Origin: Bacillus weihaiensis | GTDB lineage: Bacteria > Bacillota > Bacilli > Bacillales > Bacillaceae | Reading direction: 5' to 3' | Assembly: GCF_001889165.1 (NCBI RefSeq) | Contig: NZ_CP016020.1 | Span: 3,632,501-3,696,500 of the forward strand | DNA length: 64,000 nt | The notes under the pieces: model-generated | Database searches by the model: none | Told to the model about the DNA's origin: nothing | Seen by the model: the letters and a program-made list of their open reading frames with translations, nothing else | Program-made: the position numbers and the translations under genes | Shown here: one piece after another, positions 1-64,000 of the stretch | Numbering within the stretch: the first letter of the stretch is position 1 | Layout: the number at the start of each line of letters is the position of its first letter

Positions 1-71
1 AAGGCACTCGACGTTGCAGTTGTAAAAGAAAAAAGGAAAACGATGCTAAGTAAGAGTGACCATTTTTTCAT
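1..71 (-). CDS. N-terminal signal peptide of a secreted protein (partial, runs off the left edge)
   Basis: Read on the minus strand, an ATG at 71 is preceded by a strong ribosome binding site (GAGGAGAG, about 7 bases upstream). It opens a frame beginning MKKWSLLLSIVFLFSFTTAT, followed by SSA. This is a typical Sec signal peptide: two lysines, a long hydrophobic core and an A-x-A-like end. Only 23 codons lie in the window, so the mature protein cannot be identified. The ribosome binding site and peptide together make a real gene start likely. Confidence 0.7.
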   Translation of the reverse strand, partial: MKKWSLLLSIVFLFSFTTATSSA

Positions 72-286
72 CTTATTCTCTCCTCATCTTTACATGGTTG
101 TATAGGTTATAGTGTTGATTGAGGGAGAAATATCATACTAGAAAAAATCTCCAGTGTGGAGCTTTGGCGTGGGGTCGGGCGGTTTTTAAGGTTATATGAA
201 GTATTTTTTTCAATTTGATGTTAAACTCGCAAAATAGCCGGCTATTTTGCGAAATTTTCGAGCTTCTATTTGTGATTTCGGGGTCC

Positions 287-559
287 TATCCGCGATTCCA
301 GGCCGCTTATCCGCGATTCTGGACCTCCTTTCCGCGATTCCGAACCTCTTATCCGCGATTCTGGACCTCCTATCCGCGATTCCGACTCTCCTATCCGCGA
401 TTCCGACTCTCCTATCCGCGATTCCGACTCTCCTATCCGCGATTCCGAGACCCCTATCCGCGATTCCGGACCTCCTATCCGCGATTCCGGACCTCCTATC
501 CGCGATTCCGACTCTCCTATCCGCGATTCCGACTCTCCTATCCGCGATTCGGGCACATT
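287..559 (+). repeat. 21-bp tandem array A (13 units, GC-rich variant)
   Basis: Thirteen consecutive 21-base units run from 287 to 559 without a change of period. The core is TATCCGCGATTC followed by a more variable 9 bases. Read as protein, the array gives seven-residue repeats in several frames, so the long open frames here are by-products of the period. It lies just downstream of the end of the RND exporter gene. It shares its period and a TTATnnnCG core with the arrays at 3928-4095 and 8439-8543. Confidence 0.95.
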
Positions 560-613
560 CGCCAAATTTCGCCATCACTGACTTCTTCCAGAAACCTATT
601 TTTCTCCAAAACA

Positions 614-643
614 AAAGGATGGCTCTACACTCAGCCATCCTTC
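614..643 (-). terminator. Rho-independent terminator of the RND exporter gene
   Basis: A perfect stem (AAGGATGGCT with AGCCATCCTT) lies directly after the stop codon at 650 and is followed on the minus strand by TTTTGTTTT. It separates the exporter gene from array A. Confidence 0.85.
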
Positions 644-649
644 TATCCA

Positions 650-3600
650 TTAACTTGCGAATTCTTTGACATCCGTTTTTTTGTTTTTCCTTCTAAAAAT
701 CCGAGTGAATCCGTTTCCGATTCCGTTAAAGATACGGTACACGGCTGGGATAAGGACTAGTGTAATAATGGTTGCAAATAGCAGGCCAGAGATAATGACA
801 GTTGCCATTGGTGCTTGATAGTTGCCTGATGCACCTGAAGCCATCGCTAGTGGAAGCATTCCTCCAGCTGTCGTTAATGTCGTCATAAAGATTGGACGAA
901 TACGGTTTTTACCCGCTTCAACTAGAGCATTATTAACACTCATACCATCTACACGTAATTGATTTGTTCGGTCTATTAAGAGAATGGCATTGTTTAGGAC
1001 GATCCCGATTAACATTATGATCCCCATTCCAGACATCACACTTAGCTCATGCTGCGTAATGAAGAGGCCAGCAATAACACCGACAACGGTCATTGGGATG
1101 ATCGACATGACGACAAGTGGGTGTGCTAAATTGTTGAATTGAACGGCCATTACTAAGTAAACAAGGAAGATCGCGATTCCTAAAATGAGAATCATGTCTT
1201 GCATTAATTCCTGCTGTGATTCAAGATCACCTGCTACAGAAATCGTGTAGCCTGATGGTGCTTCAAATTCATCAATCATTTTTTGAACACTTCGATTAAT
1301 CGTTCCTAAATCCGTGTCTTCAATGTCAGCAGAAACTGTAATGTAACGCTCACCATTATCATGGTAAATTTCATTTGGTGTATCAACACTTTTTAGCTCA
1401 ATAAAGGTTGATAACTTTTTCTCTCCGTCCTCAGTTAGGATCTCTTTGTCTACTAGATCTTTTTGCGTATCAGTCGTTGTATCCCATTTCATAATGAGTG
1501 GAACATTCAGATCATTTACAGTCATTTCACCAATTGCTGTGTTCATGAATTGCATTTCGATGAACTGCCTTACCTGTGAAGATGTTAGACCAGCATCCTC
1601 AATTGCTTTTTCCTTCAATTCAATCACTTGTTCTGAAGACGTTCGTTCCATTGTGTTGGTTACAGCAACAATTCCATCGATATCTTGTAGCTCTTTTTCA
1701 AAGTCTGCTGCAAGAGTTTGGAGCTCTCCAAATTCTTCTCCCTTGATTAACACTTGAACTGGATAGCCGCCGCCGACTGAGGTTGCACTCTGAATGCCTT
1801 CAATTGCTGTACTTTCCTCTAGCTCACGTAATGAACGTAATATTTCTTCGTTCACTTCTTTTTGCTCCATTGTAATATCATCACCAGTTGTCATGTTGAT
1901 GATCGTATAGAACATAGAGCCATTGTCCATTACATAATTTTGTTCTACGTCCGTAACCTTCGAGAGCTTTTCATTAATTTTTTGTGCCACTTCTTCTTTT
2001 TCTTCAACAGAAATTCCTGTTTCTAATCCAACCATAAGCTCTTGGTAACGATTAAACACATCTGGCATAATGGTCATTGGTATTTTTGGAACTAACGAAA
2101 AAGAACCAACGAACATGATAAAGAATAGAACAATCATGATCAAGCTGTTTCGCTTCTTTTTCACAACCCAAGAAATAAGGCCTGCATATTTTCTTAGAAG
2201 AGGTCCTTCTTTCTTCGCTTGTTTCTTTCCTAGCTTTAAAAAATTCTCAGACAAGGAAGGGATAAGCGTAAAACTAACAATGACCGAGCTTATTAAGGTG
2301 ACAGCTACGACAACAGATAAGAGGATCATAAATTGACCCATTTCTCCACCTAATAAACCAATTGGTAAAAACACAACAATTGTTGTAAGCATGGAAGCGA
2401 ATACGGCCGTTGCCACTTCTTTCGTTCCCTCAACAACAGCTTCAAGTTTTTGGAGCCCTTGTTCTTTTTTCCGATAAATTGATTCTAAAATTACGATCGA
2501 CGAGTCAACCATCATTCCAATTCCAAGCCCTAGACCGATAAGTGTTAGCATATTAAGGCTATAATCTAACGCCCACATGGATAAAAAGGTTAAAAGAATG
2601 GAAGTTGGGATGGAGATACCGACAATTAGAGTAGCGCGGATATTGCGCAAGAACAAGAGCAGGATCATAACCGCGATTGCTCCCCCAATTAAAATATTAC
2701 TCGAAACTCCATCAATTGAATCCTTCACATAATCTGCTTGGGCAACCATTTCGTTCACTTCAAAGCCTTTAATTAACCCTTCGTCTTTTATGTTCTTCAT
2801 TTCAGCGCGAATCGCTTCAGCCATTTCAATTTGCGTATAATCTGCCACTCGACCAATTTGAATAAAAATGAAATCCTTCGTTCCATTCTTCCATACAAAT
2901 GAAGAGCTTTGAATCGGCTCTAATGTTACAGTTGCAATATCGTTCAGCTCAACAAACCCAGCTTGAGTTGGTAGCTTTACCTTTTCAATATCTTCTACAG
3001 ATTCAAGCTTTGTATTCCAGCGAAGCGACGGTGTGTCCTTGTCTTCCTTAAATTCACCCATTGTTGCTTCTGAATTGGCTTGTTGGATAAAGGCAGTAGC
3101 TTCGGTAATGTCCACACCTTTTTCAAGTACTTCCTCTTGATCGAAAGTGATGACCATTTCATATTCTTGGATGCCTGCTAAACTAACTTCACGAACCTCT
3201 GGTAACTCTTCTAGCCTTGGTTTCAACACATCCTCAGCAAAGGTCGTCATCTCTTCCATCTCACCGTCAGAGACATCCATGAAAAACTCATAGCTTTGAT
3301 TAGTCCCATACTGATCTGTCACAACATCCTCGACACCTGACATACCAGCTGTAGCTGTTTGGACGACAGATTCGATTTCGTTTGCCACACCTTCGCCTTT
3401 TCCTGTTTCAATTGAAATATTGATACTGGTTCGTCCAATTGAAGTAGTCGACGTCACATCTTCAACTCCATCAATACTTTCAATCCTCTGTTCCAATGGA
3501 TCTGTAATTGTGCGCTCCACTTCAATGGCCGACATTTCCCCTGCCATAACTTCTACATAAGCTCCATCGAACTCAATTGAAGGCATCAGCTCCTTGTCTA

Positions 3601-3688
3601 GCTTTAAAAGTGAATACCCACCAACTATAAGCACTAACACTGTCACCAAACTCACTAAGATTTTCCGTTTGACAATAAATTTCAACAT
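650..3688 (-). CDS. swrC: RND-family efflux transporter (SwrC/YerP-like)
   Basis: The 1012-residue protein is a proton-driven exporter of the resistance-nodulation-division superfamily. It has one N-terminal membrane helix, a large extracytoplasmic region (about residues 30-330), a block of helices (about 330-540), a second large external loop and a final helix block (about 850-990), which is the duplicated RND plan. In B. subtilis the homologue SwrC confers surfactin resistance and supports swarming; the substrate here is not visible. The start is supported by AAGGGGGATAGCG before the ATG. No membrane-fusion or outer-membrane partner is adjacent, as expected for a Gram-positive HAE2-type pump. 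It appears monocistronic, with its own terminator. Confidence 0.9.
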   Translation of the reverse strand: MLKFIVKRKILVSLVTVLVLIVGGYSLLKLDKELMPSIEFDGAYVEVMAGEMSAIEVERTITDPLEQRIESIDGVEDVTSTTSIGRTSINISIETGKGEGVANEIESVVQTATAGMSGVEDVVTDQYGTNQSYEFFMDVSDGEMEEMTTFAEDVLKPRLEELPEVREVSLAGIQEYEMVITFDQEEVLEKGVDITEATAFIQQANSEATMGEFKEDKDTPSLRWNTKLESVEDIEKVKLPTQAGFVELNDIATVTLEPIQSSSFVWKNGTKDFIFIQIGRVADYTQIEMAEAIRAEMKNIKDEGLIKGFEVNEMVAQADYVKDSIDGVSSNILIGGAIAVMILLLFLRNIRATLIVGISIPTSILLTFLSMWALDYSLNMLTLIGLGLGIGMMVDSSIVILESIYRKKEQGLQKLEAVVEGTKEVATAVFASMLTTIVVFLPIGLLGGEMGQFMILLSVVVAVTLISSVIVSFTLIPSLSENFLKLGKKQAKKEGPLLRKYAGLISWVVKKKRNSLIMIVLFFIMFVGSFSLVPKIPMTIMPDVFNRYQELMVGLETGISVEEKEEVAQKINEKLSKVTDVEQNYVMDNGSMFYTIINMTTGDDITMEQKEVNEEILRSLRELEESTAIEGIQSATSVGGGYPVQVLIKGEEFGELQTLAADFEKELQDIDGIVAVTNTMERTSSEQVIELKEKAIEDAGLTSSQVRQFIEMQFMNTAIGEMTVNDLNVPLIMKWDTTTDTQKDLVDKEILTEDGEKKLSTFIELKSVDTPNEIYHDNGERYITVSADIEDTDLGTINRSVQKMIDEFEAPSGYTISVAGDLESQQELMQDMILILGIAIFLVYLVMAVQFNNLAHPLVVMSIIPMTVVGVIAGLFITQHELSVMSGMGIIMLIGIVLNNAILLIDRTNQLRVDGMSVNNALVEAGKNRIRPIFMTTLTTAGGMLPLAMASGASGNYQAPMATVIISGLLFATIITLVLIPAVYRIFNGIGNGFTRIFRRKNKKTDVKEFAS

Positions 3689-3927
3689 CGCTATCCCCCT
3701 TGATAACTAAAGCTAATTACCTACCAAAAATCATGTCAAAAGTACGAACTTTCGCTCGCACCTAAGATTTGATTATAGCTCAATTAAAATGGAAAATCTT
3801 CCTTTTTTACATTAATTTAACATAAACTGTGAGATTTTAATATAAAGCCTTCTTTTTTGACATTATTTTGAGACTGTATCTTGAAAAGAGAATGAAACAT
3901 CAGCAAATGCTATTTCAAACAGAAGAG

Positions 3928-4095
3928 TTATTCACGAATTTAGATACTTTATTTTCGGTTTTTAATTATTTATTCACGAATTTAACCACTTTATTTTCGG
4001 TTTTTAATCATTTATTTTCGAAATTCCACGATTTATTTTCGCTTTCTCGCAGTTTATTTTCGAGAATACCGAATTTATTACCTTTTCGACAAAAT
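3928..4095 (+). repeat. 21-bp tandem array B (AT-rich variant)
   Basis: Units start at 3928, 3949, 3970, 3991, 4012, 4033, 4054 and 4075, exactly 21 bases apart. Seven units are clear (TTATTTTCG or TTATTCACG core) and the eighth is weak. The array fills most of the 480-base gap between the fumarase and exporter genes. Relative to fumarase transcription it has the same polarity as array A has to the exporter gene. Confidence 0.9.
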
Positions 4096-4106
4096 CCACC
4101 CTACAC

Positions 4107-4140
4107 AAAAACCCCTCGGAACATACACATTCCAAGGGGC
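4107..4140 (-). terminator. Rho-independent terminator of the fumarase gene
   Basis: On the minus strand CCCCTTGGAA pairs with TTCCGAGGGG (one G-U pair) and is followed by TTTTTGTG. It lies 30 bases after the fumarase stop codon. Confidence 0.85.
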
Positions 4141-4170
4141 ACACCACTCTATCCTAATTTAAACAAACGT

Positions 4171-5709
4171 TTATTTAAATACTGGCTCTTTAAATTGAGC
4201 AAGCTTTTCTAAAGAGCTTTTATCTACATCCGCGTGTAGGCTGTTACCGTGGGAATCCATCGTGACAACAGCTGTGAAGCCTTCTACCTTTAGATGCCAC
4301 ATTGCTTCAGGTATACCAAATTGCATGAGGTCAACGCCTTCAACGGATTTAATACAATCTGCGTAATATTGTGCAGCTCCACCGATTGCATTTAAGTAGA
4401 CACCACCATGCTCTTGAAGGGCTTGAAGTGTTTTTGGTCCCATTCCACCTTTACCGATCACCGCACGAATTCCAAAACGCTTCATAATATCACCTTGATA
4501 TGGCTCCTCACGAATACTTGTTGTTGGTCCTGCTGCTTTTACGTGATAGTTTCCGTCCTCGTCTTTAAGCATAACTGGTCCGCAATGGTAAATAATTTGT
4601 CCATTCAGATCAACTGGAGAGTCGTTTTCTGATAAATGTTTATGAATGGCATCACGTCCTGTGTACATCATGCCATTAATGTGAACAACGTCACCCACTT
4701 TCAGCTCACGGATTTTTTCTTCCGTAATGGGTGCTTCTAATACGACTTCACGTGGCGCTTCCACCACTTCTTCCGTTGCCGCTACTTCATTCTGACCGAA
4801 CTCGACATCTTCTCCGTCTTGGTAGAACCATTCTTGAATTGAGCCTGTTTCTGGGTCTAGATGAACACCTAAACGTCGGTACGCCCAGCAATTGTATGCA
4901 ACAGATACAAAGAAGCTAGCTGGAATACGGTGAATAACACCAATTTTACAGCCCAGTAGTGTTGTTTCTCCACCAAAGCCCATTGTTCCAATTCCAAGCT
5001 CATTCGCATGCTTTACGACATATTCCTCTAATGCACGCAAATCTTCTTGTTCATTTACATCATCAACACGGCGGAATAGCTGGTCTTTAGCAAGCTCATA
5101 GCCACTCGTGCGATCTCCCCCAATGCCTACACCAATGAAGCCAGCGCTACAGCCTTGTCCTTGGGCTTGATAGACAGAGTGCATGATACATTTTCGAATT
5201 CCATCAAGATCTCGTCCAGCTTTTCCTAGTCCTTCTAGTTCACAAGGAAGACTGTATTGGATGTTTTTATTTTCACAGCCGCCACCTTTTAAAATCAGGC
5301 GTGCGTCAATATAATCCTTTTCCCATTGCTCAAATTTAATGACTGGAGTACCAAAGCCTAAATTATCACCACTGTTGTCACCTGTGATGGAATCAACTGA
5401 GTTAGGACGAAGCTTTCCATCCTTTGTTGCTTGAGCAATCGCACGTTTAATTTCTTCCTTCATCACAAGCTGATTCGCGCCAACAGGTACCTTTATTTTA
5501 AAGGTCGGTAAGCCCGTGTCCTGGCAAATAGGCGAAATGTTTTCATCAGCCATTTTAATGTTGTTAGTAATCGTCGCAAGTGACATAGCAGAACGAGTTC
5601 CAGCGCTTTCCTTTAGCTTAGCAGCAGCAATCGCTCTTCTCACGTCTTTTGGTAAATTGGTCGATGTTTCTACAATCAATTGATACATGCTTTCATAAAA
5701 GTTCTTCAT
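4171..5709 (-). CDS. fumA: Class I (iron-sulfur) fumarate hydratase
   Basis: The 512-residue protein hydrates fumarate to malate in the citric acid cycle using an oxygen-sensitive 4Fe-4S cluster. Both parts of the class I enzyme are fused: an N-terminal catalytic domain (about 1-290), with Cys in ISPICQDTGLP and further conserved Cys in GGGCENKN and GQGCSAGFIG, and a C-terminal Fe-S hydro-lyase beta domain (about 330-505), with PGTTSIRxxP-like and GKGGM motifs. The site GGGGAGAG before the ATG supports the start. B. subtilis uses the unrelated class II CitG instead, so this marks a lineage difference; whether a class II enzyme also exists elsewhere is unknown. The gene has its own terminator. 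Confidence 0.93.
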   Translation of the reverse strand: MKNFYESMYQLIVETSTNLPKDVRRAIAAAKLKESAGTRSAMSLATITNNIKMADENISPICQDTGLPTFKIKVPVGANQLVMKEEIKRAIAQATKDGKLRPNSVDSITGDNSGDNLGFGTPVIKFEQWEKDYIDARLILKGGGCENKNIQYSLPCELEGLGKAGRDLDGIRKCIMHSVYQAQGQGCSAGFIGVGIGGDRTSGYELAKDQLFRRVDDVNEQEDLRALEEYVVKHANELGIGTMGFGGETTLLGCKIGVIHRIPASFFVSVAYNCWAYRRLGVHLDPETGSIQEWFYQDGEDVEFGQNEVAATEEVVEAPREVVLEAPITEEKIRELKVGDVVHINGMMYTGRDAIHKHLSENDSPVDLNGQIIYHCGPVMLKDEDGNYHVKAAGPTTSIREEPYQGDIMKRFGIRAVIGKGGMGPKTLQALQEHGGVYLNAIGGAAQYYADCIKSVEGVDLMQFGIPEAMWHLKVEGFTAVVTMDSHGNSLHADVDKSSLEKLAQFKEPVFK

Positions 5710-5969
5710 CTCAAAGCTCTCCCCTTTAACTCCCTATTTCTAGCATTCTATCAGTAAATTCTACGTGCTGTAGCTAGACAAAAGCGCAAGGCTCATCCTA
5801 TTTAAAAGCACTTGCTCTCATGGTCAAAAAAATCTGTCATTTTCTCCATTTTTATTATACTCCCTTAATGGACTGTTGGAAAGGTTGAATAGAAGCGCTT
5901 ACAGAAGTAGAGTGAAATTCTTTTAACAACAGAGACGACACTCGGTCTTTCCTAAAAAGACAGGCAAAT

Positions 5970-5997
5970 AAAAAACCCGACCACACACGTGTCAGGC
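5970..5997 (-). terminator. Terminator overlapping the SE1561-family stop codon
   Basis: CCTGAC and GTCGGG pair around a 9-base loop (one G-U pair), followed by six T on the minus strand. The stem begins inside the last codons of the upstream gene. Confidence 0.65.
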
Positions 5998-6198
5998 TTC
6001 CTCCTCAGCTTCTTCTTTCCAATCCTTCTTAAATTGATTTTGTTTAAATTCTAAATCATCTAGCATTTGAATTAAGCGATCAATATCATCTACATCAGTC
6101 GATTCAGGATCCATTGAATCTAATACCTCTAGAAACATATTTAAGCGGTTCTTTAAATAAGATAATTGTGAGTCTTTATCATGCACGGCGTTACCCAT
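5992..6198 (-). CDS. SE1561 family protein (small, acidic, function unknown)
   Basis: I place the start at the ATG at 6198 (MGNAVHDKD...), because AAGGGAG lies 8 bases upstream of it; an ATG six codons further up lacks such a site. The 68-residue product is hydrophilic, predicted helical, and ends in an acidic DWKEEAEEEA tail. The block QLSYLKNRLNMFLEVLDSMD followed by DDIDRLIQMLDDLE matches the SE1561 family of short Bacillales proteins, which has no established function. It is monocistronic and divergent from yfkAB. Confidence 0.8.
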   Translation of the reverse strand: MGNAVHDKDSQLSYLKNRLNMFLEVLDSMDPESTDVDDIDRLIQMLDDLEFKQNQFKKDWKEEAEEEA

Positions 6199-6369
6199 AT
6201 GACACTCTCCCTTCAAATGATTTTATCGTAGACGATACGACACAATTTGACAAGCTTCTATAAACTTTCCTATCTTTTATCATGAAGAAAATGTCTTGTC
6301 ATGATACAATGTAAGCTATGTTAATTACCCAGTAGCAGTGAAGTTTAAACAGAAAAAAGGAGTATTCGA

Positions 6370-7491
6370 ATGAATGCAACAAAACCATTACCACCTATTA
6401 CAACCTCATTTGATCCATGGGAAGCATATATGGATGTTGAGCAATATGGAAAAATGACGTTGACAAATATTGAATTTACCACAACAACTTTATGCAATAT
6501 GCGATGTGAGCATTGTGCTGTTGGCTATACGTTACAGCCAAAGGATCCGAATGCACTTCCGATTGATTTATTATTAAAGCGTTTGGATGAAGTTCCTACT
6601 CTTCGTTCTCTAAGTATTACGGGTGGCGAACCGATGCTGTCGTTAAAATCTGTTGATGAGTATGTTGTTCCTCTTTTAAAGTATGCCCATGAACGTGGGG
6701 TGCGTACACAAATTAATTCAAATTTAACCCTTGATTTAAAGAGATATGAGAAAATCATTCCTTATTTAGATGTACTTCATATTTCTCATAACTGGGGAAC
6801 TGTGGATGAATTTGTTCATGTTGGATTTGCTGTTATGGATCGCAAGCCAACGTATCAGCAACGAGCTGCTCTTTTTGATCGAATGATTGAAAACAGTCGT
6901 GCACTGGTTAAAGCTGGTGTGATTGTTTCAGCGGAAACGATGCTGAATAAGAGAACTCTTCCTTATATAGAAAAAATCCACAAGCAAATAGTAGAGGACA
7001 TGCATTGTCAAAGACATGAGGTGCACCCTATGTACCCAAGTGATTTCGCTAGCGCCCTTGAAACTCTATCGTTAAAGGAAATGCGTGAAGCGATTCATCA
7101 TTTGCTGGATGTCCGAGATGAGAATGTGTGGATGCTGTTTGGCACACTTCCTTTTTATGCATGCAGTAAAGACGAAGAGGATCTTGCTTTAATTAGACGA
7201 TTACGTGAAGCGAAAAATGTAACAGTGCGTAATGACCCAGACGGTCGCTCTCGACTAAATGTGAATATTTTTGATGGGGAAATTATTGTCACTGACTTTG
7301 GCGATGCTCCTCCACTCGGAAATATTAAAACAGATACGCTTCAATCTGCGTATGATAAGTGGACGGACTCTTCTCTTGCAAAGTCACTTAGCTGTCATTG
7401 CCCTGCCGTAAAATGTCTAGGACCGAATATTCTTGTGAAGAATAGCTACTATCAAGATGTTGATTTTACAAATCGAAAATCGAATATATAG
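6370..7491 (+). CDS. yfkAB: Radical SAM/CxCxxxxC motif protein YfkAB
   Basis: The 373-residue protein has the radical-SAM cluster motif CNMRCEHC (Cys 42, 46, 49), the SAM-binding ITGGEPML motif near residue 80, and a C-terminal CHCPAVKC, which is the CxCxxxxC signature that names this subfamily. The C-terminal cysteines probably bind an auxiliary Fe-S cluster. The substrate is unknown. AAAAGGAG precedes the ATG. It is the first gene of a pair with an MscS channel, the same arrangement as in the B. subtilis yfkA-C region. Confidence 0.93.
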   Translation: MNATKPLPPITTSFDPWEAYMDVEQYGKMTLTNIEFTTTTLCNMRCEHCAVGYTLQPKDPNALPIDLLLKRLDEVPTLRSLSITGGEPMLSLKSVDEYVVPLLKYAHERGVRTQINSNLTLDLKRYEKIIPYLDVLHISHNWGTVDEFVHVGFAVMDRKPTYQQRAALFDRMIENSRALVKAGVIVSAETMLNKRTLPYIEKIHKQIVEDMHCQRHEVHPMYPSDFASALETLSLKEMREAIHHLLDVRDENVWMLFGTLPFYACSKDEEDLALIRRLREAKNVTVRNDPDGRSRLNVNIFDGEIIVTDFGDAPPLGNIKTDTLQSAYDKWTDSSLAKSLSCHCPAVKCLGPNILVKNSYYQDVDFTNRKSNI

Positions 7492-7500
7492 GTGACAAAC

Positions 7501-8355
7501 ATGAGGGAATTTCTTGAATTCATAAATTTTGATTCTAAATTAGTCAAAATGGTAATCGTCGCACTCATTTTAGTAATTGGCGTTACGGTTATTAACAAGC
7601 TTGTTCGAAAATTTTTCGAGCATTCTCATTTTATAGAAGAGCGAAAAGAGAAAACAATTGAGAGTATGGTTCGTTCTCTGACGAAGTATACAGCAACAAT
7701 CGGCTTTATCTTGTATGTTGTTTCTTTATTTGTTGAAAATTTCGGCTCAATCTTAGCTGGTGCCGGAGTGGCTGGAATTATCATTGGCTTTGGTGCACAA
7801 AGTCTGATTCGTGATATTTTAGCTGGCTTGTTTTTAATTTATGAAAAACAGCTCCATCAAGGTGATTTTATTACGATTAACAATACCTTTAATGGAACAG
7901 TGGAAGAAATTGGCCTACGTTCACTCAAAATTCGCGAATGGAGCGGTAAGCTTCTTACGATGAGTAACGGTGAAATTAAGCAAATTCAAAACTACAATAT
8001 AGATCGGATGCGAGTCATTGAACGAGTGGTAGTAAGCTATCGCGAGGATCCGGATCATGTATGGACCATTCTTGAAAAGGCATGTGAGCGTATCAATTTG
8101 GAGTATGATGATTGTCTCAAACGAGATCACACAAACTGCATCATTGAACCATTTCAGCTATTCGGAATCACTTCTTTAAATGCAAGCTTCCGCGGCTATG
8201 AATATACAATAATTGGGCTTGTGGATGATCAATTTTATTGGAGTACAGCGAAGCAGGCTCGTCGAATTATTGCGAAGACGTTATTTGATGAGAATGTCCA
8301 GCTTGCTGAAGAGAAGATTGTGATGGAATCTGGGGATGTGCGGGAACGAGGTTGA
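7501..8355 (+). CDS. yfkC: MscS-family mechanosensitive channel
   Basis: This 284-residue small-conductance channel would release solutes on hypo-osmotic shock. Three N-terminal helices are visible, the last being the glycine/alanine-rich pore helix GAGVAGIIIGFGAQSLIRD (about residues 80-100), followed by the cytoplasmic beta and alpha/beta domains (GTVEEIGLRSLKIREWSG). An upstream GTG at 7492 is in frame, but AGGTGA there is better read as the ribosome binding site of the ATG at 7501. The gene begins 9 bases after yfkAB stops and is probably cotranscribed with it. The symbol follows synteny with B. subtilis. Confidence 0.88.
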   Translation: MREFLEFINFDSKLVKMVIVALILVIGVTVINKLVRKFFEHSHFIEERKEKTIESMVRSLTKYTATIGFILYVVSLFVENFGSILAGAGVAGIIIGFGAQSLIRDILAGLFLIYEKQLHQGDFITINNTFNGTVEEIGLRSLKIREWSGKLLTMSNGEIKQIQNYNIDRMRVIERVVVSYREDPDHVWTILEKACERINLEYDDCLKRDHTNCIIEPFQLFGITSLNASFRGYEYTIIGLVDDQFYWSTAKQARRIIAKTLFDENVQLAEEKIVMESGDVRERG

Positions 8356-8438
8356 TTGGGGAGGTTTCTGGAAGGTTGCCAAGTAGAATCGATTCCAGAC
8401 GGCAGCTTGGCTTAACAGGTGCGAGCGAAATTTGCAGC

Positions 8439-8543
8439 TTTATGTCGAAAAGTGAATAAATAGGGCAAATTCGAAAATAAAAGTGGAAAAAGCGTTAATA
8501 AATGTTCAATATCCGAAAATAAACCCATCAAATTCGAAAATAT
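8439..8543 (-). repeat. 21-bp tandem array C (AT-rich, five units)
   Basis: On the minus strand five units begin at 8543, 8522, 8501, 8480 and 8459, exactly 21 bases apart, with core TTATTTTCG followed by AATTT or similar. The array lies downstream of the MscS gene. Its polarity relative to that gene equals that of arrays A and B to their upstream genes. Confidence 0.88.
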
Positions 8544-8592
8544 GGGTATCCGTCCTGTCCGTGAAAAGAGCGGTGATCAAGCAGAGGCAAGT

Positions 8593-8630
8593 AAAAAAGA
8601 TCAATACGACCCATGCGTATTGATCTTTTT
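8593..8630. terminator. Bidirectional terminator between the MscS gene and yfkD
   Basis: A long perfect stem (AAAAAGATCAATACG with its complement) has T runs on both strands. It lies between the convergent ends of the MscS gene and yfkD. Confidence 0.9.
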
Positions 8631-8632
8631 CT

Positions 8633-9427
8633 TTATTTTGGTTGATCTGATGTGACAAATCCGAAAGATGCGTGGTCTTGAAGTGGTATCCATGCGCCAA
8701 TTCCTTGAGATGTGATGTTTTTGACGACGATGCTCTTTTTGTTCCCTTTTAGGACAAGGTAAACTTCGCCATATGTGACTTTGCCTTTTTCATTCACAGC
8801 TGGTGCGTACGCATAGAGATAGCCTAGCTTTTTTGGTGGAATGTTGTACACCTGATCTTTTTTCGTACCTGCTCCGATGATTGTTTCAAAGGATAGTGGG
8901 AGGCTTGTTTTTTGCATGGCCTTAAGAAGCATCATCGTTTTGACGTCCTCTGCTTTTGGAACCTTTGCCGTTAGCCCACCTTTAATTGACTTTTGTGCTT
9001 CCTGCTTGTAGTGAATTTGAACAGGCGATTTTCCACCGCGATTGTCCTGGTAATTCGTGTTGATCTTTTGGTATTCCCAATTTGTTGTGGTTTCGGTTGA
9101 TTCGTAATTTAGCGCCCATTGGCCCAAATAGATCGTCGCTCGGTAGCCAAAGGCAAGTGGTGCATCAGAGATCGTCGATTCATTTAGAATCTTGATTAGA
9201 TCTGGATTTTCAATTGGCACTTCAGATGAGTCAATTAACTGTTGCGTTAGCTCACTTGGCTGTAAATATGGCATATCTTGAGTTGGATTTGGATAGGTAT
9301 TTTCTTTTGAAATGTCCATAACTGAGCTAGGAATTTTAGGCTTTTGTTCCTTGCCCTCAGCAAAAACAGCTCTTGAAAAACTAACGGATAAAAGCAAAAC
9401 TAAAGAAACGAGCAAAGCTTTTTTCAT
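8633..9427 (-). CDS. yfkD: YfkD family secreted protein
   Basis: The start at 9427 follows GGAG, giving a 264-residue protein with a signal peptide (MKKALLVSLVLLLSVSFSRA, cleavage near VFA-EG). An upstream in-frame ATG has no comparable site. The mature part is rich in beta-type, Gly/Tyr-containing segments and has no catalytic motif I recognise. It matches the B. subtilis YfkD family, whose function is not established. It is 62 bases downstream of a YczE-type membrane protein gene on the same strand and may be cotranscribed with it. Confidence 0.85.
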   Translation of the reverse strand: MKKALLVSLVLLLSVSFSRAVFAEGKEQKPKIPSSVMDISKENTYPNPTQDMPYLQPSELTQQLIDSSEVPIENPDLIKILNESTISDAPLAFGYRATIYLGQWALNYESTETTTNWEYQKINTNYQDNRGGKSPVQIHYKQEAQKSIKGGLTAKVPKAEDVKTMMLLKAMQKTSLPLSFETIIGAGTKKDQVYNIPPKKLGYLYAYAPAVNEKGKVTYGEVYLVLKGNKKSIVVKNITSQGIGAWIPLQDHASFGFVTSDQPK

Positions 9428-9489
9428 TATTTCTACTCCTTTCAACATGCTTATCCATAGTCTTTTCAAGTATGTTTTTGTTTATCCAA

Positions 9490-10095
9490 TTATTTTTTGC
9501 TTAATGCTTCAAAGCGTTTTGAAACAGGTCCATTGAATAATTGGATGATGGGACCGATTAAAAAGGTGATGATGATGGTACCTACTCCAATTGGTCCGCT
9601 TAGAAGAAAGGCTAAAAGTAAGGCAAATAGCTCGGTAATTGTTTTGGCAACCATTAAATTCATATGAAAGCGTTCATGAAGGGATAGCATGAGCTGATCG
9701 ATCGGATTAGCCGGAAATGTAGATTGTAAGTAAAGGGAAACACCAAATGCAATCAACAGGATTCCACCCACAAGCGCCAGAATCTGAGGGCCAAGTGTGT
9801 TAAATTCAATGTTTCGTAGAACAAAAATCATCCAGAAATCAACACTAAATCCGATTAGAAATAACGTCATTAATGCTAGAAATTTTGGTTTTGCATGTTG
9901 AATAAGTGCATTTACAAAGATCAGTATGATACCGACAATAATGACCCAGCTTCCAACTGTGAAGCCGATTGTTATTGAAAGTCCTACGTTTAAGGCATCC
10001 CAAGCTCCTGCCCCTAAGTCTGCCTTAATCGTCAATACAACACCTAGCCCGATTAAGATAAGTCCAATTGTGTAAAAGCTAATTTTTGTTTTCAT
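9490..10095 (-). CDS. YczE/YyaS/YitT-type integral membrane protein
   Basis: The 201-residue protein is almost entirely hydrophobic with about five to six membrane helices. It carries the family pattern IKADLGAGAWDALNVGLS near the N terminus and NPIDQLMLSL in the second half. These proteins are of unknown function; the family includes B. subtilis YczE. AAGGGGAAATG precedes the start. It is transcribed towards yfkD and divergently from the small RNA unit at 10141-10300. Confidence 0.8.
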   Translation of the reverse strand: MKTKISFYTIGLILIGLGVVLTIKADLGAGAWDALNVGLSITIGFTVGSWVIIVGIILIFVNALIQHAKPKFLALMTLFLIGFSVDFWMIFVLRNIEFNTLGPQILALVGGILLIAFGVSLYLQSTFPANPIDQLMLSLHERFHMNLMVAKTITELFALLLAFLLSGPIGVGTIIITFLIGPIIQLFNGPVSKRFEALSKK

Positions 10096-10140
10096 TCTTC
10101 ATTTCCCCTTTACTAGCTGTGCGAAAATTCTAACAGATTA

Positions 10141-10169
10141 TTTACAGTGATTCTCGTTTAGGGTATAAT
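10141..10169 (+). promoter_or_regulatory. Sigma-A promoter of the small RNA unit
   Basis: TTTACA (10141-10146) and TATAAT (10164-10169) are separated by exactly 17 bases, one mismatch from full consensus. It is one of the best sigma-A promoters in the window, yet no open frame follows. Confidence 0.85.
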
Positions 10170-10175
10170 AAACCT

Positions 10176-10300
10176 ATACAAAAGAGTGTCTCTAGATGTA
10201 GGTAGCATTATTTTGTAAACGTTACCAATATCTGTAGTTTTACTGTTTCGTCCTACACATAGATAAGACTCTGTGCCCCTAGCACAGAGTCGTTTTTTTT
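10176..10300 (+). ncRNA. Predicted structured small RNA (about 125 nt) convergent to chaA
   Basis: The unit starts at the promoter at 10141-10169 and ends at a strong rho-independent terminator (ACTCTGTGC with GCACAGAGT, then T8 at 10293-10300). It has no useful open frame. Two foldings compete. In one, GGTAGC (10201-10206) pairs with GTTACC (10221-10226), extended by AGAT/ATCT. In the other, TCTA-TGTAGG (10191-10202) pairs with CCTACA-TAGA (10252-10263), and this longer helix can run into the 5' arm of the terminator. The terminator loop holds CCCCT, which could pair with a ribosome binding site. I do not recognise the RNA family. Readthrough would be antisense to chaA. Confidence 0.65.
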
Positions 10301-10313
10301 GTACGTTCATTCT

Positions 10314-11369
10314 TTATAGTAAGTAAAAGCCTATTCCCATAATAACATAGGCAGCTAGCAAAGTGGCACCTTCAAACCAGTTTGTGTCTCCGTCATTTGT
10401 GATGGAGATGGTAAGGAGGACTGCTGTTGCCATTGAAATTAGTTCTGGTAATGTAAAAACAAGCGGCATTTTCTGATCGAAAAATAATGAGAGTAAAACA
10501 AGTACTGGTGCAACAAACATCGCAACTTGTAATGTGGAGCCTACGGCTATCTCGACCGCGATGTTCATTTTATTTTTATAGGCCATGATGATGGCTGAAG
10601 CATGCTCTGCAGCATTTCCTACGATCGCAACGATAATGACCCCAATAAATAGTTCTGACCAGCCAAATTGTTCTCCGACTACTTCAAACGTATGAACAAG
10701 ATTTTCTGACACGTACGCAACAGCTGCCGTTGATAATAGTAAAATCGTGATTGCTTTTCCTTTTGACCATTCTGGTTCTTCATGCTCTTCTACTACATCT
10801 GATTTCTGCTGATATACTCCGCGATGTGTGACAAGTCTAAAGAATAATGCTGCCAAGTAAAGCACGATTAAGATGATAGAGATTCCCACACTAAGTGATA
10901 ATGTTTTTGCTTCGTTCATTTCCATTGAGAATACTTCCGGAATAACGAAAGCGACAATTACTGAGAACATTAGTAGACCTGAGTTATGGCGCGCGTCGTA
11001 CACATTAAATTCCTGACGCTTAAACTTTAATCCTCCAATGAAAAAGCTAAGACCTGCGACAAGTAAGAGGTTCCCTATAACAGATCCTGTAAGCGAAGCA
11101 AGTACCACTCCTACTAAGCCTGCCTTTAAAGCAAAAATTGAAATAATCAGCTCAACTGCGTTACCAAATGTCGCATTAAGGAGACCACCAATTCGTGGAC
11201 CTGCGACTATTGCAAGACTCTCAGTTGCTCTCCCCATAAACCCAGCTAATGCAATAATGGTTAAGCAATAAATAATAAACATTAGGGTTGAAGACCAATG
11301 AAGAATGCTCCCTACTACGGAAAGCGGCACTCCAATCATGACCATGAGTGTAAATAAACGATTGACCAA
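10314..11369 (-). CDS. chaA: Calcium/proton antiporter (CAX family)
   Basis: I choose the TTG at 11369, because AAGGTGA lies 5 bases upstream; this gives 351 residues, the length of B. subtilis ChaA/YfkE. The protein exports calcium in exchange for protons. It has about eleven membrane helices and the two CAX repeats with acidic signature segments: GGLLNATFGNAVELIIS in the N-terminal half and VAIVGNAAEHASAIIMA in the C-terminal half. A short acidic loop (VVEEHEEPEW) separates the halves. Its 3' end faces the small RNA terminator. Confidence 0.92.
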   Translation of the reverse strand: MVNRLFTLMVMIGVPLSVVGSILHWSSTLMFIIYCLTIIALAGFMGRATESLAIVAGPRIGGLLNATFGNAVELIISIFALKAGLVGVVLASLTGSVIGNLLLVAGLSFFIGGLKFKRQEFNVYDARHNSGLLMFSVIVAFVIPEVFSMEMNEAKTLSLSVGISIILIVLYLAALFFRLVTHRGVYQQKSDVVEEHEEPEWSKGKAITILLLSTAAVAYVSENLVHTFEVVGEQFGWSELFIGVIIVAIVGNAAEHASAIIMAYKNKMNIAVEIAVGSTLQVAMFVAPVLVLLSLFFDQKMPLVFTLPELISMATAVLLTISITNDGDTNWFEGATLLAAYVIMGIGFYLL

Positions 11370-11490
11370 TTGTATCACCTTATTTTCCAATGGATTAGTA
11401 AGTAGACCCTATTTTGTATTATAATCCTTTCATTTAAGTGAGGAAAGTTTATCCTTTTTTAATTTCTTTATGGGGAACGTATGATTTTAG

Positions 11491-11517
11491 GTTTTTATCC
11501 CACATTAATAAGGGTAC
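11491..11517 (+). promoter_or_regulatory. Sigma-B-like promoter before the general-stress gene
   Basis: GTTTTT (11491-11496) and GGGTAC (11512-11517) with a 15-base spacer fit the general-stress sigma-B pattern GTTTaa-N12-15-GGGwAw with a few mismatches. The position about 60 bases before the start codon suits the gene's family. Confidence 0.6.
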
Positions 11518-11577
11518 GTATTACTATACATACGCTTATCTAGCGTACACTTAAACCATAGAAAAGGAGTTTTCTCT

Positions 11578-11994
11578 ATGAGCGACTTAAAAGAAAAATT
11601 ACTACACGTTGTGGAAAATCATAAGGTAGGTACTTTAGCAACAATTAGACAAAACAAGCCTTTTTCACGTTTTATGATGATTTTTAATGATGAGCTTGTG
11701 TTATATACGGCGACAAACCGTGAGACACATAAAGTTGAGGATATTGAGGCAAATCCTAATGTTCACGTGCTTTTAGGAAACGAGAGTAAAAGCTGGGACG
11801 AGCCCTATGTGGAAGTAGAGGGAACTGTAGCTGTTGAGGAATCCAAGGAATTAAAAGAAAAATTCTGGAACGATCACCTCAAAAACTGGATTCCAAGTGC
11901 AGATGATCCAAACTACCTGCTTCTAAAAATCACGCCAAGCGCGTACCGATACTTTGAGAAATCCTCAAGTGAAGCAGAAACCTACACATTTTAA
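11578..11994 (+). CDS. Pyridoxamine 5'-phosphate oxidase-like general stress protein (GSP26/YdaG family)
   Basis: The 138-residue protein is a single split-barrel flavin-binding-type domain. It has the N-terminal GTLATIRQNKPFSRFM strand pair, LVLYTATNRETHKVEDIEANP in the middle, and a C-terminal LLKITPSAYRYFE. B. subtilis YdaG, the closest family I know, belongs to the sigma-B general stress regulon; the enzymatic activity of these proteins is not settled. AAAAGGAG precedes the ATG and a sigma-B-like promoter lies upstream. It ends at a 41-base palindrome that separates it from the convergent OsmC gene. Confidence 0.82.
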   Translation: MSDLKEKLLHVVENHKVGTLATIRQNKPFSRFMMIFNDELVLYTATNRETHKVEDIEANPNVHVLLGNESKSWDEPYVEVEGTVAVEESKELKEKFWNDHLKNWIPSADDPNYLLLKITPSAYRYFEKSSSEAETYTF

Positions 11995-12011
11995 GGGGCC
12001 AGTCCCTCATC

Positions 12012-12052
12012 ACGTTAAAGGAGCGGGGGCCTGGCCCCCGCTCCTTTAACGT
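12012..12052. repeat. Perfect 41-base palindrome with GGGGGCC-T-GGCCCCC centre
   Basis: A 20-base arm beginning ACGTTAAAGGAGCGGGGG is repeated as its exact complement around a single central T. It lies between the convergent stress and OsmC genes and could act as a terminator. It shares the GCCTGGCCCCC string with the palindrome at 21021-21064. Confidence 0.9.
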
Positions 12053-12083
12053 ATTAAAACATATTTCTCTTTCCCCAACACCC

Positions 12084-12467
12084 TTACACTAGCTCGAAGG
12101 TTTCTTCTATTTCAATACTACCTTTTACGGATTGTGCCATTGGACAGTTTTTGCTGGCAAGCTCGATGGATTGCTTAATTTTGTTTTCGTTGAGGTTTTC
12201 CCCTTTTATACGATAATGAATATAGATTTTCTCGATTCGATTTGCTTCCTCTTCAATCCGATCAACTTTCGTGTCAATCGTCATATCTTCAATTTGAATT
12301 CTCTTCTTTTCTAGTATCTTACGGAGTACACCACCACTGCATACTGCAATGGAAGCCACCATTAGTTGGAAAGGTCTGAAGCCGTATGCTTCATCTCCTG
12401 CTACATGAAGTTCTCCATATTCTGTCGTTGTCGTAAATCCCACATCTTTTTTCATCTTAAATTCCAT
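12084..12467 (-). CDS. OsmC family protein (peroxiredoxin-like)
   Basis: The 127-residue protein belongs to the OsmC/Ohr fold. The first conserved Cys is in VASIAVCSGGVLRKIL (about residue 38) and the second in ASKNCPMAQSV near residue 109, the pair used to reduce organic peroxides. Helix and strand order fits the short YhfA-like branch; I cannot tell its substrate. AGAGGTGTG precedes the ATG. It is convergent to the stress gene. Confidence 0.87.
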   Translation of the reverse strand: MEFKMKKDVGFTTTTEYGELHVAGDEAYGFRPFQLMVASIAVCSGGVLRKILEKKRIQIEDMTIDTKVDRIEEEANRIEKIYIHYRIKGENLNENKIKQSIELASKNCPMAQSVKGSIEIEETFELV

Positions 12468-12720
12468 GATGTCACACCTCTTGTTTTTTAACGATATTGT
12501 AACGCAAAAAGGTAACGATAGGGAAGTTTGATGAATTCCCCCTTGTTAAAACACCCAATTCATACTAAAGTTATACAGGGTATATGGCGGATCGTATAAG
12601 AATAAAAGAATAAAAAGGATAGCGTGGACTTAGTTACAATAGCCAAACTCTCCTTCCTTTCATCCTATCCTCCACCAGATTTCATACCCATACCTTTAGG
12701 AAGAAATTCGAGGGATACAC

Positions 12721-13920
12721 ATGAAAATAAACATTACGAAACAACAAGCAAGGTTTTGGATTTTAGTCTCAATTGTCGGTATATCAGGCTTTAGCCAAGG
12801 TATGCTTTTACCGCTTATTGCTGTGATATTTGAAAACAGTGGCGTGTCCTCTGATCTAAATGGACTGAACGCTACTGCTATGTATATAGGCATTTTACTA
12901 ATCTCACCTTTTATGGAGCAGCCCTTAAGGAAGTTCGGCTACAAACCGGTCATTATTATTGGCGGTTTACTTGTCGCCCTTTCTCTAGGACTATTTCCCC
13001 TTTGGAAATCCTTTTGGTTTTGGTTCATTCTTCGACTTTTCATTGGAATTGGTGATCATGCCCTTCATTTCGGAGCCCAAACTTGGATTACAAGCTTTTC
13101 ACCTGAGAATAAGCGTGGACGGAACATTTCTCTCTATGGATTGTTTTTCGGAATTGGTTTTGCCGTTGGTCCATTACTCACACCATTAGTCAAAATAAAT
13201 GAATCCCTACCTTTTATTCTTTCTTCTGTTCTTTGTTTTATTGGTTGGCTCTTTTTGTTCCTACTCAAAAACGACTATCCAGAACAAACACTTGAAGTAA
13301 ATTCTATACGAGAAACGTTTAAACGATTTCGTCGGGCATGGGCATATGGCTGGGTCGCATTCCTTCCCCCATTAGGCTATGGATTTTTAGAAGCATCATT
13401 AAATGGCAGCTTTCCGGTCTACGGGCTTCGTATCAACCTAACTGTGACAACAATTTCTATCCTCCTCTTTGCTTTTGCTATTGGAGGGATTGTTTTCCAG
13501 CTACCATTAGGAATCCTTAGTGATAAGCTCGGTAGAAGAAATGTGCTCTTGACCATTCTGTTTCTTGGCTTTTTAAGCTTTACGATCGCAAGCTTCCTTG
13601 AGCATACAGTAATCGGTTTAACAATTAGTTTGTTTTTTGCAGGCATGCTAGTGGGCTCTACTTTTTCACTTGGTATTAGCTACATGACCGATCTTATGCC
13701 ACGGAACCTACTCCCAACCGGGAATTTATTATGTGGTGTAGCATTTAGTGTCGGAAGCTTAGCTGGTCCATATTTAGGCGGGCTTTTTATCGAATATATC
13801 CAAAATGTAAGCTACTTTCTTATCATTAGCATCATGCTATTATTCTTGTTCCTCACGCTTTTCTTTTATAAACCACAGACCTTTACTGAATTCAAAAAAG
13901 ATACAGCAAGCCTTCAGTAA
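12721..13920 (+). CDS. yfkF: Major facilitator superfamily transporter
   Basis: The 399-residue protein has twelve predicted membrane helices. Its loop 2-3 region is unusual (EQPLRKFGYKPV), and a second-half GILSDKLGRRNVL matches the MFS signature between helices 8 and 9. It is probably a drug or metabolite exporter of the DHA1 type; the substrate is unknown. GAGGGA before the ATG supports the start. Position between chaA and yfkH matches B. subtilis yfkF. A hairpin with 5-base paired blocks (13963-13992) follows the stop. Confidence 0.82.
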   Translation: MKINITKQQARFWILVSIVGISGFSQGMLLPLIAVIFENSGVSSDLNGLNATAMYIGILLISPFMEQPLRKFGYKPVIIIGGLLVALSLGLFPLWKSFWFWFILRLFIGIGDHALHFGAQTWITSFSPENKRGRNISLYGLFFGIGFAVGPLLTPLVKINESLPFILSSVLCFIGWLFLFLLKNDYPEQTLEVNSIRETFKRFRRAWAYGWVAFLPPLGYGFLEASLNGSFPVYGLRINLTVTTISILLFAFAIGGIVFQLPLGILSDKLGRRNVLLTILFLGFLSFTIASFLEHTVIGLTISLFFAGMLVGSTFSLGISYMTDLMPRNLLPTGNLLCGVAFSVGSLAGPYLGGLFIEYIQNVSYFLIISIMLLFLFLTLFFYKPQTFTEFKKDTASLQ

Positions 13921-14553
13921 AAAAACAGCACGCTAACAACCACTCGGTACCCAGGTAAAGGGTCGGAATGATTTAGATCCGATCCCTTTCTTCCATCGAG
14001 TTTTAAACGATTATCTCGGAAATTTTGTAGACGTAGTAACTAATTAGTTGCTGCGTTTTTTAAAATGAAATGAGCTATTTCGTAAGCAGGGGTGCATTTT
14101 ATAAGGCTATTTACGCATCGATTGTTGCATCCAAAGTGTCGGATTTTCCCACTAGGTACAAGGTTCTTCTTCTGACTGTAAGGGCATGTAGCCTATCTTT
14201 AAAATAACTACTAACTAGCAACAAAGTTAAGAAAAGAGCTTTTTATAAACACTTTAATTTTTCTTCAAACGAGTAATTTTTTTCAAGCTGCAGGAATAAA
14301 TGAAATAACAAAGAATTACATATTATGGATGTTTTTTTCAAGGAGGGATAATGGTGCGATCATGCATACTATTATATTAGGTTCTCTGTCTGTAAAGAGA
14401 GTCGCTCTGTTAGATGTGAATGACGACATTATTCTTTTTACATACATAAAAAACAGCAACAAGTCCTAAGAAAAGAGCAGAGCCTTTCTTTAAGAAGGGG
14501 AAATGTTCTTAAAAGGCCGCATTTGAAAAACATATCTAAAGGAGGGTGAAAAC
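13921..14553. other. Gene-poor stretch downstream of yfkF
   Basis: I find no convincing gene in these 633 bases. A palindrome centred on AACTAATTAGTT and followed by six T (about 14028-14063) looks like a terminator on the plus strand. Two copies of a short motif, AACAAAGTTAAGAAAAGAGC-like (about 14217 and 14456), occur here. A ribosome-binding-like AGGAGGG at 14341 is followed only by very short frames. Confidence 0.5.
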
Positions 14554-14862
14554 ATGCAAGAAACTCCATCTGGTAAACAAGTAGGAGCAGGAAGTTTATC
14601 ATTAGTCCTTAGCATCATAACTATCATTTATATGCATTTTACTATTAAAGGAAAAAAAGTAGGGGAGATCCTAGTAGATCTATACCATATACCTGTTCCT
14701 TATTATGTTATTGGCCTATTACTCTTCATGATTGCTATTAGTATTGGTATAAGATTCAAAACCCATAAATTTTCAAAAGTAGGTCTTGTGATATCCCAGC
14801 TTTTTATCGGAATGTATCTTCTCTTTTTTGTCTTAGGGTTTATACAGCAGTTTTTTTTCTAA
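14554..14862 (+). CDS. Small integral membrane protein, unknown function
   Basis: The 102-residue protein starts after a strong AAAGGAGGGTG site. It has three predicted helices (about residues 12-30, 50-65 and 80-100), with a basic segment RFKTHKFSK between the last two. I do not recognise the family. It stands alone, with a gene-poor region upstream. Confidence 0.65.
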   Translation: MQETPSGKQVGAGSLSLVLSIITIIYMHFTIKGKKVGEILVDLYHIPVPYYVIGLLLFMIAISIGIRFKTHKFSKVGLVISQLFIGMYLLFFVLGFIQQFFF

Positions 14863-15046
14863 GCCCCTTTTAAAGCCTAACGTGATTGTTGATTTTCGTG
14901 ACAGGCATCTTGCTTCCTGCAGGCTGTCTAGTTGATCCTCGACGGCACTCACATGTGCAGTGTCATTCACTCAATCAACGTAACGTACTGTAACATAAAG
15001 CAAAGCGAGTCCAAAGAACCTCCCATTAAAATTCATTTATTCATTA

Positions 15047-15796
15047 TCAATACCCGTATTCATTAAAAGCTTCTTCCGTACCATTAAAAACATTTACATC
15101 GATAAATTTTTCAACACCGTTGTAACCCTCTAAACGTTCGCGGTCGGTGTACTGCCAAAATGTCCAAGGTCTATTATCTGATAATGCAGGTTTTGTGTAG
15201 ACATCTCTTATCCAAATATCGCATTCCTCAAAGCTATTTTCTATATACAAGTCATATGCCTTTTTTGTTGTGTAAAGAATGACCCTCTTTCCGTAATGCT
15301 CCTCAAGGATATTGACCATTATTTGAAGCTCCTTCTCTACGTGACTACGTTCTGGAGGATTTTTTTCTTTATCACCATAGAACTCAACATCAATGACTGG
15401 TGGTAAGGCTTGCTTCATAATCGGCACTGTTTTTATAAAATTCTCGGCTTGTGTTTTCCCCTCGCTATCATAGCTAAAAAAATGATAGGCACCAATCCGA
15501 AGTGACGTATTTGCTGCATCTTCCCAATTTTTCTTAAAATATTGATCGACAAATGTGCTACCTTCAGTCGCTTTAATAAAAGCAAATTGAATGTTTTGGC
15601 TTTCAAACTCTTGCCATTCGATTTCGCCTTGATAAGACGAAACATCAATGCCTTTCACAGGATATGACTTAGCTGCAAAAGAATTAGGAATGATGAACCC
15701 TTGATACCATAAGAAACCTACAATTAATAAGACCATCATGAGAAATACAATGGAAAATCCGACTCGCTTTTGTATTGTCTTCTTCATCTTCCTCAC
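15047..15796 (-). CDS. Membrane-anchored GH25 lysozyme-like muramidase
   Basis: The product has an N-terminal membrane anchor (about residues 12-32) and a glycoside hydrolase family 25 domain that would cleave peptidoglycan between MurNAc and GlcNAc. The domain begins KGIDVSSYQGEIEW, contains FAFIKATEGSTF, GAYHFFSY and the catalytic-type PPVIDVEF, and ends near WTFWQYTDR. I prefer the GTG at 15796, with AAGGAAG 6 bases upstream. The first ATG (15823) overlaps a TATAAT that looks like the promoter. The final INVNVFNG-like motif (FIDVNVFNG) is typical of the family. Confidence 0.85.
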   Translation of the reverse strand: MRKMKKTIQKRVGFSIVFLMMVLLIVGFLWYQGFIIPNSFAAKSYPVKGIDVSSYQGEIEWQEFESQNIQFAFIKATEGSTFVDQYFKKNWEDAANTSLRIGAYHFFSYDSEGKTQAENFIKTVPIMKQALPPVIDVEFYGDKEKNPPERSHVEKELQIMVNILEEHYGKRVILYTTKKAYDLYIENSFEECDIWIRDVYTKPALSDNRPWTFWQYTDRERLEGYNGVEKFIDVNVFNGTEEAFNEYGY

Positions 15797-15950
15797 ACCA
15801 AACTTCCTTTTTTTACTAATCATTATAGCTTATCCCAACAAATTTTCTGAAAAAACTTTTAAAAATGATTGAACATTTTATTTTATCTGTTATATAATAG
15901 AATTAACAAAAATAAACTGTATCATAACAAACAAAAGGGAGATGGAAACG

Positions 15951-16100
15951 ATGATGAACAGACAAGAACGCAGGAATATGATTGAATTTATTGAAAGAAT
16001 GAAGGATATTGATAAAAGCTCTTTTCTTTATATGACAGATGCGGATATTGAGCATATTTACAGCACAATTTATAATCATTACATTGAACATGCAGAATGA
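15951..16100 (+). CDS. BH0509 family protein (49 aa)
   Basis: The ATG at 15951 follows AAAGGGAGATGG. The peptide begins MMNRQERRNMIEFIERMKDI, then has FLYMTDADIEHIYSTIYNHY, the pattern of the very short BH0509 family found in Bacillaceae. Function is unknown. It is divergent from the GH25 gene and ends at a strong hairpin. Confidence 0.75.
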   Translation: MMNRQERRNMIEFIERMKDIDKSSFLYMTDADIEHIYSTIYNHYIEHAE

Positions 16101-16109
16101 AACAATGAA

Positions 16110-16145
16110 AAAGGCTGACTAGGGAACGTCCACTAGTCAGCCTTT
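16110..16145. terminator. Bidirectional terminator after the BH0509 gene
   Basis: AAAGGCTGACTAG pairs perfectly with its complement around a 9-base loop and is followed by T residues on the plus strand. The next gene on the minus strand also ends here. Confidence 0.85.
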
Positions 16146-16151
16146 TATCAC

Positions 16152-16259
16152 TTAATGATAGCCATTTTGTCCGTTTGCGCTACCACTTGTTTTATGTTTT
16201 GGTTTTTGATTAGCATTTTGCTTGTTATGACTGCCACCTTTTTTTGTATGCTTTGCCAT
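16152..16259 (-). CDS. Short basic protein, probably forespore-expressed (35 aa)
   Basis: ATG at 16259 is preceded by GAGGGGA. The peptide begins MAKHTKKGGSHNKQNANQKP and ends GQNGYH; it is rich in Lys, His, Asn and Gln with no hydrophobic core, like minor small acid-soluble spore proteins, although I cannot assign a named family. The promoter at 16290-16318 has a sigma-G/sigma-F form, which supports expression in the forespore. Confidence 0.7.
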   Translation of the reverse strand: MAKHTKKGGSHNKQNANQKPKHKTSGSANGQNGYH

Positions 16260-16289
16260 CTTAAAATCCCCTCTTTCCTCTGTAATGTG

Positions 16290-16318
16290 AAGAATGAACT
16301 CTTCATGTATTACTATTC
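16290..16318 (-). promoter_or_regulatory. Forespore (sigma-G/sigma-F-like) promoter
   Basis: On the minus strand GAATA and CATTCTT are separated by 17 bases, matching the GHATR and CATTHTA pattern at all but one position. It lies about 30 bases before the short basic gene at 16259. Confidence 0.55.
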
Positions 16319-16362
16319 CTCTTGAGGGTGCTTGTTATAAGGCTCAACATTTGGTAACAGGG

Positions 16363-17184
16363 CTAGGCTGCTTTCCTTCTTTTATATAACAAGGCATTTA
16401 GCTCTCCACCTAAGATAATAATCATCCCAGAAAGATACAGCCAAATCATTAGGACAATAATTCCACCGATACTTCCGTAGGTTGCACTGTAGTTCGCAAA
16501 GTTCCCGACATAATAGGAAAAAGCCAAAGAAGCAACGATCCAACCTATTGTGGCTGCTATCGCACCGGGTAGTCCGTCCTTTATATGTAGTCGTTTGTTC
16601 GGTGCTACAAAATAAAGGGCTGTAAAAACAATAAACAATATTGCTCCACTTACGAGCCAGCGCAATGTATTCCAGATCGTTAAGAATTGCTCAGAAAAAC
16701 CAAAATTGGAGAATATAAAAAGACCAATTTCTCTACCGAACACGGGTAATAATAATGCAACAACAATGACAAATACCATCGCGATTGTTAGAATAATCGC
16801 CATTCCCCTTGCCACAATAAAGGATCTACTCTCCTCCACGTCATACGCTTTATTAAACGCACGGACAATTGCATTGATTCCATTTGAAGCAGACCAAAGT
16901 GTTGCGATAATCCCGAAGGATAGTAATCCACCATTTCGATTGTTTAAAATTTGCGCTAGTGTCTCATTAATAATGTCCATTGATTGTCCTGGTGCAAACT
17001 CTTCGATTGTACGTAACACATCTTCTTGAGAAATCGGTAAATATCCTAAAAGTGTAATCAAGAAGATGAGAAATGGAAATAAAGATAGGAGAAAAAAATA
17101 GGAAAGCTGAGCTGACAATCCTGGGACTTCATCATCTGTAAAGCGTTGTACTAATTCTTTCAAGAATGAACCTTCCTTCAGCAC
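16363..17184 (-). CDS. yfkH: YihY/BrkB family membrane protein
   Basis: The 273-residue protein has about six helices and the family motifs DDEVPGLSAQLSYFFLLSLFP near the N terminus, ATLWSASNGINAIVRAFNKAYD in the middle and GGIIVLMIWLYLSG near the end. YihY proteins were once called ribonuclease BN; that activity is now assigned elsewhere and their role is unclear. I prefer the GTG at 17184, because GAGG lies 8 bases upstream. It is the last gene of the yfkJ-yfkI-yfkH operon, with a 28-base gap after yfkI. Confidence 0.88.
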   Translation of the reverse strand: MLKEGSFLKELVQRFTDDEVPGLSAQLSYFFLLSLFPFLIFLITLLGYLPISQEDVLRTIEEFAPGQSMDIINETLAQILNNRNGGLLSFGIIATLWSASNGINAIVRAFNKAYDVEESRSFIVARGMAIILTIAMVFVIVVALLLPVFGREIGLFIFSNFGFSEQFLTIWNTLRWLVSGAILFIVFTALYFVAPNKRLHIKDGLPGAIAATIGWIVASLAFSYYVGNFANYSATYGSIGGIIVLMIWLYLSGMIIILGGELNALLYKRRKAA

Positions 17185-17212
17185 GATCATCACCTCATAC
17201 TTCCTTAAGATT

Positions 17213-17536
17213 TTAGTTGTTCTTCGTAAAATGCTCCTTCGTTTCTTGTAGCATTGTTACAATTTGCGGTGTTGCTTCTTTCAGCTCTTTCACTCGTTCA
17301 TTCACAAACGTGATATCATCTGATAACTCCTTTACGGAATCGGTCATGTGAGTGAACGTTTGTTTCACATCATTTGTTAAGTCTGAAGGATTTTTTGCAT
17401 ACTCCTTCACCTTGCTCGTTGCTTTTTTACCACATTGCATAACATCGTCTCTCGTTTGTTTGTCCAATAATGAAGCGGCCGCTCCGATAAGTGCACCAAT
17501 TACAATACCGCGCATGAATTTATTTTCCTTGTTCAT
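17213..17536 (-). CDS. yfkI: YtxH-domain general stress protein
   Basis: The 107-residue protein has a short hydrophobic, glycine-rich N-terminal segment (GIVIGALIGAAASLLD) followed by a long amphipathic helix with TRDDVM and VKELSDDITFVNERVKELK, the plan of YtxH-type proteins. AAAGGGGG precedes the ATG, which lies 4 bases after the yfkJ stop. The operon order and the sigma-B-like promoter upstream of yfkJ suggest stress induction. Confidence 0.82.
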   Translation of the reverse strand: MNKENKFMRGIVIGALIGAAASLLDKQTRDDVMQCGKKATSKVKEYAKNPSDLTNDVKQTFTHMTDSVKELSDDITFVNERVKELKEATPQIVTMLQETKEHFTKNN

Positions 17537-17540
17537 TTTC

Positions 17541-18026
17541 CTATTCCCCCTTTCCTTTCAAGTTATGCCTATGTTTGATTTCTTTTAACATGTTTTCACA
17601 AGCCTTCAACACCATGTCATATACCTCGTCAAATTGACCAGTGTAGTAAGGATCAGGAACATCTTTTACGGGAGAATCTTCTATGTAATCCAGAAGTCGA
17701 CGAATGGTACCTGTAGGCAAATCGCCTGCTAATTTTTTACTATTCCCTACATTTTCATGATCCATTCCAATGATATAATCAAATGCTGACAAATCCGATG
17801 GTTCCAGTTGTCGTGCTTTTTGACCTTCATATGAAATTTGATACTGATCTAAGATTGACCTAGTGCCCTCATGTGGCGGTTTCCCTATATGCCAATGGCC
17901 AGTACCAGCAGAATCCACTACTATATCATCTTGCAAGCCTTCCTGATTAATAAGATGTCTCATCACTGCCTCTGCCATTGGAGAGCGACAAATGTTACCT
18001 AAGCACACAAATAAAATACGTATCAT
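17541..18026 (-). CDS. yfkJ: Low-molecular-weight protein-tyrosine phosphatase
   Basis: The 161-residue enzyme removes phosphate from protein tyrosines. The P-loop FVCLGNICRSP gives the nucleophile Cys 8 and Arg 14. The general acid is the Asp of VPDPYYTG near residue 120, and GTGHWHIG carries the conserved loop. Length and order match B. subtilis YfkJ. It heads the yfkJ-yfkI-yfkH operon; GGAGG precedes the start. Confidence 0.93.
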   Translation of the reverse strand: MIRILFVCLGNICRSPMAEAVMRHLINQEGLQDDIVVDSAGTGHWHIGKPPHEGTRSILDQYQISYEGQKARQLEPSDLSAFDYIIGMDHENVGNSKKLAGDLPTGTIRRLLDYIEDSPVKDVPDPYYTGQFDEVYDMVLKACENMLKEIKHRHNLKGKGE

Positions 18027-18051
18027 CCGTTGATATCCTCCTTTTTATGAA

Positions 18052-18076
18052 TTACCCTTTTTTCTTTATTTCTAAC
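18052..18076 (-). promoter_or_regulatory. Sigma-B-like promoter of the yfkJIH operon
   Basis: On the minus strand GTTAGA and GGGTAA are separated by 13 bases, close to GTTTAA-N12-15-GGGwAw. It lies about 25 bases before the yfkJ start codon. Confidence 0.6.
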
Positions 18077-18465
18077 AAGCTTAAAGAAGTCAGTCAAGAT
18101 GCTCATTAGGCGTTTCACTTTTTAAAAGGGCTCTTTTTTTGAAAAATTATTGCTAAACAACTAGAAATGCATTAGTGACGGGGTATTAATGATAAATAAG
18201 GTATTATTCTAAGAAGAAAAGATGTAAAGCGCGTTTTTTTCAAATGACTTAAGTCAAAATAGTTTCCCGAAAACAACCTTTCGTAGAGAATGAGTTGTAA
18301 AATACTCCCAAGCTTCGTTGCACACACATTCTTCTGCCAGAATTAAAAGGAACAAGCTTATGAAATGAGTCGAATAGCCTGTTTGTCCTTAAGTTTTTGA
18401 ATGTCCTGCTATAATTCATGATACAATATCCATATTCATAGTCGAAAGAGGAAAGGATGAAATGT
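18077..18465. other. Intergenic stretch between yfkJ and yfkK
   Basis: No gene is visible. The region separates divergent transcripts. A TATAAT near 18412 and a TACAAT near 18422 could serve yfkK, but neither has a well-spaced -35 that I would defend. Confidence 0.4.
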
Positions 18466-18693
18466 ATGAACCTAGCGGAAAAATCAGTTGAAAATGTAGA
18501 GTATATGATTGAACAAATTAAAGAAAAGTTACGAGTTCTTAACTTCGGAGCAATTAAGCCATCTCATTTTGATGAGGAAATGTATGAAGAGCTTCGCGAT
18601 ATTTACGAGCTTGTCATGAAAAAAAATACGTTTAGCCCAAATGAAATGCAGGCGATTGCAGAAGAGCTTGGAAATCTTCGCAAGCAACAATAA
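18466..18693 (+). CDS. yfkK: DUF1128 family protein
   Basis: The start at 18466 ([20 protein letters not shown]) has AAAGGA 8 bases upstream and matches the N terminus expected for B. subtilis YfkK; an ATG three codons earlier is also possible. The 75-residue product is hydrophilic and helical ([20 protein letters not shown]). Function is unknown. A small membrane protein gene follows 56 bases later. Confidence 0.85.
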
Positions 18694-18749
18694 TCTAGTC
18701 TTACCTTCTCTTTCTCATCATATGATGTACAAAAAGAGGAGGTTTTTTT

Positions 18750-18908
18750 ATGTTAAATTGGTGGTTAGCGACACTCAGTTTATTTGGATTCCTCGCCGTT
18801 TCAATTGCACTCGTCCTTTTTGCTCTTAAAGAATCCATACACTCCGAAGATTCGTATCGAATTGACCCCCTTCCAAATCAAGATGACTCTGACTCTGATG
18901 AGAAATAG
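18750..18908 (+). CDS. Small single-pass membrane protein (52 aa)
   Basis: AGAGGAGG lies 7 bases before the ATG. The product has one membrane helix (about residues 3-27) and a hydrophilic acidic tail ending in DSDSDEK. I do not recognise a family. Its position directly after yfkK suggests cotranscription. Confidence 0.65.
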   Translation: MLNWWLATLSLFGFLAVSIALVLFALKESIHSEDSYRIDPLPNQDDSDSDEK

Positions 18909-18923
18909 GAAAATACACGAAAA

Positions 18924-18962
18924 AAGGATGACTTCGTAGCCAAATCACTTGAAGTCATCCTT
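18924..18962. terminator. Terminator between the small membrane gene and yfkM
   Basis: AAGGATGACTTC pairs perfectly with GAAGTCATCCTT. The minus-strand tail is TTTTTTCG, so it mainly serves yfkM. Confidence 0.85.
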
Positions 18963-18986
18963 ATCTATCACATGTAAAACAAACGT

Positions 18987-19502
18987 TTAGTTAAGTAGCT
19001 TGAGCGATTCACGGGTAAAGGCCGGGATATCATCTGGATTTCTGCTTGTTACAAGTTGGTTCCCACATACAACCACTTCTTTGTCATGCAGTGTTGCTCC
19101 TGCATTTTTCAAATCTACATGAATTGATTTAAATCCTGTTACATCTCGCTCTTCTAGCGCTTCTGCTGTGATTAAAAGCTGCGGTCCATGACAAATAGCA
19201 AATACTGGCTTCTTGTCGTCCATAAAGCTTTTCGCAAATTGTACATAACGTGGATCAGCTCTTAAGATATCTGGTGAGAAACCACCAGGGATAAACAATG
19301 CATCAAATTGATCAGGTTTCACATCATCTATTCCAGCATCAATTTCCACTCTCGCTTCTCCTTGTTTACCTGAAACGGTTTTTCCTTTTACTTCTTCAAT
19401 GACGGTTAAGCTATGACCAGCCTCTTTAAAATCTTTCGCTGGTGCTGTATATTCGACATCCTCAAATGAATCTGTTAACAATACGGCAATTTTTTTTGAC
19501 AT
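18987..19502 (-). CDS. yfkM: DJ-1/PfpI family general stress protein
   Basis: The 171-residue protein belongs to the PfpI/YhbO branch of the DJ-1 superfamily, which acts on glycated or damaged proteins and nucleotides. The nucleophile elbow is FAICHGPQLLI, with Cys near residue 104, and GGFSPDILR and the family-typical TSRNPDDIPAF follow the usual order. I choose the ATG at 19502 (MSKKIAVLL), because GGAGG lies 11 bases upstream; two earlier ATGs are too close to it. A near-consensus sigma-B promoter lies upstream. Confidence 0.9.
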   Translation of the reverse strand: MSKKIAVLLTDSFEDVEYTAPAKDFKEAGHSLTVIEEVKGKTVSGKQGEARVEIDAGIDDVKPDQFDALFIPGGFSPDILRADPRYVQFAKSFMDDKKPVFAICHGPQLLITAEALEERDVTGFKSIHVDLKNAGATLHDKEVVVCGNQLVTSRNPDDIPAFTRESLKLLN

Positions 19503-19542
19503 GCTGTTCATAACCTCCATATTTTTTTATTACACTTATTAT

Positions 19543-19567
19543 TTACCCAGGCTTGTCCGAGTTAAAC
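19543..19567 (-). promoter_or_regulatory. Sigma-B promoter of yfkM
   Basis: On the minus strand GTTTAA, a 13-base spacer and GGGTAA match the sigma-B consensus at every position. yfkM is a sigma-B-dependent general stress gene in B. subtilis. Confidence 0.8.
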
Positions 19568-19637
19568 ATTAGGGAGTGCTTCATGAATTGACCATATTGA
19601 AAGACTTGGTGCCATCAGCAATATTCGATTATGCAAG

Positions 19638-19667
19638 AAGCTCGGGTCTTAGCATTCCCGAGCTTTT
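19638..19667 (+). terminator. Hairpin overlapping the alpha/beta hydrolase stop codon
   Basis: AGCTCGGG pairs with CCCGAGCT and is followed by five T on the plus strand. It overlaps the last codons of the minus-strand hydrolase gene. I see no plus-strand gene before it, so its direction of use is uncertain. Confidence 0.5.
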
Positions 19668-20578
19668 TGCTTCGTGATTTCTAGGTCTTTTATAAACTCC
19701 ACTACTTTATTTTCATAGCCTGCTGGATCCGTATTAAACGCTTCCGCATGACCAGCTTTTGGGACTACGTATAGTCTTTTCAATCCTTTTTTTCGCTTAA
19801 ACATTTCAAGTGTCATCTGAATTGGGATAAATCGATCTTCTTTTCCATGAATAAATAGAATGGGTGTGGTTGTTGTTTCTAAACCTTTGATTGGGGAAAT
19901 CTCTGGAAAACTAAAGCCATGACGAAGCTTAATAAACAAACTAACCACATCGATAATAGGAACTATTCGCAGCTTAAAATCGAGCCTTAACCTTAGTTTC
20001 AATAGCGTGCGAAAATCACTAAATGCACAGTCTGCAATGCAAAATGTTACTCTTGGATCACGCTTGCTAACCTCTAATGCAGAGGCTGCTCCTAGTGATT
20101 CACCCAACAAGCCAACGATTGTTTTTTCACCAAATCGCGCACTTAAAAAATCAATCCACGCTCTTAGATCATCCTTTTCATAATAACCGAATGAAGTGTA
20201 TTCTCCACCACTGAGCCCATGAAAACGGTGATCACATAAAAGGACATGAAAGCCTCTTTTTTGAAACATTTCTACGTATTTGAAGCTGCCGAATAGTGAC
20301 CATCTAATGCCATGAGCAATGATAACCACTTTTTGACTATTTTCAATCGGAAACAAAATCCCATGAAGTCTATAGCCATGGTAGGAATCAATATACAGCT
20401 CTTCTTTATGTTTATCGCGAAAAAGGATCTCATTAATTTCGCCCTTTTCTATACCTAAATTATACGTTTTTTCGTAGGTGAACTTCCTTGGTGAAAGGAG
20501 AAGCCGGCTTACAATGTACAGGACCATAGCGCTTACGAAAAAAATCAAGCTAAAAGCGACAAGGAGCCATTTTACCAC
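19649..20578 (-). CDS. Membrane-anchored alpha/beta hydrolase
   Basis: The 309-residue protein has an N-terminal membrane helix (about 5-27) and an alpha/beta hydrolase domain. The probable triad is Ser 161 in GLLGESLGAAS, Asp 248 in HGKEDRF and His 277 in KAGHAEAF; HGIRWS near 89 would form the oxyanion hole. It resembles the YqkD-type peptidase/esterase group; the substrate is unknown. The GTG start has a GGGGTG-type site 9 bases upstream. It stands alone. Confidence 0.82.
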   Translation of the reverse strand: MVKWLLVAFSLIFFVSAMVLYIVSRLLLSPRKFTYEKTYNLGIEKGEINEILFRDKHKEELYIDSYHGYRLHGILFPIENSQKVVIIAHGIRWSLFGSFKYVEMFQKRGFHVLLCDHRFHGLSGGEYTSFGYYEKDDLRAWIDFLSARFGEKTIVGLLGESLGAASALEVSKRDPRVTFCIADCAFSDFRTLLKLRLRLDFKLRIVPIIDVVSLFIKLRHGFSFPEISPIKGLETTTTPILFIHGKEDRFIPIQMTLEMFKRKKGLKRLYVVPKAGHAEAFNTDPAGYENKVVEFIKDLEITKQKAREC

Positions 20579-21090
20579 TACTTTTCACCCCTTCTAGGCT
20601 TGTTTAATCAAGCATTTGTCTTACAGTTAGTTGCTGCTAAACGATTATAAAAATGGAGCTACCATCGACACCCTTAGCAAGAAAGGGCTACTCTCCCCTA
20701 CTCCTAATAAAAGAGTGAGAAACTTGTACCCAGGGGATAATCAGGATTTTTCGTGAAGCGAAGCAACAATCTAATCTATAAGCATGCTGCAGCCATTTAC
20801 TAATAGCCTATTAATAAAGCCTGAAGGATGTGATTCGCAAACCCATTTTTTTTCGTATTTTTAAGATGGTGCTGGTGCCTGGTGCTGGTGCCTGTCCCCC
20901 ACTACGTTAACGTATAAAAGCATTGGTAAGCTTCCCCCTACCTGATTGAAGAAGTAGGCTTCTTATAAATGAATGAAACCCATTAAAAAGCACATCAACG
21001 TCTATAATCAGACAAAAAAAGGTGCCTGGCCCCCACCGCTTTAAAGCGGTGGGGGCCAGGCACCATTCCTAAGGCACCATTCCTACATTT
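20579..21090. other. Repeat-rich intergenic stretch
   Basis: No gene is visible. From about 20868 the sequence is built of GGTGCTGGTGCCTG units, followed by the 44-base palindrome at 21021-21064 and a partial extra copy (AAGGCACCATTCC). The first half has no structure I can assign. Confidence 0.5.
21021..21064. repeat. Perfect 44-base palindrome with GGTGCCTGGCCCCC arms
   Basis: The 22-base arm (GGTGCCTGGCCCCCACCG then CTTT) is followed immediately by its exact complement. Related strings occur at 12012-12052, 20876-20900 and 42184-42195. Such GGTGCC-type intergenic repeats are common in Bacillus chromosomes. Confidence 0.92.
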
Positions 21091-21801
21091 CTAGATTGTC
21101 CATTGATCATGGACGAGCGCGACTAGTTCCCATTCGCCGGCTTCGTTTTTTTCGAAGACGAGGTTGAGGGCTTTCCAATCCATGTTGCCGTTTTCCTCTG
21201 TTCCTTTTACATAATATTCAACGACTTCTGCATCAGGGAAGATTTCTTTGACGTTTCGTTTAGTATTTCCTCTTGGTTCTGTTGGATTCATAACCACTTC
21301 GTCTGCCGATTCATAGGCAGCATCGTACCCATACTTCTCGATATACTCTCGGGCCGTTAGCTCAATGGGTTTTCCACTTCCATGCTGGTAGCCCCATGTG
21401 TATGTTTCTTCAGCTTCAAAGAGTGTTCTTAATTGGTCCTGCTTTAACGTAATGGCGTCTGTTTCAACATACACATATGGTGAGAACAACAGACCTTTCT
21501 CATTATGAACATGGCTTGCTAGTTCTTCTCCATCCTGTTCTTTTAAAGCAGTTAAAATAGTTTCTGCTTTTTCTTTCACTGCTTGCTCATCCGTTTGAGC
21601 ATTTTCTTCGTCTAGTTTTTCAGATGCTTCTTGCTCTTCTTCTACACGGTTTGCTTCCGTCTCTGAATTCATTTCTGTTTCAGTTGGTTCGTCTGTCGTT
21701 TCTTGATTAGTTTCGGCTGGCTCATTTTCCGCTGCGTCGCCTTGACAGCCTGAGACTAAAAATGCAGCTAGAAAAACGGTGGCAAAAAAGCTTGTTTTCA
21801 T
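21091..21801 (-). CDS. Lipoprotein with acidic linker, function unknown
   Basis: The start at 21801 (MKTSFF) has GGAGG 9 bases upstream. A type II signal peptide ends in the lipobox LVSGC. Residues about 22-75 are an acidic, Glu/Thr-rich linker; the C-terminal 150 residues look like a folded domain with DWKALNLVFEKNEAGEWELV near the end, a pattern seen in NTF2-like extracytoplasmic domains. No catalytic motif is evident. It lies 20 bases after treA on the same strand and may be transcribed with the trehalose genes. Confidence 0.75.
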   Translation of the reverse strand: MKTSFFATVFLAAFLVSGCQGDAAENEPAETNQETTDEPTETEMNSETEANRVEEEQEASEKLDEENAQTDEQAVKEKAETILTALKEQDGEELASHVHNEKGLLFSPYVYVETDAITLKQDQLRTLFEAEETYTWGYQHGSGKPIELTAREYIEKYGYDAAYESADEVVMNPTEPRGNTKRNVKEIFPDAEVVEYYVKGTEENGNMDWKALNLVFEKNEAGEWELVALVHDQWTI

Positions 21802-21820
21802 AATGACCATCCTCCATCCT

Positions 21821-23508
21821 TTATTTTTGTGTCAGCATGAACACAATTGATTCATAGGGTCTTAATGCGATCGACTGAATCGTTTGTACTGAGTCAGGAT
21901 AATTTGAAAGCAAGATCGTTGCCTTCCATTCATCACCTTTAAGCTCCCCAGGTAATGTAAAGAGTGCTTCTTTATCATAAAAATTATTCACAACAAGTAG
22001 CTTTTCTTGATGACCATTTCGCAGATAGGCAAAAATCGTGGGATCTTCCTCCAAAAGAAGCTGATAATCTCCGTATGTGACAAGCTCCACCCTTTTACGT
22101 AGGTCAATAAGCTTTTGATAATGATAAAAAACAGAGTTTTCATCCTCTAATGCCTGTGCAGCATTTATTACTCGATAATTTTCCGCCACAGGTATCCAAG
22201 GGGTACCTGTAGTAAATCCTGCATGCTGACTACCATCCCATTGAACAGGAGTCCTGGAATTATCACGAGATTTTTCTTGTAAGATAGCTATTATCTCCGA
22301 CTCCTCTTTACACTTGCTTTTAGCTCTTTGTACATATTTAAGGACTCGACATCCCGGTAATCGTCAATTTTAGTAAAGCCTGGATTGGTCATTCCAAACT
22401 CTTCTCCTTGAAAAATATAAGGAGTCCCTTGCATCATATGAATGGTGGTTGCAAGCATTTTCGCTGATTCGTTGTGGTATTTTCCGTCATTTCCATACCT
22501 TGAGACAATTCGGGGCTGGTCGTGATTACACCAAAATAAAGCATTCCAGCCTCCACCTTTGTTCATTTCCACCTGCCAGGTTGATAAAATCCTTTTTAAT
22601 GCGAGAAAGTCAAAATCGGCAATAGCCCACTTTTCTCCATTTGGATAATCTACCTTTAGATGATGAAAGTTAAAGGTCATATTTAATTCCTTACTTGCCG
22701 GATTTGTATAGCGTATACAGGCATCAATTGAGGTGGATGACATTTCTCCGACTGTCATACTATCGTATTTTGAGAAAACTTCACGGTTCATCTCCTGTAA
22801 AAATTCATGAATTCGTGGACCATCTGTGTAAAATTTCCGTCCGTCACCAGGAGGTATGGAGCCATCATCGTTAGGGAATTGCTGGTTTTTTGAGATAAGG
22901 TTAATGACATCTAATCGAAAGCCATCTACACCTTTTTCAAACCAAAAATGCATCATTTCATAGAGCTTTTCCCTTAGTTCAGCATTTTCCCAATTTAAAT
23001 CTGCTTGCGTTACATCAAATAAATGGAGGTAGTATTGACCTGATTTTTCATCAAATTGCCAGGCTGGACCACCAAATTTTGATAGCCAATTTGTCGGCTC
23101 CGATCCATCTGGCTTTGGGTCCTTCCAAATATAATAGGTACGATATGGATTTTCAGATGATTTTTTTGCCTCTTTAAACCAAGCATGCTCAGTAGACGTA
23201 TGGTTAACGACAATATCCATAATAAGCTTGATATTGCGAGAATGAGCTTCTGCAACCAATGCTTCAAACGTCTCCATGTCACCATATTCCTGATGAATGT
23301 CATAATAATCACTAATATCGTAGCCATTATCCTTTTGGGGCGACTTATAAGGAGGGGTTAACCAAATGACATCAATCCCTAGCTTTTTTAAGTAATCTAG
23401 CTTTTCAATAATACCTTGTAAGTCTCCGACTCCATTACCAGTCGTATCGTTGAAGCTTTTCGGGTAAATCTGATACACGACGGATTTTTTCCACCAAGGC
23501 TGTTCCAC
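21821..23508 (-). pseudogene. treA: Trehalose-6-phosphate hydrolase with a frameshift
   Basis: The gene would encode a GH13 enzyme splitting trehalose-6-phosphate into glucose and glucose-6-phosphate. The 5' part (23508-22291) reads MEQPWWKKSVVYQIYPKSF through GFRLDVINLIS and NHDQPRI, then stops after SVKRSRR. The 3' part, in a frame shifted by one base, continues EESEIIAILQEKSRDNSRTP, AGFTTGTPWIPVAENYR and the C-terminal beta domain to 21821. Restoring one base near 22300-22310 gives about 562 residues, the normal length. The break is therefore a one-base deletion or a sequencing error, not erosion. Start is 12 bases after treP. No treR follows. Confidence 0.85.
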
Positions 23509-23520
23509 TCATTCCACCCC

Positions 23521-24930
23521 TTATTTCTCTTTTTTCACTTTCGCTAAAATAAACGTGAGGACAAATGGAACAACAAGAACAATCGCCATTCCGATAAAAA
23601 ACGATCCCCAATACTCTGATTGAATGGACAAAAATCCAGGTAGTCCTCCCACACCAATTGTGTAGGCTTTTACACCGTTTATACTAATAAATAAACCAGC
23701 AATGGCTGAGCTTACAATCGCTGCAATAAACGGATACCTAAAACGTAAATTCACACCGAACATCGCCGGTTCCGTAATACCCAAATAAGCAGACACAGCT
23801 GAAGTTAGAGAAAGGCCTTTTTGTTTCTCGTCTTTTAAAACAAACATCATTGCAAGTGCTGCAGATCCCTGTGCTATATTTGATAGGGCGAGCATCGGCC
23901 AGAGAAAGGTTCCACCTTCATTTGCAAGCTGAAGGTCAACTGCTAAAAATGTATGATGCATCCCCGTCACAACGAGGAGGGCGTAAAGACCACCATAGAG
24001 AAGACCACCAATGGCAGCAAAGTTGTCAAAGATAGAAATGACTCCATCCGTTAGAAGGTTTCCAATAAAGAAGGTCACCGGTCCAATCAGGATAAAGGAT
24101 GCAAAGCCTGTAACTAGTAACGCAACAGGTGCAACCACTAGAAGCTGAATGCCATCAGGTACTCGTTTTCGTAAAAAGATTTCAATTTTAGCTAAAACAT
24201 AGGAAGCGACCAGAATTGGAAGAACTTGTCCTTGGTATCCGATCTTTTGCACAGCAAGTCCAAATAAGTCCCAGGTCGGAATTTCTCCTTCTGCTGCTGC
24301 ACTTCCATATCCCCACGCATTAAGGAGATCTGGATGGACAAGCATTAATCCTAGAACAATCCCAAGCAGTGGACTTCCACCGAAACGATTGACTGCTGAC
24401 CAGCCAATTAATCCAGGTAAGAAAACAAAGGAAGTATTGGCAATTAAGTTAATGATGCTTGCCAAATCAGCCCACTGAGGAAACTCGTCAACAACAGAGG
24501 TCTCGTCAAAAAAGATTCCGGGGCCTGTTAAAATATTGTTAATCCCCATTAATAACCCGGCGGTCACAATGGCTGGTAGGATCGGGATGAAAATATCGGC
24601 TAATGTTTTAATAGCACGCTGGATGGGATTCAAATTTTCTTCAGAAGCCTTCTTTACATCTTCCTTCGACGCTTCTCCGATCCCAGTTTGGCTCACCATT
24701 TCTTTATACACCTTGTCCACTGTACCTTGTCCGATTACGACTTGAAACTGACCATTGGTCGAAAAAGATCCTTTTACTAAGTCTAGATTGTTGAGTTTTT
24801 CTTCATCAACAAGAGACTCATCCTTAAGGGCAAATCGAAGTCTTGTGACACAATGGGTTGCAGCCGCAATATTTTCTTTTCCACCAACAGCTTCTACAAT
24901 CTCCTTTGTTGACTGTTCTAATGAGCTCAC
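23521..24930 (-). CDS. treP: PTS trehalose-specific EIIBC component
   Basis: The 469-residue protein phosphorylates and imports trehalose. Domain EIIB (about 1-85) carries the phospho-Cys 27 in AATHCVTRLRF. EIIC follows with about ten helices and the substrate-site-type GITEPAMFGVNLRFRYPF. No EIIA domain is attached, so a glucose-type EIIA must come from elsewhere. The GTG start has AGGAGG 8 bases upstream. It is cotranscribed with treA. I did not find a TreR-type palindrome in the short upstream region. Confidence 0.92.
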   Translation of the reverse strand: MSSLEQSTKEIVEAVGGKENIAAATHCVTRLRFALKDESLVDEEKLNNLDLVKGSFSTNGQFQVVIGQGTVDKVYKEMVSQTGIGEASKEDVKKASEENLNPIQRAIKTLADIFIPILPAIVTAGLLMGINNILTGPGIFFDETSVVDEFPQWADLASIINLIANTSFVFLPGLIGWSAVNRFGGSPLLGIVLGLMLVHPDLLNAWGYGSAAAEGEIPTWDLFGLAVQKIGYQGQVLPILVASYVLAKIEIFLRKRVPDGIQLLVVAPVALLVTGFASFILIGPVTFFIGNLLTDGVISIFDNFAAIGGLLYGGLYALLVVTGMHHTFLAVDLQLANEGGTFLWPMLALSNIAQGSAALAMMFVLKDEKQKGLSLTSAVSAYLGITEPAMFGVNLRFRYPFIAAIVSSAIAGLFISINGVKAYTIGVGGLPGFLSIQSEYWGSFFIGMAIVLVVPFVLTFILAKVKKEK

Positions 24931-25023
24931 TTCAATGACCTCCTATTTTTTAGATTCTATTCCTACTATTTGTTTTGAACTGAGAATCTATGCCATATCA
25001 GTGGAAGTTTAGTCGAAACGTGC

Positions 25024-26418
25024 TTACGAAGCTTTTTTTGCCTGCTTCTGCTTAATATCTTTTAAATAATAGTGTTCAGATGTAAAAAACTCATCCTTCA
25101 ATTTTTTCACTTCATTACTTAAGAGGAGGACAGCAATTACGTTTGGAAGTAAAATGGCTGCTAGGGCTAAATCAAGGAACTGCCAAATCACCTTCGCTCC
25201 ACCTATTGCACCAATGATAATTGCCGCTAAATAAACAACCTTCATCATTTGACTTGTTTTGTTTCCAAATAAAAATTCTGCTTGTTTCACACCATAAAAA
25301 ATTATGACAACAACTGTTGATAGCACGAAGAAAATTAGTGAGATACTGACTAAGTAGCCTCCAACCGTACCGAAATAGTATTGAAAGGCAGCAGTTGTTA
25401 AAGAAGCTGGATCATCAAGGGCTCCTTCACTTGTCCAAACATCTGATGATAAAACGACAAATGCAGTCGCTGTACATATAATCAACGTATCGACGACAAT
25501 TCCCATTACCGCCCAAAAGCCTTGACGAACTGGATGATCTGTCTGCGCTGCAGCATGGGCAATAGGTGCTGTCCCTAATCCTGCTTCATTTGAATACAAC
25601 CCTCGTGCAAAGCCCCATCTAATAATTTCTCCAATGGCTGCTCCTGCAAATCCACCTAGAGGTGCCATTGATTCAAAAGCATTCGAAAAAATAAGATTGA
25701 ACACATATGGTACTTGGTCAACATGTAAAATCAAGATTAATAAGGCGGCACCGACATAGAAAAATGCCATGACAGGGACAAGGATTTCTGTCACTTTTCC
25801 TATACGCTTAATCCCTCCAAATATGATGAGTGCAACAACAGCAGCAATAATGATTCCAGTGATAAGCGGAGATACTTGAAATGACTCATTTACGGCAGAA
25901 GAAACGGCATTTCCTTGAACCATAATACTAGGAATTAATTCAATCATTAGAGCAAACGCAAACCATACACCTAGCCATTTCATCTTCAGCCCCTTTGTCA
26001 TGTAATACATGGGACCTCCGACATATTCGCCCTCTTCATTTTTTTCACGATACTGAACTGCTAATACACTTTCTGAGAATTTGATTGACATACCTATGAT
26101 GGCAATAACCCACATCCAAAAAATAGCACCAGGTCCACCGAACATAATGGCAGCTGGAACACCCACAATATTTGCAGCACCAACGGTTGAGGATAATGCA
26201 GAGGTTAACGCTTGAAGAGGTGTAACGGTTCCTTCCCCTTTTGGCTTCTTAAACACACTACCAAAGGTTTGCTTAAACATATAAACTGGATACCGAAATT
26301 GGAAAAATCCTAGCCGAACCGTTAAATAAATTCCTGTCACAGCTAGTATCGAGATGAGTGGGATCCCCCATAACCAGCTTGAAACGTCTCTTACAATTTC
26401 GAGAATTTGATTCATCAC
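25024..26418 (-). CDS. Alanine/glycine:cation symporter (AGCS family)
   Basis: The 464-residue sodium-coupled amino acid transporter has about ten to eleven helices and family motifs GVGAANIVG-like (SSTVGAANIVGVPAAI), GPGAIFWMWVIAIIGMSIKF, GGPMYYMTKG and YSNEAGLGTAPIAHAA. Paralogous to the gene at 42680-44134 but distinct in sequence. AAGGAG precedes the start. It ends 93 bases before treP with no obvious terminator, so partial readthrough into the trehalose genes is possible. Confidence 0.9.
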   Translation of the reverse strand: MMNQILEIVRDVSSWLWGIPLISILAVTGIYLTVRLGFFQFRYPVYMFKQTFGSVFKKPKGEGTVTPLQALTSALSSTVGAANIVGVPAAIMFGGPGAIFWMWVIAIIGMSIKFSESVLAVQYREKNEEGEYVGGPMYYMTKGLKMKWLGVWFAFALMIELIPSIMVQGNAVSSAVNESFQVSPLITGIIIAAVVALIIFGGIKRIGKVTEILVPVMAFFYVGAALLILILHVDQVPYVFNLIFSNAFESMAPLGGFAGAAIGEIIRWGFARGLYSNEAGLGTAPIAHAAAQTDHPVRQGFWAVMGIVVDTLIICTATAFVVLSSDVWTSEGALDDPASLTTAAFQYYFGTVGGYLVSISLIFFVLSTVVVIIFYGVKQAEFLFGNKTSQMMKVVYLAAIIIGAIGGAKVIWQFLDLALAAILLPNVIAVLLLSNEVKKLKDEFFTSEHYYLKDIKQKQAKKAS

Positions 26419-26885
26419 CTTAACTCCTTTACTTTTCGTTGTTAAGCGATTTCCCTAATTCTCGACTTTTAAACCCATTTTTTTGTAGGATTTTGACAAC
26501 AAGGTAAGGTTCTTTACGACCTAAAGGAAGGTTTGTAGAAAAGGTATGAGAGCTTGATGATTGTTACTTAAGGATTGCAAATAAAATATCAATAACAAAT
26601 TGTTTGGATAGTTGATAGAAAAACCTTTATTTTCGAACTCTTTTAATAAAATGGTTGATTATCGCATGTAGTGTATGTAATGAGGCTAGGACATAAGTGT
26701 TTGAGTTTATTCCCAACTTTCCCCTATTGCTGTTCTGAATTTATGGTTACATATCCTTCTCCCTAACTACTTGCTCTCCTACTAAAATAGTAAGAGTTGG
26801 TAAAAAGTGATAAGACTCTATTGTATTTCGAGACCCGAAAGAGTATGATGAGTACGGTAGATTACTTGAATTGAGGGATGCAGCT
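26419..26885. other. Divergent intergenic stretch with a partial GAGGCTGGGACA repeat
   Basis: The stretch holds the start regions of two divergent transporters. At 26681 ATGAGGCTAGGACATAAG, then TGTTTGAGTTTA, resembles the first 30 bases of the modular repeat at 28199, without the rest. A lone TTTATTTTCGAACTC (26630) resembles one unit of the 21-bp arrays. No gene is seen. Confidence 0.45.
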
Positions 26886-28163
26886 ATGAAGATAAGAGAC
26901 TGGGATTATAACCTAAAGATTCGATTGTTTGGTGAAGCCTTAATGAACATTACCTTTTGGATGTTCTTCCCTTTTCTAACAATCTACTTCGCGGATGTGT
27001 TCGGGAAAGGAAAGGCAGGGCTTTTCCTCATTATTTCACAAGTTTTTTCAGTGCTAGCGAATTTAATGGGTGGATATTTTGCCGATCGCTTCGGCCGTAA
27101 AACGATGATGGTCGTTGGTTCCTTTGGTCAAGGCTTATCATTTCTCGTTTTTGCCTTATCTAATTCCCCATGGTTTCAGCTACCTGTTTTAAGCTTTATT
27201 TGTTTTGCATTCGCAGGAGTATTTGGATCATTTTATTGGCCTGCATCACAGGCAATGGTCGCAGATGTGGTTGATGAAAAAGACCGAAGTAGTGTGTTTG
27301 CTGTTTTTTATACCTCCATTAATATAGCGGTTGTCATCGGCCCTATTTTAGGTGCCATTTTTTACGTTCGCTATCCGTTTGAGGTACTAGTCGTTGCCGG
27401 AATTATATGTATGTTCCTGTCCCTTCTCTTAGCAAAACAAACAAGAGAAACAGCACCAACATATAAAGTAGAAAATGAGCTAGCTACAATGAAATGGTAT
27501 CATCCGATCATTAAGCAGGTTAAAGATTATCAAGTGATTTTTAAAGATGCTACCTTCTTATTATATATTGTCGCGGGAATTCTTGTTGCGATGACGTTCA
27601 TGCAATTAGATATGATTATTCCTGTTTACATTACAGACATGATTCAACAGCAGGAGCTTCTTCGTATAGGAGACTGGTCATTAACCGTTAATGGTGAGCA
27701 AGCATTTGGAATGATCTTATCTGAGAATGGGTTACTCGTTGCTTTGTTTACAATTGTTGTAACGAAGTGGATGGCAACCTTCTATGAGCGAAATGTGTTT
27801 ATGATCTCTTCCCTTATTTATAGTGTTGCTATTATAACCTTTGGATTATCTAACTCACTATGGATTTACATCTTGGCGATGGGCTTATTTACATTCGCCG
27901 AGCTGATGACAGCAGGAATTCAACAAACGTTTGTTTCAAAGCTTGCACCTGAGCACATGCGTGGACAGTATTTTGCTGCTGCAAGTCTTAAGTATACAAT
28001 TGGACGAACAATTGCACCTATCGCTATTCCAATGTCCCTTTGGTTTGGCTATACGACAACATTTATCATCATTGGTGGATTGGCGATGTTTAGCGCATTC
28101 CTCTACTATCTTATGTTTCAAAAAGCAGAGCAACAAGCGGTGAAGCAAGTAAATGTAAGGTAA
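26886..28163 (+). CDS. Major facilitator superfamily transporter (DHA1-type)
   Basis: The ATG at 26886 (MKIRDWDYNLKIR) has TTGAGGG 8 bases upstream; an earlier in-frame ATG is less well placed. The 425-residue protein has twelve helices with the loop 2-3 signature GGYFADRFGRKTMM and an extended external loop in the second half (about 230-270). It is probably a multidrug-type exporter. It ends 35 bases before repeat copy 1, whose hairpin could terminate it. Confidence 0.85.
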   Translation: MKIRDWDYNLKIRLFGEALMNITFWMFFPFLTIYFADVFGKGKAGLFLIISQVFSVLANLMGGYFADRFGRKTMMVVGSFGQGLSFLVFALSNSPWFQLPVLSFICFAFAGVFGSFYWPASQAMVADVVDEKDRSSVFAVFYTSINIAVVIGPILGAIFYVRYPFEVLVVAGIICMFLSLLLAKQTRETAPTYKVENELATMKWYHPIIKQVKDYQVIFKDATFLLYIVAGILVAMTFMQLDMIIPVYITDMIQQQELLRIGDWSLTVNGEQAFGMILSENGLLVALFTIVVTKWMATFYERNVFMISSLIYSVAIITFGLSNSLWIYILAMGLFTFAELMTAGIQQTFVSKLAPEHMRGQYFAAASLKYTIGRTIAPIAIPMSLWFGYTTTFIIIGGLAMFSAFLYYLMFQKAEQQAVKQVNVR

Positions 28164-28198
28164 GGTAGTTGTGACACTTACCAACATATTAGGTAAAT

Positions 28199-28467
28199 GA
28201 GGCTGGGACATAAGCGTTTATAGTTAATGAGAAACCCGAACGATCAGGTGATATTTCAATGGAAATCTCCCATATCGTTCGGGTTTTATTCTTTCTCACT
28301 ACATGTGGCTTCCTCCCTAGGAAAAAGCAATTCATTTTTCCACCGCAAAAAGCAAGTGGATGCAGCGGAATGGAACGTACTTGTTCTTCCACCACACCAT
28401 ATTAATAAGTAACCACGTGTCTAACGATAATTGTTCGTCTTTTAAATAAATGATTGAGTTTTAACCC
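28199..28467 (+). repeat. Modular dispersed repeat, copy 1
   Basis: This copy opens with GAGGCTGGGACATAAG and contains a long hairpin (AAACCCGAACGAT with its complement, 28232-28288). It then has a divergent middle and a conserved 3' module (TTCTTCCACCACACCATATT and on to TTTTAACCCA). Copy 2 at 30826-31104 is inverted. The outer modules are roughly 90 percent identical by eye; the middle is not. Confidence 0.9.
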
Positions 28468-28498
28468 ATGATTTTTTTATGAAAGCCTCTATTTCACT

Positions 28499-29986
28499 TT
28501 ACTTCCTATGCAAATTGGTTTCTTTTATATTCGCTGCCTTTTTCGCTGTATCCTTCATCCAGTCGGCGATTCTATGGTGCTCTTCTGTTAGATTTTCAAC
28601 AGTAGCACTCATTTCTTCAAGCCCTGCAGAGGATTGCTCGATAATTGACGCTAGTTCATTTGTCGACATTTCCACATTTTCAGATTGTTTTTTCACCGTT
28701 TCACTAAGCTTCGTAAACCTATCAAACTCACCTGATAAATGATCGAGTGTCATCTTAACAGAATGGATGGATGCTGATACTTTTCCCGTCGAAGTCACAC
28801 CTTTATTAATATATGCGTGACTTTCAGTAAGCTTAGCAACTGCTTTTTCATTACTATTATTTAATGTTTGAAGATTTGTGTTGATTTTTTCCGTCGTTGC
28901 TCTTGTTACATCTGCAAGCTTTCGAATTTCTGTTGCAACCACGGAGAAGCCCTTGCCAGATTCCCCTGCTCTCGCTGCTTCAATAGATGCATTCAATGCG
29001 AGTAATCCTGTTTGATCCGTAATATCCTTTATAGAATTTGTTAAGGTATTCATCTCCGTTACCGTTATTGTCAGTAGATTGAACGCTTCATCTACTTGGC
29101 TAATCATCTCCTTGAGCTCATTCATATCATGATGTAACTCAGTTGCGAAGCTTTCACTTTCTCCAATTGTCTCGCTTGCTACCTCTGCCTCTGTCTTCAA
29201 ATCTGCCGATACAATATGGAGCTGCGTCATTGATTCCATCGACTCTTTTGCATTAACCGAAATATCACTAATTTGTCCAGACTGCGCTTGACTACCAGAG
29301 GCCATTTCTTGAATGGCACTTTGCATATCTTTTTGTACATCTAAGCCACTTTGAACCTGTTGATTTACCTTTGTAATCGCTTCAATAATACCACTAACAT
29401 TTTCCTCAAGATGCTGCTTTTGCTGATTTTTCAATTTTGTCTCCTCTTCAGCCTCTTTAACAAATAATTGCAATTGCTTAAATTGCTTAGAGTTCAGAAA
29501 AATAACCACACCTAATGTAATGGCCATTAAAAGATAAATGATCATCGAAGAAGCATAAATTGTGTTAAGAGCAACATCCTTTTCTTCCTTAAATAGAAAA
29601 GAAAGGACCATCGTAATAAAGCCAAGTGTATAGCCAACGATAAAAACATCTCGCTTCATATGAATAGAAGAGATTAACGTTAAAAAAATCGTAATTAAAA
29701 TGATTTCAGCATTAGGCGCGAAAATAAATAAAGAACTAATAATAAACAAATAAATCAGTACAATCCCTACATATGGAAAAAGAATCGGCCTTTTGAGTAG
29801 CTTTTGGAAAATAAAAAACGTTAGTGTAAACGCTAATAATTCAATACTATAAAAAATCCCTTTGTCTATATCTCCTACAAAAAATGTTTTCGACATCGCT
29901 AATAGTGTGGCGATCGAAAAGGTTATAAACATCAACGTATTTTTCCTCTTTATATCCCCTGTCACAAGTTGACCAATGGCATTCAT
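28499..29986 (-). CDS. Methyl-accepting chemotaxis protein with multi-helix membrane sensor
   Basis: The 495-residue receptor has six or so closely packed N-terminal helices (about 15-175) and no extracytoplasmic sensor domain, then a cytoplasmic signalling domain with the hairpin tip [24 protein letters not shown]. It would sense a membrane-associated or membrane-soluble signal and pass it to CheA. AAAGGGGGATATACGG precedes the ATG. A sigma-D-like promoter lies upstream, as expected of motility genes. It is monocistronic and lies between the two inverted repeat copies. Confidence 0.9.
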
Positions 29987-30031
29987 CCGTATATCCCCCT
30001 TTATACTTAGTAAGCCTATATTAAAAGAAAT

Positions 30032-30058
30032 ATATCACATTCTACACATAGACTTTTA
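30032..30058 (-). promoter_or_regulatory. Sigma-D-like promoter of the chemotaxis receptor gene
   Basis: On the minus strand TAAA, a 15-base spacer and TGTGATAT fit the sigma-D pattern TAAA-N15-GCCGATAT, with six of eight -10 positions matching. It lies about 45 bases before the start codon. Confidence 0.6.
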
Positions 30059-30533
30059 TCAGAATTTGTCGAAGAGTGAAAATATTTAAGGATAGATGGC
30101 CTAGGTAAATCGAATGGTGTCTCTCTTTCGTCAAAGTACGTCTATTATTCTAGGAGAAAAAACTCAGATGTTCCCGATTTAAAAGGATGGTCGTCATTTA
30201 CAACTAAAGATGTAGGATAAGTATGAGGTACCGCTCAAGATTAATAGGGGGATGGAGATCGTCGTAGGATTTAGGTTCTTTCTATATGGAAAAGCGGATA
30301 CTTTTAGAATAAGTTCTATGGCATATCTTACCTTTGAGGCGGAATTTGTCCGACTCTACTAGAATTGCTCAATTTCGGCGCGGAATTACTCTTTACTTAA
30401 CGAGATCTTTCGTGTAAATCCGAAAACTACCGATTACATCACAACAAAGCTTAAGAAAAGAACTAGAAAAAATTTTTTACCATTAAAATCCCATCATGAC
30501 GGGATTTTAGAAAATCCAAGGAAAATTCACCCC

Positions 30534-30616
30534 TTCACACATGTTTTTAATAATGTTAAAATGGCACCACAAAACGGATAAAAGCCACTATTCTTCTAGG
30601 GTAGCGGCTCTTTTTG
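30534..30616 (+). promoter_or_regulatory. yflJ promoter with an attenuator-like leader hairpin
   Basis: TTCACA (30534-30539) and TAAAAT (30557-30562) are 17 bases apart. About 20 bases after the expected start, AGCCACTA (30583-30590) pairs with TAGCGGCT (30602-30609) with one mismatch and is followed by CTTTTTG. This terminator-like element sits inside the yflJ leader rather than after a gene. Confidence 0.5.
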
Positions 30617-30678
30617 TCCCGTCTTTTTAGGCGGTGTTTCATAGATTCATTTATATTTTTTTTGAAAGGGTGATTTCA

Positions 30679-30810
30679 ATGCATTACGGAAGCAAAGGCT
30701 GGTATGTCAGCGAATTAAAGAAATTAGGTGTTCGCCGTCATGAAGAGAGAAAACTCGAAAGCTACAAAAAACACTTTCTAGCAAACTTACTTGAAAAACA
30801 TAGTAAGTAA
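30679..30810 (+). CDS. yflJ: YflJ, DUF2639 family protein (43 aa)
   Basis: The peptide begins MHYGSKGWYVSELKKLGVRR and continues HEERKLESYKKHFLANLLEKH, the pattern of the short DUF2639/YflJ family. GAAAGGGTG precedes the ATG. Function is unknown. Its position near nos agrees with B. subtilis. The leader hairpin upstream suggests control after transcription starts. Confidence 0.85.
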   Translation: MHYGSKGWYVSELKKLGVRRHEERKLESYKKHFLANLLEKHSK

Positions 30811-30825
30811 ATGTAAGAATAGCTT

Positions 30826-31104
30826 GGGTCAAAACTCAATCATTTTTTAAAAGACGAGCGATTATCGTTTGACACGTTGATCCTTATTAATATGGTGTGG
30901 TGGAAGAATCAGTACGTTTTTTCCTCTCACCCCCGCCGGAGTCAAGTGTCTTTTCGCTCCATTACACTAGCGATTACCAATCGTATGCATAAACAATACA
31001 TGTAGTGATAAAGAATAAAACCCGAACGATATGGGAGATTTTCATTGAAAAATCACCTGATCGTTCGGGTTTCTCATTAACTAAATACACTTTGTCCAAG
31101 CCTC
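30826..31104 (-). repeat. Modular dispersed repeat, copy 2 (inverted)
   Basis: On the minus strand it opens GAGGCTTGGACAAAG, contains the same long hairpin and ends with the same ATGATTGAGTTTTGACCCA module as copy 1. The middle differs and includes AATGGAGCGAAAAGACACTT, a string typical of another Bacillus intergenic repeat. It directly follows the stop of the small membrane gene at 31115. Confidence 0.9.
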
Positions 31105-31114
31105 TTTATGATTG

Positions 31115-31321
31115 TTATGTGTAATAGCCAAAAGCAGATAAGATCAATACACCGATGATAGATACTGCAATACCTGTTACAAATGTGACCAAAACTGTCC
31201 TTACTTTCCTCGTATCTAACCAGACTGTGACTACGAGAATGAGGGTGAAGAGAGCTCCAAAGAATAAAGAAGCGATTTGGCTAGTTGGTGTAATCCAGTC
31301 AAACCAGCTTAAAAAATTCAT
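31115..31321 (-). CDS. Small two-helix membrane protein, unknown function (68 aa)
   Basis: AGGAGG lies 9 bases before the ATG. Two hydrophobic segments (about 16-36 and 42-64) flank a short basic loop DTRKVR. No family recognised. The repeat copy at 30826-31104 begins right after its stop and could supply a terminator. Confidence 0.65.
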   Translation of the reverse strand: MNFLSWFDWITPTSQIASLFFGALFTLILVVTVWLDTRKVRTVLVTFVTGIAVSIIGVLILSAFGYYT

Positions 31322-31526
31322 GTCTAACAGCCTCCTACCTTTACTCGTTATTTTCGTTATTTCTTACTTAATCACAATGATCAGCCTCATAAATCTTCCA
31401 CTACATGATCACTTCATACCCGGCTTCCATATTTTCGATTTACTTTTTTCGTGGAAAAAATGTGCCGTCACATATGTACTACATGCACTTAATAGCTTTA
31501 TGATTTCAATGTCATTTCCCTGACTT

Positions 31527-31960
31527 GTGAACAAGGTAATTCAGCGTCTTAAGAATGACATGATGTTTTGTCTTGATTGTGGTTTCCTAATTTCTGACAA
31601 CATTCCGTTTTAAATACTCACGAATGATTACTTAAATAAGTGAATCACGTGTTCCCTGAGCGTGTTTAAGAAACTCTTCTTCTACAAGTTATATCCGAAG
31701 GATTTGTTTCAGATGATATAGTTGCGATTGATGCCACTTATTTGAAGCAAGAGATTGATTTCCAGTAAAAGATGAGCAACCAAAAGCCAATCCGTAAAAA
31801 CGCGGACGTAAATTAAAAGAAGAACGTGAAAAGTGGCTTCAAGAAATGGCTGAAAAAGAAACAAATCTCCCAATTTATGAAAAGCCGATTGAAGCAAAAT
31901 TAGATGTTACTCTTGATGATTTATGTTGTTATACAACCCTAACACGAGGCTCTCAATGAT
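31527..31960 (+). pseudogene. Eroded IS1182-family transposase fragment
   Basis: Fragments in different frames line up with an IS1182-type transposase: VIQRLKNDMMFCLDCGFLIS near 31530, a SRMIT-ISES stretch with internal stops, LLQVISEGFVSDDIVAIDA (31675-31735), and, after a one-base shift near 31766, KRGRKLKEEREKWLQEMAEK followed by ETNLPIYEKPIEAKLDV. Several stops and at least one frameshift show it is long dead. The N- and C-terminal ends and the terminal inverted repeats are not seen. Confidence 0.75.
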
Positions 31961-32000
31961 GGTTACCTTTAAATAGGTTCTTTGAACGAAAACTGCTTAA

Positions 32001-32128
32001 GGTTGAATGGAGCGGAAGTGCGAGACTCCTGCGGGAGGAGTGGGACAGGTGAGACCCCACAGGCGTTTACGCCGAGGAGGCTCACCGCCCACCCCGCGGA
32101 AAGCGAGCAACTGGAGCGGAATTCAACC
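32001..32128. repeat. GC-rich dispersed Bacillus repeat (128 bp)
   Basis: The element is bounded by GGTTGAAT and ATTCAACC, contains GGAGCGGAAGTGCGAGACTC and GGCGTTTACGCCGAGGAGGC, and is far more GC-rich than its surroundings. I recognise this as the type of intergenic repeat scattered through many Bacillus genomes; its function is not established. It lies next to the dead transposase. Confidence 0.85.
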
Positions 32129-32296
32129 AGACCGGACACTTGATATATAGCCATAAGTTTACGAAATTAACATTCTGTAGGTCTGTGTTTCTTTAAAATA
32201 AGCAATTATGAAATTGATTCACTCATAAAAAGAAAAAGGTTTCTTAATCGTATCAATCCACCACCTCCATACCAATATTTTCTATTTTTATTTTAC

Positions 32297-32336
32297 CAAA
32301 AAAGAAGAGATAAAACCATGATGATCTTATCTCTTC
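32297..32336 (-). terminator. Terminator of nos
   Basis: GAAGAGATA pairs with TATCTCTTC across a 15-base loop and is followed by TTTTTTGG on the minus strand, 24 bases after the nos stop. Confidence 0.8.
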
Positions 32337-32359
32337 AAGCTAGTATCAGGCGTGAACCG

Positions 32360-33484
32360 TTAAATTGGTTCCCGATGCTCGTTACGCTGTTGATTGTAGG
32401 GTAAGTCTTGATAAAAATAGTTAGGTTTAACGATTTTATTTTCATAGCTAGTATGAAAAATATGAGTCGTTGCGGGTGAGACAGGTGGAATGAGCCATGT
32501 CCAATCACCCGTTACATGTCTACAGCTTGCTTTTTCATTTTGCTCGAATCGTTTAAATTGCTGAGCAGATGTATGGTGGTCAACAATACTAACACCTGCC
32601 TGTTTAAAGGAATGAAGCACCGCAACATTTAGCTCCACAAGTGCACGATCCTTCCAGAGATTCGCATTTGTGCGAGTATCTAATCCCATAATGGAAGCTA
32701 CTTTCGGTAAGAAGTCATACCTAAATGGATCGGCTAAGTTCCTCGCACCAATTTCTGTTTCCATATACCAGCCATTAAAAGGTGCGGCAGAATAGTGGAT
32801 CCCACCGATTTCAAGCATCATGTCTGAAATAATAGGTACACCATACCATTTCATCTGCAGGTCACTTATTCCCTCAATGTCAGGATGGGTAATTGAGACT
32901 TCTACCACATCATCTTTTGCAAATGTAAACAGCTTCGGATTCTGGTTGTCTTTTTGGATAACGAGTGGAAGGACATCATAATGTGTCCCTTCCCCCTTCC
33001 AACCTAACGCCTCACATTCCTTTGTAAAAGAAATGGATGCAGGATCACCTAGTGTACCATTTTCCGTTTCATAGCCAGCATAACGGATAAGCTGGTGGTT
33101 CCAAATGCGCATCCGGTTTTGCTTCCCTAAGTCTGGTTTAAAAATGGTGATTGTGGGTTTGATTTTCCCCTTATTCGTAGCAAACGTAAGATGATGCTGG
33201 AGTGCCTGAAATACGGCTTCCTCTGTATCAGCTTCTCGCTCATCAAAAACAGTTAAATTATCCCAAAAGAGTCGACCAATACACTTGTTGCTATTACGCC
33301 ATGCCATTTTCGCCCCATGTGAAAGCTCTTCAAAGGTATGAACATACGTACCAGTCTCTTTAATTTCCTGCTTTATTTCTTCTATTCTTTTATCCGATTG
33401 CTCCGTTGATTTATTTAATTCTTGATAGGCTGTTTGAATAAACTGAATGGCTTCAGTCTCTAACTGTTTGTTGGTTGTAACCAA
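32360..33484 (-). CDS. nos: Bacterial nitric oxide synthase, oxygenase domain
   Basis: The 374-residue enzyme oxidises arginine to citrulline and nitric oxide. It is oxygenase-only, as in other Bacillus, and needs an outside flavodoxin-type reductase. The haem ligand is the Cys in [15 protein letters not shown] (about residue 68). The arginine site shows [20 protein letters not shown] with the substrate-binding Glu in [10 protein letters not shown], and the pterin-side segment is [20 protein letters not shown] choose the TTG at 33484, because AGAGGTGA lies 7 bases upstream and overlaps an alternative GTG. It follows a cyclo-ligase-like gene by 78 bases on the same strand. Confidence 0.94.
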
Positions 33485-33562
33485 TCCGGTCACCTCTTAT
33501 AAAAGTTCATTGTCTCTATCATACTCTGACAATGTTCGACACGTCCAATGGTAGTACTTAGT

Positions 33563-34279
33563 TTATTTGTATTTTAGCTCCCATAGCTGCTTTAAAACGG
33601 GCATTTCTTCCATTTCTTCCTCAGTCACATGTTCCCATTCAATTCCGTTCGGCTTTTCATAAGGTGAATTAGTAGGAAAAAGCCCTTCCTCCGTTGCAAT
33701 CCAGTCAACTGATAAATCAAAGGAATCTCTTGGAATTTCATTCTGAACAAGCTGTGAGCTATGAATTGAAGTAACAATAGGCATTGGCGGGTTGCCGAGT
33801 TCTCGTAAAATCCCATACTCACGGTCCGCATAGCCTTCTCCTTTACCTAGTCTTCTCCCATCTGGATGAATCGCTACAGAGCCTACAACCATAAAATCAA
33901 TAGAAGGAATTTCGGTCAGCGGAATTTCCTTTCCATACGATTTAATATGACTCAGGCTTGCTGCTCTTCTTTCCTCTCCCTTTGGCACCCATTCCGGCTT
34001 AACCATGATGAAGCCTGCTTTTAATCGCGGAGTAGGAACTAATAACGTTTTTCCATCTATTAAAATTTGTTTTCGTAATGGTAGCTGTGGAGCATCTGGA
34101 TTAACCTTTATCACCTTAGCCGCTTGATATTCTGGCATAGCTTGAATAAAAGCTGCTGCCTTCTCCGCCCCTTTGAAATTCGGAATTCGATGAACTAATG
34201 GAAACGGAAAGCGACCATTTTTCTCCTCTGTTAGCCGATTCCAAACCTTATGCCTTATTTCATCTTTTGTTTCTGTCAT
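33563..34279 (-). CDS. 5-formyltetrahydrofolate cyclo-ligase family protein
   Basis: The 238-residue protein has the cyclo-ligase nucleotide-binding signature GRRLGKGEGYADREYG (about residue 145) and an N-terminal RHKVWNRL helix in place of the usual basic stretch. It resembles the larger, MTHFSD-type branch rather than short YqgN, so true 5-formyl-THF ligase activity is uncertain. I choose the ATG at 34279 (MTETKDEIRHK), because the longer frame upstream overlaps promoter-like sequence. It is followed by nos on the same strand. Confidence 0.82.
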   Translation of the reverse strand: MTETKDEIRHKVWNRLTEEKNGRFPFPLVHRIPNFKGAEKAAAFIQAMPEYQAAKVIKVNPDAPQLPLRKQILIDGKTLLVPTPRLKAGFIMVKPEWVPKGEERRAASLSHIKSYGKEIPLTEIPSIDFMVVGSVAIHPDGRRLGKGEGYADREYGILRELGNPPMPIVTSIHSSQLVQNEIPRDSFDLSVDWIATEEGLFPTNSPYEKPNGIEWEHVTEEEMEEMPVLKQLWELKYK

Positions 34280-34472
34280 GCTCACCAAGTCCTTTTGTGT
34301 ATTCTTATCATTAGTATAAACAACCGTCAAAGCAAGTACACGAAAAAGCACTTATCCTATCAGACTTTTTTCGTGAATTCTCATTCATTTGTTATAAGAC
34401 TGTGACAGTGGGTAGAGTAGAGAAAGCTCAATAATAAAAGGTAAAAAAAAGAGAAAGGATCTGAGGCTCACC

Positions 34473-34973
34473 ATGTTTGGTTTTGAGGACTTTGCAGTGT
34501 TTTTACGCGCATTTTTTGTCATCTTCCCTCTAGTGACAATTATACATGTTTTGGGCCACTACTTTTTCGCAAAGCTATCAGGCTGCCATGTAAAAATGAT
34601 CGTGGGCTGTGGAAAAAAACTATTCTCGATCGGACCATTAGAATTTAGAATGTTTTACTTTTGGTATGGGGGCTGTGAATTCACCTCCATTAAAGCGACA
34701 ACGAAAGCACGAAACATACTTATCTATCTTGGGGGCTCCATCTTTAACGGACTCTCCATCTTACTCATGTACAGTTTCATTTTTGAAGGAATAATAGAAA
34801 GCTCAAATGTAACCTATCAATTTCTCTACTTTTCTATCTATACCGTCTTCTTTGCTTTAATGCCCATGGATTATCCAGACGGAAGCCCAAGTGATGGAAA
34901 AGCTATCCTAAAAATCATGCGAAACAAGGAAATAGATCATACAACAGATTGCCAGTGGAAACAAACGTCTTAG
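34473..34973 (+). CDS. M50-like (site-2 protease fold) membrane protein lacking the catalytic Glu
   Basis: The 166-residue protein has about four helices. In helix 1 it has HVLGHYFFA (His 25, Val 26, His 29), where active M50 proteases have HExxH. Near residues 135-146 it has YPDGSPSDGKAIL, resembling the family's second metal motif (N/DxxPDG). The His pair is present but the Glu is Val, so I infer a non-proteolytic relative; I have no partner or function. A GAGG-containing site lies about 8 bases before the ATG. It is monocistronic and divergent from the cyclo-ligase gene. Confidence 0.65.
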   Translation: MFGFEDFAVFLRAFFVIFPLVTIIHVLGHYFFAKLSGCHVKMIVGCGKKLFSIGPLEFRMFYFWYGGCEFTSIKATTKARNILIYLGGSIFNGLSILLMYSFIFEGIIESSNVTYQFLYFSIYTVFFALMPMDYPDGSPSDGKAILKIMRNKEIDHTTDCQWKQTS

Positions 34974-34998
34974 GGACAAGATCTAGCATACAAACATA

Positions 34999-35034
34999 AA
35001 AAGGACGTAAAGGCTTAATGCTCTACGTCCTTTT
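34999..35034. terminator. Bidirectional terminator between the M50-like gene and yfmR
   Basis: AAAAGGACGTA pairs perfectly with TACGTCCTTTT across a 14-base loop between two convergent genes. Confidence 0.88.
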
Positions 35035-35044
35035 ACCTGAGAGG

Positions 35045-36934
35045 TTAACTATTCTCAATTTCCTCCACTAATAACGAAAGCTCTTCCCATCTTTCCATGG
35101 TTTCTTCAAGCTTCGTATCCACCTGTTCTTGCTCTTTATAAAGCTCTGTTACTTTTCCAAGGTCACTGCCTGCTGAAGCAATCTCTTGTTCAAGCTGCTC
35201 TTTTCTTTCCTCAAGTCCAGCAATCACGTCTTCAATTTGCTCCCATTCCTGCTGTTCCTTATAGGATAGTCGCTTTTTCTTTTCTTTCTTATATTCTGCT
35301 TTAACAGGAGCTGGTTCTTTTTCCTGCATCATTTCCTGTAGCTTCTTCTCCTCCATAAACTCTGAGTAGCTACCCTGGAAACGAGAAATTTGCCCACGTT
35401 CATCAAATACAACTAAGTGATCCACAACTCGATCTAAGAAATAACGATCATGTGATACGGTCAAAACGACACCTGGAAATTGATCAAGATAATCTTCTAA
35501 TACCGAAAGCGTCTGCGTATCAAGATCATTCGTCGGCTCATCTAGAAACAGGACATTTGGTTCTTCCATTAATACCTTCAACAAGTACAAACGACGTCGT
35601 TCTCCACCGGAAAGCTTTCGAATATACGTCCACTGGGCAGAGCGAGGGAACAAAAAGCGTTCTAGCATCTGTTCGGCAGTAATGACCTGATTGTCTATTG
35701 TATAAACAATCTCAGCCGTTTCTTTAATATACTCAATTACACGTAGATCTTCGTCCATCTCTTCATGTTCCTGTGTATAAAAACCAATTTTAACAGTCGT
35801 CCCAACCTCAACTGTCCCTGAATCAGCTGGAGTTCTTCCCGCCATAATATTGAGGAGCGTGGATTTCCCCGTTCCATTTGGACCAATAATCCCCAGTCTT
35901 TCACCTGGTGTGATTAAATAATGAAAATTCTTAATAAGCTGATTTCCATCATACGCCTTTGAAATATTCTCAAGCTCAAGAACTTTTTTTCCAAGACGCT
36001 GTGAGCCTATCGCAAAATCCATCTCCTGCTTAGCAGCTGGGCCCTTTTGATCCTGAAGATCCTCGACTCGACCAATTCGTGCCTTTTGCTTCGTTGTTCT
36101 AGCCTTCGCTCCACGCCTTAGCCACGCCAGCTCACGACGTAATAAATTCTGCCTTTTCTCTTCAGCATTCTCTTCATTGATTTCTCGTTCCGCCTTCTTC
36201 TCTAAGAACACTTCATAGTTTCCAGAATACGTGTAAAGCTTCCCTTGATCTAACTCGAAAATTTGGTTTGTTACCCTATTCAAGAAGTAACGATCATGCG
36301 TAATCAAGATAATCGAACCACGATATTGAGCCAAAAACCCCTCTAACCACTCAATCGTTTCGTTATCAAGATGGTTCGTTGGCTCATCCAAAATCAAAAT
36401 ATCAGCAGGCTGAATCAACGCTTTCGCAATCGCCACACGTTTCTTCTGTCCACCAGATAAATGAATGACAGGCTTTTGAAAATCAGTAATCCCAAGCTTG
36501 GTTAAAACCGTTTTCGCCACCGTATTCGCTTCCCACGCATCGTTTTGATCCATCTTCTGCTGCATATTCATTAAATGCTTAAGCTTTCTCTCATTTTCAG
36601 GGTCCTTCTCAAGCTCACTTAACGCCAGCTCATATTCGCGCATCACCTGCATAATCGGAGCATCCCCATAGTAAATCTGCTCCAAAATCGTCAGCCCCTC
36701 CACAAGCTCGGGCTGCTGTGGCAAATATTCTATTCGAAGCGTATTCGCATGCGTCAGCTCACCAGAATCCGCAGACTCTATCCCTGCAATCACCTTCAAC
36801 AAAGTCGACTTCCCAGTCCCATTTACACCAATCAAGCCAATCCTCTGCTTCGCCGCAATCGTAAACGAAATATGATCGAACAACGTCTTCTCACCATATG
36901 TTTTATATAAATTCTCCACTTGTAATATACTCAT
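35045..36934 (-). CDS. yfmR: ABC-F family ribosome-associated ATPase
   Basis: The start at 36934 (MSILQVENLYKTYGEKT) gives 629 residues, the B. subtilis YfmR length. Two ABC domains are present: GVNGTGKST, LSGGQKKR and ILILDEPTNHLD in the first; GPNGTGKST, LSGGERRR and VLFLDEPTNDLD in the second. A charged linker (about 240-300) and a C-terminal coiled coil (about 540-625) follow. There are no membrane segments. ABC-F proteins act on the ribosome; YfmR has been linked to relief of stalled translation. It is probably monocistronic. Confidence 0.92.
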   Translation of the reverse strand: MSILQVENLYKTYGEKTLFDHISFTIAAKQRIGLIGVNGTGKSTLLKVIAGIESADSGELTHANTLRIEYLPQQPELVEGLTILEQIYYGDAPIMQVMREYELALSELEKDPENERKLKHLMNMQQKMDQNDAWEANTVAKTVLTKLGITDFQKPVIHLSGGQKKRVAIAKALIQPADILILDEPTNHLDNETIEWLEGFLAQYRGSIILITHDRYFLNRVTNQIFELDQGKLYTYSGNYEVFLEKKAEREINEENAEEKRQNLLRRELAWLRRGAKARTTKQKARIGRVEDLQDQKGPAAKQEMDFAIGSQRLGKKVLELENISKAYDGNQLIKNFHYLITPGERLGIIGPNGTGKSTLLNIMAGRTPADSGTVEVGTTVKIGFYTQEHEEMDEDLRVIEYIKETAEIVYTIDNQVITAEQMLERFLFPRSAQWTYIRKLSGGERRRLYLLKVLMEEPNVLFLDEPTNDLDTQTLSVLEDYLDQFPGVVLTVSHDRYFLDRVVDHLVVFDERGQISRFQGSYSEFMEEKKLQEMMQEKEPAPVKAEYKKEKKKRLSYKEQQEWEQIEDVIAGLEERKEQLEQEIASAGSDLGKVTELYKEQEQVDTKLEETMERWEELSLLVEEIENS

Positions 36935-37306
36935 TATCCATTCAATCCTTCTACACAGTATGCATCTATTGTACAGCATATCCGAACTTTGTGCTAAGGG
37001 AAGGGAATACTCCCTCAACAACTTACGTACCAGCTTCATTGGAAAAAACAGACTAATCTTGTTGGGTCTTCACCAAATGTGATTCATACTTTAGCCGATA
37101 ATCGCTAAACTTTCCTGGTTCATCAACCATTCAACGTGTTCGATCCCACTATCATCACTTAATACCGCAATCTACCTAAAGATCTAAAAGCTACAATGTA
37201 TCAAGCTATATTTTTCACAATCCACCTTCGCTATTTCCCAACCTCCTCCATTCCCTCAACCAAAATAAAACCCACCTCCATCAATAGAAGCGGGTTCTTT
37301 AACCAA
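36935..37306. other. Intergenic stretch between yfmR and hemAT
   Basis: No gene is seen. AACCCGCTTC pairs with GAGGTGGGTT (37269-37297) and is followed by TTTTATTTT on the minus strand, so it is probably the hemAT terminator. The rest shows short stop-broken frames that I cannot assign. Confidence 0.5.
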
Positions 37307-38620
37307 TTATCTGTTTGCATCCTCTGCTTTCTCTAGTAAGTCATTAGCGAGTAAAGACAGTGTGCTTGTGGTGTGGTTGATTTCTTTGATCGACATGACG
37401 ATGGAGTCGAGGTCATGTTTGTTCCGGTCGAACATGGTGAGGTAGTTTTCCATTTCCATTTTCACGGTTATAAGTCCACCTTTAACTTGGGCAATTTTTG
37501 TTTGAGATTGCTTGGTGGATTGGTTCATTGTTTTCATGTTGTCGACGAGATCATTTGTTGAGCTGCTGTTTTTTTGGACAAGTGTTTTGATTTGGCTGCT
37601 CATGTTTTTCGAGTTTTCTGCTAGCTTGCGTACCTCGGCTGCGACGACGGCGAAGCCTTTTCCTTCTTCACCTGCTCTGGCGGCTTCGATTGATGCGTTT
37701 AATGCGAGAAGATTCGTTTGATCTGCGATTTCTTCAATGCTTTTGGTCATAGCAAGAATTTTATTCGAGTTATCCTGTAAATCAAGAATGCCTTGAATAG
37801 CCGTGTTCACGTCGTCGATGACTTCGTTAAAGGTGTCAATCATCGAGGTCATTTGCGCTTCATTTTCATTTGTTAAGTTCACAAGGTTTTTACTGCTTTT
37901 TTGGGTAATTTCTGTTTCGCTACGAATTTGTTCTGCTTTTGAGCTTGTTTCTTGAATGGTTGCTTCTGTTTCTTGAACAGATGCAGCAACCTCTTGGCTA
38001 ATTGACGTAAGCTCTTTTTGCAAGTGCTCTTTTGTACCATTTACCATCTCAAGTTCGTTCACCCTTGATTGGATATAGTTCTCAACAACTAATTGAGAGT
38101 CTAGATTTGTTAAGTGGGTGATTGCTAGTAAGAGTTTTGAGAGTTTTTCTGGTTGTGTTTCGTACTTTTTCACGATTTGTGGCACGATCAATGTGTTGAT
38201 CGCCGAATATGTAGCAATAAACCAAGCTGCTGGTAGATTTGCTCCGTTATGGGTACGACCAATTCTTTTCCTCATGTCAAAAAATTCCGCATCCAATTTT
38301 CCGCTTAATAGACTTTGAAAATAGCTGACAAATACATTGTTTAGTCGTTCTCTTGTGGTGTTTTCTTTTGCAATATTTGTGAGAAACGGCTGTTTATATA
38401 AGTGGTTCAGTACGTTGTCAAGAACCTCATTTAGCATGTCCTCCATAAATGGCTGTATCTCTTGAAGTAATTGTAAGTGCTCCTTCGTTACACCCATATA
38501 GCTTAAACGTGCTGCAATGGCACGATCATGAACAAGAACTACATCCTCTTGTTGTGGGAATTCCATTATAGGTAAAAATTCCTCTTGTATTACTCGAACT
38601 TTTTTTCCGAATCCTAACAT
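37307..38620 (-). CDS. hemAT: Haem-based aerotaxis transducer
   Basis: The 437-residue soluble receptor joins an N-terminal protoglobin domain (about 1-185) to an MCP signalling domain (about 230-437). The haem-binding His is residue 124 in [16 protein letters not shown]. The signalling tip is [21 protein letters not shown]. It has no membrane helices. It would bind oxygen and steer motility through CheA. I choose the ATG at 38620 (MLGFGKK), because GGAAGG lies 8 bases upstream; the earlier ATG abuts that site. Its promoter overlaps the control region of the divergent GntR operon. Confidence 0.93.
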
Positions 38621-38676
38621 TTTTCTCATCCTTCCAACGAAATCCTACGCAAATTGTATAACATTTGTACTAGTTT

Positions 38677-38705
38677 TGTATAGTTATTTCGTTCACCATT
38701 TTCAA
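38677..38705 (-). promoter_or_regulatory. Sigma-A promoter of hemAT
   Basis: On the minus strand TTGAAA and TATACA are 17 bases apart, about 60 bases before the start codon. I saw no sigma-D pattern here, unlike the receptor gene at 28499. Confidence 0.6.
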
Positions 38706-38717
38706 ATTAACTTTTTA

Positions 38718-38776
38718 TTGATTAAAATAGCGTTACAATGTAAAATCTAACTGTACTAAGATTCTTAATACAGTTA
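38718..38776 (+). promoter_or_regulatory. Promoter and operator of the GntR-ABC operon
   Basis: TTGATT (38718-38723) and TAAAAT (38741-38746) are 17 bases apart. Just downstream, TAACTGTA (38748-38755) and TACAGTTA (38769-38776) form an exact inverted repeat across the expected transcription start. This is where an autoregulatory GntR/YtrA-type repressor would block transcription. Confidence 0.75.
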
Positions 38777-38796
38777 AGACGAAAAGGGGGTTCAAG

Positions 38797-39177
38797 ATGT
38801 TTCAGTTAGATGTGAGAAGCAGAAAACCCATTTATGAGCAGCTAGTGGATAAAATTAAGGAATTGATTATTAGTGGAATCTTAACACCAGATGAGCAGCT
38901 CCCATCCGTTCGGGTGCTTTCTGGTCAGTTAACAGTGAATCCTAATACGATTCAGAGAGCCTATCGAGAGCTCGAAGCTCAAGGGTACCTTTATTCCATT
39001 AAAGGGAAAGGAAATTTCGTTTCAGCCATTGAGCATATGCCAAGTAATGACAAGCTTCAGGAATTAAAAAAAGAGATACAAACATTAATTGCAGAAGCGA
39101 TTTACCTCGGATTAACAAAGGAGGATCTCCATCTTCTCTTTGAACGAGCGAATCAAAAAACAAAGGGGGAGCATTAG
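38797..39177 (+). CDS. GntR-family transcriptional regulator (YtrA subfamily)
   Basis: The 126-residue protein has a winged helix (about 10-75) with KPIYEQLVDKIKELIISGIL, EQLPSVRVLSGQL and NPNTIQRAYRELEAQGYLYS, then only a short helical tail, the YtrA/YhcF layout used by regulators of linked ABC transporters. AAAAGGGGG precedes the ATG. It is the first gene of a three-gene operon and probably represses it through the inverted repeat at 38748-38776. Confidence 0.9.
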   Translation: MFQLDVRSRKPIYEQLVDKIKELIISGILTPDEQLPSVRVLSGQLTVNPNTIQRAYRELEAQGYLYSIKGKGNFVSAIEHMPSNDKLQELKKEIQTLIAEAIYLGLTKEDLHLLFERANQKTKGEH

Positions 39178-39179
39178 GG

Positions 39180-40082
39180 ATGATACAAGTACATTCCATT
39201 TCCAAAAAATACAATCAACAGCTAGCTGTACAACAGTTGTCCCTTTCTGTTCAAAAGGGTTCAATTTATGGATTATTAGGTTCAAACGGCGCGGGGAAAA
39301 CATCGTTGTTAAAGATGATGGCTGGGATTAATCGACCTAATTCAGGTTCGATTCTCATAGATGGCTCACCTTTATATGAAAACATGTCCGTTAAAGAACG
39401 TGTGGTTTTTATCCCTGATACTCTTTACTTCTTCCCTCAGGCTACCATTACCCAGTTGGCCCAGCAGTATAAAGCATTTTATCCTAAGTGGAGTGAAGAA
39501 CGATTTCAGCGATTGAAGGCCGCGTTTACGATTGATGTAAATAAAAAAGTTCATCGACTATCAAAGGGAATGAAGCGACAGGTTGCCTTTTGGCTTGCTC
39601 TTTCTGCTATGCCGGATGTGCTTATTTTAGATGAACCGATTGATGGTCTTGACCCTGTCATGAGACAAAAAATTAAGAATCTCTTGTTTCAGGATGTTGC
39701 AGAACGAGAAATGACAGTCATCATCTCCTCTCATAATCTTAGAGAAATCGAGGATCTTTGTGATCACGTCGGGATTATGCATAAGGGAAAAATTCTACTT
39801 GAGAAGCAGCTAGACGATTTGAAGTCAGATACACATAAGATCCAGCTAGCGCTAAAAGACCCTACGCATGAGGAGCATTTACTTAACCAATTCACCATTC
39901 TCCATCGTGAGAAAAGAGGAAGTGTGTCACTTCTAATTGTTCGAGGTGAGGAAGAGAAAATTCAAAAGATTATTCGCGCGCATGACGTGATTCTCTTTGA
40001 TTTACTTCCTTTAACGTTAGAGGAGATTTTCATTTATGAAATGGAGGATACAGGCTATGAAATTGAAAACATCCTTCTTTAA
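39180..40082 (+). CDS. ABC transporter ATP-binding protein
   Basis: The 300-residue ATPase has Walker A GSNGAGKTS, a somewhat degenerate signature RLSKGMKRQ and Walker B VLILDEPIDGLD, with a C-terminal extension (about 215-300) typical of exporter ATPases. It starts 2 bases after the GntR stop and overlaps the permease gene by 26 bases. The substrate is unknown. Confidence 0.9.
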   Translation: MIQVHSISKKYNQQLAVQQLSLSVQKGSIYGLLGSNGAGKTSLLKMMAGINRPNSGSILIDGSPLYENMSVKERVVFIPDTLYFFPQATITQLAQQYKAFYPKWSEERFQRLKAAFTIDVNKKVHRLSKGMKRQVAFWLALSAMPDVLILDEPIDGLDPVMRQKIKNLLFQDVAEREMTVIISSHNLREIEDLCDHVGIMHKGKILLEKQLDDLKSDTHKIQLALKDPTHEEHLLNQFTILHREKRGSVSLLIVRGEEEKIQKIIRAHDVILFDLLPLTLEEIFIYEMEDTGYEIENILL

Positions 40083-42069
40083 AAAACAAATCATTCGTCA
40101 GGATGTAAGACAATTTGGATGGATTAGCATCGTCTTTTTCCTCCTATTGTGTTTCATTATACCCTTGGAACTGCTTCAACTATCATCAAGTGATTTCTTG
40201 ACATATAACGAATATCAAGATTACTTCGCCATTAATACAGAGCTTCAAATTATGATTTTACTTAGCCTTCCTGTAGCAGCTGGTTTGTTACTTTTTCGCT
40301 ATATACACAATGAAGCTGCTGTAGATATGGTTCACAGCTTACCTATTAGAAGAGAATCACTGTACGTTAGTCATCTGTTGAGTGGATTAGTCATGCTACT
40401 TGTGCCTATTCTTCTGACATCTGTCATTACCTATTTTGTGACAAGATCAATTCCGGAATTTCATGATATCCTAACCGTTTCTGAGCTAATGAGTTGGACT
40501 GGTCTGATTATCGTCTTAACCTGTATGTTCTTCACCTTTACTGTTATGGTTGGAATGATTACTGGCTTATCAACAGCACATGCAGTTTTAACGTATATTT
40601 TCTTATTTTTACCGATTGGCTTAACGACAATGATCACATACAACTTATCTTTTTTATTATTCGGATACGCCTCTTCCCTTTTAAACGAGAAGATATATTA
40701 CCTGTCTCCTTTTACCCGTTTTATCCGAGTATGGGACAATAATATAATGTATTCAGCAGGAGAGGTCATGATCTATATCTTGCTAACCGTCCTGTTCATT
40801 ATTGTTGGCTTATTCTTCTACAAAGGTAGACAGCTAGAACGTGCAACGGAAGTAATCACCTTTACCTTCCTAAAGCCTGTTTTCAAATACGGTGTAACGT
40901 TCTGTAGCATGCTTGTGGGGGGAACATATTATTCTGCTACAACTTCTGCAAACTTTAGCTGGCTCATCTTTGGCTACATTTTGGGCGCATTAATCGGCTA
41001 CACAGCTGCAGAAATGATACTCCAGAAAACATGGCGAATTTTTCAACTGAAGATGTTTACTGGGTACGTCATTTATATGGTTATTTTCGGTGTGATCTTC
41101 ATTAGTATAGAGAATGATTATCTTCAGTACGAAAGTAAATTACCGAGAATGGACCAAATTCAAAATGTGTACTTTGGAGACACATATTTTTTACATGAAG
41201 AAACTGAAAACAAGGCATTATATTCAGATTCCAAGCTTTACATCCAGGCTGTACGGGAATTACATGAACATATTTTAGAAGAGAGAGAGTACATTCAGTC
41301 TGTTAAATCTGATTCAGAAATTCGGATAAGCTACCAATCTATTGTTTATCGCTTGAATAACGGACAGCTTTTCAAAAGGGAATATCGAATCCCCATTGAG
41401 CTTTTAGAAGATAAATTACAAATTGTCATGGAATCAGATGAGTATAAAGCGAATCTACCTGAGATTAGACAAATTGATGAAACGTCCGATCCAATTGATA
41501 TTCGCCTTTTCCCACATGCACCTGGCTTCTCGCCAGTCACCATTTCAGACAAAGGAGAAATTCAAGAGCTACAAGAAGCTATTAGTAAAGATGTAAAATC
41601 TCAAACTATGGATGACCTATTATATCGTTCATCTACTTTTGGTTATATCGAATTATCATACGAACCGGAAAAAACAAAGCTTCCAGGAATGGAACCTGTT
41701 CCTACCGAAACGATTCATATTGATTGGAGAAAGTCCTTTAAACATACGGAAGAATGGCTAAAGGAAAGAGGCTACTATGAGAAATTAACGATTACGGAAG
41801 CTGATTTAGCGCAGGTCGAACTGATGAAAATCTCTCCTCAAGAACCGAACAAAGAATACTTAGCAACCGAGGAATACTTTCAACAAGCAACAGAAACATT
41901 ACCTATTACTGAAAAGGAGGAAATCGAAAACATATTGGCCTACTTCAATAGGGATTACTCAAGCGACCATATCTATTATGTAAAGCTCACCCTTAAAAAC
42001 GGTCAAACCTGGTACGGATCCCTTGAGGAGGAAAAGATACTAGAAAGTATTAAAAAGAAAGTAGATTGA
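40057..42069 (+). CDS. ABC-2-type permease with large C-terminal external domain
   Basis: The ATG at 40057 has GGAGG 9 bases upstream, inside the ATPase gene. The 670-residue protein has about eight to nine helices in the first 340 residues, then a hydrophilic domain (about 350-670) with no membrane segments, presumably outside the cell. I do not recognise its function. With the GntR regulator and ATPase it forms an exporter of the YtrBC-like type, often induced by envelope stress or peptide antibiotics; that role is inference. Confidence 0.8.
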   Translation: MKLKTSFFKKQIIRQDVRQFGWISIVFFLLLCFIIPLELLQLSSSDFLTYNEYQDYFAINTELQIMILLSLPVAAGLLLFRYIHNEAAVDMVHSLPIRRESLYVSHLLSGLVMLLVPILLTSVITYFVTRSIPEFHDILTVSELMSWTGLIIVLTCMFFTFTVMVGMITGLSTAHAVLTYIFLFLPIGLTTMITYNLSFLLFGYASSLLNEKIYYLSPFTRFIRVWDNNIMYSAGEVMIYILLTVLFIIVGLFFYKGRQLERATEVITFTFLKPVFKYGVTFCSMLVGGTYYSATTSANFSWLIFGYILGALIGYTAAEMILQKTWRIFQLKMFTGYVIYMVIFGVIFISIENDYLQYESKLPRMDQIQNVYFGDTYFLHEETENKALYSDSKLYIQAVRELHEHILEEREYIQSVKSDSEIRISYQSIVYRLNNGQLFKREYRIPIELLEDKLQIVMESDEYKANLPEIRQIDETSDPIDIRLFPHAPGFSPVTISDKGEIQELQEAISKDVKSQTMDDLLYRSSTFGYIELSYEPEKTKLPGMEPVPTETIHIDWRKSFKHTEEWLKERGYYEKLTITEADLAQVELMKISPQEPNKEYLATEEYFQQATETLPITEKEEIENILAYFNRDYSSDHIYYVKLTLKNGQTWYGSLEEEKILESIKKKVD

Positions 42070-42088
42070 TTAGCAGGATGATAAATGG

Positions 42089-42227
42089 AAGAGACTGGGA
42101 CAAAATAAAGAGCCAGGCATCCTCCGATACAAACTATTGTGTGCACTAGATAAATCAGTGCGTACATATAGTCGTTACGATAAGGTGCCAGGCACTTCTG
42201 TCTCCTTCTGTCCCAGCCTCTTTTTTT
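42089..42227 (+). terminator. Terminator-like GAGACTGGGACA repeat after the ABC operon
   Basis: AAGAGACTGGGACA (42089-42102) pairs with TGTCCCAGCCTCTT (42209-42222) with one mismatch and is followed by seven T in total. Inside lie AGCCAGGCAT and GGTGCCAGGCAC, linking it to the palindromes at 12 and 21 kb. The outer arms match the start of the modular repeats at 28199 and 31104. Confidence 0.7.
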
Positions 42228-42334
42228 AGTTGCTGCTAGGGCAAAATCCCAAGTGCAGAAATCTCCCCTTAGATAAAAGGGTTTTTCTCTCTGTATAGAG
42301 CGAGTGACAATCTTAGTTTGCGTAGTAATCGATG

Positions 42335-42368
42335 AAAAACCTGGTGATGTGCACATCACCAGGTTTTT
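42335..42368. terminator. Hairpin downstream of the short spore protein gene
   Basis: AAAAACCTGGTGATG pairs perfectly with its complement around TGCA. T runs on both strands make it bidirectional. Confidence 0.85.
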
Positions 42369-42370
42369 CG

Positions 42371-42526
42371 TTATTTTTTATTCGTTTGTTTCCCGCTCTT
42401 TTTTTGGCTTTGATGCTGGCTATTGCCAATTTGGAAGTCGCTACCTAATTCCACTTCGTTTTCACCCTGTTGCTTGGCAATTTGCTGGGCAGATTGTTCT
42501 TTATTTTGCTTCCCTTGCTTTGACAT
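42371..42526 (-). CDS. Short gamma-type small acid-soluble spore protein-like protein (51 aa)
   Basis: GAGGAGGGA lies 8 bases before the ATG. The peptide, MSKQGKQNKEQSAQQIAKQQ then GENEVELGSDFQIGNSQ, is Gln/Lys-rich and hydrophilic. The SAQQIAKQQ and GSDFQI pieces recall the NAQQVRKQN and GTEFASE repeats of gamma-type SASP (SspE), but with only one unit. The sigma-G-like promoter supports forespore expression. It is shorter than usual, so the family call is moderate. Confidence 0.65.
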   Translation of the reverse strand: MSKQGKQNKEQSAQQIAKQQGENEVELGSDFQIGNSQHQSQKKSGKQTNKK

Positions 42527-42556
42527 TCGTACATCCCTCCTCTTTCATGATTTTTA

Positions 42557-42585
42557 TATTTTGTACAAAGAGGGGAAAATCATAC
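42557..42585 (-). promoter_or_regulatory. Forespore (sigma-G-like) promoter
   Basis: On the minus strand GTATG and CAAAATA are 17 bases apart, fitting the GHATR/CATNNTA pattern with mismatches only at the variable centre. It lies about 30 bases before the short spore gene. Confidence 0.5.
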
Positions 42586-42639
42586 GCATGACATGATTCC
42601 TGTTATATAGTCAAACGCGAACATTTTTCTTGCGTAAAA

Positions 42640-42668
42640 AAACCGATTATCGCCACGATAATCGGTTT
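42640..42668 (-). terminator. Terminator of the second AGCS symporter gene
   Basis: AAACCGATTATCG pairs perfectly with its complement around a 3-base loop and is followed by a T run on the minus strand. Confidence 0.88.
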
Positions 42669-42679
42669 CTTCTTCCCTT

Positions 42680-44134
42680 TTAAGATGCTTGATCTTTATC
42701 CTTTTTATAGTCTACTTCCCAATAATCTGCGTTTTTAATACCCAATGCTTTCGGGTCAAAAACAGGATCAATTCCTTGCTTCTTCTGATTCTCATAATCT
42801 TTAAGAGCTACTAATGCAGGCTTTGCTAGAATTAGAATGGCAATCAAGTTCAGCCACACCATGAGTCCTAACCCTACATCACCTAAAGCCCATGCTAATG
42901 CTGCTTCATTTGTCGCACCGTAGAACGTAGCTCCAAGGAGGACAACTTTTAAAACAAACATAGCCCATTTACTATTTGTAACACGCGTTAAGTAGGCAAC
43001 ATTTGTTTCTGCGATATAGTAATAAGCCATGATTGTTGTGAAAGCAAAGAAGAAAAGTGATACCGCTACGAAACCAGCTCCAAACCCAGGAAGAACCGAT
43101 TCAATCGCTGCTTGTGTATAACCAGGTCCTGCCTCAACTCCTTCTAGATTGCTCACAATCACTGTTCCGTCCGGAGCCTCTGTGTTATACATACCTGTAA
43201 ATAAGATCATAAATGCAGTAGCCGAACAAACAAATAAGGTATCAATATAGACAGAGAATGCTTGAACTAAGCCTTGCTTTGCAGGGTGAGATACTTCTGC
43301 TGCTGCCGCTGCGTGTGGACCTGTACCTTGACCCGCTTCATTAGAGTAAATCCCTCGTTTTACTCCCCATGCAATCGCTGCACCAACGATACCGCCAAAA
43401 GCAGAATCAAGGGCAAATGCACTTCTAAAAATTAAGCCTAGAACAGCCGGAAGTTCTCCGATATTTGCTAACACAATTATAAGTGACACGAGGATATACC
43501 CAATTGCCATAAATGGTACGACAAATTGAGCAACGTTCGCAATACGTTTTATTCCACCGAAAATAATAACCCCAATTAATGCAACAAGAATGATACCCGT
43601 TATCGTTGTATCTAGATTAAATGCATTCTCTAATCCAACTGCGATGGAATTTGATTGGATACCAGGCATTAATAAGCTCATCGCTAAAATAGCTGCGATC
43701 GCAAAGGTAACAGCAAACCATTTCCAGCCAATTCCTTTTTCAATATAGTATGCTGGACCCCCACGGTATTCACCGTCTTGCTTCACTTTGTAGATCTGTG
43801 CAAGAGTCGATTCTATGAATGCGCTTGAAGCACCAATGAATGCGATTGTCCACATCCAAAACACAGCTCCAGGTCCACCAAATGCAATAGCGGTCGCTGT
43901 ACCAGCAATATTACCAGTACCTACACGACCTGATAGTGCAATAGCAAGTGCTTGGAATGATGATACCCCAGCTTTAGAGCTCTTTCCTTTGAACATGAGC
44001 GTAACCATTTCTTTAACATGCCTTACCTGTAAAAAACGTGTAAGAATAGAAAATAAAAGACCAACTGCAAGACAAATGTAGATGACAGGTGTACTCCAAA
44101 GCACATCATTCAAACCATTAACGAATGTTTCCAA
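42680..44134 (-). CDS. Alanine/glycine:cation symporter (AGCS family)
   Basis: The 484-residue sodium-coupled transporter shows ALSGRVGTGNIAGTATAIAFG, GPGAVFWMWTIAFIGASSAF, GGPAYYIEKG and YSNEAGQGTGPHAAAAAE. The RVGTGNIAG form of the motif differs from the first AGCS protein at 25024, so the two are ancient paralogues rather than a recent copy. The TTG start has AAAGGGGG about 8 bases upstream. It is monocistronic with terminators on both sides. Confidence 0.92.
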   Translation of the reverse strand: METFVNGLNDVLWSTPVIYICLAVGLLFSILTRFLQVRHVKEMVTLMFKGKSSKAGVSSFQALAIALSGRVGTGNIAGTATAIAFGGPGAVFWMWTIAFIGASSAFIESTLAQIYKVKQDGEYRGGPAYYIEKGIGWKWFAVTFAIAAILAMSLLMPGIQSNSIAVGLENAFNLDTTITGIILVALIGVIIFGGIKRIANVAQFVVPFMAIGYILVSLIIVLANIGELPAVLGLIFRSAFALDSAFGGIVGAAIAWGVKRGIYSNEAGQGTGPHAAAAAEVSHPAKQGLVQAFSVYIDTLFVCSATAFMILFTGMYNTEAPDGTVIVSNLEGVEAGPGYTQAAIESVLPGFGAGFVAVSLFFFAFTTIMAYYYIAETNVAYLTRVTNSKWAMFVLKVVLLGATFYGATNEAALAWALGDVGLGLMVWLNLIAILILAKPALVALKDYENQKKQGIDPVFDPKALGIKNADYWEVDYKKDKDQAS

Positions 44135-44207
44135 CCTAATACCCCCTTTTTTTGAATAGACAGAATTTTCTTTATAGAAAAAGTATAATAAATATTCTGT
44201 TATAAAA

Positions 44208-44237
44208 CAACAAAAATGTGAGATAACCTCACATTTT
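44208..44237 (-). terminator. Hairpin between glpQ and the AGCS gene
   Basis: AAAATGTGAG pairs perfectly with CTCACATTTT across 5 bases and is followed by TTGTTGTTTT on the minus strand, about 50 bases after the glpQ stop. Confidence 0.8.
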
Positions 44238-44286
44238 ATTTATATCCTAGTAAAATATTAGCGACAGCCTTGGAAATTCTTGTCTC

Positions 44287-45018
44287 TCACAGATTATTAA
44301 GAAATATATGCGGATAATCTGTTATTATAACAGGCACCTTTTCTTTTTTTAAGAGGGTAAATTCTTCCAGAGAATTAATCGTAAACACTCGTAAAGGCAT
44401 TCCCATATCCCTTATTTTTCGTCCAATAATGGATTGGGCAAATGAGGCTTCACAATGGAGCGCCTGAATGGGTAAGGTTTTGATTCGTGTCATAATATCC
44501 GTTGGGATCCCTGCGAAAAGAAAGGCTGTTTCGATCGTTGGATCAAGTTGGTTCACTTTCACCAAGCTCTCACTATTAAAAGAGGAAATGATTGTTTGCT
44601 CTTTCATTTCTAGCTTGTTTACTATTTCTAACACCTTCTCCTCTAAGTGGGGGTACTCAAGTAAATCATTCTTCAGTTCAATGTTCATCAGCATGTGAGG
44701 GTTTCTGTCTTTTACCAACTCCAACACCTCTTCAAGAAGAGGAATGCGTTCATTTATAAATAGTGGATCAAACCAACTTCCCGCATCATATCTTCTTAGT
44801 TGCTTCCACTCAAAGTCCTTTACATAGCCAATACCATTTGTTGTGCGATTAATCGTTTCATCATGAATCACAACAACCTGCCCATCTTTTGTTAATTGGA
44901 CGTCTAGTTCAATCCCGTCAGCACCCATTTCAACTGCTGCTTTAAATGCCGCCATTGTATTCTCAGGATATTCGCCACTTACTCCGCGATGGGCAAATAA
45001 TTTTACTTTTTCGTTCAT
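44287..45018 (-). CDS. glpQ: Glycerophosphodiester phosphodiesterase
   Basis: The 243-residue enzyme releases glycerol-3-phosphate from glycerophosphodiesters. Catalytic motifs are FAHRGVSGEYPENTMAAF at the N terminus, GADGIELDVQLTKDGQVVV and HDETINRTTNG. No signal peptide is visible at the chosen start (45018, with AAGAGGGA upstream), so it would act in the cytoplasm, possibly on imported diesters. It follows ugpB on the same strand but behind a terminator, so it may have its own promoter or depend on readthrough. Confidence 0.92.
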   Translation of the reverse strand: MNEKVKLFAHRGVSGEYPENTMAAFKAAVEMGADGIELDVQLTKDGQVVVIHDETINRTTNGIGYVKDFEWKQLRRYDAGSWFDPLFINERIPLLEEVLELVKDRNPHMLMNIELKNDLLEYPHLEEKVLEIVNKLEMKEQTIISSFNSESLVKVNQLDPTIETAFLFAGIPTDIMTRIKTLPIQALHCEASFAQSIIGRKIRDMGMPLRVFTINSLEEFTLLKKEKVPVIITDYPHIFLNNL

Positions 45019-45196
45019 TTCGATTCCCTCTTTTCCTTGATGTAGTGTCATTCACTCTTACTACTTTTTATTTGTGGAGAAAGTATAGTGGTTAGTTGGA
45101 TTGGAGGAGCAATATTACTAAAAAAAATTACAAGGCACCTACCATCCTTATTATAAAAGGTGAATAGATATCAACAAAGTTTAGATAAAAGCCTTG

Positions 45197-45230
45197 TTAA
45201 AAGCCCTTGAAGCAAATTCTTCAAGGGCTT
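45197..45230 (-). terminator. Terminator after ugpB
   Basis: AAGCCCTTGAA and TTCAAGGGCTT pair around a 7-8 base loop and are followed by TTTTAACAAGG on the minus strand. It separates ugpB from glpQ. Confidence 0.75.
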
Positions 45231-45248
45231 AGTTTCTAGCTTAGACAG

Positions 45249-46625
45249 TTAGTTACCTTGTTTTTTGTTTGCTACTTCTAATGCACGGTTTGTTTCCTCT
45301 GCTGCTTGATCAAGCGCTTCTTGAGGATCCATTCCTTGATATAAATTTTCCATTGCCGTTACCACTTTTTGTCTTGACTCAGGGAAGACAGAGATAAGTG
45401 CCCCTTGAGTTGCAGTGCTTGGCTTTGTGTCACGTAATTGGTCGACTGTTACTTTAAGCTGAGGGTATTTTTCCCACTCTTCTTTTACGATATCTTGTTC
45501 ATATGCGGCTGGATTGATGGCAAAGTAGCCTGTTTTTACATGCCATTCTCCTTGAACCTCAGGTGTTGTTAAGTATTTCATAAATTCCCATGCCGCTTTT
45601 TGTTTTGCTTCTTCAATCCCACTTGACATCCAAACAGAAGCTCCACCGATAATAACTCCTTGTCGGTCAGCATCATCTGGAATTGGAAGGTATGAAACGC
45701 CTACTTCAAAATCAGCATTATCGACTACCGTCTTTACACCTGCTGAACTATCTAAATACATTGCTACTTTTTTCGATTGGAAGGCAGCACGAATGTCATC
45801 CCAGTTTTGCCCTACATTATAGAAAGTACCATCATTATACATATCACTAATTAAACTGAATACATTTAATCCTAACTCATCATTAAACGTAGCTTTTGTC
45901 GCATTCCCATTTCGTCCATTTTCATTATCAACATAGTGACCACCTTGTGCAGCAAGTAATTCCTCGAAGAACCAGCCATAGTTTAAGATTGAGAATCCAT
46001 ACTGACTTGTTTCTCCACCATCTTGCTTCGTTAACTTTTTAGCTGCATCCATTAACTCACTATACGTCATTGGTCCTTGATCCACGTCTAAACCAGCTTC
46101 CTTAAATGCATCTTTATTATAAATAAGTACTGGTGTTGATGAGTTAAATGGCATTGAATATTGTTCACCATCAACTGTGTAGTAGTTTGAGATGTTCTTT
46201 TCCCATTGTGATGTATCATAGTTATCTTCGTCGATAAATTTTTGAACAGGCTGAACATGTCCACTATCAACCATGTATTTTGTCCCAACTTCAAAGGTTT
46301 GCATAATCGTAGGTGCATCCTCTGTACCTGCAACTGTATTAAACTTTGTTAAGGCTTCCTCATACGTACCTTGGAAAACGGGAGTTACTTCAATATCTTC
46401 TTGTGATTCGTTAAAATCAGCTACGATATCTTTCAAGACTGTTTCAAGATCACCACTCATCGCATGCCAGAACACAACTTCTTGCTTTTCAGTTGTTTCT
46501 GCCGCTTCCTTTTCTGTCCCTTCAGCCTCAGCTTCTGTTCCAGAAGTACCTGTATTTGAGCTTGAACATGCAGCTAACAATAAGAGAAATAGTGCAGATA
46601 ATAAAATAAATCCTTTATTCTTCAT
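45249..46625 (-). CDS. ugpB: Glycerol-3-phosphate ABC transporter substrate-binding lipoprotein
   Basis: The 458-residue protein has a lipoprotein signal with lipobox LAAC, a Ser/Glu-rich linker, and a type 1 extracellular solute-binding domain starting VVFWHAMSGDLE. The motifs GTYEEALTKFN and GGASVWMSSGIEE fit the UgpB branch. AAAGGAGG precedes the ATG. It is the last gene of glpP-ugpC-ugpA-ugpE-ugpB. The UgpB identity rests on sequence plus glpP and glpQ neighbours. Confidence 0.9.
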   Translation of the reverse strand: MKNKGFILLSALFLLLLAACSSSNTGTSGTEAEAEGTEKEAAETTEKQEVVFWHAMSGDLETVLKDIVADFNESQEDIEVTPVFQGTYEEALTKFNTVAGTEDAPTIMQTFEVGTKYMVDSGHVQPVQKFIDEDNYDTSQWEKNISNYYTVDGEQYSMPFNSSTPVLIYNKDAFKEAGLDVDQGPMTYSELMDAAKKLTKQDGGETSQYGFSILNYGWFFEELLAAQGGHYVDNENGRNGNATKATFNDELGLNVFSLISDMYNDGTFYNVGQNWDDIRAAFQSKKVAMYLDSSAGVKTVVDNADFEVGVSYLPIPDDADRQGVIIGGASVWMSSGIEEAKQKAAWEFMKYLTTPEVQGEWHVKTGYFAINPAAYEQDIVKEEWEKYPQLKVTVDQLRDTKPSTATQGALISVFPESRQKVVTAMENLYQGMDPQEALDQAAEETNRALEVANKKQGN

Positions 46626-46683
46626 GAATAGTTCCTCCTTTTGGTTGGGTACTAGATTTCCCCTATGAATTGATAAGTAACAG

Positions 46684-47496
46684 TTACTTTAGAGCACCTT
46701 GTGTTAAGCCTTTTTGCAATCTCTTTTGACCTAAGAATAAGAGTAGGATTGTTGGAAGAATGACGACAACAACTGCTGCCATGACCACCCCCCATTCGGT
46801 TGAGATTTCTTGCGACTGTAGCTGCTTTAACCCAATTTGAACAGTTCGAACACTTTCATTATTCGTCACAAGCAATGGCCATAAATACATATTCCATGTT
46901 GTTAAAAAGCTATAAATGCCTAATGTAATTAAGCTTGATTTTGAGACGGGTAGCACCACATTCCAAAAAAAGCGAAACCGACTAATACCGGCAACCTGCG
47001 AAGCCTCATAGAGCTCTTTCGGAATCGTTTTAAACTGCTGCCTCAATAAGAAGGTTCCAAAGGCTAAGGCAAAGAAGGGAACGGTTAACCCAGAATACGA
47101 ATTTAACCACCCTAGCTTTTGAACCGTTAAAAAGTTAGGAACCATTGTCGCTTCCCACGGAATCATCATGGTTGAGATAAAGAGAAAAAAGATCATTTCT
47201 CTACCTTTAAATGTGATAAAGACAAAGGCAAATGCAGCTAAACTCGAGACGAGTAACTGCCCCAACATGACGACTGTTGAAACATAAAAACTATTCCATA
47301 AATAGTGAATAAGTGGCGTCCTTTCAAATGCTTTTTGATAGTTTGCAAGAGTCAAAGTGTCAGGAATGAGATTTCCTCTTAACACTTCTCCTCCTTGCAT
47401 AAAGCTAATCATGACAGCATAAAAAATAGGGAACATCATAAATACCGCTGAAAAAATTAATAGCGTATACAGAATCATCTTTTTCATACGTGTCAT
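46684..47496 (-). CDS. ugpE: Glycerol-3-phosphate ABC transporter permease UgpE
   Basis: The 270-residue permease has six helices and the EAA loop KELYEASQVAGISRFRFFWNVVLP. Its ATG overlaps the ugpA stop as ATGA, a sign of translational coupling. It partners UgpA and the UgpC ATPase. Confidence 0.9.
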   Translation of the reverse strand: MTRMKKMILYTLLIFSAVFMMFPIFYAVMISFMQGGEVLRGNLIPDTLTLANYQKAFERTPLIHYLWNSFYVSTVVMLGQLLVSSLAAFAFVFITFKGREMIFFLFISTMMIPWEATMVPNFLTVQKLGWLNSYSGLTVPFFALAFGTFLLRQQFKTIPKELYEASQVAGISRFRFFWNVVLPVSKSSLITLGIYSFLTTWNMYLWPLLVTNNESVRTVQIGLKQLQSQEISTEWGVVMAAVVVVILPTILLLFLGQKRLQKGLTQGALK

Positions 47497-48431
47497 TGAT
47501 AATGCACCTTCCGTTCCCCTATCTTAAATTGAAGAATGGTTACAACTAAAATACAGAAAAAGAGAATCGTTGCCTGGGCACTTGCCGAGCCGATATTGTA
47601 ATTAATAAAGGCTTCTTTATAAATGGAATACACAATAACATTGGTTGATTCCACAGGACCTCCCTTGGTCAAAATATCGATCTGGCCAAAGGTTTGAAAG
47701 GAATTAATAAGTGACACGGTGATGATAAAAAACAAGGTAGGTGAAAGCATTGGGATCGTAATTTTTCTAAGCTTGTACCAATAGCTCACGCCTGCAATAT
47801 CTGCATTTTCATATAAATGTTCATCAATGTTCTGCAAGCCACCTAATAGAATGAGAAAAGCAAAGCCTGTGTTCATCCAGATAGTAGATATCGCAACAGC
47901 CAACAGTGCATAGGTAGGATCTAGAAGCCATTGAACTTCGGAACCCCCAAATGAACGAACCACCTTATTTAAAATACCGATAGACGGATTATACATGAAC
48001 ATCCAAATAACAGAGGAAGCCGCTACGCTCATCCCCATTGTTGATGAAAACAAGGTGCGGAACACTCCAATTCCCCTCACCTTTTCATTCGAAATCACCG
48101 CTAAAAATAGAGCGAGAATGACACCTACAGGAACTGTGTATAGCACAAATAGAATTGTTGCTTTCATACTTTTATGAAAGCTAGTTGATTGTAGGAGATA
48201 CGTAAAATTCTCAAACCCAACAAACGTTATAGGTGTACCTTGTCCATCCGTTAAAAAGAAACTCAGGTATAATGTACGGATCATTGGATAAAAAAGAAAG
48301 ATGCCAAATAAAAGGATAGATGGTAACAAATACAGCATTCCTACTACAAAATTTGGAAGAGGCTTCTTATAGGAAGTAGACGGCTTTTCCACATTTATGA
48401 CAGGATTTGTCTCGTTCGACAGGCTACTCAT
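47493..48431 (-). CDS. ugpA: Glycerol-3-phosphate ABC transporter permease UgpA
   Basis: The 312-residue permease has six helices and the EAA loop EHLYENADIAGVSYWYKLRK followed by ITIPMLSP. Its ATG overlaps the ugpC stop as ATGA. The N-terminal 30 residues are hydrophilic and outside the usual permease core. Confidence 0.9.
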   Translation of the reverse strand: MSSLSNETNPVINVEKPSTSYKKPLPNFVVGMLYLLPSILLFGIFLFYPMIRTLYLSFFLTDGQGTPITFVGFENFTYLLQSTSFHKSMKATILFVLYTVPVGVILALFLAVISNEKVRGIGVFRTLFSSTMGMSVAASSVIWMFMYNPSIGILNKVVRSFGGSEVQWLLDPTYALLAVAISTIWMNTGFAFLILLGGLQNIDEHLYENADIAGVSYWYKLRKITIPMLSPTLFFIITVSLINSFQTFGQIDILTKGGPVESTNVIVYSIYKEAFINYNIGSASAQATILFFCILVVTILQFKIGERKVHYQ

Positions 48432-49549
48432 AAGATAGCCTCCTCAACTAATGGTCTCTCCTCAATTTTTGCTTTATGATATAAGTAATCTCCACTTTCC
48501 GTATGAAAGAAAAACAAATTCTCTTCTTGAATAGTAAGGGGTATTTTCCTCCCAATCTCGATATTCCATTGTCCGTTCCATTTCGCAATCCATTGTTTAT
48601 TTCCCATCTCAAACGTTATAAGTGTCTCCGTTCCAAGAACTTCTACATTTAAGACATTTGCAAAAAAGCTTATTTTCCCTTCTTTAGCAAGCTGGATATG
48701 CTCAGGACGAATGCCTGCTGTGATTCTTGAGTGGGATGCAAGGTGCTGTGTTACTTCCTCACTTAATGAGATGGATCGATTATCTGCGAAGAATAACGAT
48801 TGCTCCTTCACTTCTACATTTAAGAGATTCATAGGTGGTGAGCCGATAAAGGAAGCAACAAACGTATTCGCAGGATGATTATAGATGTCTAGAGGGTGTC
48901 CTATTTGCTGCACCTCACCGTTATGTAAAATCATCATTCGATCGGCCATGGTCATCGCTTCTGTCTGATCATGTGTTACATAAATCATCGTAATCCCTAG
49001 CTTACGTTGAATTTGGCGAATCTCAGATCTCATCTTGGCTCTAAGCTTTGCATCTAAATTGGATAATGGCTCATCCATTAGACAAATTGGGGCTTGAGTG
49101 ACAATCGCCCTTGCTAATGCCACACGTTGACGCTGTCCACCTGAAAGCTGTCTTGGCTTTCTATTTACTAACTCGGACAAGCCAAGCATTGCTGCTGTTT
49201 CAGTGCAACGGTCTTTTTGCTCCTGTTTTGATAGTTTCTTTGTATGGAGACCAAAGGTAATGTTTTGTTCCACCGTTAAATGAGGATATAAGGCATAGTT
49301 TTGAAAGACCATAGATAAATTCCGCTTACTTGGTAAATGTTTTGTGACATTCTCTTCGCCTATAAAAAGGTCTCCGTTAGAGATCTCTTCAAGCCCAGCA
49401 ATCATGCGAAGCATTGTACTTTTCCCACATCCCGATGGTCCTACTAAAACGAAAAATTCACCTGGCTTAATTGTTACATCGATACCTTTAATCACCTGTT
49501 CCTTTCCATCGTAGGTTTTTGAAATATTTTTCAACTCAACTCGCTTCAT
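48428..49549 (-). CDS. ugpC: ABC transporter ATP-binding protein UgpC
   Basis: The 373-residue ATPase has Walker A GPSGCGKST, signature LSGGQRQR, Walker B ICLMDEPLSNLD and a C-terminal MOI/TOBE-type regulatory domain (about 240-373) with ITAGIRPEHIQLA. This is the CUT1/MalK class, and carrying its own ATPase means the operon need not rely on MsmX. I choose the ATG at 49549 (MKRVELKNIS), because AAGGGG lies upstream; an in-frame GTG further up overlaps the glpP stop. Confidence 0.9.
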   Translation of the reverse strand: MKRVELKNISKTYDGKEQVIKGIDVTIKPGEFFVLVGPSGCGKSTMLRMIAGLEEISNGDLFIGEENVTKHLPSKRNLSMVFQNYALYPHLTVEQNITFGLHTKKLSKQEQKDRCTETAAMLGLSELVNRKPRQLSGGQRQRVALARAIVTQAPICLMDEPLSNLDAKLRAKMRSEIRQIQRKLGITMIYVTHDQTEAMTMADRMMILHNGEVQQIGHPLDIYNHPANTFVASFIGSPPMNLLNVEVKEQSLFFADNRSISLSEEVTQHLASHSRITAGIRPEHIQLAKEGKISFFANVLNVEVLGTETLITFEMGNKQWIAKWNGQWNIEIGRKIPLTIQEENLFFFHTESGDYLYHKAKIEERPLVEEAIL

Positions 49550-49569
49550 TATTGATGCATCCCCTTTTT

Positions 49570-50175
49570 TCACATTTTCTCTACTTCAATTGCCGTTTGG
49601 GCTTGAAATTGCCATAATCTTGGTTTACCAGTTGAAACGGCGATCGCTCCACTTTGAAGTGCTGCGTTAATATGCTCCTGGTGCTGAATCAATCCTCCTG
49701 TGATAAGAGGGATGTCCGTTTTTCGTTTTAGCTTGGCAATTATTTCTGGAATAAGAGCTGGCATTAATTCAAGTGCATCAGGCTGGATCTCATTTACTGC
49801 TTTTAAACCGTTCTTCACTGCATCTGTATCTACTAGAAACAAACGTTGGATGGTTAGAAGCCCTTCTTTATTTGCAAGCTGAATGAGAGAGCTTTTCGTT
49901 GTAACAATTCCCGTTGGCTGGACATATTTTGCGATAAACTTAAGACCTTCTCTGTCATAGCTAATGCCGGGTATTTTCTCAATATGTAAAAACACAAAGC
50001 GATTATGTTTTTTCAACACATCTACATAGCGTTTGATCACACTAATATTTCCTGTTAAGAGAAAAGCGCATTGTATATTTGACTCCAAAAATTGATCAAG
50101 GCTTTTCGGGTCTTTAATAGAGGCGATTAGTCGGTCATGCTCTAAGCGTCTCGTAAATTCTTCTTGAAGATCCAT
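49570..50175 (-). CDS. glpP: Glycerol-3-phosphate-responsive antiterminator
   Basis: The 201-residue RNA-binding protein stops leader termination when bound to glycerol-3-phosphate. The sequence is a TIM-barrel-like fold with IQCAFLLTGNISVIKRYVD, FLHIEKIPGISYDREGLKFI, LFLVDTDAVKNGL and ITGGLIQHQEHINAALQSG. The start at 50175 has AAGGAAG upstream. In B. subtilis glpP controls glpFK and glpD; here it heads the ugp uptake operon and lies behind its own leader hairpin, which suggests autoregulation. Confidence 0.93.
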   Translation of the reverse strand: MDLQEEFTRRLEHDRLIASIKDPKSLDQFLESNIQCAFLLTGNISVIKRYVDVLKKHNRFVFLHIEKIPGISYDREGLKFIAKYVQPTGIVTTKSSLIQLANKEGLLTIQRLFLVDTDAVKNGLKAVNEIQPDALELMPALIPEIIAKLKRKTDIPLITGGLIQHQEHINAALQSGAIAVSTGKPRLWQFQAQTAIEVEKM

Positions 50176-50227
50176 TCTATTCACTTCCTTTTTAAAGAAT
50201 AGTAGGTTGTAAAAAGAACAAAACAAA

Positions 50228-50288
50228 AAACCATAAAAAAACACAGGGGTTACTAAGCAGTAGTACGCCTATTTCTTTTTATGGTTTC
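50228..50288 (-). promoter_or_regulatory. Leader terminator before glpP (candidate GlpP target)
   Basis: On the minus strand AAACCATAAAAAG and TTTTTTTATGGTTT form a long AT-rich stem around an inner GGCGTACTAC..CCCC segment, followed by TTTTTTG. It lies in the glpP leader, 53 bases before the start codon, so it would cut transcription unless antiterminated. Confidence 0.7.
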
Positions 50289-50358
50289 TCATTATCACAA
50301 CCTGGTTGATATTCACTTGTCCTTCTCTATTAACATCTTACTACCAAAAGTTTAAGAG

Positions 50359-50407
50359 AGTATGAAGACTTTGTATATAATTGTAAATATACTGTTTAGA
50401 TTGTAAA
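50359..50407 (-). promoter_or_regulatory. Candidate Pho box and promoter of glpP-ugpCAEB
   Basis: On the minus strand four TTTACA-type half sites lie on one face: TTTACA (50407-50402), TAAACA (50398-50393), TTTACA (50387-50382) and TATACA (50377-50372), starting 9, 11 and 10 bases apart. A -10-like CATACT (50364-50359) follows after 7 bases, the usual distance for PhoP-activated promoters. This fits the B. subtilis PhoP consensus TT(A/C/T)A(C/T)A repeats. Confidence 0.65.
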
Positions 50408-50409
50408 TA

Positions 50410-50762
50410 TTACATGACATGATTGAATTGGCTACTCATATTTTTAGAGCTTGTAAAAATGATGTAGGTAAAAGCAAGCTGAAGGTGAATCGATTGAACA
50501 CCCATTCCATGCAAAAAGCCTGGGACCTGGGAGATGAAGCTGTTTTTAGTCAATCTCCGTTTCCCAAATTGTCGGAAAGCACTAACCCATTTTCTTATAT
50601 TGGTTTTACGTCGAATTCCAAAGCTTTTAGCCAAGAAAGCCTATCCACCTTCTCGAACTAAATAAGCGTTAACTACATTTCGCTTCAATCTTTCATCATA
50701 TTTGACCACAAGAAACACCCCAAAAGGTAGAATTAGTTCGTCTAACTTTTGGGGTGCACATC
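50410..50762 (-). pseudogene. Eroded IS3-family (OrfA) remnant with left end
   Basis: On the minus strand CTTTTGGGGTG/CACCCCAAAAG arms (50746-50756 and 50716-50726) look like an IS3/IS150-type end. They are followed by VVKYDERLKRNVVNAYLVRE, a stop, and AFLAKSFGIRRKTNIRKWVS then AFRQFGKRRL, the helix-turn-helix part of IS3 OrfA. After about 50570 the homology fades. No OrfB is present. The inverted arms may now terminate transcription of neighbours. Confidence 0.7.
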
Positions 50763-50779
50763 TGAGCCAGGCTCTTTTT

Positions 50780-52561
50780 TCATTCAACAAATTCTGGAAG
50801 ATGACAGGCACTGATTTCCCCTGCCTTTACTTCGATCACCTTGTCAGCTTGGCGGATGGTATTAAGACGATGCGCGATGACGAAGGTGGTGCGGTCTTTC
50901 ATGAGATGGTTTAGGGCTTCTTGAATTTTGATTTCTGTGATCGTGTCGATGCTACTCGTTGCTTCGTCTAGGATAAGGATTTTCGGGTTTGCAAGCATTG
51001 CTCTTGCGATGGCTAAAAGCTGCTTCTGCCCATGGCTAATGCCATTCCCATCTTGACTGATTTGCGTTTCATATTGGTTCGGAAGCTGTTGGATAAAGGA
51101 GTGAGCGTTGGCTTGCTTTGCTGCTTTTACCACCTCTTCGTCTGTTGCTTCTAACCGACCATAGCGAATATTTTCCATGATTGACCCATGGAAGAGAAAG
51201 GTATCTTGAAGAACAAACGCCATTTGTCTTCTTAATTCATCTCGACTAATTTCTTTTATATCTCTTCCATCTACATAGATAATCCCATCGGTAGCATCAT
51301 AAAACCTTGAGATTAAATTGACTAAGGTCGTTTTCCCCGCCCCAGTTGGTCCAATAAATGCGACCGTCTCTCCAGCTAACGCCTTAAAACTAATATGGTT
51401 AATTGTTTGCTTTGAGTCATCCTGATCGTAAGAAAACGATACGTCTACAAATTCAACTTCCCCATTAATCGGTTTATTTTTGTTGGAGGCGTACTCGGAA
51501 TCTTCTTCCTCTTTCGGCTCCTCTAAAATATCAAATACCCTTTCAGCCCCAGCCATTGCTGATAACAACGTATTATATTGATTAGCTAAATCATTTAATG
51601 GTCTCGTAAATTGTCTTGCATACTCGGCGAAAATAACGATCATCCCGATTGTTACCAAGCCATTTAATGCTAATATCCCACCTACTCCTGCAACTATGGC
51701 AAAGCTTAGGTTATTAAGCATATTCATTACTTTTGGGATAAAGCCTGAGATCGTCTGTGCCCAAAAACCAGATAACATTAGCTGGTCACTTTTTTCAATA
51801 AATTCTTCAATAACACGCGCTTCTTTTGAATAAGCTTTAATTAGCTTTTGCCCGGAAATGGATTCTTCAATATAGCCATTTAGCTCACCAAGATGTTGTT
51901 GCTGCTGTTTAAACAAACGACCTGTTCGGCTCGTTATCCACTTCATCCCAATAACCATTAAAGGAACTATAATCAACGTCACAGCTGTTAACAAAGGACT
52001 AAGGAAAATCATGACTGTAACCGTCCCTAGTAAAGTAAGAACACTTGAGAATACTTGAATGATCGAGCTATTCAACGTCGTACTTACATTCTCGATATCA
52101 TTGGTCACCCTACTCATTAATTCACCGTGCTGTCTTTTATCAAAAAAAGAAATAGGGAGCACATGAAAATGACGAAACAAATCCGTCCTCATTGTATTAA
52201 CTGTTTGTTGAGCAATCCCAATCATCCAATAATTCTGCAGGAAAAGAGAAATGGAATGAAAAATAAACACAGCTACTAATCCTACCAATAAGGTTAGGAG
52301 ACCCTCGCTTTGACCAGGTACAATGTACGTATCAAGCGCATGACCAATCATATATGGACCTAACAAGCCCAATCCAGAGCTAATCAGCACCATCAGTAAG
52401 ACGAGCGAAAACAGAATACGTCTTGATGACAGATAGAACCATAACTTTCGTAAAGTGTAGGTTGCCTGCTTAAAGCTTACCTTCTGTTTCTTCTTCTCAA
52501 CGGAACCTTCACTTTCCACAATCCGCTCATATTGGAAGGGAGCTTTTAATTCTTTAATCAT
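50780..52561 (-). CDS. ABC multidrug exporter half-transporter, second subunit
   Basis: The 593-residue protein has six helices (about 40-330) and an ATPase domain (about 360-593) with Walker A GPTGAGKTT, signature GISHGQKQ and Walker B ILILDEATSSID. The signature GNGISHGQK is degenerate relative to LSGGQ, and the Walker B Glu is kept. With the gene that overlaps it upstream it forms a heterodimeric exporter of the YfiBC/YheIH type. I choose the ATG at 52561, because GGAGG lies 6 bases upstream. Confidence 0.88.
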   Translation of the reverse strand: MIKELKAPFQYERIVESEGSVEKKKQKVSFKQATYTLRKLWFYLSSRRILFSLVLLMVLISSGLGLLGPYMIGHALDTYIVPGQSEGLLTLLVGLVAVFIFHSISLFLQNYWMIGIAQQTVNTMRTDLFRHFHVLPISFFDKRQHGELMSRVTNDIENVSTTLNSSIIQVFSSVLTLLGTVTVMIFLSPLLTAVTLIIVPLMVIGMKWITSRTGRLFKQQQQHLGELNGYIEESISGQKLIKAYSKEARVIEEFIEKSDQLMLSGFWAQTISGFIPKVMNMLNNLSFAIVAGVGGILALNGLVTIGMIVIFAEYARQFTRPLNDLANQYNTLLSAMAGAERVFDILEEPKEEEDSEYASNKNKPINGEVEFVDVSFSYDQDDSKQTINHISFKALAGETVAFIGPTGAGKTTLVNLISRFYDATDGIIYVDGRDIKEISRDELRRQMAFVLQDTFLFHGSIMENIRYGRLEATDEEVVKAAKQANAHSFIQQLPNQYETQISQDGNGISHGQKQLLAIARAMLANPKILILDEATSSIDTITEIKIQEALNHLMKDRTTFVIAHRLNTIRQADKVIEVKAGEISACHLPEFVE

Positions 52562-54272
52562 AGACAACCTCCTCCGACATTTGAGATTGATAGATTTTAT
52601 GATATAACGGGGAGGTTTTGAGTAGCTGCTCGTGTGTTCCTTCCGCTACTAAATGTCCCTCATCTAATAGTAAAACCCGATCTACTTGCATTGCGGTGCT
52701 TATTTTGTGGGTAATAATTAACATGGTCGCAGAATACTCATGCAAAGCTTCCATTAAATCCTTTTCTGTATGAACATCTAACGCACTCGTACTGTCGTCA
52801 AAAAGTAAAATCTTTGGCTTTCGTACTAACGCTCTAGCAATGGAGAGACGTTGTTTTTGGCCACCTGAAAGATTCACACCTTTTTGACCAATTCTTGTGT
52901 TGTAGCGTTGAGGTAATTTTTCAATGGTTTCATGAATTTGCGCAGCCTTAGCTGCCTCAACCACTTCACTCATTGTTGCATCTTCTTTTCCCCATACAAT
53001 ATTTTCTTTCACACTTCCTGTGAAAAGCACCGCTTCTTGAGGGACGAGACCTGTTTGGTTACGCAGGTCAATTAAATTCATTGTAGAGATATCTACTTGA
53101 TCAATGCTGATTTTCCCAGAATCCACCTCGTAAAGCCTTGGAATCAGCTGCATAAGCGAGGACTTCCCTGCCCCTGTTCCTCCCATAATTGCCACGGTTT
53201 CTCCAGCATGTACGCTAAAAGAGATATCCTTTAGAACACTCTCTTCCCCTGGATAGGAAAATGTCACGTGTTCGAAGGTAATGTCTCCTTGAGAGAAAAG
53301 AGAGGGTTTTCCGTGTAATAGATCCTGCTCTTCTGTATGTAACACCTCATAAATTCGCTCTGCAGAAGCACGAGATCTAGAAATAAACATAATGATAAAC
53401 GAAAACATCGACAATACGGCTGTTGTACGCAATCCATAATTAATAACAGCGACAACCTCCCCGACTTCAATACGACTTCCATCGGCTAACCAAAATCCAT
53501 TCCATAAAAGAACAAGAATCGCTACATTCATTATGAACAAAAGAATAGGCATAGAGGATTCAATGATCCGCAATGCTCTAATTGTCGTGATCTTTAGGGA
53601 GTCAGCCGATTCATTAAAGCGACTTCTTTCATACTCCTTCCTTACATAGGCTTTAATTAGTTTCATCCCTACTAAATTTTCTCTTAACACATCATTTACA
53701 AAATCAAGCTTTTTTTGAACCAATTGAAACAGCTTACTCCCTCGTTTCAAAATAGTAATAAGCAGGATAACAACAATGGGTACAGCGATAAGAAACACAG
53801 TTGCTAAAACAGGACTGACAATAAAGGACATGATAATTGAACCAATAAGTAGTAATGGGGCTCTAAGCATAATTCTAAGCCCCATAAAAATGGTATTTTG
53901 GAGCTGTGTCACATCATTTGTCATCCTTGTAATCAATGATGCCGTAGGAAATTTGTTAAGCTTTTCAAAAGTGAAGTTCTGTACTTTTACAAATAGTGCT
54001 TTTCTAATGGTAAAGCCAAAATTTTGACCTACATGCGCAGCATAAAAGGAATTAATAATCCCACAAACAAAAGCAAGTAGCGATAAACCGATCATCACAC
54101 TTCCCCACTGAATGACCACTGAAAGATCCTTTGCTAAAATCCCTTCATCAATTATCTTCGCCATTAATAATGGCAATGTAAGCTCCACCGCAAGTTCAGT
54201 CAACATCAGCGTAAGAGCAACCGTAATTGCTATGCGATAGGGTGATAGATATGTTCGAAATGTATGTAAGAT
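52554..54272 (-). CDS. ABC multidrug exporter half-transporter, first subunit (non-canonical start)
   Basis: The protein has six helices and an ATPase domain with GGTGAGKSS, NLSGGQKQR and ILLFDDSTSALD, where Asp replaces the catalytic Glu after Walker B. This marks a degenerate nucleotide site, normal for one half of a heterodimer. The first ATG (54206) lacks a ribosome binding site and starts inside helix 1. The same frame continues upstream as ILHTFRTYLSPYRIAITVAL, and GGAGG lies 7 bases before an ATC at 54272. I therefore infer an ATC start. It overlaps the next gene by 8 bases. Confidence 0.8.
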   Translation of the reverse strand: MLHTFRTYLSPYRIAITVALTLMLTELAVELTLPLLMAKIIDEGILAKDLSVVIQWGSVMIGLSLLAFVCGIINSFYAAHVGQNFGFTIRKALFVKVQNFTFEKLNKFPTASLITRMTNDVTQLQNTIFMGLRIMLRAPLLLIGSIIMSFIVSPVLATVFLIAVPIVVILLITILKRGSKLFQLVQKKLDFVNDVLRENLVGMKLIKAYVRKEYERSRFNESADSLKITTIRALRIIESSMPILLFIMNVAILVLLWNGFWLADGSRIEVGEVVAVINYGLRTTAVLSMFSFIIMFISRSRASAERIYEVLHTEEQDLLHGKPSLFSQGDITFEHVTFSYPGEESVLKDISFSVHAGETVAIMGGTGAGKSSLMQLIPRLYEVDSGKISIDQVDISTMNLIDLRNQTGLVPQEAVLFTGSVKENIVWGKEDATMSEVVEAAKAAQIHETIEKLPQRYNTRIGQKGVNLSGGQKQRLSIARALVRKPKILLFDDSTSALDVHTEKDLMEALHEYSATMLIITHKISTAMQVDRVLLLDEGHLVAEGTHEQLLKTSPLYHKIYQSQMSEEVVYD

Positions 54273-55274
54273 GGTATTACCTCCAGTCCCTATTTGTACT
54301 TTCTTTTCACTTACTTATGACTTCTTCCTGAGAGATTGGTGCTAACAGGCATACTTAATTAAATGGAAAAGGTCTGTTTATCACTTAAAAGGCACAAGAC
54401 CTCTGTTAGAGCAATCCCTTCATTTTACTAAATAACAAGTTATGTATATCCGTCTTACTTTTCTCCTTCTGAAAAGCTAATCCCAGCCTTTGCTGTTACA
54501 GTTTCCCTTACAGAAATCATTGTTCGTTCATTTCCACGATTGAATTCATCTCTTTTTTGACATCCCAGGCTCGACAGATACATCCCTGGCCCTCTTCTGT
54601 CCACACATCACATAAAGGAACGTATTATTCATACGTTAGGCTACTCTCATTCCCTATTTTATCCAGCAGGAAACCAACTGATCCAGAAGCTGTTTTTTAG
54701 CACATACGCCTCCTTTTTATTCAGCTCCACCTCATCACCGTCTGGCTTCATTTTCATCTCATTATCATCAAGATATTCGATTGCATCGGTTTTTATTTAT
54801 AACGATTAGTTTGCTGTTTTAAAATATGGATGAAATCCAGCATATATTGGCATTTCTTCTTCAGAAGGATCGTGCTAGGTTTGTAAATGACATTTAATGT
54901 ATACGTGATGTGAAACTCAAACTTGAAAGGAAATGATGCTTTTGTTTCTTCACTACGTTTAACGTGAGAGTAAGGGGAGTCTTCCTCCAGTCTCATCAAT
55001 TTGTGTGTGTGCTTACTTATTTCGCCATTTTGGGGAGGTACTCCTTTTTTGCACCTTGAAAGCCTTGGGGCGCTAAGGATTCCATTTTTATAAAATTCAT
55101 TCTACAGAGAAAGAAAAAAAGATTTCTAGTAGCACAAATATTAAGCCTTAAGTTTAATTATAAAATTTTTGTAAATTATCTGCAAAATCCTTGCACTTCA
55201 TGAAGAAGGCATGGTAATTTCATAATTGTTATTGAATCTCGATATTGATTTTCGAAAACAAGGAAGGTGATTAG
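54273..55274. other. One-kilobase stretch without a convincing gene
   Basis: The stretch upstream of padR-chrA holds only broken or unsupported frames. On the minus strand, KTDAIEYLDDNEMKMKPDGD and on to SWFPAG (about 54790-54655) looks protein-like but lacks a start and neighbours. CCAGGCT and CCCTGGCCC strings (54565-54595) resemble the dispersed GGTGCC repeats. The 3' part is AT-rich and probably holds the padR promoter. Confidence 0.4.
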
Positions 55275-55583
55275 TTGGAAGATAAAGTAGTACGAAAGCT
55301 GTTTCTCGGCTTTATTCACATTCACATTCTTCATCACGCAAAGGAACAGCCCATTTTTGGTCTTTGGATGCTTGAAGAATTGCAGGAGCATGGCTACAAC
55401 ATCAGTGCCGGTACGCTTTACCCCATTCTTCATTCAATGGAGGCAGATGGGTTATTACATCGTGAAGATAAAAACATCGAAGGGAAAATCCGCAAATATT
55501 ATTCCATTACAGATAAAGGCTCAGAGATTTTAGATGAAGCAAGAAAAAAAGCATATGAGCTGTTTAACGAAATTAAAGAGTAG
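55275..55583 (+). CDS. PadR-family transcriptional regulator
   Basis: The 102-residue regulator has a winged helix: FIHIHILHHAKEQPIFGLWM, GYNISAGTLYPILHSMEADG and KIRKYYSITDKG. It starts with TTG, with GGAAGGTG upstream. It is 11 bases before chrA. PadR repressors usually control the adjacent transporter; chromate or another oxyanion is the likely trigger, by inference from the neighbour. Confidence 0.88.
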   Translation: MEDKVVRKLFLGFIHIHILHHAKEQPIFGLWMLEELQEHGYNISAGTLYPILHSMEADGLLHREDKNIEGKIRKYYSITDKGSEILDEARKKAYELFNEIKE

Positions 55584-55594
55584 AGGAGTTAAAA

Positions 55595-56779
55595 ATGGAG
55601 ACAAAGAGACCAACGTTTAAAACCTTAATAGAAATTTTACTTGTTTCAACAAGATTAGGCTTCACTTCTTTTGGAGGACCTGTCGCCCATCTAGGCTATT
55701 TCCATGAAGAGTATATTAGAAGAAGAAAATGGATGGATGAAAAAAGCTACGCAGACCTTGTCGCGCTTTGTCAGTTCCTCCCAGGTCCAGCAAGCAGTCA
55801 GGTTGGCATTGGAATTGGTGTTATGAGAGCAGGTGTGTTAGGTGGGATTACTTCCTTTATCGGCTTTACCCTTCCATCTGTCATCGCCCTCATCTTATTT
55901 GCCATCTTGCTACAACGTGTTGATATTGGAACAGCTGGCTGGCTTCATGGCTTAAAAATTGTTGCTGTCGCAGTTGTAGCTCACGCGATCCTAGGGATGG
56001 CTCAGAAGCTAACACCTGATTTAAACCGAAAGGCCATTGCTCTATTCGCTTTAGTTGGCACATTAATGTGGCAAACGGCATACACCCAAATTGGCATTAT
56101 TCTTTTAGCAGGATTACTAGGTTTTCTCATTTTTAAAGAGCAAAAAGAAAAAATCGAAACGGTTCTGACGTTTCCGATTTCTAAGCGTCTCGCTACCTTT
56201 TGCTTAGTGTTATTCTTTGGATTATTAATTGTTCTTCCGATCATAAATCAAGCAACATCCATTAGCTGGCTTGCGTTATTTGATAGCTTTTACCGCTCTG
56301 GTTCTCTTGTTTTTGGTGGAGGACACGTTGTATTACCATTACTTGAAAAAGAATTTGTTCCAACTTGGTTGACCGAGGAAGAATTCTTGAGTGGATACGG
56401 AGCTGCTCAGGCTGTACCTGGGCCTTTATTTACATTCGCAGCGTATATTGGAGCTGTTATTAACGGCTGGCAAGGCGGACTATTAGCAACTTTCGCCATC
56501 TTCTTACCAGCATTTCTCCTTATTTTAGGTGCCTTACCATTTTGGAATGAATTGAGAAGCAACCCGAAAATTAAAGGCGCGTTAATGGGCGTTAATGCTG
56601 CTGTTGTCGGCATATTAATTGCCGCATTCTACGAGCCAATCTGGACGAGTTCTATTTTAGAGGCTGCCGACTTTGCACTCGCAGCTATCTTATTTAGCAT
56701 GCTTGTGTATTGGAAGGTTCCACCTTGGATTGTCGTTGTTACAGGTGCCATTGGCGGCTGGTTCCTTTCTTTCATATAA
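55595..56779 (+). CDS. chrA: Chromate transporter, fused two-domain form
   Basis: The 394-residue protein has two homologous CHR halves with opposite topology, together ten or so helices. The first half has LGFTSFGGPVAHLGYFHEEY and FLPGPASSQVGIGIGVMRAG. The second has FYRSGSLVFGGGHVVLPLLE, then GYGAAQAVPGPLFTFAAYIG. ChrA exports chromate or takes up sulfate-like oxyanions. AGGAG precedes the ATG. It is operonic with padR. Confidence 0.92.
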   Translation: METKRPTFKTLIEILLVSTRLGFTSFGGPVAHLGYFHEEYIRRRKWMDEKSYADLVALCQFLPGPASSQVGIGIGVMRAGVLGGITSFIGFTLPSVIALILFAILLQRVDIGTAGWLHGLKIVAVAVVAHAILGMAQKLTPDLNRKAIALFALVGTLMWQTAYTQIGIILLAGLLGFLIFKEQKEKIETVLTFPISKRLATFCLVLFFGLLIVLPIINQATSISWLALFDSFYRSGSLVFGGGHVVLPLLEKEFVPTWLTEEEFLSGYGAAQAVPGPLFTFAAYIGAVINGWQGGLLATFAIFLPAFLLILGALPFWNELRSNPKIKGALMGVNAAVVGILIAAFYEPIWTSSILEAADFALAAILFSMLVYWKVPPWIVVVTGAIGGWFLSFI

Positions 56780-56914
56780 TTTTATTAGAGGCATCAACTT
56801 GCGATGTCTCTTTTCATTTTCCCCCTCATTCTCGATTAAATGTGAGCCCCTTACTTATAATCCACCATTTTTTACGAATACTAATAAAATCTATCCTACT
56901 AGAGAGGGACATAT

Positions 56915-57460
56915 ATGATACACATACAGGATATTATTGAAAAACAAGAAATTATATCCAAGATGAGATGGGAGTATTGGCAAAACCATATTATTTTCTC
57001 CCCTCAATGGTGGTTTTTACTTATTTCTGTTTTACTTTTATTCATTGTCTGGCTTATCGTTTCAGATAAACATAAATTATTGCCTATTCTTTTTATGGGA
57101 GTCATTACCTTTAGTGTGGTCTCTATATTAGATACGATTGGAGGAGATATCGATCTGTGGGATTATCCAATCATGGTTTTGCCGTGGGGACCGAGGATCC
57201 TGTCTATTGATGTCATGATCTCTATTTTCTTCATGCTTATCTATCAGCTATTTCAGACATGGAAGGCCTACACAATAGCAGCTCTAGGGATGGCCTTTAC
57301 TTTTGCCTTTATATTTGAACCTATAGCGACCTATTTAGGCATTTACTTACCCCTTAATTGGTCTCACTTTTATTCGTTTCCAATCTACTTTTTATTGGCA
57401 ATTGGAATAAAAGCGTTTGTGGATAAAATTGTGTCGATATCAAAAGGAGGAGCGATGTAG
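56915..57460 (+). CDS. CBO0543 family membrane protein
   Basis: The 181-residue protein has about five helices and aromatic-rich motifs: WEYWQNHIIFSPQWWFLL near the N terminus, DIDLWDYPIMVLPWGPRI in the middle and HFYSFPIYFLLAIGIKAF at the end. These are the hallmarks of the CBO0543 family of Firmicutes. Function is unknown. GAGAGGGA precedes the ATG. It is monocistronic. Confidence 0.82.
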   Translation: MIHIQDIIEKQEIISKMRWEYWQNHIIFSPQWWFLLISVLLLFIVWLIVSDKHKLLPILFMGVITFSVVSILDTIGGDIDLWDYPIMVLPWGPRILSIDVMISIFFMLIYQLFQTWKAYTIAALGMAFTFAFIFEPIATYLGIYLPLNWSHFYSFPIYFLLAIGIKAFVDKIVSISKGGAM

Positions 57461-57649
57461 GTTAAGGCTCCTCCTTGTTCTAGGTAAATCGTAAATTCCT
57501 GTATCTTCTTTTAAAAAGCCCATCATTCGGCTCTTTTTTCCCCTATTCCGTAACATATCGTGTCACTGATCGATTATATGACTTGAATTTTTCCCATCGA
57601 TTAACAATAATATGACTAGTAAGCAAGAAAAGATAAGGAGATCTCATAT

Positions 57650-58885
57650 ATGACTACCGCTACGTCTACAAAAGGGGCTATACAGCCTACTGCACAATCA
57701 AATACGACCTATTCCATTTTATTCATTATTGGATTATGTCACCTTTTAAATGATAGCATCCAATCGGTTATTCCAGCTATGTTTCCTATTTTAGAAAAAT
57801 CTTTAGGCCTTACCTTTACACAATTAGGCTTAATAGGATTTTGTTTAAATATGGTTTCATCTGTTATGCAGCCTGTCGTTGGGTATTACACGGATAAAAA
57901 GCCGATTCCGTATGCGCTCCCGATTGGGCTAATGAGCTCTATGCTAGGAGTTCTCGGGCTTGCATTCGCTCCATCTTTTTCCACTATTCTCATTTCTGTG
58001 CTATTCATCGGTCTTGGCTCTGCCATCTTTCACCCTGAAGGCTCAAGGGTTGCATACATGGCTGCTGGAAGTCGCCGCGGTCTTGCGCAATCAATCTACC
58101 AGGTTGGTGGGAATAGTGGGCAGGCATTAGCTCCTTTAATTACGGCCTTTATCTTAGTGCCACTAGGTCAGTTTGGTGCGATATGGTTTACCGGTGTTGC
58201 TGGTTTAGCTGTTCTCTTCCTTTTATATATAGCAAACTGGTATTCTCAAAAGCTTAAAGCCTTCCAAACCTTTAAAAAATCAACCGTTACACAAACGAAA
58301 GAACCATTTCGTTTACAAGCGAACGTGAAAAAAGCCATTTTCATTATCATCCTACTCATTTTTGCTCGATCTTGGTATGTAAGTGCGATTGGGAATTTTT
58401 ATGCATTTTATGCGATTGAAAAATATGAACTATCTATTTCACAATCTCAGCTTTATTTGTTTACATTTTTAGTAATGGGAGCAATTGGGACGTTTATCGG
58501 TGGCCCTCTAGCCGATCGTTTTGGTAAACGAAACATGATCATTTTTTCATTTTCAGCTGCAACACCGCTCACACTGATGCTACCTTTCGTTGGTAACATT
58601 TTATCTCTTATTCTATTAGCGCTAATTGGTCTTCTCTTAATGTCGAGCTTTTCAGTTACTGTTGTATACGCACAGGAACTTGTTCCCGGTAAGATAGGGA
58701 CGATGTCAGGATTAACGGTTGGTCTTGCATTTGGAATGGGAGCAATCGGCTCTGTTGCGTTAGGAGGATTAATCGACCTTTTCGGCTTAACAACTACCAT
58801 GATAGCTGTTGCTATTCTCCCGCTACTTGGGACACTAGCGTTACGATTGCCTACTGATACCATGCTAGGAAAATGGCAGCAATAA
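57650..58885 (+). CDS. yfnC: MFS transporter, fosmidomycin-resistance (Fsr) type
   Basis: The 411-residue protein has twelve helices with LCHLLNDSIQSVIPAMFPIL, FCLNMVSSVMQPVVGYYTDK, FHPEGSRVAYMAAGSRRGLA, QVGGNSGQALAPLI and FIGGPLADRFGKRNMI, the Fsr pattern. It would export fosmidomycin-like or other small compounds; resistance is not proven. B. subtilis YfnC is the closest relative I know. AAGGAG precedes the ATG. A large hairpin follows. Confidence 0.9.
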   Translation: MTTATSTKGAIQPTAQSNTTYSILFIIGLCHLLNDSIQSVIPAMFPILEKSLGLTFTQLGLIGFCLNMVSSVMQPVVGYYTDKKPIPYALPIGLMSSMLGVLGLAFAPSFSTILISVLFIGLGSAIFHPEGSRVAYMAAGSRRGLAQSIYQVGGNSGQALAPLITAFILVPLGQFGAIWFTGVAGLAVLFLLYIANWYSQKLKAFQTFKKSTVTQTKEPFRLQANVKKAIFIIILLIFARSWYVSAIGNFYAFYAIEKYELSISQSQLYLFTFLVMGAIGTFIGGPLADRFGKRNMIIFSFSAATPLTLMLPFVGNILSLILLALIGLLLMSSFSVTVVYAQELVPGKIGTMSGLTVGLAFGMGAIGSVALGGLIDLFGLTTTMIAVAILPLLGTLALRLPTDTMLGKWQQ

Positions 58886-58900
58886 TTTTTTGCTTTTAAC

Positions 58901-58991
58901 TAAAGACCTATCTATACGCCTATTCTCTCTCTTTATGTATTGTCCCTCTTATCATTCCAGGGGTATAAAGAGAAAGAATAGGTCTTTTTTT
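58901..58991 (+). terminator. Large terminator with competing 5' arms after the Fsr-type gene
   Basis: ATAAAGAGAAAGAATAGGTC plus seven T can pair either with AAAGACCTAT at 58902 or with the longer CCTATTCTCTCTCTTTAT at 58919. Both end in the same T tract. Confidence 0.75.
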
Positions 58992-59236
58992 GATAGTGAA
59001 AGCTTTATATATCGATTATACAGGGGCTTATGGATCAACTAGTAGGAGCTACTACCGTTTACACAACGAAAAATCAGCTTATAGTCGAAAATCGTCCAAC
59101 TTCACAGCTTCACTTAAGTCCAAGATACCTCGTGCGAGACCAAGGATGGAAAATATTACATTTATTTTTAATCTAATTGTAACCTACGATTTCCTATTCT
59201 ATGTTATAAATAGTAGGATGAGAAAGGGGTTGCTTT
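58992..59236. other. Intergenic stretch before the 3D-domain gene
   Basis: Only unsupported short frames are present. It should contain the promoter of the wall protein gene, but I cannot point to a well-spaced pair. Confidence 0.35.
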
Positions 59237-60439
59237 ATGCGAGCTTTTAAGAGAAGCTTTGCCACACTTAGTATCCTTCTATTATCTTTACCTATTTCGT
59301 ATGTGGCAAATGCACAAACTAGTAATGATACATTAAATAGTGCTAATCAACAGCTAGAGCAGAATCAACAAACCATTCTTCAAAAGGAGAAAGAGCAAGA
59401 AACGATCTTTAAAGAAATCAATACCATTCAGCAAACAATTGCTACGCTTGATGCTGACATCTCACAGAACGAACAAAATCTTACACAAATAGAAAACAAA
59501 ATAAACGAAATCCAACAATTAATTGAGCAAAAAAAGGAAGAAATTATTTTCTTACAGGACAAGGTATATGCACGTGAAGGGATTATGGAAAAGCGCCTTG
59601 TTGCCCTTCAACATAATGACCATACCTCCATCCTCATTGAAACTCTTGTAAATTCTGAGAGCGTAGGAAACTTCTTCGAACGAATCGGTGCTGTTGCTAC
59701 ATTATTAAATGCCGACAAAGAGATTCTTGATGAGCAAGAAGCAGATTTAAAGAAGATTGAAGAAGAAAAACAAGAGATTAATAGACAAGAGCTTTTACTT
59801 TTCAGTCAACAAACAGATCTTGAAGCAAAGAAGGCTAAGCTTGAAGAGGCACGACAAAAACGCAATTTTGCCCTTAAAGAGATGGAACAACAATATACAA
59901 CGATTGCAGCCGAGATAAGCAATGCTGAAAAAGAAACGGCTAAAATCCAATCAGAAATTACAGCTATTCAAGATCAGATCGCCAAAGAAGAAGCTGCTGC
60001 CAAAGCGCGTGCAATTGAGCTTGCAAAGGCTGAAAAGGAAAAACAAGAGGCGCTTGTTCAACAAGCTGTTTCGAAACCTTCTGTTCAAGCCAAACCAAGT
60101 ACAACCGATTCAACTACGAGTTCAAGCACTAGCTCAAGCTCTTCTTCTACTAGAAAAGAATTCTACGTGACAGCTACAGCCTATAGTCATGAAGATACTA
60201 AAAATGATGTTACCTACTTAGGCTACAACATAAAGAAAAATAAAAATATGAAACTTATTGCTGTAGATCCTGGTGTCATTCCACTTGGCTCAAAAGTGTG
60301 GGTTGAAGGGTATGGTGAAGCGATCGCTGGTGATACAGGCGGCGCAATAATTGGTCATAAAATCGACGTTCTTATGCCTTCAAGTGCAAAAGCATTACAA
60401 TGGGGCCGAAAAAACGTAAAGGTCATTATTTTAGATTAA
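59237..60439 (+). CDS. Secreted coiled-coil protein with C-terminal 3D domain (cell-wall enzyme)
   Basis: The 400-residue protein has a signal peptide ending ANA-QT, a long coiled coil (about 30-265) resembling the CwlO/PcsB N-terminal region with LVNSESVGNFFERIGAVATL between helices, a Ser/Thr linker (about 285-305), and a C-terminal 3D domain (about 308-400) with FYVTATAYS, AVDPGVIPLGSKVWVEGYG, AGDTGG and KIDVLM. The three Asp residues define the 3D family, related to lytic transglycosylases (YocH, YabE). Pairing the CwlO-like coil with a 3D domain instead of NlpC/P60 is notable. AAAGGGG precedes the ATG. Confidence 0.85.
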   Translation: MRAFKRSFATLSILLLSLPISYVANAQTSNDTLNSANQQLEQNQQTILQKEKEQETIFKEINTIQQTIATLDADISQNEQNLTQIENKINEIQQLIEQKKEEIIFLQDKVYAREGIMEKRLVALQHNDHTSILIETLVNSESVGNFFERIGAVATLLNADKEILDEQEADLKKIEEEKQEINRQELLLFSQQTDLEAKKAKLEEARQKRNFALKEMEQQYTTIAAEISNAEKETAKIQSEITAIQDQIAKEEAAAKARAIELAKAEKEKQEALVQQAVSKPSVQAKPSTTDSTTSSSTSSSSSSTRKEFYVTATAYSHEDTKNDVTYLGYNIKKNKNMKLIAVDPGVIPLGSKVWVEGYGEAIAGDTGGAIIGHKIDVLMPSSAKALQWGRKNVKVIILD

Positions 60440-60681
60440 TTATCTTCACTACGTAATTCCTGCTTTGTTAAAGCTGAATATTGATTTTTTCGTACTTTAT
60501 TGATGTCAAGGACTTAATGGCAGCTCCTTAGGACTACTTCTTGACATCTTGATTAATAAATGAAAGACCATCACAGAAATCAATAGCCAAGTTTAACAGA
60601 GTCTAAACTATTTTTTTGAAAAGAATAGCACATTAAAACTTGAACATTTTCTGTCTAGTATGAATACTTTTCAACTTTTTA
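60440..60681. other. Intergenic stretch after the 3D-domain gene
   Basis: No gene or repeat is recognised; the stretch ends at the promoter at 60682. Confidence 0.35.
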
Positions 60682-60710
60682 TTGAAATTTCCAGCTAATA
60701 TCCTTATGAT
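60682..60710 (+). promoter_or_regulatory. Sigma-A promoter of the sensor-kinase-like gene
   Basis: TTGAAA (60682-60687) and TATGAT (60705-60710) are 17 bases apart, about 210 bases before the start codon, which leaves a long leader. Confidence 0.65.
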
Positions 60711-60716
60711 GGAGAG

Positions 60717-60876
60717 GGATGGAAGGATAGAAGCCTTCACCTACATGATAGAAAAACCAGTACACCGAACAACTTTATAATGATTTTGGTTATGTTTTCC
60801 TAGTTTTAAATGCTAGAAATTAGAGCCCAAATAAGTAGTAGATTCTTTTAAATCTACTCTTATTTGGGCTTTTTGT
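60717..60876 (+). promoter_or_regulatory. Attenuator-like leader of the sensor-kinase-like gene
   Basis: Between promoter and gene lies a rho-independent terminator: AGCCCAAATAAG-TAGTAGAT pairs with ATCTACT-CTTATTTGGGCT (60824-60870), followed by five T. Upstream of it, GAAGG/CCTTC and CTAG/CTAG hairpins and a 23-codon frame (MERDGRIEAFTYMIEKPVHR...) are present. No gene lies between promoter and terminator, so readthrough must be regulated or partial. I do not recognise a known riboswitch. Confidence 0.5.
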
Positions 60877-60922
60877 GTGTACAGACACCAGGAATTTTCC
60901 CAAAGGAAGGGGGAGTAAGAAT

Positions 60923-62200
60923 ATGAGTCTACCTACATCACTGATTGAGCAGCTTCTGTTTAACTTACTAATTATTCTTGTCCCAATCTATTTTTTCCAA
61001 TGGATTTTACCGACAACAAAAAGTCGCATTAATCAAGTGATCTCTATTAGTATTTTTTCTATTATTACACTACTAACAAATTTATTTACAATCGAATCTC
61101 CTTCTTCTTATGAAGAATTACTATGGAGCTTATGTTATATTCCATATGTTATCTGTATTCTTTATATTGGAAAGCCAGCATTGCTAGTGGCTCTTTTTTT
61201 AAGTATTTTTCAACTTTTTCGCCATGGATGGATTCCTTTCATTGAATCAGCTCTACTTTCCTTTATTTTATTTCTTACCATTTATTTCATAAGGAATAGC
61301 TATCATCGGTTAAATAGGAGAGGGAAATATTTTGCAAGTATCGTCCTATCTACCTATACGTTTAGCTTCATGTTCATTAAGCTATGGATCTTCTCAAAAG
61401 ATGAGATTTATTTAATGGAGAATACGAGCCTTAAAGCGCTAATTATACTGTTCATTGGTTATCTATTAGCCTACATCCTTTATACGCTATTTATTGAGAC
61501 GACTCATAAAACCATTATGCAAGCTGAGAATACACATCATACTGAGAAGCTTCATATGGTTAGTGGGTTAGCAAAGTCCATTGCCTATGAAATGAGGGAA
61601 CCGCTTACTGCTGTTCGTGGATTTATACAATTATCAAGAAATGGGGCTATGAACCAATCAGCAGAATTACTGGATACGGCTATTCATGAGTTAAATCGGA
61701 GCGAAAATATCTTAAAAGAGTACACGATGGTTTCTCCATCACCCAGTGGAGAAATGAAGGAATTTAGGCTACATATCGTCATGAATGAAATTCAGCTATT
61801 AATTCAAGCATATGCAAATCACCAAGGTGTAAAACTAACTGTTGTAACAGAACGAGATATATATGTGAATGGACATGTAGCGAAATTTAAGCAAGCAATT
61901 CTGAGCTTACTTACATATGCAATCAATGAAGCAGATTACGGGATCATACAAGTCTCAGCTACGTATTGTGAAAAAACAGATAAGGTTATAGTAGAAATGA
62001 ATAAGGATCAAAAAAACTCGTTCTCTAGTTCTAAGCATTCTTTCCCTTCTTTTGTAAAGGGAAAGAATGTTAACCTTTTTACTACTCAACGCCTTCTTGA
62101 AGAGATTGGCGGAACTCTCATCGTAAAGAAACGTGTTGGTCGTGTAATGAGGGTCATCATTAGTCTAGAAGGAAGAAAAAGAGATCAACTGGGTACTTGA
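60923..62200 (+). CDS. Membrane sensor histidine kinase-like protein with degenerate catalytic residues
   Basis: The ATG at 60923 follows GGAAGGGGG. The 425-residue protein has about seven helices (about 10-195), then HisKA- and HATPase-like regions as in KinB-type sporulation kinases. The phosphoacceptor motif reads AYEMREPLTAVRGF, so Tyr 222 replaces His. The N box reads LSLLTYAINEA, with Tyr in place of Asn, and the DxGxG box is absent (VEMNKDQKNSF). It should not autophosphorylate or bind ATP normally. It is monocistronic, behind a leader terminator, with no response regulator beside it. Confidence 0.82.
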   Translation: MSLPTSLIEQLLFNLLIILVPIYFFQWILPTTKSRINQVISISIFSIITLLTNLFTIESPSSYEELLWSLCYIPYVICILYIGKPALLVALFLSIFQLFRHGWIPFIESALLSFILFLTIYFIRNSYHRLNRRGKYFASIVLSTYTFSFMFIKLWIFSKDEIYLMENTSLKALIILFIGYLLAYILYTLFIETTHKTIMQAENTHHTEKLHMVSGLAKSIAYEMREPLTAVRGFIQLSRNGAMNQSAELLDTAIHELNRSENILKEYTMVSPSPSGEMKEFRLHIVMNEIQLLIQAYANHQGVKLTVVTERDIYVNGHVAKFKQAILSLLTYAINEADYGIIQVSATYCEKTDKVIVEMNKDQKNSFSSSKHSFPSFVKGKNVNLFTTQRLLEEIGGTLIVKKRVGRVMRVIISLEGRKRDQLGT

Positions 62201-62208
62201 TCTCTTTT
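62177..62208. terminator. Bidirectional terminator at the end of the kinase-like gene
   Basis: AAAAGAGATCAA pairs perfectly with TTGATCTCTTTT around CTGGGTAC, overlapping the kinase-like stop codon. It serves two convergent genes. Confidence 0.85.
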
Positions 62209-62217
62209 GGATTCTTT

Positions 62218-62898
62218 TTAGGAAGATACTACAAACGACATATAAGACTTATCCTCTTTAAAATCCCAATCAATAAATATGTCCTTCACCTTTGCATTTA
62301 ATAGTTCATCAAACTTTCCATACCTGTGAAAGTACTCCTTTTCAAGCTCATCCTTTGTTAACTTTAATTCCTCTAAAAATCCTTTTCTAACAAGAGCCTT
62401 TTCAATAGGAATTAAAATCCCTATTCGTTCTACTAGATAAATGGTTGAAGAGAGCTGGTATATATGAATTTGATCTGGTACTTTTTGAACAAGCTGGCTT
62501 ATTCTCGCGACTTCTTGCTCCAAACGTGTAAAAGAGGCTGGAACAGTCACAGAAGCCTCCAAGATGATTTCGTCTAATTTAAACATAATCATTCCAGAAT
62601 TATTCGGGAAATTCCAATCATCAAACGTTTCTGTTACATCCCTTTCATATCTAGCTCTAAGTGCTCCTGTCAATTCCTCAATCACATGATTGATTATGAC
62701 CGCACGAGCTCTTTCCACCTGATTTCTTTGCCCTTGATGGATAAGAACCTCCTCCATAGGAGAGATAAATCCCCTAATATATATAACTAAGTGATTCTCA
62801 CTAGCCGTAGCTTGACAGGATTGTGGTCCTTTTCCAAAGTTCTTACGTAATAGCTTGCTCGTAAAGCTGCCTATCCAATTTAATTGATCCTGCTCCAT
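62218..62898 (-). CDS. Tandem MpsC (DUF2294) domain protein
   Basis: The 226-residue protein contains two related domains of the MpsC type (formerly DUF2294). The first (about 10-115) has LLRKNFGKGPQSCQATASEN and FISPMEEVLI; the second (about 120-225) has EVARISQLVQKVPDQIHIYQ and IGILIPIEKALVRKG. The Staphylococcus namesake belongs to a membrane-potential system (MpsABC), but Bacillus homologues often stand alone, as here. I choose the ATG at 62898, because AAGGAG lies 8 bases upstream. Confidence 0.82.
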   Translation of the reverse strand: MEQDQLNWIGSFTSKLLRKNFGKGPQSCQATASENHLVIYIRGFISPMEEVLIHQGQRNQVERARAVIINHVIEELTGALRARYERDVTETFDDWNFPNNSGMIMFKLDEIILEASVTVPASFTRLEQEVARISQLVQKVPDQIHIYQLSSTIYLVERIGILIPIEKALVRKGFLEELKLTKDELEKEYFHRYGKFDELLNAKVKDIFIDWDFKEDKSYMSFVVSS

Positions 62899-63190
62899 TT
62901 GCAGCACTCCTTATATAATGAGCGGATTAAGAAAAATTTAATACCTCTTAAACACCTGGGTAAAACTCCTCTCCATACTGATCTTCCCTTGCTAGTAGTA
63001 TGGTCAAAGGTTCATTCATCCATAAATAATTCCTACAACTTTCATATTATTTGGAGTGAATTCACTAGCGAACTGCTTAGTCACAACCAATGTACTTTTG
63101 ATTCCTTGCAAGCGGGAAAGATTGTTAGGTTAACACTTGGATTTGGCAATTAAAAAAATTGCTATAAATGGCAGTGTATTTTATGAATGT
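62899..63190. other. Intergenic stretch
   Basis: No gene is supported. An 89-codon plus-strand frame here overlaps the start of the MpsC gene and has no ribosome binding site. Confidence 0.35.
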
Positions 63191-63246
63191 AAAAAGAGCC
63201 AAAATACGCAAGCAGTGCATAAAAACTTGCATATTTTATGCTCTTT
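63191..63246 (-). terminator. Terminator of the small membrane gene
   Basis: AAAGAGC, CAAAATA-type and GCAAG blocks pair with their complements (63193-63212 with 63226-63246), with small mismatches, and TTTTT follows on the minus strand. Confidence 0.75.
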
Positions 63247-63295
63247 AATTTTATTCCTTATTGTGTTAACTATCCGTTAGTGTAAAAGAATAAAA

Positions 63296-63457
63296 CTATT
63301 CTGTTCTCAACTTTTTATAAAAAATATCATATAGAACACCAAATAAACCAAACATTATAATAATCAAACCATATATTTTGGAACCGCCCCAAAAAGTATG
63401 ATATACACCAATTCCTGTTGCGGAATAAGCAATAAAAGCCATTACAAATCTTTTCAT
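63296..63457 (-). CDS. Small membrane protein, unknown function (53 aa)
   Basis: GGGAGGG lies about 10 bases before the ATG. The peptide begins MKRFVMAFIAYSATGIGVYH and has two hydrophobic segments and a basic tail YKKLRTE. No family recognised. It is monocistronic. Confidence 0.6.
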   Translation of the reverse strand: MKRFVMAFIAYSATGIGVYHTFWGGSKIYGLIIIMFGLFGVLYDIFYKKLRTE

Positions 63458-63852
63458 TTTAAATATCCCTCCCACAGACTTATTTCACCATAAAAATCTA
63501 TTTAATCGTTTAGAATTACTATTACTTTCTTAAACTAACGCCCCTTTACTTCAACAAGAAAAAGCCAAACTCTTTCTTGAAGATTAGCGCTTCTATTGCT
63601 GAAGATACTACTTCTCTATTTCCTTTGAATAATTTAGCAAGATTCCCTTTCTAGAGAATGGTCTCTGCTCTTCTATTTGTCAATGTAGATGTAGAAATCT
63701 AAATTATATACCTATACACACCGAAAAAACACAGTAATATTTCTTTATTGGTGTTTCGCATATTAGAGATATGCTATTACTCAATTAGTTTTAAGTTTAA
63801 CAAAGGTTTGCAGACTTTTGTTAAAAATATATGTTAGGTAATATGAAGGCAT
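63458..63852. other. Intergenic stretch with a TTTAACAAA inverted repeat
   Basis: No gene is seen. TTTAACAAA and TTTGTTAAA (about 63798-63827) form a perfect inverted repeat separated by 12-13 bases, which could be an operator or a weak hairpin. Confidence 0.35.
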
Positions 63853-63887
63853 AAAAAAGGTATTGGTGACTTACCAATACCTTTTTT
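63853..63887 (-). terminator. Terminator of the gene at the right edge
   Basis: AAAAAAGGTATTGG pairs perfectly with CCAATACCTTTTTT around TGACTTA, 11 bases after the stop of the partial gene. Confidence 0.88.
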
Positions 63888-63897
63888 ATGTTTTATA

Positions 63898-64000
63898 TTA
63901 TTGCAAAACTATTACCTTCTTTAAAGAAGGATTTTCATTACTAGCTAAGTTTATAGGCTCTTTAAATAATACTTTAACCTTCTGATCTACTAGTAAATCT
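63898..64000 (-). CDS. C-terminal fragment of an unidentified protein (partial)
   Basis: The minus-strand frame enters at the right edge and reads DLLVDQKVKVLFKEPINLAS then NENPSLKKVIVLQ and a stop at 63898, followed by a good terminator. Codon use and the terminator support a real gene end. Too short to assign. Confidence 0.55.
   Translation of the reverse strand, partial: DLLVDQKVKVLFKEPINLASNENPSLKKVIVLQ

What the first reader, a model, noticed from the sequence alone, without database searches (positions are those of the whole stretch)
10141..10313. Free-standing structured RNA unit with a switch-like fold, convergent to chaA
A near-perfect sigma-A promoter (TTTACA-17-TATAAT) drives about 125 bases that end at a T8 terminator, with no coding potential. 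Two long-range pairings compete, and the longer one can reach into the 5' arm of the terminator, as in riboswitches. However, no sense gene lies downstream. Readthrough would be antisense to the calcium/proton antiporter chaA. This could be a trans-acting sRNA (CCCCT loop) or a regulated antisense switch for chaA. I do not recognise a known family.
Basis: partly seen in the sequence, partly recalled or inferred. Interest (0 to 1): 0.72.

Follow-up and report, generated by a model that had tools for sequence, protein, structure and literature searches.

The report
Undescribed conserved small RNA in Metabacillus
Between two genes of a bacterium of the genus Metabacillus lies what looks like a separate small-RNA gene, kept almost unchanged in one half across related species and without a match in the RNA-family library; it looks more like a sugar-controlled regulator of other messages than a switch for its neighbour.

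Summary
The unit is real: promoter TTTACA-17-TATAAT (10141-10169), a predicted RNA of about 125 nt (10176-10300) without a sense ORF, and a strong terminator. No Rfam family reaches its threshold. It is conserved in 19 of 20 sampled genomes of the window's genus (Metabacillus), in sister genera and, diverged, in four other families, beside yfkD/yczE, chaA or both. The core GTTTCGTCCTACA is exact in 20 of 21 genomes of the genus and 0 of 44 of genus g6.

The switch is not supported: the pairing that reaches the terminator is strong only in the window (z -4.3) and weak in 17 of 18 relatives. Conserved instead is a 3' arm (92% identity) masked by a drifting 5' arm (52%); their complementarity holds in 17 of 19. 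The RNA persists in 7 of 28 testable loci without chaA in the flank, against a chaA antisense role. All 20 RNAs of the genus carry a perfect CcpA cre motif (0.0035 expected by chance).

Best reading: an undescribed trans-acting sRNA, probably under catabolite control. Against it: no transcript data, no covariation, and a target scan no better than shuffled seeds.

The parts
10134..10146 (+). extended -35 element CAGATTATTTACA (TTTACA is 10141-10146); (T)CWGAATATTTACA is the usual form in relatives
   Evidence: such an element with a -10 16-18 bp on (17 in all but one) in 53 of 56 loci, 15 of 16 lineage groups; the search pattern itself defines part of the consensus, and L019, L025, L028 and L032 of the genus have diverged extensions. 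Also seen in loci found by core or BLAST without using the promoter.
10164..10169 (+). -10 element TATAAT
10176..10300 (+). predicted small RNA, about 125 nt; start inferred from promoter spacing, end from the T-run
   Evidence: no transcript data available
10176..10210 (+). 5' arm: drifts in sequence but stays complementary to the 3' arm
   Evidence: 52% mean pairwise identity over 19 sequences; fold-back z <= -2.05 in 17 of 19
10211..10257 (+). highly conserved 3' arm
   Evidence: 92% mean pairwise identity over 19 sequences (alignment)
10213..10227 (+). TTGTAAACGTTACCA, perfect match to the CcpA consensus WTGNAANCGNWNNCW, inside the transcribed region
   Evidence: 20 of 20 RNAs of the genus match, 0 of 14 others; 34 matches in 1.2 Mb of own genome, 0.0035 expected per 125 nt; consensus as quoted in PMC10989752 (passage)
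10245..10257 (+). core GTTTCGTCCTACA, candidate base-pairing seed
   Evidence: exact in 30 of 80 family genomes: 20 of 21 in the window's genus, 0 of 44 in g6
10267..10300 (+). intrinsic terminator GACTCTGTGC..GCACAGAGTC with T8
   Evidence: stem nearly invariant in alignment A1
10314..11390 (-). chaA/yfkE, calcium/proton exchanger, convergent neighbour; not part of the unit
9490..10095 (-). yczE-like membrane protein gene, divergent neighbour; not part of the unit
   Evidence: NCBIfam YczE at 104 bits, below its cut-off of 205

Best explanation
It is a stand-alone, trans-acting small RNA gene. A sigma-A-type promoter makes a 125-nt RNA ending at its own terminator. Its 3' half is a highly conserved arm ending in GUUUCGUCCUACACA; the 5' half folds back on that arm and leaves UCCUACACA open just before the terminator. 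The open and masked pyrimidine-rich stretches most likely pair with mRNAs at or near ribosome-binding sites. In the window's genus a CcpA cre motif within the transcribed region probably makes the RNA catabolite-repressed, by roadblock. Shown: promoter and terminator sequences, conservation pattern, fold-back complementarity (predicted), cre match. Inferred: transcription, CcpA binding, antisense action, targets.
For: Convincing matches in 25 of 59 sampled relatives, 19 of 20 in the same genus; 26 strong hits in 80 family genomes, own included. The core is exact and single in 20 of 21 genus genomes and absent from 44 of 44 g6 genomes; the only extra exact copies in the family are four, inside reading frames of two sister genomes. 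In g2, g4, f78 and f80 the 5' domain is short or different while the core, or in f80 its GUCCUACA part, keeps its place between promoter and terminator, as for an exposed seed. 3' arm 92% against 5' arm 52% identical; fold-back z <= -2.05 in 17 of 19. cre in 20 of 20 genus RNAs. Kept without chaA in the flank in 7 of 28 testable loci.
Against: No transcript evidence. Target search did not support it: 1,056 predicted gene starts in 1.264 Mb scanned with a 20-nt seed gave best energy -19.4 against a mean best of -20.3 for 20 shuffled seeds; the wobble complement of the core occurs 9 times in the genome (one is the gene itself) against 5 for the control and at no clear gene start. RNAalifold finds no covarying helix. 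The fold-back fails in L023 and L024. The GUUUC part of the core is paired in most predicted folds of the genus. The cre is absent outside the genus (0 of 14) and lies in an arm that is conserved anyway, so its conservation cannot be credited to CcpA alone. One genome of the genus, G010, lacks the RNA.
Confidence: 0.6

Rival explanations
1. Regulated antisense or riboswitch-like device for chaA: a ligand or pH flips the RNA between the fold-back and a pairing that opens the terminator, and readthrough silences chaA.
For: In the window the alternative pairing is strong (-17.7 kcal/mol, z -4.3) and touches the terminator's 5' arm; the exchanger gene is convergent and close.
Against: In 18 relatives the same pairing has z between -2.14 and +0.94, 17 of them above -1.5. 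The RNA remains without chaA in the flank in 7 of 28 testable loci. No Rfam riboswitch match.
Confidence: 0.06
2. The RNA works mainly on other small RNAs, like the CcpA-controlled sponge RosA of B. subtilis or, as suggested, RsaI of S. aureus, not on mRNAs.
For: The same locus in several other families carries, behind a like promoter, longer RNAs with G-rich motifs (AAAGGAGG, GGGAGG, GGNTGGTGA), and f11/f20 RNAs carry both G-rich and C-rich motifs; RosA has three G-rich regions and is CcpA-repressed (PMC8216469).
Against: The window RNA and its genus have no such G-rich region; what is conserved is pyrimidine-rich. Homology of the long forms to the short one rests on locus, promoter, terminator and intermediate forms, not on alignable sequence throughout. 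A model of the long form gave only weak matches in the family (best 19 bits, E 0.0034).
Confidence: 0.15
3. The conserved letters are DNA sites (operators for CcpA and another regulator of the divergent yczE-yfkD genes); the transcript is incidental.
For: cre motif; a conserved extension beside the -35; yczE is divergent and starts 46 bp from the -35.
Against: The core sits between promoter and terminator in fixed order with variable spacing in the forms examined; the terminator stem is itself nearly invariant; complementarity between the two arms is kept while one arm drifts.
Confidence: 0.12
4. The RNA binds or sequesters a protein, and the core is the protein's site.
For: Central letters of the core are invariant in 18 of 18 aligned sequences and no mRNA partner was found.
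Against: No Rfam family match; predicted structure around the core differs between lineages.
Confidence: 0.07

Closest known systems
RosA (S345) of Bacillus subtilis (PMC8216469; abstract, outline and passages seen)
   Same: Stand-alone sRNA with a sigma-A promoter, an intrinsic terminator and a CcpA site; longer RNAs at this locus in other families also have several G-rich regions.
   Different: RosA is about 225-229 nt with three G-rich regions and sponges RoxS and FsrA; the window RNA is 125 nt with none. RosA's genome position and sequence were not found in the passages seen, so homology was not tested.
RsaI (RsaOG) of Staphylococcus aureus (as described in PMC8216469)
   Same: CcpA-regulated sRNA; a C-rich region for mRNA targets plus G-rich regions resembles the f11/f20 forms.
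   Different: Described there as conserved in Staphylococcus but not in Bacilli; the window RNA has no G-rich regions and no Rfam match.
RoxS/RsaE and FsrA (C-rich sRNAs, as described in PMC8216469)
   Same: Pyrimidine-rich regions that pair with mRNAs, for RoxS at ribosome-binding sites.
   Different: No Rfam match at gathering score; the core is UCGUCCUACA, not runs of C.
PyrR binding site (RF00515), weak Rfam hit
   Same: Similar hairpin-terminator layout.
   Different: 23.3 bits against a gathering score of 54, E 0.28; the next genes are not pyr genes.

Membership tests
Any Rfam 15 family | score at or above gathering threshold | tested here: not met
   0 matches in the window and in 13 relatives' loci; the only match at E<=5 in 10080-10330 is PyrR at 23.3 bits against 54
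Riboswitch / transcription-attenuation leader | sense gene directly downstream of the terminator | tested here: not met
   the next gene, chaA, is antisense
Riboswitch / transcription-attenuation leader | conserved alternative pairing that competes with the terminator | tested here: not met
   z -4.3 in the window; 17 of 18 relatives above -1.5
RosA-type sponge | G-rich regions complementary to C-rich sRNAs | tested here: not met
   none in the window RNA or its genus by inspection; present in longer RNAs at the same locus in other families
RosA-type sponge | CcpA repression through a cre at the start of the gene | tested here: inconclusive
   perfect cre motif at +38 of the predicted RNA, not at -1 to +12; binding not tested
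RosA-type sponge | sequence homology to B. subtilis RosA | not tested
   RosA sequence not at hand; the long-form model R2 gave only weak matches in the family
Trans-acting base-pairing sRNA | own promoter and terminator, no ORF, kept independently of the convergent gene | tested here: met
   sequence features only
Trans-acting base-pairing sRNA | conserved unpaired seed | tested here: inconclusive
   core conserved; UCCUACA unpaired in the predicted folds of the 5' domain, GUUUC mostly paired
Trans-acting base-pairing sRNA | mRNA targets with matching sites | tested here: inconclusive
   no excess over shuffled seeds in 1,056 gene starts
Trans-acting base-pairing sRNA | a transcript of the predicted size | not testable with these tools
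   no expression data

The most novel reading that the evidence does not exclude
One old small-RNA locus of the Bacillales, fixed by its promoter, terminator and neighbours, has changed sides in evolution: in several families it makes a long G-rich RNA of the sponge kind, in f11 and f20 an RNA with both G-rich and C-rich motifs, and in Metabacillus and relatives a short RNA that kept only the pyrimidine half and so would bind mRNAs instead of C-rich sRNAs, under catabolite control in Metabacillus.
Probability: 0.17. Interest if true: 0.65.

Novelty: new member of a known kind. Interest (0 to 1): 0.45.

Why it matters
It adds an apparently undescribed sRNA gene, with a 13-letter core exact across several genera, to a group in which (as I recall) few trans-acting sRNAs are known outside B. 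subtilis, and it links that RNA to carbon catabolite control by a cre motif. The same locus in other families carries RNAs with G-rich motifs like those of the known sponge RosA, so it may be a traceable case of an sRNA gene changing its pairing partner while promoter and position stay fixed.

Tried and rejected
Riboswitch for chaA: rejected (pairing peculiar to the window; RNA kept without chaA in the flank). CCCCU loop as seed: rejected, the loop varies. Column-wise covariation: RNAalifold on 19 sequences gave 5 pairs, none with both sides changed; the 5' arm cannot be aligned reliably. Coding: no sense ORF of 20 aa. Known RNA: Rfam. Mobile element: no match in plasmids or phages at E<=0.01. 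Copies of the core elsewhere: extra exact copies in the family lie in reading frames of two sister genomes; the exact hits in G038, G403, G469 and G525 and four foreign hits of the named scan (L123, L125, L126, L132) show no promoter-core-terminator unit. Weak R1 hits that I looked at and judged bare terminators: L066, L068-L071 and L150, L151, L153, L155, L156; the other weak R1 hits were not looked at one by one. Target search by wobble complement and by hybridisation was inconclusive; the strongest seed hit lies before an alkaline phosphatase gene (Pfam) but is no better than shuffled seeds. Long-form model R2: 77 of 80 family genomes had a match at E<=0.5, best 19 bits and E 0.0034; of the 30 loci fetched, none has a cre motif and one has a promoter-like site near the match (a crude script check), so I take them for ribosome-site-like matches. 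The second check changed no score. Literature: no held paper had yfkE with Bacillus and small RNA, yfkD with noncoding RNA and Bacillus, chaA with yczE and Bacillus, or the core string; S345 gave only PMC8216469; Metabacillus with sRNA gave 4 papers, of which I saw abstract, outline and passages of one, unrelated, and the other three only in the listing. Papers in subscription journals are mostly not covered.

Full report
WHAT IS THERE. The window holds, on the + strand, TTTACA (10141) - 17 bp - TATAAT (10164-10169), a stretch of about 125 nt and a terminator with stem 10267-10291 and T8. The RNA folds at -36.1 kcal/mol (z -4.64), but much of this is the terminator; 10176-10262 alone gives z -2.12. 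No sense ORF of 20 aa. Neighbours: a YfkD-family gene (8633-9469; PF14167), a yczE-like gene (9490-10095, divergent; NCBIfam YczE below its cut-off) and chaA, a calcium/proton exchanger (10314-11390, convergent). No Rfam family reaches its gathering score anywhere in the window.

CONSERVATION. A DNA search of the own genome and 59 relatives gave 25 relatives with a convincing match (E below 1e-4), including 19 of 20 of the same genus; the further matches that make up the tool's tally of 46 of 60 at E<=1 are short and I take them for chance. A model of core plus terminator (R1, from 18 sequences) gave 26 strong hits, own included, in 80 family genomes (E <= 1.3e-9). The tool's tally at E<=0.01 is 41; of the 15 others, five are at the locus (G017, G021, G029, G032, G035), G091 is a bare terminator, and the rest were not looked at. 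A named scan with the 19-letter pattern YTGTTTCGTCCTACACAWW found 16 stretches: 12 labelled Metabacillus or Bacillus sp. (for example M. litoralis, M. indicus, M. halosaccharovorans, M. arenae) and 4 from unrelated organisms, in which the letters stand without the unit.

The exact 13-mer GTTTCGTCCTACA occurs in 30 of 80 family genomes: 20 of 21 in the window's genus, 6 of 7 in g4, 3 of 6 in g2, 1 of 1 in g5, 0 of 1 in g3 and 0 of 44 in g6. In 12 of 12 g6 loci examined (L107, L108, L110-L119) yfkD and chaA lie close together with no such unit. In 199 genomes of the order the 13-mer was found in 10: four of the family, two of f78 that are members, and four in which it stands without the unit.

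LOCUS. Of 29 member loci examined, 27 have yfkD in the flank (not L064, L065, both g2); 21 have chaA, one (L017) ends with the contig, and 7 (L010, L011, L013, L014, L018, L023, L032) have the RNA without chaA in the 1.5-kb flank. Whether chaA lies elsewhere in those seven genomes was not tested.

ANATOMY. In 19 sequences of the genus the 3' arm (alignment columns 38-86) is 92% identical on average and the 5' arm 52%. Despite this drift the 5' arm stays complementary to the 3' arm: fold-back z against mononucleotide shuffles is -2.05 or lower in 17 of 19, not in L023 and L024; whole-domain fold z is -2 or lower in 11 of 15. RNAalifold finds no covariation: this is complementarity against a nearly invariant partner, not classical covariation.

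OTHER FORMS. The g2 RNAs are short (74-87 nt in the 5 measured) and keep GTTTCGTCCTA in 6 of 6 loci, three of them with a change in the last two letters of the core. g4 and g5 have other 5' hairpins. Outside the family, forms with the core or part of it: f78 (2 of 4 genomes), f80 (L217, GTCCTACACA), f11 (L148, L149, L154, L222) and f20 (L152), the last two with RNAs of roughly 180-220 nt that also contain GGAGG motifs and TTACCTCCTA or a variant of it. I searched ChaA in 199 genomes of the order (100 with E <= 1e-100) and fetched the 3' side of 80 of these 100. In 17 of the 80 the promoter element with a 17-bp spacer lies in the gap; 13 of the 17 have AAGGAGG soon after the predicted start (sequences), and eight whose GACTCTG-like terminator the script delimited are about 190-350 nt. 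The other 63 showed no such promoter, which says nothing about genomes where the RNA lies elsewhere. The search pattern defines part of the promoter consensus, so its information content is partly ascertained. That these longer RNAs are homologous to the window's RNA is inferred from place, promoter, terminator and the f11/f20 intermediates. Rfam: the only three matches at E<=0.5 in 14 such loci have E 0.09-0.22, to microRNAs and an Enterococcus sRNA, far under their thresholds.

CATABOLITE CONTROL. TTGTAAACGTTACCA at 10213-10227 matches the CcpA consensus WTGNAANCGNWNNCW (as quoted in PMC10989752). All 20 RNAs of the genus match, none of 14 others; the three substitutions among the 20 fall on N positions; 34 matches in 1.2 Mb of the own genome, both strands, mean 0.0035 expected in 125 nt. 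Repression by roadblock is recalled as a CcpA mode and not tested. RosA of B. subtilis is CcpA-repressed and RsaI of S. aureus CcpA-regulated (PMC8216469, passages).

TARGETS. Not found. The full wobble complement of the core occurs 9 times in the genome (one is the gene itself), control 5, none at a clear gene start. Hybridisation of a 20-nt seed to 1,056 predicted gene starts gave energies like those of shuffled seeds (best -19.4, before an alkaline phosphatase gene). An earlier scan of 357 gene starts (400 kb plus the window) with a 56-nt piece had a best hit of -35.6 before a binding-protein-dependent transport permease gene, against a mean best of -30.3 for 20 shuffles; with the seed alone it ranks second at -18.8. 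Only 28% of the genome plus the window was scanned and conservation of sites was not tested.

VERDICT. A conserved and apparently undescribed small RNA gene; trans action by base pairing under CcpA is the likeliest mechanism but remains inference. It is a new member of a known kind.

Noticed in passing
window 12015-12053: Long inverted repeat (GTTAAAGGAGCGGGGGCC / GGCCCCCGCTCCTTTAAC) between a pyridoxamine-phosphate-oxidase-like gene and an OsmC-like gene (Pfam); its GGGGCCTGGCCCC centre occurs 3 times in 1.2 Mb of the own genome, both strands.
   Followed up: partly
L025 and L028, 3' of the core: In two genomes of the genus (G017, G008) the usual GACTCTGTG terminator is missing and other sequence with GGGGTCTGA / CCCTC-type repeats follows; the core and 5' domain remain.
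   Followed up: no
L162, L183, L201, L207, L210, L225, L229, L233: Long RNAs predicted at the yfkD-chaA locus of other families with repeated G-rich motifs (AAAGGAGG, GGGAGG or GGGGG before ATG and TATCGA, AAAGGNTGGTGA; not every motif in every one), in no Rfam family at threshold.
   Followed up: partly
chaA of G030 (L099), G027, G499, G399 and G402: The tool reports one in-frame stop within the match of chaA in these genomes.
   Followed up: no
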